The notes below the pieces were generated by a model. That model searched no databases, was not told the origin of the DNA, and was given only the letters and a program-made list of their open reading frames with translations. DNA of 33,325 nt from an uncultured Bacilli bacterium (lineage in GTDB: Bacteria; Bacillota_I; Bacilli_A; RF39; UBA660). The translations under genes were made by a program, and so were the position numbers. Position 1 is the stretch's first letter; every line of letters starts with the position of its first letter. Shown here in pieces: positions 1-33,325 of the stretch. Location: contig CASTSB010000003.1 in the NCBI GenBank assembly GCA_949451605.1, positions 1-33,325 of the forward strand, read 5' to 3'.

Positions 1-52
1 CGACAATAGTGTATGCGAAAATAGGAAGTTGCCAAGAATTTTTTTTGTTTAT

Positions 53-84
53 AAAAAGAAAAGTTTTATCTTTTCTTTTTTTTT
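53..84 (+). terminator. Rho-independent terminator of an upstream gene outside the window
   Basis: An 11-bp A/G-rich arm (53-63) pairs with a C/T-rich arm (70-80) around a six-base loop and is followed by a T-run reaching 84. It directly abuts the tldD promoter. Bases 1-52 hold no gene I can support. Confidence 0.65.
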
Positions 85-92
85 GCTATACT
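84..92 (+). promoter_or_regulatory. Extended -10 promoter of tldD-tldE
   Basis: TGCTATACT matches the extended -10 consensus TGNTATAAT at eight of nine positions. No good -35 is present; the upstream bases are the terminator T-run. Predicted transcription start near 99 gives a leader of about 19 nt beginning at the AAGGAG ribosome-binding site (101-106). Confidence 0.6.
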
Positions 93-117
93 AAAAAAAC
101 AAGGAGAAAAAATTAAA

Positions 118-1491
118 ATGGAAAAAAAACAATATGAAGAATTATTAAACATTTTATTACAAACAGGTGCAGATTTCTCAGAAGTGTTTTATGAGGATAC
201 TATTAGAAAAATATATGAAGTAACTGATTCAAAATTGAACGATATATCAGTAGAAACATTTAGAGGTATTGGATTAAGAATGATTAAAGACAACGATACA
301 TATTATTCTTCATCTAATAATCTTGATTTTGAATTTCTAAAGAATCAAGCTTTAAATTTAAGTGAAAATATTAATGGGAGTAAAAAAGAAGAGATAAAAC
401 TAAATGATTTGAAAGAAGAAAAAATCAATTTTAAATTAGCTCATGAATCTTTAAAGCCTGAAGAGAAAAAAGATTTATTAAAAAAACTAGATAAAAAAGT
501 TAGATCATTTTCCAATTATATAACTCAAGTAAATTTAATGCTTTTAGAAGAATATAGAAATATAACAATAACTAATTCAGAAGCAAATTATATTAAATCA
601 AATAAATTATTAACAAGGTTTATCTGTATCGTTCATACTGAAAAAGAAGGTATTAAAGAAAAAAGCATGATAGATAGAGCTGTTGGAAAAGGATATGAAT
701 TTCTTAAAGAAAATAATTTAGAAGAACTTTGTTTAGAATGTGCAAAAGAAGCTGTTGAAAAATTAGATGCAGAAAACTTTAAAGGTGGAGAATTACCTGT
801 TATATTATGCCCAGGATTTGGTGCAGTTATTTTTCATGAAGCCTGTGGTCATGGATTGGAGGCTACGTCAGTTGCACCAAAGTTGTCAGTCTTCTCTGAT
901 GATTTAGAAAAAGAGGTAGCTTCTTCAAAGGTCACTTTAATAGATGATGGAACTCTAGAAGGATATTGGGGTAGTAACCTAATAGATGATGAAGGAAATA
1001 AAACACAAAAAAACATTTTAATTGACAAAGGAATTTTAAAATCGTATTTAATCGATAAAGAAAACTCTAAAAAAATGAACCTGCCATCAAATGGTTGCGG
1101 AAGAAGAGAAAATTATACATACCCACCAACTTCAAGAATGAGTAACACTTATTTAGCTCCTGGTACAGATAAAATAGATGATATGATAAAAAGTATAGAG
1201 TTAGGAGTATACTGCACTAAAATGAGTGGAGGAAGTGTTAATACTTCAACTGGAGAATTTAATTTCGCAGTAGATTCAGCATTTTTAATAGAAAATGGAA
1301 AAATTACTAAAAGAATAAAAGGCATTACATTGATTGGAACAAGTAAAGAAATACTTAAGAATGTTGAAATGGTTTCAGATGATTTATTAATATCAGGTGG
1401 TTATTGTGGAAGCAAGAGTGGTACTATTCCAGTCACGATAGGACAACCAACTATCAAGGTTTCAAAAATGCTTGTAGGAGGAAAAGAATAA
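118..1491 (+). CDS. tldD: TldD metalloprotease subunit
   Basis: TldD is the catalytic subunit of the TldD/TldE cytoplasmic zinc metalloprotease, which degrades or trims unfolded and modified peptides (for example microcin B17 leader removal in E. coli). The 457-residue length fits the family. The HExxxH zinc-binding motif is intact at residues 240-245 (HEACGH), followed by the typical glycine-rich C-terminal half with a GGSVNTSTGEF segment. The ATG at 118 follows AAGGAG with good spacing. The stop TAA shares its last base with the ATG of tldE, so the two are translationally coupled and probably made in equal amounts. No RiPP precursor or maturation gene is visible next to it, so the substrate is unknown. 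Confidence 0.96.
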   Translation: MEKKQYEELLNILLQTGADFSEVFYEDTIRKIYEVTDSKLNDISVETFRGIGLRMIKDNDTYYSSSNNLDFEFLKNQALNLSENINGSKKEEIKLNDLKEEKINFKLAHESLKPEEKKDLLKKLDKKVRSFSNYITQVNLMLLEEYRNITITNSEANYIKSNKLLTRFICIVHTEKEGIKEKSMIDRAVGKGYEFLKENNLEELCLECAKEAVEKLDAENFKGGELPVILCPGFGAVIFHEACGHGLEATSVAPKLSVFSDDLEKEVASSKVTLIDDGTLEGYWGSNLIDDEGNKTQKNILIDKGILKSYLIDKENSKKMNLPSNGCGRRENYTYPPTSRMSNTYLAPGTDKIDDMIKSIELGVYCTKMSGGSVNTSTGEFNFAVDSAFLIENGKITKRIKGITLIGTSKEILKNVEMVSDDLLISGGYCGSKSGTIPVTIGQPTIKVSKMLVGGKE

Positions 1492-2768
1492 TGACATGTC
1501 AAGAATTTATTAAATATGGAAAAGAAAAGGGCTTTACTGACATACAAATAGTCGAAGAAACCAGTAATAATATAGATTCAAGTTATATAAATGAAAAGTT
1601 AGATGCCAATAATTCATCTTTTTCAATTAGCTACTTTGTAAAAGCAGAAAAAGATAATAAAACTGTAAAAATATCAACTGATTACTTAGAGAAAAATATA
1701 ATTGATTTATTAGATTTAAAAATTGAAAATGAAGACTCTTCTTATCAGGATGAGTATCTAACAGATTTGACAAATAACAACTCATTAAGCTTGGAAAAAA
1801 TAGATATAACAGACGAAATTAAAACTTTAAAGACTATTTATAAGTTGAAAGAAAATAACAACATTAAATCAATTACTTCATGTTACTCAGGATCTTCTTA
1901 TAAAAAAAGAATAGTTAATTCCAAAAGTGTAGATATTTCAACAACAAAAAAAGTATATGACTTTTATATCGAAGTATTAGTTGAGAAAAATGGTAATATA
2001 GTAAGTCATTCTTCTAGTGCGTTAAAAACTAATAAAGAACAAATAAATATTGAAAAAATAACTTTAGATACAATAGAAGAAGCTAAGAAGATGTTAATAA
2101 AAGAGCAGTTAGAAACAAAAAAATACAACTTAATTCTATCAAACACTGTAGCTGGTTCAATTTTAAGTCAAATAATTGCTGGATTATATGCAAATAATAT
2201 TAGAAAGAAAACTTCTTTTTTCCTAAATAAAAAAGATGAGAAAATATTTAGTGAAAAAATTAATATAGTAGAAGATCCTAGAAATAAAAACTATCCTGGA
2301 TTTACCCTGTTTGATGATGATGGAGTTCCAACTAAGAAAAAACAAATTATCGATAAAGGAATTCTAAAGACATATTTATATAATATTAAAGAAGCAAAAA
2401 TTGCAAATTTAGAATCAACCGGAAATTCATATGGTGAAGTAGGGGTTAGAAATCTATATCTTTTACCTGGTACTAAAAATAAAGAAGATTTATTTTTGGA
2501 CATAAAAAATGGATTATATATTACAGATTATATGGGATCCGCAAATACTTCAATTGATATTGCAACTGGGAATATATCTATTCAAGTCTTTGGATTTATT
2601 ATCGAAAACGGCAAAATAAAATGTGGCTTTGAACCTTGTATCTTAACAACAACATTTGAAGAAATATTTAATAATGTAGAAGAAATTGGTAATGATTTAG
2701 AGTTTTTCTCTAGTAGAGCAGGCTCTCCATCGCTTTACATAAAAAATATTTCTATAGTAGCCAAGTAA
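1491..2768 (+). CDS. tldE: TldE/PmbA non-catalytic partner subunit
   Basis: TldE (PmbA) pairs with TldD in a heterodimeric peptidase and shapes the substrate channel. The protein has 425 residues when started at the ATG at 1491, which follows GGAGG at 1476-1480. An in-frame upstream ATG at 1404 exists, but it lies inside tldD and has no matching family sequence, so I reject it. The HExxxH motif of TldD is absent: the equivalent stretch reads NTVAGSILSQ, as expected for the non-catalytic subunit. The C-terminal part (DYMGSANTSIDIATGNIS) matches the modulator-of-gyrase family. It overlaps tldD by one base and is followed by a terminator at 2799-2823. Confidence 0.95.
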   Translation: MTCQEFIKYGKEKGFTDIQIVEETSNNIDSSYINEKLDANNSSFSISYFVKAEKDNKTVKISTDYLEKNIIDLLDLKIENEDSSYQDEYLTDLTNNNSLSLEKIDITDEIKTLKTIYKLKENNNIKSITSCYSGSSYKKRIVNSKSVDISTTKKVYDFYIEVLVEKNGNIVSHSSSALKTNKEQINIEKITLDTIEEAKKMLIKEQLETKKYNLILSNTVAGSILSQIIAGLYANNIRKKTSFFLNKKDEKIFSEKINIVEDPRNKNYPGFTLFDDDGVPTKKKQIIDKGILKTYLYNIKEAKIANLESTGNSYGEVGVRNLYLLPGTKNKEDLFLDIKNGLYITDYMGSANTSIDIATGNISIQVFGFIIENGKIKCGFEPCILTTTFEEIFNNVEEIGNDLEFFSSRAGSPSLYIKNISIVAK

Positions 2769-2798
2769 ATTTACAATGAAAAAGTAAAAATATTTCAT

Positions 2799-2823
2799 AA
2801 GAGTTGTATAACTCTTTTTTTTT
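2799..2823 (+). terminator. Terminator after tldE
   Basis: Stem AAGAGTT/AACTCTT with loop GTAT, then a nine-base T-run. The end of the 5' arm and the loop also form the -35 element (TTGTAT, 2804-2809) of the tsaE promoter. Confidence 0.8.
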
Positions 2824-2832
2824 GATTATAAT
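2804..2832 (+). promoter_or_regulatory. Promoter of tsaE-tsaB-rimI, embedded in the tldE terminator
   Basis: TTGTAT (2804-2809), a 17-bp spacer, then TATAAT (2827-2832). The predicted start near 2839 would leave only about 12 nt before the tsaE ATG, with AGGTG at the 5' end. Confidence 0.65.
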
Positions 2833-2850
2833 AATTTGTAGGTGAATAAA

Positions 2851-3309
2851 ATGGATTATAAAATAACAACATACTCAGAAGAGGAAACAATTGAATTAGC
2901 AGAAAACTTTGAATCAGAGAAATTTCCAAATATGGTAATCTGTTTAAGAGGTGACTTAGGTAGTGGAAAAACAATATTTACAAAAGGTTTTGCACAAGCT
3001 ATGGAAATAAAAGAAGAAGTTACATCTCCTACATTCAATATTATTAAAGAATATACATCAGGTGAAATGCCACTATATCATATGGACGTATATAGAGTAG
3101 ATGGTAGGGAAAATGAACTTGGTATTGAAGAATATTACACTAAAGGTGGAATAGTAATAATTGAATGGGCTGACTTGATTCCAGATTACTTACCAGAAGA
3201 GAGATTGGATATTAAAATAAAACATTCTTCAGAAGATGAAGATAAAAGAATAATAACTATCACTCCATATGGTGACCAATATGAAGAATTATGTGAGGCT
3301 GTACTATGA
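2851..3309 (+). CDS. tsaE: TsaE, ATPase for tRNA t6A synthesis
   Basis: TsaE is the P-loop ATPase that works with TsaB and TsaD to transfer threonylcarbamoyl to A37 of ANN-decoding tRNAs. At 152 residues it has the usual size. The Walker A motif GDLGSGKT is at residues 34-41, followed by the family motif SPTFNIIKEY and by the MDVYR and IIEWAD segments. I chose the ATG at 2851 because a GTG at 2842 lies within the AGGTG ribosome-binding site. The gene ends in TGA, the only TGA stop among the complete genes here. That TGA overlaps the ATG of tsaB (ATGA), which indicates translational coupling. Confidence 0.95.
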   Translation: MDYKITTYSEEETIELAENFESEKFPNMVICLRGDLGSGKTIFTKGFAQAMEIKEEVTSPTFNIIKEYTSGEMPLYHMDVYRVDGRENELGIEEYYTKGGIVIIEWADLIPDYLPEERLDIKIKHSSEDEDKRIITITPYGDQYEELCEAVL

Positions 3310-3929
3310 GATACTTATATATAGATACTTCCTCTAGCTTTTTATATTCTGCAATTGTTGAAAATAATACACTAATTGAAGAAGTAAAACAAGAATTTGG
3401 TCATAATCTGTCAGAAGAAGCTATGCCAGCAATTATTTCAATGTTTGAAAAATCAAAACTTAATGCAAAAGATATAGATAAAATAATCGTTGTAAATGGA
3501 CCAGGCTCTTTTACTGGAATTAGAATTGGTATAACAATAGCAAAAGTTTATGCTTGGAGTCTAAATATTCCTATAACGACAATTACATCAATTGAAGCAA
3601 TGGCTATTTCTACTAATATCAATACTTATAAAGTTCCAATGTTAGACGCAAGAAGAGGCTATGTATTTACAGGAATTTTTGATAGTGAAAATAATGTTAT
3701 ACTTGAACCAAGTTATCTAAAAAAAGAAGAATTAAATGATAAGCTAACAGACTTGAATGTCTTTACAGTAATTACAAATGACAATACTATTGATTATCAA
3801 AATCAAGAAAGTTACACTCCTGATTTCTTAAAAATAATTGAAAAATTTAAAGACAAAGAAAATTTAAATCCACATGGAGTAAATCCAAATTATTTAAAAT
3901 TAACAGAAGCAGAAGAAAGTAAATTGTAA
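3306..3929 (+). CDS. tsaB: TsaB, t6A complex scaffold protein
   Basis: TsaB is an inactive Kae1/TsaD-like protein (ASKHA fold) that dimerises with TsaD and is required for t6A tRNA modification. The 207-residue product begins MRYLYIDTSS, the family's N-terminal ATPase-like strand, and carries the hallmark GPGSFTGIRIG at residues 65-75. It overlaps tsaE by four bases (ATGA) and ends three bases before rimI. The order tsaE-tsaB-rimI-tsaD is the classic Firmicute arrangement, which supports all four assignments. Confidence 0.94.
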   Translation: MRYLYIDTSSSFLYSAIVENNTLIEEVKQEFGHNLSEEAMPAIISMFEKSKLNAKDIDKIIVVNGPGSFTGIRIGITIAKVYAWSLNIPITTITSIEAMAISTNINTYKVPMLDARRGYVFTGIFDSENNVILEPSYLKKEELNDKLTDLNVFTVITNDNTIDYQNQESYTPDFLKIIEKFKDKENLNPHGVNPNYLKLTEAEESKL

Positions 3930-3931
3930 TT

Positions 3932-4333
3932 ATGTTTATTGAATTAACAAAAAATAATTTTTTTGAAATAGAAAATTCTTTCTTAAATATTGAAGAGGTC
4001 AAAAAAGATTTAAATAGTAACCCATTTGGCAGATACTTAATATTAAAGGAAAATAACGAAGTTATAGGTTATGTTTATTATAGTGATATCTATGAAAGAG
4101 CTGAGATAAATCAAATTGAAATAAACTTTATCCACAGAAACTGTGGAAAAGGTTCTAAATTACTAAAAAAAATGATTGAACTTGTGGAAAAAGATATAAC
4201 TTTAGAAGTAAAAATTGATAATATTCCAGCTATAGCTCTTTATAAAAAATTTAATTTTGAAAAAAAAGCTATCAGGAAAAACTACTATAATGGAGTAGAT
4301 GGAATATTAATGGAAAGAAAAAAGACTCTTTAA
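3932..4333 (+). CDS. rimI: RimI-type GNAT N-acetyltransferase
   Basis: This is a GNAT-fold acetyltransferase. RimI acetylates the N-terminus of ribosomal protein S18 in E. coli, and its gene commonly sits between tsaB and tsaD. The acetyl-CoA loop motif RxxGKG is at residues 69-74 (RNCGKG), followed by an amphipathic helix and a C-terminal IALYKKFNFEKKAIRKNYY segment typical of motif B. At 133 residues it is shorter than the usual ~150, with a compact N-terminus. No Shine-Dalgarno site is evident before the ATG, which lies two bases after the tsaB stop, so it probably depends on translational coupling. The exact protein substrate is inferred from context. Confidence 0.85.
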   Translation: MFIELTKNNFFEIENSFLNIEEVKKDLNSNPFGRYLILKENNEVIGYVYYSDIYERAEINQIEINFIHRNCGKGSKLLKKMIELVEKDITLEVKIDNIPAIALYKKFNFEKKAIRKNYYNGVDGILMERKKTL

Positions 4334-4353
4334 CTAGAAAAAAAGAGTCTTTT
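4321..4353 (+). terminator. Terminator overlapping the rimI stop codon
   Basis: An 11-bp perfect stem AAAGACTCTTT (4321-4331) / AAAGAGTCTTT (4342-4352) with a ten-base loop, ending in a short T-run. The rimI TAA spans the last stem base and the loop, so the final rimI codons encode the 5' arm. Confidence 0.8.
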
Positions 4354-4354
4354 G

Positions 4355-4363
4355 TGTTAAAAT
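4355..4363 (+). promoter_or_regulatory. Putative extended -10 promoter of tsaD
   Basis: TGTTAAAAT begins two bases after the rimI terminator T-run. No convincing -35 is present. The predicted leader before the tsaD ATG is about 20 nt and contains AAAGAGG (4377-4383). Confidence 0.45.
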
Positions 4364-4389
4364 AAGTTCGAATTGAAAAGAGGTATATT

Positions 4390-5394
4390 ATGAAAGATAC
4401 ATATATTTTAGGAATAGAAAGTAGTTGTGATGAAACTAGTGTATCTATTGTAAAAAATGGAACAGAAGAAATAGCAACAGTTATCTCATCACAAATAGAT
4501 ATTCATAAAGATTTTGGTGGAGTAGTACCAGAAATAGCTAGTAGGGAACATGTCAAAAATGTTACTATGGTTTTAGAAGAATGCATGGAAAAAGCTAATA
4601 TGAAAATAGAAGATGTTGATGCAATAGCTCTAACTTATGGTCCTGGATTAATAGGCTCTTTATTAATCGGACTTGAAACTGCAAAAACACTTTCATTTGT
4701 ATATAATAAACCGCTAATTCCAGTTCATCATATTGCGGGTCACATATATGCTAATAGTCTTGTTAAAAAATTAGAATTTCCACTTTTGGCAGTTGTTGTT
4801 AGTGGAGGACATACTGAGCTTATCGAAATGGAAAAACACTATAGTTTCAAAAAATTAGGTGGAACTTTAGATGACGCTATTGGAGAATGTTATGATAAAG
4901 TAGCAAGAGTAATAGGACTAGAATATCCAGGTGGACCTAAGATAGATAAAATGGCGACTATTGGTAAAAAAACATATAATTTACCTGTTCCATTAAAAGA
5001 TGATAGTTATAATTTCTCATTTAGTGGACTAAAAAGTGCTGTTATAAATTTAGCTCATAATGAAAAACAACGTGGAGAAGAAATTAGAAACGAAGATCTT
5101 GCTGCATCTTTTCAAAGCGTTGCTGTTGAAGCTATTATTACCAAAGTTAAAAAAGCAATAATTGATAAGAATATTAAGAATGTAATTGTAGCAGGAGGAG
5201 TTGCTGCTAATAATGGATTAAGAAATGCAATGAGCGAATTATCTAAAGAATTGAATTTTGATTTATCAATACCACCAATGAAGTATTGTACTGATAATGC
5301 AACTATGATTGCAGCAGCCGGTTATTATGCTTATTTAGACGGAAGACGAGCAGACATGACTCTAAATTCTAAATCACAAGACGAATTGAAGTAA
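4390..5394 (+). CDS. tsaD: TsaD, tRNA N6-adenosine threonylcarbamoyltransferase
   Basis: TsaD is the catalytic subunit (Kae1/OSGEP family) that attaches threonylcarbamoyl from TC-AMP to adenosine 37 of tRNA. The 334-residue length is typical. It starts LGIESSCDETSVSIV and contains GPGLIGSL, the metal-binding histidines H114 and H118 (HHIAGH), SGGHTEL, the GGTLDDAIGECYDKVAR segment, and a C-terminal CTDNATMIAAAGYY with the conserved aspartate. It has a putative separate promoter rather than joining tsaE-tsaB-rimI directly, although weak read-through is possible. The stop codon lies in the loop of its terminator. Confidence 0.97.
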   Translation: MKDTYILGIESSCDETSVSIVKNGTEEIATVISSQIDIHKDFGGVVPEIASREHVKNVTMVLEECMEKANMKIEDVDAIALTYGPGLIGSLLIGLETAKTLSFVYNKPLIPVHHIAGHIYANSLVKKLEFPLLAVVVSGGHTELIEMEKHYSFKKLGGTLDDAIGECYDKVARVIGLEYPGGPKIDKMATIGKKTYNLPVPLKDDSYNFSFSGLKSAVINLAHNEKQRGEEIRNEDLAASFQSVAVEAIITKVKKAIIDKNIKNVIVAGGVAANNGLRNAMSELSKELNFDLSIPPMKYCTDNATMIAAAGYYAYLDGRRADMTLNSKSQDELK

Positions 5395-5411
5395 ACAATT
5401 TGTCTTTTTTT
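5380..5411 (+). terminator. Terminator with the tsaD stop codon in its loop
   Basis: Stem GACGAATTG (5380-5388) / CAATTTGTC (5396-5404) with one G-U pair, loop AAGTAAA holding the tsaD TAA (5392-5394), then seven T. The 5' arm encodes the C-terminal residues of TsaD. Confidence 0.8.
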
Positions 5412-5450
5412 GATTGCAGCTAAAAAAACGCTTCTTTTATTTGTAGGATA

Positions 5451-5459
5451 TGTTATAAT
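5451..5459 (+). promoter_or_regulatory. Extended -10 promoter of the adh-FIST-aldh operon
   Basis: Perfect TGTTATAAT. The -35 region is weak (CTTCTT at 17-bp spacing). The predicted start near 5466 gives a leader of about 17-20 nt with AGGGAGG at 5472-5478. Confidence 0.7.
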
Positions 5460-5482
5460 GATTTATAGAATAGGGAGGCTAG

Positions 5483-6637
5483 ATGATGATAAATAGAGTT
5501 GTTTTAAATGAAACTTCTTATTTTGGTCGTGGAGCAAGAAAAAATCTTGCTACTGAAATCAAAGCTAGAGGTTTCCACAAAGTACTTCTTGTTACAGATA
5601 AGACTTTGTTAGAGTCTAAAACAGTAGATATGATTACAAGAGTGCTTGAGCATAATATTATAGGATATTATTTATTTGACGGTATCAAGCCAAATCCTAC
5701 AGTAAAAAATGTTCAAGATGGATTATTAATGGCTAATATTAATAATGTAGATTGTATAGTTGCAGTAGGTGGAGGTAGCGTAATTGATACAGCAAAAGCA
5801 ATTTCAATTATAATGACTAATCCAGAATATAATGATGTAGTTAGTCTTGATGGAGTTGCTGAAACTAAAAATAAAGGACTACCTTTAATTGCTATACCAA
5901 CAACATCAGGTACAGCAGCAGAAGTAACAATTAATTATGTAATTACTGATGAAGTAAATACTAAAAAGATGGTATGTGTTGATGTACATGATATACCAGT
6001 TGTTGCAATAATAGACCCAGATTTAATGGATGGAATGCCACAATTTTTAGCAGCGTCTACTGGAATGGATGCTCTAACTCATGCTATGGAAGGTTATATT
6101 ACAAAAGCAGGATGGTTAATACCTGATATTTTCCATGTAAATGCAATGGCTTTAATTTACAAAAATTTAGAAAAAGCTGCCAATGAAAAAGATAAAGTAG
6201 CAATTGAAAAAATGGCTTATGCACAATATATAGCTGGTATGGGATTTTCAAATGTTGGACTTGGAATAGTACATTCGATGGCTCATTCTCTTGGAGCATA
6301 TTTTGATATTCCACATGGAGTAGCAAATGCGCTATTACTACCACATATAATGAAATTTAATGGAGATTCTTGTCCTGAATTATTTAGAAATATGGCAAAT
6401 GCTTTTGGACTAAACACAAATGGAAAAAATGATAATGAAGTTATAGATTTAGTTGTTGATGCTATTAAAAAATTATCAGAAAATCTTGGAATACCACAAC
6501 ATTTAAAAGATTTAGGTATACCACAAGAAATGATACCAACGCTTGCTAGTCAGGCTATTAATGATGTATGTACACCTGGAAACCCAAAAGATGTTACAGT
6601 AGATGATATTATAGCATTATATAAAGAAGCTTATTAA
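5483..6637 (+). CDS. Iron-type (group III) alcohol dehydrogenase
   Basis: This NAD(P)-dependent dehydrogenase belongs to the Fe-ADH family (FucO, DhaT, YugJ-like) and interconverts an aldehyde and a primary alcohol. The 384-residue length matches. The nucleotide-binding GGGSVIDTAKAI and the PTTSGTAAEVT segment are present. The metal ligands fit D196, H200, H264 (or the neighbouring H268) and H278 in MDALTHAMEG, VHSMAHSLG and IPHGVAN. Two adjacent ATGs are possible: 5483 is 4 nt and 5486 is 7 nt from the AGGGAGG site, so 5486 may be the true start. It is first in an operon with a FIST protein and an aldehyde dehydrogenase. The substrate is not determined by sequence; lactaldehyde, butanal and 3-hydroxypropanal all fit the family. 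Confidence 0.93.
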   Translation: MMINRVVLNETSYFGRGARKNLATEIKARGFHKVLLVTDKTLLESKTVDMITRVLEHNIIGYYLFDGIKPNPTVKNVQDGLLMANINNVDCIVAVGGGSVIDTAKAISIIMTNPEYNDVVSLDGVAETKNKGLPLIAIPTTSGTAAEVTINYVITDEVNTKKMVCVDVHDIPVVAIIDPDLMDGMPQFLAASTGMDALTHAMEGYITKAGWLIPDIFHVNAMALIYKNLEKAANEKDKVAIEKMAYAQYIAGMGFSNVGLGIVHSMAHSLGAYFDIPHGVANALLLPHIMKFNGDSCPELFRNMANAFGLNTNGKNDNEVIDLVVDAIKKLSENLGIPQHLKDLGIPQEMIPTLASQAINDVCTPGNPKDVTVDDIIALYKEAY

Positions 6638-6655
6638 AAAGAAAAGAGGTAAAAA

Positions 6656-7843
6656 ATGTTAAAAGCAAAAGTAGGACATAGTATTGAAAAAGATAGTTAT
6701 AACGCAGGACTTGAAACAGCAAAACAAGCAATCGAAGGAATGCAAAATAATAAATTAGGATTTCTTTATACATCAGTAAAAAATGATATTAAAGAGGTTG
6801 TAAAAGGAGCAAAAAGCATAATGAATGCTCCAATAATTGGATGTACAAGTAGTGGAGCAATTATGACTCCTGAAGGAATCATTACATCAGAAAATGGTTT
6901 TGCTGGAATGATGGCCTTTGATGACCCTGATATGGTTGTTGGGGTTGCTTGTCATGAATCAGGCAAAGATGCTAGAGCAATCGGAAGAAAAGTTGCAATA
7001 GAAGCAGTTGAAAATGCAAAAACAACAAGAGCTCCAGGATACTTCTATATGGTAGCAAGCCCAAAAGAGGAAGAAGAATACCTAATGGGAATTCAAGATG
7101 TAATAGGTAGAGTTCCTATGTTTGGTGGAAGTGCTGCAGATGATACAGTAGAAGGAAATTGGAAAATAATTTGTAATGATAAGGTATTTACAGACGGAGT
7201 AGCAGTTGCATTCTTTTATACAGATAATGAAATTGCAACTTCATTTACTGGGGCTTATAACGAAACCAACAATGTAGGAATTATTACTGAAGTTAAAAAT
7301 GACCGTACTTTAGTAACAATTGATGGAATATCTGCCTTAAAAAAATACGCTCAATGGACAAATGTAAAACCAGAAAGTTTAAAAGGTCAAAATCTTTTAG
7401 CAGCTTCTATTACCAAACCATTAGGAGTTAAGGATCCACTTGGAAATCTTACAGTAATTCGTCATCCAATGTTTGGAAACGATGAAGGAACAAGAACAAC
7501 TTCCGATGATACAATTACATTAGGGAATAAGGCTGTTCCAGGAACTGCTATTATTCAATTAGAAGCAACTGTTGATGAATTAATAGATTCAACTGGATCA
7601 ACATTAAAAGATGTTAGAAGACAATTGTATAATGAACCTGCTGCATATGTTTTAGTTCATTGTGGAGGAAGAAAACTAGGTGTTGGAGATAGAATAGAAG
7701 AAGTTCACAAGCAATTAGTAAAAGAAGCAAAAGGAATTCCATTTATAACAGTATTTACATTTGGAGAATATGGATATGATGAACATTCATCTAATATTTG
7801 TGGAGGATTAATGTTATCATTCACAGCTTTCGGTAAAAATTAG
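6656..7843 (+). CDS. FIST-domain protein (FIST_N plus FIST_C)
   Basis: A cytoplasmic protein of 395 residues consisting of a FIST N-terminal domain (about 25-230; IIGCTSSGAIMTPEG, FGGSAADDTVEGNW) and a FIST C-terminal domain (about 230-380; NEPAAYVLVHCGGRK, ITVFTFGEYG). FIST domains are thought to be sensory and to bind small ligands such as amino acids or related metabolites. No kinase, cyclase, methyl-accepting or DNA-binding output domain is attached, and no membrane segment is seen. The gene sits 18 bp after the alcohol dehydrogenase and 8 bp before the aldehyde dehydrogenase, each with a ribosome-binding site (AAGAGG here). Co-expression suggests that its ligand relates to that pathway, which is my inference. 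Confidence 0.88.
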   Translation: MLKAKVGHSIEKDSYNAGLETAKQAIEGMQNNKLGFLYTSVKNDIKEVVKGAKSIMNAPIIGCTSSGAIMTPEGIITSENGFAGMMAFDDPDMVVGVACHESGKDARAIGRKVAIEAVENAKTTRAPGYFYMVASPKEEEEYLMGIQDVIGRVPMFGGSAADDTVEGNWKIICNDKVFTDGVAVAFFYTDNEIATSFTGAYNETNNVGIITEVKNDRTLVTIDGISALKKYAQWTNVKPESLKGQNLLAASITKPLGVKDPLGNLTVIRHPMFGNDEGTRTTSDDTITLGNKAVPGTAIIQLEATVDELIDSTGSTLKDVRRQLYNEPAAYVLVHCGGRKLGVGDRIEEVHKQLVKEAKGIPFITVFTFGEYGYDEHSSNICGGLMLSFTAFGKN

Positions 7844-7851
7844 GAGGCAAA

Positions 7852-9288
7852 ATGAGAAATTTAGTAAATGGAAAAGAATTAGATTCTAGTGATGGACAAG
7901 CAATAGAAGTAAGAAATCCAGCAAATAATCAGTTAATTGCAACAGTCCCAAATTCAACAGAAGAAGATGTTGACTATTGTGTAAAATGTGCCAAAGAAGC
8001 TCAAAAAAAATGGGAAGAAACTCCTCTATATGAAAGAGGAAGAATATTAGAAAAATTTGTTGATTTAGTAGAACGTGATGCAGAAACTCTAGCAATGACT
8101 CTTTGCCGTGAAACAGGTAAACCAATAAAAGAAGCCAGGGCGGAGATTGCAAACACAAGAACTTTTGTTACAGCTTATGTGGAAAAAGCAAAACATTTAT
8201 ATGGAATTAATATTCCAGTAGGAAATGAACCGGGACAAGAAGCAACTGTTCAGTTTACAATAAGACAGCCTATAGGAGTTGTAGCTTGCATAATTCCATT
8301 TAATTTTCCTTGTGATTTATTTGGACAAAAAGTACCAAGTGCACTTATAATGGGAAATTCTGTAATCGTTAAGCCATCAACTTATAATCCTTTAACACTT
8401 CATAAATATTGCCTTTTAATGAAAGAAGCGGGAGTTCCAGATGGTGTAATAAACTGTTTATCAGGAAATGGTCCTGTAGTAGGGCAAGCCCTAGCTAGAC
8501 ATAAAGGAGTCCACTTAGTTAGTTTAACTGGCTCAACTGCAGTTGGAATGGAAACAATGGCAACTGCGTCTAAAAACTTAACTCACATTATGCTAGAGTT
8601 AGGAGGAAATGATGCCTTCATTTTAGATAAAGATGGAGATATAGATTTAGCTGTTGAAGAAATGGTTTGGGGAAGACTATATAATACAGGTCAAGTATGC
8701 TGTGCTAGTAAAAGATTTTTAGTACATAATGATATAAAAGATATTTTTACTAACAAAGTAATCGCAAGAATAAGTAAAATGCGAGTAGGAGATCCTATGA
8801 ATGAAAGTACTGAAATTGGTTGTCTTATTAATGAAAAAGCCGCGTTAAGAGTTGAAGAACAAGTATTAAAAACATTACAAGAAGGTGCAAGAATTGCTTT
8901 TGGTGGAAGAAGAAATGGAGCATATTTTGAACCAACAGTTTTAATAAATGTTACTAAAGACATGGAAGTAATGAAAGATATGGAAATTTTTGGTCCAGTT
9001 ATACCAATCTGTGGATTTGATACTATTGAAGAAGCAATAGAAATTGCTAATCAATCTAGCTTTGGTCTTTGTGGTAATATAATAACAAAAGATATTAATA
9101 ATGCATTTAAAGTTGCATCAAAACTAGAAGTAGGTGGAGCAATCATAAATGGAGCAAGTTTTTATAGATCAGCGGAAATGCCTTTTGGAGGTTGGAAACA
9201 TTCTGGAATTGGTAATGAAGGAATTTCCACAACCCTAGAAGAAATGTCAAGAATAAAAACAATTGTCTTAAAAAATGTTTTAAAATAA
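7852..9288 (+). CDS. NAD(P)-dependent aldehyde dehydrogenase
   Basis: This is an aldehyde dehydrogenase superfamily enzyme of 478 residues, which oxidises an aldehyde to a carboxylic acid. Catalytic features are the nucleophile C283 in GQVCCASKR, the general base E249 in LELGGND, the cofactor segment PFNFPCD...KPSTYNPL and the SLTGSTAVG turn. The C-terminal EMPFGGWKHSGIGNEG is typical of the succinate-semialdehyde, lactaldehyde and glycolaldehyde branch, but the substrate cannot be fixed from sequence. The TAGGAGG ribosome-binding site overlaps the TAG stop of the FIST gene. As the last gene of the operon, it ends in a terminator whose 5' arm begins in its stop codon. Confidence 0.95.
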   Translation: MRNLVNGKELDSSDGQAIEVRNPANNQLIATVPNSTEEDVDYCVKCAKEAQKKWEETPLYERGRILEKFVDLVERDAETLAMTLCRETGKPIKEARAEIANTRTFVTAYVEKAKHLYGINIPVGNEPGQEATVQFTIRQPIGVVACIIPFNFPCDLFGQKVPSALIMGNSVIVKPSTYNPLTLHKYCLLMKEAGVPDGVINCLSGNGPVVGQALARHKGVHLVSLTGSTAVGMETMATASKNLTHIMLELGGNDAFILDKDGDIDLAVEEMVWGRLYNTGQVCCASKRFLVHNDIKDIFTNKVIARISKMRVGDPMNESTEIGCLINEKAALRVEEQVLKTLQEGARIAFGGRRNGAYFEPTVLINVTKDMEVMKDMEIFGPVIPICGFDTIEEAIEIANQSSFGLCGNIITKDINNAFKVASKLEVGGAIINGASFYRSAEMPFGGWKHSGIGNEGISTTLEEMSRIKTIVLKNVLK

Positions 9289-9317
9289 AGATATTGAATT
9301 TATCAGTATCTTTTTTT
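9287..9317 (+). terminator. Terminator overlapping the aldehyde dehydrogenase stop
   Basis: Ten-base arms (9287-9296 and 9304-9313) pair with one U-G wobble around a seven-base loop, followed by seven T. The first two stem bases are the last two bases of the TAA stop. Confidence 0.82.
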
Positions 9318-9355
9318 ATTTTTATAAACTATTAAAAGTTTTAAATGATTTATTG

Positions 9356-9361
9356 TATAAT
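9356..9361 (+). promoter_or_regulatory. Relic -10 element of the pseudogene
   Basis: TATAAT followed by ATGCA, aligned with the identical TATAATATGCA (9916-9926) of the intact paralogue. The -35 region is degraded (TTAAAA with an 18-bp spacer instead of TTGAAA with 17). Confidence 0.5.
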
Positions 9362-9389
9362 ATGCAGATGAAAATAGAGAATTATTAAT

Positions 9390-9855
9390 ATGAAAAAAGC
9401 TAAAAAATATAATAACTTTAATGATTATCTTAGTATTTTTTTAATTTTAACAGGTATTTATTTAGGATTATCTTAACTAAAAAAAGAAGAAATCATAGAA
9501 ATTATACCTTATGTTTTTTTAGATTATAATAAAGAAAAATTTAGATAGTAGTTATAATAATGGTTTAATAACTTTAATTGTTAACGAGCACAAAAAGAAA
9601 TTTTTTAAAGGAATAACTGCTCATTCAACAAGTACAGTAGATTGGATTGATAAAAATAATTCAGGAGAAGATGAAAAAACATTATATCCAAATAATGAAT
9701 CTAGTTCAAATAATAATTCTAATAATCCAATTATAGTAGATGCTTCAAATACCGGAGTAAATGCTCCAATTATAATTAAAATAATTGGAGAATTAATAGC
9801 TACTTTTGGAGTGTTATATATTTATAAATCATTTAAACCTACAAAAAATAAGTAA
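9390..9855 (+). pseudogene. Decayed, internally deleted copy of the downstream wall-anchored protein gene
   Basis: This is the 466-bp remainder of a paralogue of the gene at 9951-13910. The 5' end aligns with that gene's start (ATGAAAAA...TTTAATGATTATCTTA, then ...CCTTATG...TTAGATTATAAT), but frameshifts and stops occur at about 9415-9480 and near 9541. A second open part (9541-9852) encodes YNNGLITLIV and KGITAHSTST, matching the NPCBM start of the intact protein. It then jumps straight to VDWIDKNNSGE, which matches residues about 1186-1197, and ends with an anchor-like ASNTGVN, a hydrophobic helix and a lysine-rich tail. About 3.2 kb of coding sequence is missing, plus a smaller gap of about 90 bp. 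The second frame has no usable start codon. It retains a promoter relic and a terminator-like hairpin. Confidence 0.85.
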
Positions 9856-9861
9856 TTTTAT

Positions 9862-9890
9862 AAGTCAATTGCGAAAATGATTGATTTTTT
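9862..9890 (+). terminator. Probable terminator after the pseudogene
   Basis: Eight-base arms AAGTCAAT (9862-9869) and ATTGATTT (9880-9887) pair with one G-U around a ten-base loop, and a T-run reaches 9890. It is weak but followed within three bases by the -35 of the next gene. Confidence 0.5.
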
Positions 9891-9892
9891 AC

Positions 9893-9921
9893 TTGAAAAA
9901 AATAATTTTTTGGTGTATAAT
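9893..9921 (+). promoter_or_regulatory. Promoter of the large wall-anchored protein gene
   Basis: TTGAAA (9893-9898), a 17-bp spacer and TATAAT (9916-9921). The leader is about 23 nt and contains AGGGAG at 9934-9939. Confidence 0.75.
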
Positions 9922-9950
9922 ATGCAAACAAAAAGGGAGATTTGGTGGAT

Positions 9951-12900
9951 ATGAAAAATTCTAAAAAACTAGTTATTATTTTAATGATTATCTTAGGGCT
10001 TTCATCAATCTTGGCAGGTGTATATCTTCAATTTGCATCTTTAAATAAACAAGAATTTGTTGAAAGCAAACCTTATGGTTATTTGGATTATAATACTGAA
10101 AAATTTAGGTATTTATCCGATATTGACTATATTAAAGAACAATCTAAAGTAGCTTGGGGTAGTATCTTATTAGACAAAGTAGCAGAGGAACAATATAACA
10201 ATGGCCTTATCACGTTAATCGTAGATGGAAAGAAAACTTCATTTATTAAAGGTGTTTTTGCTCATGCAACTTCAACTCTTGTCTATGATATTTCATCATA
10301 TGATTATGATTATTTTACATCATATTTAGGAGTCGATGAAAGTCGTGGAAATATTGGTAATGGTGTTAAGTTTTCAATTTATACTTCTACTGATGGAGAA
10401 AACTGGGATTTAAAAACAGCTGCTCAACCACCTGTTTTAAAAGGTAATAGTGAAGCATTATCAGTAAAAATAGATATAAAAGGTGCAAAATACTTAAAAT
10501 TATATGCTCATAATAATGGTAATGAATCATCAGACCATGCTGTTTATGCTAATGCAAAATTAATTAAAGAAGATTATGTTGAAGATAATTCAAATGTCGA
10601 CTTCATCAAAACTATTGAACAATATGATTCTCTTTTAGCTAATACTAATGTAGAAGACGCTCTAATTTCATCTGAATTAGTTGTACTTCAAAGAGAGTTT
10701 GTAAGAAACATTGGCTATGATATATTACAATCATTTGTAAGATATAATGATAGCAATAAAGAAGCTATTTCTTGGTTAATGAATGATTTGAAAAACCTTA
10801 AATTGTATATAACTGGAGGAGCACCAGAAGGTAGTTACATGAATTCAATTAAAGTCTTAGCAGAGCTACATAAAAATTACAAAGAAGATTTTAACAATAC
10901 AGAAGTAACCAAATATGGAACTGTCTTAGGAGATTTATATACAAGAATGGCTATTTCTTTATCTCTTACACACTCTAAATTAGTTGGTCTATGGATGCAA
11001 TCAAGCCAACCTGAAAACCAATCAAATGCTGTTGTAAGATATGCAATTTATAAACAAATGCATGCTGATGGTCATTTTGTTGTAACTGACTCAATTGATA
11101 TTACAAAATGGTTTGAAAACTATTCAATTGAAGAAATGCGTTTTGTCATGAATAACAATATTGATGATGAAGAAATATTATGGTTAAATGAATATACTCA
11201 AAGCTTTGTGGACAAATATCCAACTCAAGCTTGGAAATATTTAACGCCACATCCATATATGGCCTATGTTTGGCCTAACTATTCAAGACCAGAATTTCAT
11301 GATCCAGAAAGAAAAGATTATTGGGATCAAAAATTCAACGGAATATTTAGTAAATATAATGTAACTTATCGTAATGGTTTATATAAAGTATGGATGAATT
11401 TTAGAAATGAATTTGGAACAGGTGCAGTATGTGGTGGTATTTCCAAAACAGGATCTAATATTAGAGGTGTACATGCTATTCCATCAGCTGTTATTGGTCA
11501 ACCAGGACATGCAGCAATTATTTACTATAACCAAGATGCTCAAGGAAGAGGATATTGGGGAATTGATAATGACGTAAGTGGATGGACTTTATCTGAAAAA
11601 GGTGAAAGAATGCTTTTAGGATGGGGAAATGCTAGTTACGCTAAAGGTTCTTATCAAGTTGTTTACATGGCTTTAGCTCAAGAAGTTTTAAATAACTTAG
11701 AAACATATGAAAAAAGTAAAGAGTATGTAGTTTTAGCTCAAGCTTATGGAAATGATTTAGCAAAACAAGAAGCTGCTTATAGAAAAGCCTTAGAAATTCA
11801 ACCATTAAATATAGATGCATGGTATGGATTAATTAATAACTTTAATGCTAATGATACAAAAACAGAAGATGATTATTATGCATTAGTTGAAGAATTAGCA
11901 ACAAATTTAAAATACTTCCCATTACCAATGTATCACTTATCTAATTTAATAAAACCAAAATTAGTAAGTCCTATAAATTCATATAAATTTATGTTATTAC
12001 AAAATAGAATTTTAAAAGAAGGAACTGCTGTACCAAATAATACTGCAGAAAACTATTATGTAATGCAACCATCATTAACAAGACTAGAAGCAAACTTCTT
12101 GTTAGGAAAAATTGATAATTCTATTGCAAAATTCTCTTTTGACGGAGACGATGCTGGTAAAATAGTATTATCTAATCGTTTTGACGGAAACGGAGTACGT
12201 TGGGATTATAGTTTAGATGGTAAAGAAAACTGGAAAGAAGTATCTTTTACAGCAGAAGAAGAACATAAATTACAATTAACAGAAGAAGAATTAGATAGCA
12301 TTTCAGCAGATAATGATATTTATATACATATTGTTGGTGTAAATTATGATGAACAAAACTTATATAAAATAGATATTTTACCTTCTAATACTCCTACTAA
12401 TCTTTATAATAATGATTTAGAAAATAAGGTAATAGGTGCAACCGATGTAATGCAATGGAGAATTATTGAAACAACAAGAGCAAAAGCAAAATCTAGTGCC
12501 AAATCTTCAAATACATGGACTTATTTTAGAGATAGTTTACCAGATTTAACTGGAGATAAGACAGTAGAAGTAAGATATGGAAGACATGGATTATATTTAG
12601 AAAGTGAATCATTAACTTTTGAATTTACTAAAGATACTATTGATGAGACTAAAAAATATATTCCAATTGAACACTTAGCGATAGAAGGTTACTCAACTCA
12701 ATCTAAAGATGGTAAAAGACCTTACTATGCACCAAACGCAATAGATGGTAATGCTAATACATTATGGCATACAGACTTTAGCCAAAATGTTTTAGACCAA
12801 GATATAAAACCATTTTTAACAATAAAGTTAGATGAACCTAAAAACATTTCAGAGGTACAATTATTACCAAAGAAATATAAGACTAATGATCCATGTGATA

Positions 12901-13910
12901 TCAAAAATACTACAGTCTATGTAAGTACAGATGGTACAAATTGGATACAAGTAGGTAAAGTAGAAAATTTAGCTCAAAACGAAGATCTTAAAACAGTAAC
13001 TTTAGATAAAATTGTTAAAGGTCAATATGTCAAGCTAGAATTTGATACTTACAATATGTTTGCTGCAGTAGCAATGATTAATCTATTCGAAGATACTACT
13101 AGAAAAGATTTTCAAGCAGAAATTACTTACTCTATAAATGAATTAACTAATCAAGATGTAATCGCAACTTTAAAAGTTCCAGAAGGAATAACTATTACTA
13201 ATAATGATGGTAATAATACCTTTAGATTTACATCAAATGGAGTATTTGCCTTTGAATTTATAGATGAAAATCAAAATACAGGAACAGCTTTGGCTACAGT
13301 TAATTGGATAGATAAAGTTGCTCCTACTGCCAATGTCTCTTACAATATTACTGAAAAAACTGATCAGGATGTTGTAGCGACTTTAACAGGTGAATCAGAA
13401 CAAATCGTAGTATTAAATAATAATCAACAAAGAACTTATACATTTACAGAAAATGGAACATTTGAATTTGAAATTGGAGATGCTGCTGGTAATACAAATA
13501 AAGTAGTGGCAACTGTAGATTGGATTGAAAAAAATAATTCAGGAGACAATGAAAATCCAGGTGATAATAACAACCCAGGAGACAATGAGAATCCAGGTGA
13601 TAATAACAATCTAGGAGACAACGAAAACCCAGGAGACAATAATAATCCAGGAGACAATAATAATCCAGGAGACAATAATAATCCAGGAGACAACGAAAAC
13701 CAAGGTGATAATAACAACCCAGGAGCAAATGAAAACCCATCTACTCCAAATACCGATTCTAATACAAATGATGATTACAATAATCCATTTATAGTAGATG
13801 TTCCAAATACAGGAGTAAATGATACAGTTATTAAAATTTTTGGAGCATTAACAATTATCATAGGTGGTTTATATATTTATAATTCATCTAGAATAGCAAA
13901 ACTTAAATAA
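9951..13910 (+). CDS. Large multidomain cell-wall-anchored protein (NPCBM, Cys-His-Asp domain, F5/8C, Ig-like, VPNTG)
   Basis: A secreted, sortase-anchored protein of 1319 residues. Order seen: signal anchor (7-28); NPCBM-like carbohydrate-binding domain (about 66-207, FAHATSTLVYDIS and KYLKLYAHNNG); a helical region; a predicted transglutaminase/papain-like catalytic domain with Cys494 (GAVCGGIS), His520 (QPGHAA) and Asp539 (WGIDND); a TPR-like helix pair (about 600-635); an F5/8 type C (discoidin) domain (about 904-1048); two Ig-like repeats (about 1053-1123 and 1124-1194); eleven GDNxNP units (1198-1263); and VPNTG (1284-1288), a hydrophobic helix and a lysine-rich tail. The ATG at 9951 is preferred over TTG 9942 and GTG 9945, which crowd the AGGGAG site. 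Glycan binding and wall attachment are well supported. Enzymatic activity is inferred from motif order only. A decayed copy lies just upstream. Confidence 0.85.
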   Translation: MKNSKKLVIILMIILGLSSILAGVYLQFASLNKQEFVESKPYGYLDYNTEKFRYLSDIDYIKEQSKVAWGSILLDKVAEEQYNNGLITLIVDGKKTSFIKGVFAHATSTLVYDISSYDYDYFTSYLGVDESRGNIGNGVKFSIYTSTDGENWDLKTAAQPPVLKGNSEALSVKIDIKGAKYLKLYAHNNGNESSDHAVYANAKLIKEDYVEDNSNVDFIKTIEQYDSLLANTNVEDALISSELVVLQREFVRNIGYDILQSFVRYNDSNKEAISWLMNDLKNLKLYITGGAPEGSYMNSIKVLAELHKNYKEDFNNTEVTKYGTVLGDLYTRMAISLSLTHSKLVGLWMQSSQPENQSNAVVRYAIYKQMHADGHFVVTDSIDITKWFENYSIEEMRFVMNNNIDDEEILWLNEYTQSFVDKYPTQAWKYLTPHPYMAYVWPNYSRPEFHDPERKDYWDQKFNGIFSKYNVTYRNGLYKVWMNFRNEFGTGAVCGGISKTGSNIRGVHAIPSAVIGQPGHAAIIYYNQDAQGRGYWGIDNDVSGWTLSEKGERMLLGWGNASYAKGSYQVVYMALAQEVLNNLETYEKSKEYVVLAQAYGNDLAKQEAAYRKALEIQPLNIDAWYGLINNFNANDTKTEDDYYALVEELATNLKYFPLPMYHLSNLIKPKLVSPINSYKFMLLQNRILKEGTAVPNNTAENYYVMQPSLTRLEANFLLGKIDNSIAKFSFDGDDAGKIVLSNRFDGNGVRWDYSLDGKENWKEVSFTAEEEHKLQLTEEELDSISADNDIYIHIVGVNYDEQNLYKIDILPSNTPTNLYNNDLENKVIGATDVMQWRIIETTRAKAKSSAKSSNTWTYFRDSLPDLTGDKTVEVRYGRHGLYLESESLTFEFTKDTIDETKKYIPIEHLAIEGYSTQSKDGKRPYYAPNAIDGNANTLWHTDFSQNVLDQDIKPFLTIKLDEPKNISEVQLLPKKYKTNDPCDIKNTTVYVSTDGTNWIQVGKVENLAQNEDLKTVTLDKIVKGQYVKLEFDTYNMFAAVAMINLFEDTTRKDFQAEITYSINELTNQDVIATLKVPEGITITNNDGNNTFRFTSNGVFAFEFIDENQNTGTALATVNWIDKVAPTANVSYNITEKTDQDVVATLTGESEQIVVLNNNQQRTYTFTENGTFEFEIGDAAGNTNKVVATVDWIEKNNSGDNENPGDNNNPGDNENPGDNNNLGDNENPGDNNNPGDNNNPGDNNNPGDNENQGDNNNPGANENPSTPNTDSNTNDDYNNPFIVDVPNTGVNDTVIKIFGALTIIIGGLYIYNSSRIAKLK
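13542..13739 (+). repeat. Eleven tandem 18-bp units encoding GDN(E/N)NP
   Basis: Contiguous, spacer-free 18-bp units, each encoding Gly-Asp-Asn-(Glu/Asn)-Asn-Pro with minor variants (GDNNNL, GDNENQ, GANENP). Units in the middle (13632-13685) are nearly identical, which suggests recent slippage. It forms a flexible acidic stalk between the Ig-like repeats and the wall anchor. Confidence 0.92.
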
Positions 13911-13939
13911 AAATATTGCTTTTAAGCAATATTTTTTTT
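13911..13939. terminator. Bidirectional terminator between convergent genes
   Basis: Stem AAATATTGC (13911-13919) / GCAATATTT (13926-13934), loop TTTTAA, T-run to 13939 on the plus strand and a T-rich tract on the minus strand. It directly follows the plus-strand stop, and its loop holds the stop codon of the minus-strand permease gene. Confidence 0.8.
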
Positions 13940-14722
13940 GAAATGTTTTTCTAGTAATTCGACTAAAAAATACATTATATATGATAATAAACATAATATA
14001 AAGACACTAGTAATAACTAAATCTATATGAAACACAGAAGAACCATACATAATTAGATAGCCTAATCCAATTTTTGAAACTAATAATTCACCCATTACAA
14101 CACCAATATAATCCATTGAAATGTTTACTTTTAATGCACTAATTATATTACTTATATTACTTGGGATAACAACTTTAAAAAATACTTTAAGTCTGTTAGC
14201 TCCAAAACTCTTTAAAAGAATTATATATTTATTATCTGTACTAGAAAATCCACTATAGATATTAATTGTAGTAACAAATATACTAATTAATAACCCCATT
14301 AAAATTATAGACTTCGAACCAGATCCTGCCCAAATTATAATTAGTGGACCAAGTGCAACTTTGGGTAGCGAATTTAAAACTGTAAGATAAGGATCAATAA
14401 TTTTAGAAAAAGTTGGGACAATCCACATTAGAGTAGCAATAAGCATACTAAGTGTAAATGAAACAATAAATGTTATAAATATTTCATATAGAGTAATACC
14501 TATATGATTAAATAAAGAGCCATCTTTTATTAATGAAATAGTAGTATTTATAATTTCTGATGGACAAGAAGTAAGAAAAGTATTAATTAATTTATATTTT
14601 GCAAATATTTCCCAGCCGACTAAAAATATTAGTAAAATGGCTATTCTTGATATATTTACAATAAGCTTATTCTTTTTAAATTTTTTTAAAAACAATTTAT
14701 GCTCATCACTATATGTTGACAT
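13922..14722 (-). CDS. ABC transporter permease (SsuC/TauC/ThiX type)
   Basis: An inner-membrane permease of the BPD_transp_1 family, 266 residues with about six hydrophobic segments. The EAA-like cytoplasmic loop (LLKSFGANRLKVFFKVVIPSNISNIISALK) is the ATPase contact. The sequence is of the type found in importers of sulfonates, taurine, nitrate and thiamine precursors. The start is placed at 14722 (MSTYSDEH), because a GGAGGG site precedes it and the longer reading frame (to 14791) lies entirely within the ATPase gene. It overlaps the ATPase gene by 14 bp. Its TAA lies in the loop of the bidirectional terminator. Confidence 0.9.
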   Translation of the reverse strand: MSTYSDEHKLFLKKFKKNKLIVNISRIAILLIFLVGWEIFAKYKLINTFLTSCPSEIINTTISLIKDGSLFNHIGITLYEIFITFIVSFTLSMLIATLMWIVPTFSKIIDPYLTVLNSLPKVALGPLIIIWAGSGSKSIILMGLLISIFVTTINIYSGFSSTDNKYIILLKSFGANRLKVFFKVVIPSNISNIISALKVNISMDYIGVVMGELLVSKIGLGYLIMYGSSVFHIDLVITSVFILCLLSYIMYFLVELLEKHFKKNIA

Positions 14723-15464
14723 CCAAGTCCCTCCATATTTCAGCTTGATATTTAGAAAACATTTTATCTTTTCTTCTTTCTTTGGGATCATTTACTCCAT
14801 TAAAATCAACTTCATAATTCTTTTTAACTGTTCCTGGTCTTTTAGTTAAAACAACTATTCTATCAGAAGTACTTAGAGCTTCTCCTAAATCATGAGTTAC
14901 CATAATAGCTGTTTTTCCCTCATTTTTTATAATTTGAAAAATGTCATTCCCAATAGATAATCTAGTTTGAGAGTCTAGGGCAGATAAGGGCTCGTCTAGT
15001 AATAAAATGTCAGGTTTTAAAGCAAGTGTTCTAATTAGTGCAACTCTTTGTCTCATTCCACCTGATAAATTATTTGGATACTTATCAATAAATTCCTCTA
15101 GTCCATATTTCTTTAAAAGTTCGATAACATAAGCTTTACTTTCTTCGGTTAATTCTTTTTTTACTTCTAAGCCAACTAAACAATTATCAAGTATTGTTTT
15201 CCATGGAAACAAACTATCAGTTTGAAGCATATATCCAATACTTAAAGTATCATCATATAACAATTCTCCAGAATATTCTTTATCTATTCCTGCAAGTATT
15301 GAAAGAATTGTTGACTTTCCACAGCCACTTGGACCAACTATCGATACAAATTCTTTATCAAAAACATCTAAATTTATATTTTCTATAGCTAGTAATTCAC
15401 CATTTAAATCATGATAGATTTTATTCAAATTTTTAATAGATAAAATAACTTTATTTTTGGACAT
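14709..15464 (-). CDS. ABC transporter ATP-binding protein (SsuB/TauB type)
   Basis: The cytoplasmic ATPase of the importer, 251 residues. Walker A is GPSGCGKST (44-52), the Q-loop is MLQTDSLFPWKT, the signature is LSGGMRQR (133-140), Walker B is LLLDEP followed by the D-loop SALD, and the H-loop is VTHDLGEA. This pattern (Q..LFPW, GGMRQR, VTHD..EA) is characteristic of the nitrate/sulfonate/taurine ATPase group. It overlaps the binding-protein gene by 14 bp and the permease gene by another 14 bp. No clear Shine-Dalgarno site precedes its ATG, so translation is probably coupled to the upstream gene. Confidence 0.95.
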   Translation of the reverse strand: MSKNKVILSIKNLNKIYHDLNGELLAIENINLDVFDKEFVSIVGPSGCGKSTILSILAGIDKEYSGELLYDDTLSIGYMLQTDSLFPWKTILDNCLVGLEVKKELTEESKAYVIELLKKYGLEEFIDKYPNNLSGGMRQRVALIRTLALKPDILLLDEPLSALDSQTRLSIGNDIFQIIKNEGKTAIMVTHDLGEALSTSDRIVVLTKRPGTVKKNYEVDFNGVNDPKERRKDKMFSKYQAEIWRDLDVNI

Positions 15465-16446
15465 ATATTAATTTATCATAGCTAACTTTTTTATCTATGA
15501 TTCCATAATCAAGCATTATATCTTGTAAATGATCAAATGATTCTTTTGTAAAACTAGTAGATTTAGGCCAAGCTTCTATTTTTCTATAATTTTTAACTGA
15601 CTTTTCAATACTTTTTAAAGATGTATCAGGAAATTGATTTAAGATAACCTTTGCAACTTCCTTATCGCTATGGTTTTCTACATAATCTAATCCTTTTTGG
15701 ATAGCTCTTGTAAAAGCAGCAATAGTTTCTTTATTCTTCTCAATATAACTAGATTTAGCTGAATATGAAGTATATGGAACAACACCACCTAATTCACCTA
15801 AAGATGCAACTACATATCCATAACCTTGTTCTTCTACTTCACTAGCAGTAGGTTCAAACAATGTAACAAAATCTCCATTACCACCTATAAATGATCCGCT
15901 CATAGCTGCAAAAGCTACACTAGTATCAATTTCAATTTTACTTATATCTATATTATTAGATTTAATAATATACTCAAGAGTCATTTCAGGCATACCACCG
16001 GCACGACCACCAATGATTTTTTTATCAATTAAATCATCTAATTTGAAATTATCGATTTTTTCTCTTGAAACTATAAAAGTACCATCCTTTTGTGTTAATT
16101 GTGCAAAAGTTTTTAAATAATCTTTTTCGCCACCATTATAGACATAAATAGTAGCTTCACTTCCAGAAAAACCAATATCAGCATCTCCTGATAAAACAGC
16201 AGCACTAACTTTATCTGCACCATTAGATAAAATTAATTCAATATCAAGACCTTCTTCCTTAAAGAATCCTTTTTCTATAGCAACATATTGTGGAGCATAA
16301 AAAATAGTATGAGCAACTTCAGAAACTTTTACTTTAGTTAATTTTTTTGTTTCTTTCTTTTCTGGCTTATTTAAATTAAATAATACGCTACAAGCACAGA
16401 CAAAAATTATAAAACAAAAAACAAAATAACTTATGAATTTTTTCAA
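15451..16446 (-). CDS. NMT1/THI5-like substrate-binding lipoprotein
   Basis: The extracytoplasmic solute-binding protein of the importer, 331 residues, with a signal peptide and a lipobox-like VCAC whose C19 would be lipidated. The family pattern is clear: YAPQYVAIEKGFFKEEGLD, SGDADIGFSGSEA, GGRAGGMPE and a FEPTASEVEEQGYGY hinge region. Family members bind thiamine pyrimidine precursors, riboflavin, sulfonates, nitrate or similar small molecules, and I cannot choose among them. The start codon is TTG, preceded at 7 nt by AAGGAGG. It is the first gene of the operon, divergent from the phosphodiesterase gene. No riboswitch fits in the 70-bp gap. Confidence 0.9.
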   Translation of the reverse strand: MKKFISYFVFCFIIFVCACSVLFNLNKPEKKETKKLTKVKVSEVAHTIFYAPQYVAIEKGFFKEEGLDIELILSNGADKVSAAVLSGDADIGFSGSEATIYVYNGGEKDYLKTFAQLTQKDGTFIVSREKIDNFKLDDLIDKKIIGGRAGGMPEMTLEYIIKSNNIDISKIEIDTSVAFAAMSGSFIGGNGDFVTLFEPTASEVEEQGYGYVVASLGELGGVVPYTSYSAKSSYIEKNKETIAAFTRAIQKGLDYVENHSDKEVAKVILNQFPDTSLKSIEKSVKNYRKIEAWPKSTSFTKESFDHLQDIMLDYGIIDKKVSYDKLIYVQK

Positions 16447-16468
16447 ATAAATTCCTCCTTTTCAAAGT

Positions 16469-16474
16469 ATTATA
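16469..16474 (-). promoter_or_regulatory. -10 element for the ABC transporter operon
   Basis: TATAAT on the minus strand, about 22 bp upstream of the TTG start. It lacks TG extension and a good -35. It lies within 20 bp of the divergent plus-strand -10, so the two promoters overlap. Confidence 0.5.
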
Positions 16475-16491
16475 TGAATACTAAAAAAATA

Positions 16492-16500
16492 TGTTATACT
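16492..16500 (+). promoter_or_regulatory. Extended -10 promoter of the phosphodiesterase gene
   Basis: TGTTATACT. The predicted start near 16507 lies inside the GGGTG site, leaving a leader of only about 9-10 nt before the ATG at 16516. Confidence 0.6.
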
Positions 16501-16515
16501 TATATGGGTGATAAA

Positions 16516-17052
16516 ATGAAATTATTATTTATATCTGATATTCATGGTATTAAAACAAATTTAGAGAAGATTAAAGAAAGCTTTCAAAAATTAGATTGTG
16601 ATAAATTAGTAGTATTAGGTGATTTATTTTATATTGGTCCAAAAAATAAAATGCATGAAGATTATGATATTGATTATGTGAAAAATTTCTTGAATAGTTT
16701 TAAAAATAAAATAATATGTATTAAAGGAAACTGCGATTCAGAAGTTGACGGATTAGTATGTGAATTTCCAATAGTAAGTGAACTTGGAATAATATCAACT
16801 ATAAATGAAGATATTTATTTAACACATGGTCACATTTATAATGAGAGTAATTGGAATAGAAGTAATACAATCTTAGTTTATGGTCATTTCCATACACCAT
16901 TTATTAAAAATATTGAAACTAATACTTATATAAATCCAGGATCAATCTCGCTTCCAAAAGAAGGTTATTTGCCATCATATTTGTATTATGATGAAAAAGA
17001 ATTTGTAATTTATGATATTAATGATAATGTTATTGCTAAGAAAGTATTATAA
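16516..17052 (+). CDS. YfcE/MJ0936-type metallophosphoesterase
   Basis: A calcineurin-like phosphodiesterase of 178 residues with all family metal ligands visible: D8 and H10 (SDIHG), D36 (LGDLF), N72 (GNCD), H104 (THGH) and H124/H126 (YGHFH). Relatives hydrolyse phosphodiester model substrates; the physiological substrate is unknown. A longer in-frame start at 16474 would place the promoter inside the gene and has no ribosome-binding site, so I use the ATG at 16516 after GGGTG. It is a single gene divergent from the ABC importer. No terminator is evident after it. Confidence 0.9.
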   Translation: MKLLFISDIHGIKTNLEKIKESFQKLDCDKLVVLGDLFYIGPKNKMHEDYDIDYVKNFLNSFKNKIICIKGNCDSEVDGLVCEFPIVSELGIISTINEDIYLTHGHIYNESNWNRSNTILVYGHFHTPFIKNIETNTYINPGSISLPKEGYLPSYLYYDEKEFVIYDINDNVIAKKVL

Positions 17053-17076
17053 TTAGATAATTACTGACTATAAAAC

Positions 17077-17105
17077 TTGCTTTATTGACTAAGTTATGGT
17101 ATAAT
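17077..17105 (+). promoter_or_regulatory. Promoter of the thioester adhesin-sortase operon
   Basis: TTGCTT (17077-17082), a 17-bp spacer and TATAAT (17100-17105) preceded by TGG, i.e. a full extended -10. The leader is about 25 nt, with GGGGGAG at 17124-17130. Confidence 0.75.
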
Positions 17106-17136
17106 AAGACCAATTATTGTTTAGGGGGAGATGCAA

Positions 17137-18399
17137 ATGTATAAACTTATTGAAAAAACAAAAAAACTTATGATAATCTTACTTGTTGCAGCTATAGCTT
17201 TTACTGTAACAACAGCTAATACTAATGCCATTGCAAATAGTATTACTATAGGAGATGCAGAAGATATTCCAGCATACATTGGAGGAGTTACTTTTGCAAC
17301 TAAAACTACAACTGATGGTAAATATTTATATTGTCTTGAAATGACTAAAAAGACAACTATGAATACCGTTGCAACTTTAAAAGGTGAAAGAGATGCAGGT
17401 ATTGCCTATATAATTTCAAATGGTTATCCAAATAAGAGCTTTACAGGAGATAGATTAAAAGACTACTATATAACACAAACAGCTATTTGGTGGTATTTAG
17501 ATGAAACTACTGGAACTATGAATTTAGGCGAGCAATTTAAATCAGAAGGTTCTGATCCACATAACATGAGACAATATGTAAAAGACTTAGTAGATGCTGG
17601 ATTAAAAGCAAATAGTGAAGGTTATAAAAAAATAACTATAGCAGCAAATACTAATGATACAAGATTAAAACTTGATGGAGAATATTATTCTTCAAGTATG
17701 ATTGAAGTTTCAACTAATGCTGATACCTATACAGTTTCATTAGAAGGAGCACCAGAAAATACTAAAGTGTTCCAAGCTTCATCAAATGAAGAAAAAACAA
17801 CTCTTTCTAAAGGTGAAAACTTTATTATTAAAGTTCCAGCAAATGGAATTAAAGAAAAAGACCTAAGCTTTAAAGTAAATATAACTGCTAATGGAGTAGT
17901 TTACAAGGCTTATGAATATAAACCAGAAAATGAAAACATGCAAGCTGTAGGTACAGTAGAACCATCAGAGGAAAAAGTAACTACTTCATTAGATTTAGGA
18001 GTTGTAACTTCAAAAGTAACAATTATTAAGTATGATTCAGCTACTAATCAAATTCTTGCAGGAGCTAAATTAGTTCTAAAAGATTCTGATGGAAACGAAG
18101 TTACTAACTGGATTTCAACTACTAATGCACATGTAATTAGAAACTTATCAAATGGGGAATATACAGTATCAGAATTAGCTGCTCCAAATGGATATAAATT
18201 AAGTAATGAAGTAGTAAAATTTACAATTAATGAAAAATCAGATGACATTTTAGTAAAATTCTACAATCAACCAGAAGATAAAACTATAATTGATATTCCA
18301 GATACTTCAACAAGTAGTTTATTGTTCTTTATATTAGGAATGACTATAATTGGTTCAGGTTTAGGATTCGTTTACAAAAATGCAAAGTCAGCAAAATAA
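17137..18399 (+). CDS. Thioester-domain (TED) adhesin with CnaB domain and sortase signal
   Basis: A secreted surface adhesin of 420 residues. It has a signal peptide (about 1-30) and a thioester domain in which Cys66 (YLYCLEM) and Gln114 (ITQTAIWW, the TQxA(I/V)W hallmark) are predicted to form an internal Cys-Gln thioester that can bond covalently to host amines. A middle domain (about 190-285) is followed by a CnaB-type domain with Lys298, Glu346 (SELAAPNGY) and Asn377 (FYNQP), the expected isopeptide triad. The sorting signal is IPDTS (387-391) with a hydrophobic helix and basic tail. ATG 17137 is preferred to 17131, which abuts the GGGGGAG site. The next gene is a sortase overlapping by 20 bp, probably dedicated to this protein. 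Confidence 0.9.
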   Translation: MYKLIEKTKKLMIILLVAAIAFTVTTANTNAIANSITIGDAEDIPAYIGGVTFATKTTTDGKYLYCLEMTKKTTMNTVATLKGERDAGIAYIISNGYPNKSFTGDRLKDYYITQTAIWWYLDETTGTMNLGEQFKSEGSDPHNMRQYVKDLVDAGLKANSEGYKKITIAANTNDTRLKLDGEYYSSSMIEVSTNADTYTVSLEGAPENTKVFQASSNEEKTTLSKGENFIIKVPANGIKEKDLSFKVNITANGVVYKAYEYKPENENMQAVGTVEPSEEKVTTSLDLGVVTSKVTIIKYDSATNQILAGAKLVLKDSDGNEVTNWISTTNAHVIRNLSNGEYTVSELAAPNGYKLSNEVVKFTINEKSDDILVKFYNQPEDKTIIDIPDTSTSSLLFFILGMTIIGSGLGFVYKNAKSAK

Positions 18400-19039
18400 T
18401 ATAAAAAAAAGAATCTCTCCTAACTTGGCTGCCGTTATAGGCGCTCTAGTTCTTATGCTAGGAGGATTCTTTCTTTCTTATAGTTATATTCAAACAAAAA
18501 AAATAAAAACTTATGATATGATGGCCCATTATATATATAAAGAAGAAAATAATGAAGCTGTTATAGAAACAGAAGAAAAAGAAGAAAAAAAGGAAGAAAC
18601 TAAACCAGATACTAGTAATAATATTGAAGGAATAGAAACATATATTGGATATTTATCAATTCCAAAAATTAATTTTAATAAAGGATTTTTTAAACAAGAG
18701 TCAAAAGAAAACGATGTAGAAAAAAATATTTTTATAGTTAATGGATCCACTTATCCAGATGTAGATAAAGGAAACTTTATAATTGCAGGACACTCTGGAA
18801 CTGGATGGAAAGCATTCTTTAATGATTTATACAAGTTAGATAAAGGTGATAATGTAACAGTTACTTATAAGAATGTAAAATATAACTATAATATTACAAA
18901 AATATATAAACAACAAAAAACAGGTAAAATTGCAATATATAGAGATTACTCAAAAACTACACTTACATTAATAACATGTACAAATAATGAATCTACAACT
19001 CAAACAATATATATTGCGGAATTAGTTAGTAAAGAATAA
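18380..19039 (+). CDS. Sortase with an unusual active site (no Arg after the catalytic Cys)
   Basis: A membrane-anchored transpeptidase of 219 residues that would attach sorting-signal proteins to the wall. It has one transmembrane segment (16-37), an acidic linker (52-80) and the sortase barrel (about 85-217). Catalytic His138 lies in IAGHSG and Cys200 in LTLITC. The usual catalytic Arg on the last strand is not seen: the aligned segment reads TTQTIYIAEL, and no arginine occurs between Cys200 and the C-terminus. It starts inside the adhesin gene, 20 bp before that gene's stop. The ribosome-binding site is poor (AGGA, 13 nt upstream), which suggests coupling. Class is uncertain (A/D/E-like). 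Confidence 0.88.
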   Translation: MQSQQNNIKKRISPNLAAVIGALVLMLGGFFLSYSYIQTKKIKTYDMMAHYIYKEENNEAVIETEEKEEKKEETKPDTSNNIEGIETYIGYLSIPKINFNKGFFKQESKENDVEKNIFIVNGSTYPDVDKGNFIIAGHSGTGWKAFFNDLYKLDKGDNVTVTYKNVKYNYNITKIYKQQKTGKIAIYRDYSKTTLTLITCTNNESTTQTIYIAELVSKE

Positions 19040-19066
19040 AAGAATAAAATTTAGGGGGTGAAGATT

Positions 19067-19933
19067 ATGGCAACATTGTCATTTATAGACAAACTAGAAC
19101 TATTATGGGAAGTGTCAAAATCTTCAAATATATTTTTAGTAGCATTAATAATATTACTGTTATTAGGAATTATCTTATTCACAACTAATAAAATGAATCT
19201 AAAGAGTAGTAGAAAAGTCTTCTCCTTAATATATATATTTATTGCAGTAGCAATTATTGTAATGTATAAGGAATCACTTTTGAATATGTTTGATTATATG
19301 ATGAATAATTTATTTATTGTCATCTATTTTCCAAATATTGCAATCTATTTAGGAGCTATAATATTAACTACTATTATTTTATGGATAAGTGTTTTCAATT
19401 TTAAAACTACTAAAATCATTAGAAATATTAACATAATAATGTACTGTATTATAAACTATTTACTTTTTGTTTTATTAAATATCATTAATGAACAAAAATT
19501 AGATGTTTTTGATCAGACTTCATTATATGGCAATAAAAATGCCCAAGCTATCATTGAACTAAGTAGTTTAATTTTCATAGTATGGATTATCTTTTTAGGA
19601 TTATATAAAGCCATTAGAATCTTTCAAACTAAGGATAATGAGCTTCCAAATAAGGAGTATATCATTAAAAATCCTAAGAGAAAAATTCCTTCAAATATTA
19701 TAGAAGTACCTCATCCTAAAACAGTAAGATCTCCAAAATTAACTATTAAAAATATTCATAAAGATAATATTAGTGAATTTGATAAATTATTAACAGTAGA
19801 TGATTATAAGCTTTTACTATCAATACTAAAAGCAAAAAGAGAAGAAAAAAAACTTGAAAGATTGAGAAAAGAAAAAGAAGAAAAACAATTAGCAAAATTC
19901 CATGAATTGCAAGAATTATATCGTGTAAGGTAA
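19067..19933 (+). CDS. Multi-pass membrane protein of unknown function in the adhesin-sortase operon
   Basis: I do not recognise a family. The 288-residue protein has five predicted membrane segments (about 22-40, 51-67, 82-110, 121-140, 162-181) and then a long cytoplasmic tail. The tail ends in a strongly charged, probably coiled-coil helix rich in Lys, Glu and Arg (about 245-285). ATG 19067 follows GGGGG with 8-nt spacing; a GTG at 19058 lies within that site. It is 27 bp behind the sortase gene with no promoter between, so it likely helps surface-protein assembly or its control. That role is inferred from position only. Its stop codon lies in the loop of the operon terminator. Confidence 0.85.
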   Translation: MATLSFIDKLELLWEVSKSSNIFLVALIILLLLGIILFTTNKMNLKSSRKVFSLIYIFIAVAIIVMYKESLLNMFDYMMNNLFIVIYFPNIAIYLGAIILTTIILWISVFNFKTTKIIRNINIIMYCIINYLLFVLLNIINEQKLDVFDQTSLYGNKNAQAIIELSSLIFIVWIIFLGLYKAIRIFQTKDNELPNKEYIIKNPKRKIPSNIIEVPHPKTVRSPKLTIKNIHKDNISEFDKLLTVDDYKLLLSILKAKREEKKLERLRKEKEEKQLAKFHELQELYRVR

Positions 19934-19949
19934 ATCCTTACACTTTTTT
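19923..19949 (+). terminator. Terminator with the stop codon in its loop
   Basis: Perfect eight-base stem GTGTAAGG/CCTTACAC, loop TAAAT containing the TAA of the membrane-protein gene, then six T. Confidence 0.88.
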
Positions 19950-19954
19950 GTTGT

Positions 19955-19983
19955 TTGCCAATATTTTTAAAACTTGCTATAAT
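19955..19983 (+). promoter_or_regulatory. Promoter of pcrA and the two nucleotidyltransferase genes
   Basis: TTGCCA, a 17-bp spacer and TGCTATAAT (full extended -10). The leader to ATG 20007 is about 17 nt. Confidence 0.78.
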
Positions 19984-20006
19984 GAATTTAAGAAAGAGTG
20001 GTAAAA

Positions 20007-22106
20007 ATGATAGACATAAATGGATTAAATGACAAACAAAGAGAAGCTGTTTTATATAATGATGGACCGCTTTTAATAATTGCCGGAGCAGGTGCTGGAA
20101 AAACTAAAACACTAACAACAAAAATAACCTATCTGATTGAAGAATTAAATGTATCTCCCTATAATATTTTAGCTATAACTTTTACTAATAAAGCAGCTAA
20201 AGAAATGAAAGATCGTATAGATAATCTAATCGGAACTGTTGCTAAAAAAATACAAGTTTCAACTTTTCATAGTTTTGGATTAAAACTTTTAAGAGAAAAT
20301 TGTGAAGCTCTAGGATACGATTCTAATTTTGTAATAATGGATAGTGATGATTCTTTATCAGTTATAAAAAAGATAATTAAAGATATGAATCTAGATCCAA
20401 AAATTTATAATCCAAGAGCTATAAGAAATAAAATAAGTAGCTGTAAAAATGAACTTATGTCACCAGAAGCATATGATAAGTTTGCCGCAAGTGAATATGA
20501 GCAAGTAGTAAAAGAAGTTTATGAAAAATATGATAGGAAATTAAAACAAAACAATTCAGTAGATTTTGATGATCTTCTTATACTACCAATCGAATTATTT
20601 AGAAAGAATCCTGACATATTAGATAAATATCAAGAATTATACAAATATCTTTTAATTGATGAGTATCAAGATACTAACCAAGCACAATATATCTTAACTA
20701 AATTAATAAGTGCAAAAAGTAGATTAATAACTTGTGTTGGGGATGATTCACAAAGTATTTATAGTTTTAGAGGAGCAAATTACAAAAATATTTTAAATTT
20801 TGAAAAAGACTATAATGAAGCAAAGACAATTCTTTTAGAAGAAAATTATCGTTCTACTAGTACTATCTTGGATGCTGCAAATCAAGTTATTAAAAATAAT
20901 AGACAAAAAAAAGATAAAAATTTATGGACTTCTCGAGGTAAAGGAGAAAAAATTAAATATTATCGTGCATATAATGAAAGAGATGAAGCACAATATGTAA
21001 TTAGAAAAATAAAAGAATTAGCTGCAAGAGATACAAAATATCAAGATATTGCAGTGCTTTATCGTACTAATGCACAATCGCGTGTATTAGAAGAAGAGAT
21101 GTTAAAAGAAAATTTACCTTATAGAGTCATTGGAAGTTTCTATTTCTATTCACGAAAAGAAATTAAAGATTTAATTGCGTATTTAAGACTTATTCACAAT
21201 CCAAAAGATAATGTTTCACTACTAAGAGCTATTAATACACCAAAAAGAGGTATTGGACTTAAAACAATTGATAATTTAACTATAAAAGCAGATGAAAATG
21301 AAATTAGTATTTATGAAGCAATCGAAAGTGGAAAAGAATTGACTTTTAAAGAACTTATCCAAAAATTAACTGCAATGAAAGAAGAATTAACTCTTACAGA
21401 ATTAATAGATAAAGTTCTTGACGCTTCTGGATTAAAAGCTGAACTAGAAAGTGAAAAGACTTTAGAATCTGAAATTAGACTAGAAAACTTAGAAGAATTT
21501 AAATCAATCACAAAATCATTTGAAGAAAGAGATGGCTTAATTTCTCTTGAAGAATTCTTATTAGAAATTAGTTTAATAAGCGATGTAGAAGAGTATAAGG
21601 ATGATCCAAACAGAATAAGTTTAATGACCATACATTCTGTCAAGGGACTTGAATATGACCATGTTTTTGTAGTAGGATTAGAGGAAGGAATCTTTCCTCA
21701 TATGAATTCACTTTTGGATAATAGCGAATTAGAAGAAGAAAGGCGCCTTTGCTATGTGGCCATTACAAGAGCAAAAGATGATTTGCATTTAGTTAATGCA
21801 AGACGTCGTACATTATTTGGAAAAGAACAAGTTAATCCTGTAAGTAGATTTATAAATGAAATAAATAAAGATCTCTTAGAATCTAATGTTCATGATGAAT
21901 TAAAACAAAATGAACCTAAAGTGGAAGTAGGTGAAATGTTTAGGGAAGAAGAAGTCGACTATCAAGTTGGCGACTACGTTTATCATGAATCATTTGGTAC
22001 TGGAAAAGTAGTAGAAGTTACAAATACACTAATTAGTGTTGCTTTTAAATTACCACATGGTGTTAAAAAACTAATGAAAAATCATAAAAAATTATCTAAA
22101 ATATAG
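20007..22106 (+). CDS. pcrA: PcrA/UvrD superfamily 1 DNA helicase
   Basis: A 3'-5' DNA helicase of the UvrD/Rep group, active in repair and rolling-circle replication and clearing of recombinase or RNA polymerase from DNA. The 699-residue product has Walker A GAGAGKT (27-33), motif II LLIDEYQDTNQAQY, motif III QSIYSFRGA, VLYRTNAQSR, SVKGLEYDHVFV (motif V) and VAITRAKDDL (motif VI). A C-terminal Tudor-like segment (VGDYVYHESFGTGKVVEV...) is characteristic of PcrA. I use ATG 20007 rather than the GTG at 19998, which overlaps the weak AGTGG site. In Bacilli pcrA precedes ligA; here about 4 kb of other genes separates them. Confidence 0.97.
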   Translation: MIDINGLNDKQREAVLYNDGPLLIIAGAGAGKTKTLTTKITYLIEELNVSPYNILAITFTNKAAKEMKDRIDNLIGTVAKKIQVSTFHSFGLKLLRENCEALGYDSNFVIMDSDDSLSVIKKIIKDMNLDPKIYNPRAIRNKISSCKNELMSPEAYDKFAASEYEQVVKEVYEKYDRKLKQNNSVDFDDLLILPIELFRKNPDILDKYQELYKYLLIDEYQDTNQAQYILTKLISAKSRLITCVGDDSQSIYSFRGANYKNILNFEKDYNEAKTILLEENYRSTSTILDAANQVIKNNRQKKDKNLWTSRGKGEKIKYYRAYNERDEAQYVIRKIKELAARDTKYQDIAVLYRTNAQSRVLEEEMLKENLPYRVIGSFYFYSRKEIKDLIAYLRLIHNPKDNVSLLRAINTPKRGIGLKTIDNLTIKADENEISIYEAIESGKELTFKELIQKLTAMKEELTLTELIDKVLDASGLKAELESEKTLESEIRLENLEEFKSITKSFEERDGLISLEEFLLEISLISDVEEYKDDPNRISLMTIHSVKGLEYDHVFVVGLEEGIFPHMNSLLDNSELEEERRLCYVAITRAKDDLHLVNARRRTLFGKEQVNPVSRFINEINKDLLESNVHDELKQNEPKVEVGEMFREEEVDYQVGDYVYHESFGTGKVVEVTNTLISVAFKLPHGVKKLMKNHKKLSKI

Positions 22107-22127
22107 AGAAAAATTAAGGAGAAATAT

Positions 22128-23039
22128 ATGCAAAAAGATATAACACTAATAATATTGGCTGCTGGAATGGGTAGCAGATTTGGAGGACTAAAACAGATTA
22201 CGCCATTTGGACCTAACGACGAATTTATAATTGACTATTCTGTTTATGACGCTATAAAAGCAGGATTTACAAAAATAGTTTTTCTAATAAAAGAAGAAAA
22301 TTATGAAGTATTTAAAGAGACAATTGGCAAGAGAGTGGAACCTCATATAAAAGTTGAATATTGTTTCCAAAAAAATGATAACTTACCAGTTGGATATGAT
22401 ATTCCAGAAGATAGAACAAAACCAATGGGTACAGCTCATGCAATACTTTGCTGTAGAGAAAAAGTTAATGAGCCATTTATGATTATAAATGCTGATGATT
22501 TCTATGGAAGAGATGCCTATATTAAAGGTGCAGAATTCTTAAGAAACTGTAATGATGGATCTAAAAAATATGGAATGATTGGCTATTTAGTAAAAAATAC
22601 TATTACAGAAAATGGAGCTGTAAAAAGAGGTGTCTGTGAAGTTGAAGAAAATAATTTAAAGAAACTAATCGAGTCATCAGTTCAAAGAGTAGAAGGAAAA
22701 ATTATTGCTAAACCACTTAGTGGTGCGGAAATGTTTGAAGTAGAAGAAGATGATACAGTTTCTATGAATATGCTTCTATTTGATACAACTATCTTCGATT
22801 TTATCGTTGAAAAGTTTCCAGAATTTTTTGATAGAAATAAAGACAACATGGAGTCTTGCGAATTCTTAATTCCTGATTTATTATTTGATTTAATTCAAGA
22901 AGACTTAGCAACTGCAGAAGTTATAAAAACAGATGCTACTTGGTATGGAGTTACTTATAAAGAAGATGCAGAAGATGTTAAAAATGCTCTTAAAGAACTA
23001 GTTGAAACTGGTGAGTATCCAAATGACTTATGGGCATAA
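22128..23039 (+). CDS. Sugar-nucleotidyltransferase-like protein, first of a tandem pair
   Basis: A NTP_transferase (GT-A Rossmann fold) protein of 303 residues. The pyrophosphorylase signature LAAGMGSRFGGLKQ is at residues 10-23, and the metal-binding NADDFYG is at 121-127. Such enzymes activate a sugar phosphate (or other phosphorylated alcohol) with NTP to make NDP-sugars for surface glycans. No left-handed beta-helix or kinase domain is fused. The substrate is not evident. AAGGAG lies 6 nt before the ATG. It follows pcrA by 21 bp and precedes a close paralogue by 9 bp, presumably in one transcript from the pcrA promoter. Confidence 0.88.
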   Translation: MQKDITLIILAAGMGSRFGGLKQITPFGPNDEFIIDYSVYDAIKAGFTKIVFLIKEENYEVFKETIGKRVEPHIKVEYCFQKNDNLPVGYDIPEDRTKPMGTAHAILCCREKVNEPFMIINADDFYGRDAYIKGAEFLRNCNDGSKKYGMIGYLVKNTITENGAVKRGVCEVEENNLKKLIESSVQRVEGKIIAKPLSGAEMFEVEEDDTVSMNMLLFDTTIFDFIVEKFPEFFDRNKDNMESCEFLIPDLLFDLIQEDLATAEVIKTDATWYGVTYKEDAEDVKNALKELVETGEYPNDLWA

Positions 23040-23048
23040 AAGGAGAAT

Positions 23049-23972
23049 ATGAAAAAAGATAAGACATTATTAATTATGGCTGCTGGAATGGGTAGTAGAT
23101 TTGGTGGACTAAAACAAATTGAACCATTAGGTCCTAGTGGAGAATTTATAATAGATTACTCAATTTACGATGCCATAAAAGCAGGTTTTAATAAAGTGAT
23201 TTTTATAATTAAAGAGGAAAATTATAAATTATTTAAAGAAACTATAGGAAATAGAATCGAAAATAAAATTGAAGTTTATTATGTATTTCAAGATAATAAA
23301 AATGTTCCAAAAGATTATTTAAAATTATTAGAAGGAAGAAATAAACCTCTTGGTACCGCACATGCTATTCTTTGTGCTAAAGACTATATTTCTTCTCCAT
23401 TTGCAGTTATTAATGCAGATGATTTTTATGGAAAGGAATCATTTGAATTGGCAAGTAAAATTTTAGATAATTTAAAAGATGAAAGACCATATGAATATGC
23501 AATGATTGGTTATGAAATTGCCAATACTATAATTGAAAATGGTTCAGTAACACGAGGAGTTTGCAAACTGGATAATAGTAACAATTTGGTAAGTATCACA
23601 GAATGTACTGTAGTAAAAGAAAGTGACAATATTATCGCAACTCCATTAAAAACCAATAATTCTATCATAGTTTCTAAAGATGAAACTGTTTCCATGAATT
23701 TACTATTATTCACGCCAAGTATTTTCGAATTTATTGAAAATGAATTTACTAACTTTTTAGAACAAAATAAAAATGATCTAAGTAAATGTGAATTTTTTAT
23801 ACCAGATGTAATGTTTAAATCAATTAAAGAAAATCATTCAACCGTAAAGGTTTATAAAACAAAAGAAAAATGGTATGGAATTACACATAAGGAAGATTTA
23901 GGATTAGTAAAAGAATCTTTAAATAATCTAGTTAAAAATAACATTTATCCAAATAATCTTTGGAATCTTTAA
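23049..23972 (+). CDS. Sugar-nucleotidyltransferase-like protein, second of a tandem pair
   Basis: A 307-residue paralogue of the preceding protein, collinear over the full length. The signature MAAGMGSRFGGLKQ (10-23), EFIIDYSIYDAIKAGF, GTAHAILC and INADDFYG are shared. The two differ most around residues 85-100 and in the C-terminal third, which could alter acceptor choice. The pair looks like a tandem duplication. AAAGGAG precedes the ATG. The stop codon forms the first bases of a terminator whose loop carries the -35 of the next gene. Confidence 0.88.
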   Translation: MKKDKTLLIMAAGMGSRFGGLKQIEPLGPSGEFIIDYSIYDAIKAGFNKVIFIIKEENYKLFKETIGNRIENKIEVYYVFQDNKNVPKDYLKLLEGRNKPLGTAHAILCAKDYISSPFAVINADDFYGKESFELASKILDNLKDERPYEYAMIGYEIANTIIENGSVTRGVCKLDNSNNLVSITECTVVKESDNIIATPLKTNNSIIVSKDETVSMNLLLFTPSIFEFIENEFTNFLEQNKNDLSKCEFFIPDVMFKSIKENHSTVKVYKTKEKWYGITHKEDLGLVKESLNNLVKNNIYPNNLWNL

Positions 23973-23998
23973 GGAAGTTTGACTTCCTTTTTCTTTTT
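23971..23998 (+). terminator. Terminator sharing bases with the next promoter
   Basis: Stem AAGGAAG (23971-23977) / CTTCCTT (23983-23989), loop TTTGA, then an interrupted T-run. The loop and 3' arm contain TTGACT (23979-23984), the -35 of the following gene. Confidence 0.82.
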
Positions 23999-24006
23999 GA
24001 TATAAT
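23979..24006 (+). promoter_or_regulatory. Promoter of the first putative metallopeptidase gene
   Basis: TTGACT, a 16-bp spacer and TGATATAAT (extended -10, 23998-24006). The -35 lies in the terminator hairpin of the preceding gene. The leader is about 17 nt. Confidence 0.75.
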
Positions 24007-24029
24007 CTTATTAGAATAGGAGTAGCTAT

Positions 24030-25106
24030 ATGAGTAATTTAGAAACTGTTTTAAATAATTTAAAAGATAATTATAAATTAAGAAAATTAACTAAAAATAA
24101 AACCATAATAAGAGAAACTCCAATCTATAATGATTTTGAATATATAAAAGAAATAAATATCAGTACAAATTTATCTTTTAATAAATATAAAAATATAATT
24201 CAAGAATTTAAAGATATTTTTAATAACAAATTTGATGAAAATAACGCACTTAATTTAAATAGAAATCTTTCTACACTAAAAATAGAAGAAAATAGTATTG
24301 CAGATTTTTTTGAAAATAGTAATGTTTGTGGATTATATAAACCAAGAAAAAATAAAATAAACTTAATTATGAAAAATAATAAAGAATATGAAGAATTGAA
24401 ATCTACTTTAAATCATGAACTTCTTCATATGGCTAGCTGTAAAAATAGTGAATTTGATGGGCTTTCTCAAAATGTTCATGGTTTTTTTTATAAAACAACT
24501 GTTGGGAGTAGTTTAGATGAAGGATACACTGAATTACTAAATCAAAGATATTTTACAAAAGTTATTAATAATAATGTTTATAAATATGAAAGATCATTTG
24601 CAAGTGGTATTGAAAAAATAGTTGGAAAAGAGGTTATGGAAAAATGCTATTTTCAAGCAGATCTATTTAACTTGATTAAAAATATTTCATTTTATAATAA
24701 TGATTTAAATGAAATAACTGATCTTTTAGTACGAATGGAATTATTTACTAAAAAAAAGAAAACTGAAAGTGAAGCCTTTGATATTCGCTTAAAAATTGGA
24801 AATATTTATAAACAAAAACTTGATTTACAACTCAGTTTAGGATTAATAGATAGAAATGAATATGAAAAGAAAAAATTTCTTCATGTTGACGAATATACTA
24901 AATCAAATACTACCTATAGTGAGGATGCAAAGATTATAGAATTAAATAAAGTTTATCTAATCGATGATAACGGGCAAACTCATTATTTAAAAAAGTCTAA
25001 ATTTCCTGTCCATTTCACTCCAGATGAAAAAGATATTTCAGCTTCTGATTTACTAGCTATAGAAAATAATAAAGAAAACTTGAATCAAAGTAAAAACACA
25101 ATATAA
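24030..25106 (+). CDS. Uncharacterised HExxH protein, putative zinc metallopeptidase (paralogue 1)
   Basis: I do not recognise a named family. The 358-residue protein has no signal peptide or membrane segment. It carries HELLH (129-133), the zincin zinc-binding motif, and DEGYTELLNQRYF from residue 163, whose glutamates (E164, E168) could supply the third zinc ligand as in gluzincins. The N-terminal 100 residues are charged and helical. The C-terminal part includes a LDLQLSLGLIDRNEYEKKKFLHVDEY-type helical segment. The next gene is a paralogue with the same motifs at the same spacing. AGGAG precedes the ATG by 7 nt. Peptidase activity is inferred from the motif pair only. Confidence 0.8.
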   Translation: MSNLETVLNNLKDNYKLRKLTKNKTIIRETPIYNDFEYIKEINISTNLSFNKYKNIIQEFKDIFNNKFDENNALNLNRNLSTLKIEENSIADFFENSNVCGLYKPRKNKINLIMKNNKEYEELKSTLNHELLHMASCKNSEFDGLSQNVHGFFYKTTVGSSLDEGYTELLNQRYFTKVINNNVYKYERSFASGIEKIVGKEVMEKCYFQADLFNLIKNISFYNNDLNEITDLLVRMELFTKKKKTESEAFDIRLKIGNIYKQKLDLQLSLGLIDRNEYEKKKFLHVDEYTKSNTTYSEDAKIIELNKVYLIDDNGQTHYLKKSKFPVHFTPDEKDISASDLLAIENNKENLNQSKNTI

Positions 25107-25134
25107 GAAGATATATAAAAAATCTTCTTTTTTT
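25105..25134 (+). terminator. Terminator between the two metallopeptidase paralogues
   Basis: Stem AAGAAGAT (25105-25112) / ATCTTCTT (25122-25129) with a nine-base loop and T-run to 25134. Its first bases are the end of the TAA stop, and its last T begins the TGATATACT promoter. Confidence 0.8.
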
Positions 25135-25142
25135 GATATACT
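25134..25142 (+). promoter_or_regulatory. Extended -10 promoter of the second metallopeptidase gene and ligA
   Basis: TGATATACT directly following the terminator T-run; no clear -35. The leader is about 17 nt, with GGAG at 25154-25157. This is the only promoter seen upstream of ligA. Confidence 0.6.
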
Positions 25143-25165
25143 TTAAAAGAAGTGGAGTGCATATT

Positions 25166-28181
<3,016 letters not shown>

Positions 28182-28184
28182 AAT

Positions 28185-28213
28185 TTGATTAATTACTAAT
28201 TTTGTGGTATAAT
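28185..28213 (+). promoter_or_regulatory. Promoter of the SGNH-like operon
   Basis: TTGATT, a 17-bp spacer, then TGGTATAAT (full extended -10). Leader about 20 nt, with GGGGGA at 28225-28230. Confidence 0.75.
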
Positions 28214-28239
28214 AAGGCAACTATGGGGGACTAGATATA

Positions 28240-29382
28240 ATGGATAAAATAAGACAGTGTAATATAGAAGTTGCTGAAAAACTAAGTAAATTTGGAATTA
28301 AAAATTTAAACATAACAAGTATAGGTAATTCTATTGCATCAGGTTATTCTATGTTAAGAGAAATTAAACCACTTCTTTACTATAATGAAACTCAAAAAGA
28401 AGATTTTAAAAGCCAAAGAATAAATTTAGAAACATATCACTTTGCAAGAGCAGAAGATAATTGTGATGCTAAAACTTATGAATGGCTATTAAAAAATATT
28501 TCATTAGAAGAAGTTAATAAACTTAACTGGATAGATTATAATGGTAACCATTTACCAATTATGAAAAATGAAAATGGCGACTTTCTTGGTATGACAGCAG
28601 AAATGAAAGAAAAATATTTTCCAGTAAATCCTAAAAATAATTTAAATATCAAGGATATTTTAACACCAACTAGTACTACTGCTAATATAGTAGTATATAA
28701 TGGTGGAACAGGATCTGTTTTAGATAATCTATCAAGAGGTGGATGTCATATTTCTACCTATGGCTTTGAAAAAGATATTCATTCAGTAGATGCTATTATG
28801 AGAGAAATTTCATTTCTTAACGAAAAATCTACTCCACATAACTATACCCAAGTATATTTATGTGGAGCACCTAAATACTTTTTACCTGTTACCAATTCTT
28901 TAAACAACAAATTAAAACATATCGCAAAAAAATATGCTAATGTCTCATATGTAGAGCCTGCACATGTTAATTTAATTCAAAAAAATGCTATTAATAAATT
29001 AGGTGTAGATTTCCATTATGATAAAGAAGGATATAAAATTCTTAATTTAAATATTATGAATAAAATAAAAGAAGAATATGTCATAAATGAATCTGTCATA
29101 ACACTTTCTCGTGTATTTAAATATCTTAATGAAGAATGGTTTGAGAAATCAAATCCTAAAAAGGCATCTGAACAAAAAGAAGAAAGAAAAGAATTATTCA
29201 CAAATATTATAGAATATAAAATAGATAATTTATCTAATTTAGGAGAAGACGTATCCTTATTTATCAAAAAAACAAAAGATAATATCAAAGAAAATCAAGC
29301 TCATGATTATTATGATATGACAAAAAGCATTCAAGCAATTAAATTACTTGACACTATTGAAAAAAGATATGTAAAAAAATAA
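28240..29382 (+). CDS. SGNH/GDSL-hydrolase-like protein
   Basis: A cytoplasmic-looking protein of 380 residues with no signal peptide. The N-terminal block reads SIGNSIASG (Ser31), a GNS variant of the GDS nucleophile motif. A YNGGTGS segment (153-159) may serve as the Gly/Asn oxyanion block. Block V is VDFHYDKEGYKI with Asp257 and His259, the DxH dyad followed by the usual glycine. These three blocks in order support an SGNH-fold esterase or acyl-hydrolase. The C-terminal 100 residues are charged helices. It heads an operon with a single-pass membrane protein and a small protein. The absence of a secretion signal is unusual, and the substrate is unknown. Confidence 0.7.
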   Translation: MDKIRQCNIEVAEKLSKFGIKNLNITSIGNSIASGYSMLREIKPLLYYNETQKEDFKSQRINLETYHFARAEDNCDAKTYEWLLKNISLEEVNKLNWIDYNGNHLPIMKNENGDFLGMTAEMKEKYFPVNPKNNLNIKDILTPTSTTANIVVYNGGTGSVLDNLSRGGCHISTYGFEKDIHSVDAIMREISFLNEKSTPHNYTQVYLCGAPKYFLPVTNSLNNKLKHIAKKYANVSYVEPAHVNLIQKNAINKLGVDFHYDKEGYKILNLNIMNKIKEEYVINESVITLSRVFKYLNEEWFEKSNPKKASEQKEERKELFTNIIEYKIDNLSNLGEDVSLFIKKTKDNIKENQAHDYYDMTKSIQAIKLLDTIEKRYVKK

Positions 29383-29403
29383 TAGCAAATAGGGAGGAAT
29401 TTT

Positions 29404-30261
29404 ATGTTAAATTTATTTAAAAGAAATAAAGAAACTTTTGAAGATTTAGAAGTATATGATGATTTAGAAGAAATAGAAGACATTGAAAGTATTGAAGAAC
29501 CTATTATTTATAAAGAAATAAAAGATGAAGATACAAAAGAAGATCTACAAAACTATTCTTTAGAAGAAGATGACTTATCAGATGAATCATTAGATGATTT
29601 TAATTATGATGAAGAACCATTAAACTATGAATTATCAAATAAAAATAGAAAAAATAAAGCCAAGCTTATAATAAATATTATTTTCTTCTCAGTAATTATT
29701 ATTCTTTCTATGATATCAATTGATGTTATATCTGTATCTAGATATAATAAAGGCCCATTTTTTGCAATCAAGACAAAAACTTATAAAGATGGTGGCACAA
29801 AAGAATATTATGGTTTTGGATATAAAGTAATTAAATATAATCAAATTCAAGGAAGACGTGATATAGAACTAGGTACATATAGTCTAAAGTATAATGCTAC
29901 TCCAATAGATATAAAGGATATTGATTTAGCAATTGAATTTTTAGAGTCAAGCGAAGAAACATCTCTTAAGTATTACAAAAAGTTCTTAAGGCTTTCAAGT
30001 GAAATTAAAAGCATTAATCAAAAAGAAAATCAATTGGTTTTAGAATATCCTGATGAAGATAAAAAATATACTTTTACAATTTATTGTTCTATGGCTGATA
30101 AGAATTCTAATATAGAAATATTTAGTAAAAAAGATCAAGTACAAGTTTTAGGAACTGTAGAAAAATTTGCTCTTAAAGATAAAAAGAATTCTAATAGAGT
30201 TTATTTAAGTAACTGTTTTGCTGAAACTATAGATCAAAAAGATATAGTAGAAATTGATTAA
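29404..30261 (+). CDS. Single-pass membrane protein with very acidic cytoplasmic N-terminus, unknown function
   Basis: I do not recognise a family. The 285-residue protein begins with about 80 residues extremely rich in Asp and Glu (for example DLEEIEDIESIEEP). A short basic stretch (NRKNKAK), one membrane segment (about 88-110) and a roughly 170-residue domain follow. The basic residues before the helix suggest the acidic part is inside and the C-terminal domain outside. That domain has GTKEYYGFGYKVIKYNQ, resembling small secreted beta-rich modules. GGGAGG precedes the ATG by 6 nt. It lies 21 bp after the SGNH-like gene and 13 bp before the next small gene, so all three are co-transcribed. 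Confidence 0.8.
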   Translation: MLNLFKRNKETFEDLEVYDDLEEIEDIESIEEPIIYKEIKDEDTKEDLQNYSLEEDDLSDESLDDFNYDEEPLNYELSNKNRKNKAKLIINIIFFSVIIILSMISIDVISVSRYNKGPFFAIKTKTYKDGGTKEYYGFGYKVIKYNQIQGRRDIELGTYSLKYNATPIDIKDIDLAIEFLESSEETSLKYYKKFLRLSSEIKSINQKENQLVLEYPDEDKKYTFTIYCSMADKNSNIEIFSKKDQVQVLGTVEKFALKDKKNSNRVYLSNCFAETIDQKDIVEID

Positions 30262-30274
30262 AAAGGAGATTTTT

Positions 30275-30520
30275 ATGAATTCTAAAGATGCGCTAAAAGT
30301 TGCTAAAAAAATGTTAGAAGATAAAAAAATAAATACTAATCAAGAATATTTAGAAACTATTCAATATATGATGAGTTTAGTAGATTGTGAAAAAGAAAAA
30401 AAGATAAAAAAAGAAATATCTAAAATAATTTCCAAATATTCAGGTAGTAAATTAGAAGGACTTCAAGAAGTTGATAGATCTTTTGGATTTAATCATACTA
30501 AAAGAAAAAAGCTAAAATAA
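30275..30520 (+). CDS. Small basic protein of unknown function
   Basis: An 81-residue, lysine-rich, probably all-helical cytoplasmic protein, not recognised. I start it at the ATG at 30275, because AAGGAG lies 6 nt upstream and an earlier in-frame start at 30254 would overlap the previous gene. It is the last gene of the SGNH-like operon and its stop directly abuts the terminator. Confidence 0.75.
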   Translation: MNSKDALKVAKKMLEDKKINTNQEYLETIQYMMSLVDCEKEKKIKKEISKIISKYSGSKLEGLQEVDRSFGFNHTKRKKLK

Positions 30521-30554
30521 GAAAGTATTTGCAAGTTGAATACTTTCTTTTTTT
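30521..30554 (+). terminator. Terminator of the SGNH-like operon
   Basis: Perfect nine-base stem GAAAGTATT/AATACTTTC with a nine-base loop and seven T, starting on the base after the stop codon. Confidence 0.88.
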
Positions 30555-30561
30555 CCTTTAA

Positions 30562-30590
30562 TTTACAACTAAATTCATTAGTGATATAAT
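30562..30590 (+). promoter_or_regulatory. Promoter of gatCAB
   Basis: TTTACA, a 17-bp spacer and TGATATAAT (extended -10). The leader is about 20 nt, with AAGGAGGAG at 30602-30610. Confidence 0.78.
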
Positions 30591-30616
30591 AAAACAAGTT
30601 GAAGGAGGAGACTTTA

Positions 30617-30925
30617 ATGAATGACAAATTATCTCGTGAAGAAGTACTTCATGTAGCAGAACTTGCAAAAATAAAAGTAACTGAGGAAGAAATAGAAAAA
30701 TTCCAAGTGGAATTAAAAAAAATATTAAATGATGTTGAAAAAATAAATGATGTAAAAGGCTATGATGATGACATCTTAATTGCACCATGGAGTAGAAAGA
30801 CAACTTTAAGAGAAGATAAAGAAGAAGAAATGCTACAGCCAAAAGTAGTAATAGAAACTGCACCACGTCACTCTGGAAACTATATAGAAGTTCCAGTAGT
30901 AATATCAGAGGGGGTCTCTGCATAA
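30617..30925 (+). CDS. gatC: Aspartyl/glutamyl-tRNA amidotransferase subunit C
   Basis: GatC is the small subunit that clamps GatA and GatB together in the complex converting Glu-tRNA(Gln) and Asp-tRNA(Asn) to the amide forms. At 102 residues it has the usual size and pattern: LSREEVLHVAELAKIKVTEEE at the N-terminus, then the PWSRKTTLREDK segment, and GNYIEVPVVIS at the end (family consensus FF.VP.V). I start at ATG 30617 because a TTG at 30599 lies before the strong AAGGAGGAG. The gatA ATG follows one base after its stop. Confidence 0.93.
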   Translation: MNDKLSREEVLHVAELAKIKVTEEEIEKFQVELKKILNDVEKINDVKGYDDDILIAPWSRKTTLREDKEEEMLQPKVVIETAPRHSGNYIEVPVVISEGVSA

Positions 30926-30926
30926 T

Positions 30927-32375
30927 ATGAGATATTTAAATAAAGATATTAAAACTATTCATGAATTATTAAAAAATAAAACTATTAAACCTATTGACTT
31001 AGTAAATGAAGCAATCGAAAGAATTGAAAATAGTACGCAAAATGCATATATTACGTTAAATAAAGAAGAAGCTAGAAAAAAAGCAATCGAATTAGAAGGA
31101 AAAGAAGTAGATAATATTTTATTTGGTCTACCAATTGCAGTTAAAGATAACATTATAACTAAGGATTTACTTACAACTTGCGGTTCTCATATGTTAGATA
31201 ATTTTATACCTATTTATGATGCAACAATTGTTGAAAAAATAAAAGATAAAAATATGATTATAATTGGTAAAACAAATATGGATGAGTTTGCTATGGGGTC
31301 ATCTAGTCGTACAAGTTATTTTGGTGCTCCAAGAAATCCTTGGAATGAAGAAAAAATCTCCGGAGGTTCATCAGGAGGTTCAGCATCCACTATAGCTAAT
31401 CGTGATGTTTTATTTGCACTAGGTTCAGATACAGGTGGTTCAATTAGACAACCAGCAAGCTATACAGGAATAGTAGGTATGAAACCAACTTATGGAAGAA
31501 TATCAAGATATGGATTAGTAGCTTTTGCATCAAGCCTAGATCAAATTGGTCCAATGACAAAAAATGTATATGAAAATGCACTTCTATTAAATGCTATAGT
31601 AGGAGAAGATGAAAAAGATTTAACTTCTGCTAGAAAACCCGAAGAAGATTTTACAAGATATATCGGTAAAGAAATAAATGGAATGAAAATAGCTGTTCCA
31701 AATTATTTAATGAGTGATATTGTTTCTAGTGAAATTAAAGATAGCATAAAAGAAACTATTGAGATGTTAAAAAAAGAAGGCGCTATAGTAGAATACGTAG
31801 ATGTTAAATATTTAGAGAATGCTGTTACACTATATCAAATTATAGCCATGGGAGAAGCTAGTTCTAATCTTGCTAGATTTGATGGTATAAGATTTGGTCA
31901 TTCTTGTGAAAATCCAAAAGATGTAGAAGAATTATATTATGAAACAAGAAGAGAAGGTTTTGGAGACGAAGTAAAAAGACGTATCATGGTCGGATCTTAT
32001 TTATTAAGTGGAGAAAATGCAAAAGATTATTATAATAAAGCATTATCTATCAGAGATGATATGAAAAAAGAATTTGAAAACACTTTTAAAAATTATGATT
32101 TAATAATTGGTCCTACCACAACTACTACAGCTTATAATATAACTGATCCAATGGACGATCCACTAAAAAGTTTTATGGATGATGTTTTAGTTATACCAGT
32201 TAATATGGCTGGATTACCAGGTTTAAATATTCCAGTAGGGTTTGACAAAAATCACATGCCAATAGGAATGCAAATAATTGGAAATGCATTTGAAGAAGCA
32301 AAAATATATCAATTAGCAAGCTTTATTGAAAATAAATTAAATCTTGAATTAAATCCAAATGGAGGTGAAGAATAA
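30927..32375 (+). CDS. gatA: Aspartyl/glutamyl-tRNA amidotransferase subunit A
   Basis: GatA is the amidase subunit that releases ammonia from glutamine for the GatCAB complex. The 482-residue length is standard. The amidase Ser-cisSer-Lys triad is Lys73 (IAVKDNI), Ser148 (GGSSGGSA) and Ser172 (SDTGGSIRQPA), with spacing identical to the known enzyme. The C-terminal GLPGLNIPVGF motif is also present. A GAGGGGG site lies inside the end of gatC. Its TAA overlaps the ATG of gatB by one base. Confidence 0.98.
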   Translation: MRYLNKDIKTIHELLKNKTIKPIDLVNEAIERIENSTQNAYITLNKEEARKKAIELEGKEVDNILFGLPIAVKDNIITKDLLTTCGSHMLDNFIPIYDATIVEKIKDKNMIIIGKTNMDEFAMGSSSRTSYFGAPRNPWNEEKISGGSSGGSASTIANRDVLFALGSDTGGSIRQPASYTGIVGMKPTYGRISRYGLVAFASSLDQIGPMTKNVYENALLLNAIVGEDEKDLTSARKPEEDFTRYIGKEINGMKIAVPNYLMSDIVSSEIKDSIKETIEMLKKEGAIVEYVDVKYLENAVTLYQIIAMGEASSNLARFDGIRFGHSCENPKDVEELYYETRREGFGDEVKRRIMVGSYLLSGENAKDYYNKALSIRDDMKKEFENTFKNYDLIIGPTTTTTAYNITDPMDDPLKSFMDDVLVIPVNMAGLPGLNIPVGFDKNHMPIGMQIIGNAFEEAKIYQLASFIENKLNLELNPNGGEE

Positions 32376-33325
32376 TGTCTAATTATATACCAACTATAGG
32401 TGTAGAAGTACACGTTGAATTAAAGACTAAAACAAAGATATTTTCACCTTCTATAAACGGTTATGGTCAAATGGCAAATTCCTTAACTAATGTAGTTGAT
32501 CTTGGATATCCAGGAACATTACCTACTTTAAATAAGGAAGTATTTAATTTAGCGATAAAAGCCGCTACTGTACTTAATTGTAAAATTAGAAGAGAAATGC
32601 ATTTTGATAGAAAAAACTATTTTTATCCCGATAATCCAAAAAATTATCAAATAACTCAAGCTAGAACTCCTATTGGTTATGACGGATATGTTGAAATAGA
32701 AGTAGATGGAAAAACTAAAAAAATAGAAATAGAAGAAATGCATATTGAAGAAGATACTTGTAAAAGTACTCACCGTGGTACTAAGACTTTACTAGACTTT
32801 AATAGAGCTGGAGTACCTCTAATAGAAATAGTTACAAAACCATGTATTTCAAGTAGCACTGAAGCAAAACTTTACTTAGAAAAGCTAAAAGAATTATTAT
32901 ACTATTGTGATATTAGCGATTGTAAAATGGAAGAAGGTTCTATGAGAGCTGATGCTAATGTCTCTATTAGAAAAAGCGAAAAAGATCCATTTGGTACAAA
33001 AGTTGAAATTAAAAATATAGGTTCAATTTCAAATGTAGGAGTAAGTATCGAAAAAGAAATTTCACGTCAAGAAAAACTTTTAGAAAATGGCGAAGCTTTC
33101 AAAGAACAAACTCGTAGATATGATGATAAATTAGGTGACACTGTTTTAATGCGTGTTAAAGAAACAGGTAATGATTATAGATATTTTCCAGAACCTGATA
33201 TTCCTTTTATTTATATTACTGATGAAATGATTGAAAATGTTAAGAGCACTATTCCAATGCTACCAAATGAAAGAGTAAAAAAATATATAGAAAAAGGAAT
33301 TCCAAAAGTAAATGCTGAAAAATTA
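32375..33325 (+). CDS. gatB: Aspartyl/glutamyl-tRNA amidotransferase subunit B, 3' end beyond the window
   Basis: GatB is the subunit that binds and phosphorylates the misacylated tRNA. The first 317 codons are present and open to the window edge; about 160 more are expected. The start MSNYIPTIGVEVHVELKT matches the family, as do KNYFYPDNPKNYQ, RAGVPLIEIVT, KMEEGSMRADANVS, KVEIKNIGS and DYRYFPEPD. A cysteine stands in IEEDTCKSTH where most relatives have EEDAGK. The ATG overlaps the gatA stop (TAATG), with GGAGGTG 4-10 nt upstream. It is the third gene of the gatCAB operon. Confidence 0.97.
   Translation, partial: MSNYIPTIGVEVHVELKTKTKIFSPSINGYGQMANSLTNVVDLGYPGTLPTLNKEVFNLAIKAATVLNCKIRREMHFDRKNYFYPDNPKNYQITQARTPIGYDGYVEIEVDGKTKKIEIEEMHIEEDTCKSTHRGTKTLLDFNRAGVPLIEIVTKPCISSSTEAKLYLEKLKELLYYCDISDCKMEEGSMRADANVSIRKSEKDPFGTKVEIKNIGSISNVGVSIEKEISRQEKLLENGEAFKEQTRRYDDKLGDTVLMRVKETGNDYRYFPEPDIPFIYITDEMIENVKSTIPMLPNERVKKYIEKGIPKVNAEKL

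Follow-up and report, generated by a model that had tools for sequence, protein, structure and literature searches.

A decayed tandem paralogue beside a large NPCBM surface-protein gene in an uncultured Bacilli bacterium

Disrupted and tandem gene copies in bacteria

Degraded bacterial pseudogenes are lost through deletion (Kuo and Ochman 2010, PMC2916853). The segment described here lies directly upstream of a large surface-protein gene in a stretch of 33,325 nucleotides from an uncultured Bacilli bacterium (hereafter, the window), and it resembles such decayed genes in being a disrupted copy with stops, frameshifts and a large deletion. Unlike them, however, it has a living paralogue as its tandem neighbour, and it resembles that paralogue more closely at its two ends than in its NPCBM part. 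Tandem paralogues are also known from the emm, enn and mrp genes of Group A Streptococcus, which encode sortase-anchored proteins and give rise to chimeras by recombination between neighbours (PMC6321872, PMC9993116). There, as here, the tandem paralogues have their C-terminal ends in common and differ in other parts; yet the proteins of the two systems are unrelated, one of the copies here is dead, and the present case is known from single genomes.

A third comparison is offered by msp2 of Anaplasma, where the variable part lies between conserved ends in ~100 donors (PMC2789410). Like these functional pseudogenes, the relic is a truncated gene copy with common ends, but it is single, its body is wholly absent and its arms have diverged. 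As for the intact gene, its domain content is that of surface proteins combining NPCBM and F5/8 type C domains (Pfam PF08305 and PF00754), from which it differs by a conserved core of ~700 aa that has no Pfam or NCBIfam name. Our literature search found no paper on the combination of NPCBM, sortase and surface protein.

The intact gene and the state of the relic

The intact protein comprises, in order, a signal segment, an NPCBM domain (E 3e-26), the ~700-aa conserved core, an F5/8 type C domain (E 1e-22), Ig-like repeats, a linker and an anchor. It carries an LPXTG-like motif (VPNTG, 13800-13814), a hydrophobic segment and a basic tail, and the 1.33-Mb genome holds five sortase matches, one near the locus and four further; members of the family are probably sortase-anchored NPCBM surface proteins. 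The TED/SpaA protein and sortase encoded nearby (Table 1) are possible anchoring partners. A structure model of the core (710 aa, pLDDT 88) had no Foldseek match under E 0.001, and VIA-align placed TPR-like repeats at model residues 370-513 with Z scores of up to 7.7, a range in which matches may reflect a common arrangement only. Invariant Cys and His residues in the alignment hint at a transglutaminase-like enzyme, for which a papain-like fold with Cys-His-Asp would be expected; transglutaminase matches were weak (E 0.12 and worse), and the fold search does not establish this assignment.

Table 1. Positions of the relic, its intact neighbour and flanking features in the window
Feature	Position	Strand	Details
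Aldehyde dehydrogenase, left flank	7852..9288	+	orthologues in four congeners
Relic promoter-like site	9332..9361	+	TTAAAA-18-TATAAT; consensus scan 10/12
Relic head block	9344..9549	+	promoter-like -10, leader, ATG 9390, signal segment, PY-x-x-LDYN-x-EKFR motif
110-codon open frame	9523..9855	+	stop-free 9523-9852, across NPCBM fragment and tail
Small-deletion junction	9535..9549	+	~81 bp lost relative to gene, frame changed; from alignments
Relic NPCBM fragment	9553..9639	+	YNNGLITLIVNEHKKKFFKGITAHSTSTV; nucleotide identity counts, tree and quartet tests
3.2-kb deletion junction	9634..9640	+	ACAGTAG; HSTSTV joined to VDWI
Relic tail block	9641..9855	+	DWIDKNNSGE, shortened linker, degenerate sorting signal ASNTG (9742-9756), membrane segment, stop
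Intact large surface-protein gene (3.96 kb)	9951..13910	+	start ATG 9951 likelier, matches orthologue L118
Tandem repeat array	13536..13739	+	18/36-bp units; encodes Asn/Gly/Asp/Pro linker of intact gene
ABC transporter permease, right flank	13922..14791	-	orthologues in five congeners
TED/SpaA surface protein (IPDTS tail) and sortase	17131..19039	+	3-5 kb downstream of intact gene

The original prediction held that a frameshifted remnant of this gene, retaining both of its ends, is placed in tandem directly upstream of it, and proposed a nucleotide alignment as a check. Both the placement and the frameshifts were borne out, and the segment 9344-9855 proved homologous to both ends of the intact gene, far above chance, with nucleotide identities of 78% (head) and 75-77% (tail). 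The two halves of the relic aligned to the gene ends with local scores of 118 (head) and 144 (tail), against maxima of 34 and 33 in 300 dinucleotide-preserving shuffles, which rules out chance similarity of AT-rich DNA. The homology runs collinearly over distinct segments: 9344-9549 matches 9900-10112 (157/202 identical, 77.7%), 9553-9631 matches 10194-10272 (52/79, 66%), 9632-9680 matches 13511-13559 (41/48, 85%) and 9663-9855 matches 13726-13910 (138/185, 75%), with pieces of the tail block being 75-91% identical to the gene tail. Missing from the relic are ~3.24 kb (10273-13510), in agreement with the internal gap of ~3.2 kb originally described, as well as ~81 bp (10113-10193) and most of the repeat array. 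A genome-wide search of the 22-contig draft assembly, the single genome of the species compared, recovered one copy each of the relic and of the intact gene.

The homology begins ~45 bp 5' of the relic ATG, at a promoter-like TATAAT (9356-9361, corresponding to 9916-9921 in the gene). The promoter-like site is a consensus match only; its counterpart in the gene is TTGAAA-17-TATAAT at 9893-9921. A comparison of the leaders, AAAAAGGGAGATTTGGTGGATATG in the gene and GAAAATAGAGAATTATTAATATG in the relic, indicates that the ribosome site of the relic has been weakened while the TATAAT box was kept. Further downstream, the head has acquired small indels, with the signal segment shifting frame twice, and stops are present in the frames other than the open one, including TAA 9474 in the frame of ATG 9390. 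The relic thus has no intact reading frame with a start. Its GC content is 20.3%, versus 29.5% for the intact gene.

As the original prediction stated, the NPCBM and tail portions are fused in one open frame, which spans 110 codons and crosses the junction. That this frame stays open across a deletion that is itself in frame would suit a small living gene encoding a mini surface protein, consisting of an NPCBM fragment and an anchor. We consider this very improbable: the only ATG, GTG or TTG in the frame is GTG 9811, near its end, the signal segment lies in another frame, with stops, the frame has no Pfam match, and the sorting motif has lost its proline (ASNTG in the relic versus VPNTG in the gene). 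The substitutions point the same way. Counted by codon position 1, 2 and 3, differences between relic and gene number 36/154, 30/157 and 49/157, a moderate third-position enrichment (49/157 versus 66/311, Fisher p 0.02) that comes wholly from the head and the NPCBM fragment; the tail shows no such excess (16/61, 17/62 and 14/62). This pattern fits a formerly coding gene that later drifted.

Taken together, these features make it very probable that the segment 9344-9855 is a pseudogene, an ordinary dead tandem paralogue of the NPCBM surface-protein family; this confidence covers the pseudogene reading as a whole, and the alternatives of plain duplication and gene fusion considered below contest its parentage only. 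No function is evident for the relic today. Its kept -10 box might still drive a transcript, though this would not yield a protein of the family.

The suggestion that the relic could serve as a template for new variants did not survive. On such a reading it would be a silent cassette, a gene-conversion donor for the expressed gene like the functional pseudogenes of Anaplasma msp2, and it does adjoin the gene and have both ends in common with it; moreover, two tandem paralogues in a relative, L065, show an exchange of their 3' ends. However, donors of the msp2 or vlsE type occur in several copies and carry a variable body between near-identical arms. The relic is a single copy with nothing of the body to donate, its ends are 22-25% diverged from those of the gene and marked by stops and frameshifts, and the longest exact tract that the two share is 17 bp. 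Nor was a comparable remnant found beside the gene in the searched loci of relatives, and when the relic was compared at the DNA level with relatives, the matches were short only, with no counterpart of it. Copy number, missing body and short exact tracts put the cassette out of consideration, and we regard it as very improbable.

Parentage of the relic and the route of loss

The ends and the NPCBM fragment of the relic differ in their affinities. Head and tail match the neighbouring gene only, with scores of 117 and 144, the next best scores of any relative being 44 and 36. The NPCBM fragment, on the other hand, shares 67/90 nucleotides with L067 and L125 and 66/90 with L063 and L064, as against 55/90 with the neighbour, whose own NPCBM shares 61-62/90 with its orthologues in L097 and L118. 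Four-point sums group the relic with the L067-type genes in 1977/2000 codon-bootstrap draws, in which the neighbour side was represented by the neighbour's orthologues alone, and an AU test against the grouping of relic and gene gave p = 0.036, a marginal value on 90 nt. The lineage test as a whole covers these 90 nt only and was chosen after the pattern had been seen, and no branch of the tree is strongly supported.

In a recent duplicate all segments should be closest to the neighbour, which holds for the head and the tail and, on these 90 nt, does not hold for the NPCBM fragment. The original description of the relic as a deleted copy of its neighbour is right as to the gene family and the large internal deletion, and probably too simple as to descent, because the NPCBM fragment groups with another branch. 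We lean towards a parent that was a mosaic paralogue, with the head and tail of the neighbour and an NPCBM domain of the other branch, rather than a recent copy of the neighbour. This reading is given only slightly better than an even chance, given the brevity of the segment, the post hoc choice of test and the fact that L097, an orthologue of the neighbour by its body, has some of the residues of the relic (YNNG and GISAH). Given these residues, the relic could instead keep ancestral states that the neighbour has lost.

A plain local duplication of the neighbour in this lineage, followed by decay, is accordingly a substantial though less probable alternative, in which the odd NPCBM fragment would be noise or retained ancestral sequence. 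The exclusive match of both ends to the neighbour speaks for it, as do the 90-nt span and the marginal p-value of the NPCBM tests. The four-point sums and their bootstrap do not, as they place the fragment in another branch; furthermore, a plain duplication would require that, within a conserved domain, the living gene changed faster than its dead copy, and did so in the direction of its own orthologues.

The sequence around the small deletion allows for one more origin, namely that an intergene deletion joined the head of one tandem gene to the NPCBM domain of a second, and that the fusion then decayed. The head of the relic has the PYGYLxYN motif, as do the neighbour, L118 and L058, and directly after this head comes NLDSSYNNG, which is typical of the other branch; the emm-enn fusion provides a precedent (PMC6321872). 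Nevertheless, an 81-bp deletion within one mosaic gene gives the same junction, and the tail of the relic again matches the neighbour, and we hold a fusion remnant to be unlikely.

The parent of the relic was probably a full gene, a second family member standing in tandem upstream of the survivor; deletions flanked by short direct repeats would have removed its body, and the remainder would then have drifted towards AT. At the small deletion, AAAAATTTAG is found both at 9535 in the relic and at 10099 in the gene, and since this boundary reads KFR on its left and NLD on its right, the deletion changed the frame; the repeat may have mediated the loss. At the large deletion, the gene sites matching the junction (10273-10277 and 13510-13514) both read CAACT, and the two copies are spaced by exactly 3237 bp, that is, 1079 codons. 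The left side of the junction reads ACAGTAG in L120, a relative of the other branch, as it does in the relic at 9634. The 3.2-kb loss may thus have occurred via CAACT or via an ACNGTAG repeat. As short direct repeats are common in AT-rich DNA, this route is plausible and not proven.

The locus and the family in relatives

A comparison of the locus across relatives, which the original prediction had also proposed, found the surface-protein gene absent from 5/5 congeners searched and intact paralogues in tandem in other relatives. In four of the congeners (L091-L094), an ABC-F ATPase gene separates the aldehyde dehydrogenase from the permease, where the window has the relic and the gene (9289-13921). 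For the fifth (G002), the search did not return a dehydrogenase, and other genes precede its ABC-F gene and permease. The organism's own genome has no close ABC-F orthologue, the best match being 33%. From the flanks, then, the gene and its relic occupy a site that holds something else in the congeners; the site between dehydrogenase and permease is variable. A mobile element beside the relic was considered and rejected, as no serine recombinase was found anywhere in the genome.

The family itself is patchily distributed: at a cut-off of E 1e-50, 31/193 genomes of the taxonomic family hold a member. Tandem intact paralogues occur in L065 and L119/L142. In L065 (7848-19504), the bodies of the two genes are ~36% alike at the protein level, yet their last 1.48 kb are 81% identical in nucleotides and include an exact tract of 53 bp, which makes a past exchange of ends between tandem paralogues plausible. 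The L119/L142 pair has no end sharing of this type, so the phenomenon is not universal.

The closest full-length relative of the window gene, in L118, differs markedly from it in the F5/8 type C domain: the domain of the window gene (12702-13091) is 34% identical to that of L118 and ~60% identical to those of L062, L070 and L074. The window gene itself looks mosaic by exchange of this domain. Together with the end sharing in L065, this makes an exchange of parts within the family likely in general.

The same relative, L118 (G078), carries this nearest complete orthologue along with two large serine recombinases (region 5434-17753) on a stretch of ~10.7 kb that splits a penicillin-binding protein gene in two. 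The stretch is probably a mobile element bearing a surface-protein gene, and at least one member of the family would thus be carried by such an element. A second case of a recombinase and a surface protein splitting a gene was seen in L095 (G002, 6255-10443), where an ABC transporter ATPase gene is divided into two parts by a serine recombinase together with a surface protein that contains repeats.

A broader scheme, which we put forward tentatively and deem rather less than probable, is that tandem NPCBM genes swap bodies while keeping heads and tails that are fixed and genome-specific, and that the relic is a dead product of this process, recording a second variant that was once displayed. 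The relic is in any event a real but ordinary instance of tandem-paralogue decay. It means that a family of large surface proteins with a patchy distribution once had two members in this genome, one of which has since been lost; if the parent was indeed a mosaic, the locus would be a further case, among uncultured bacteria, of evolution by shared ends and swapped bodies as known for the streptococcal M-like proteins.
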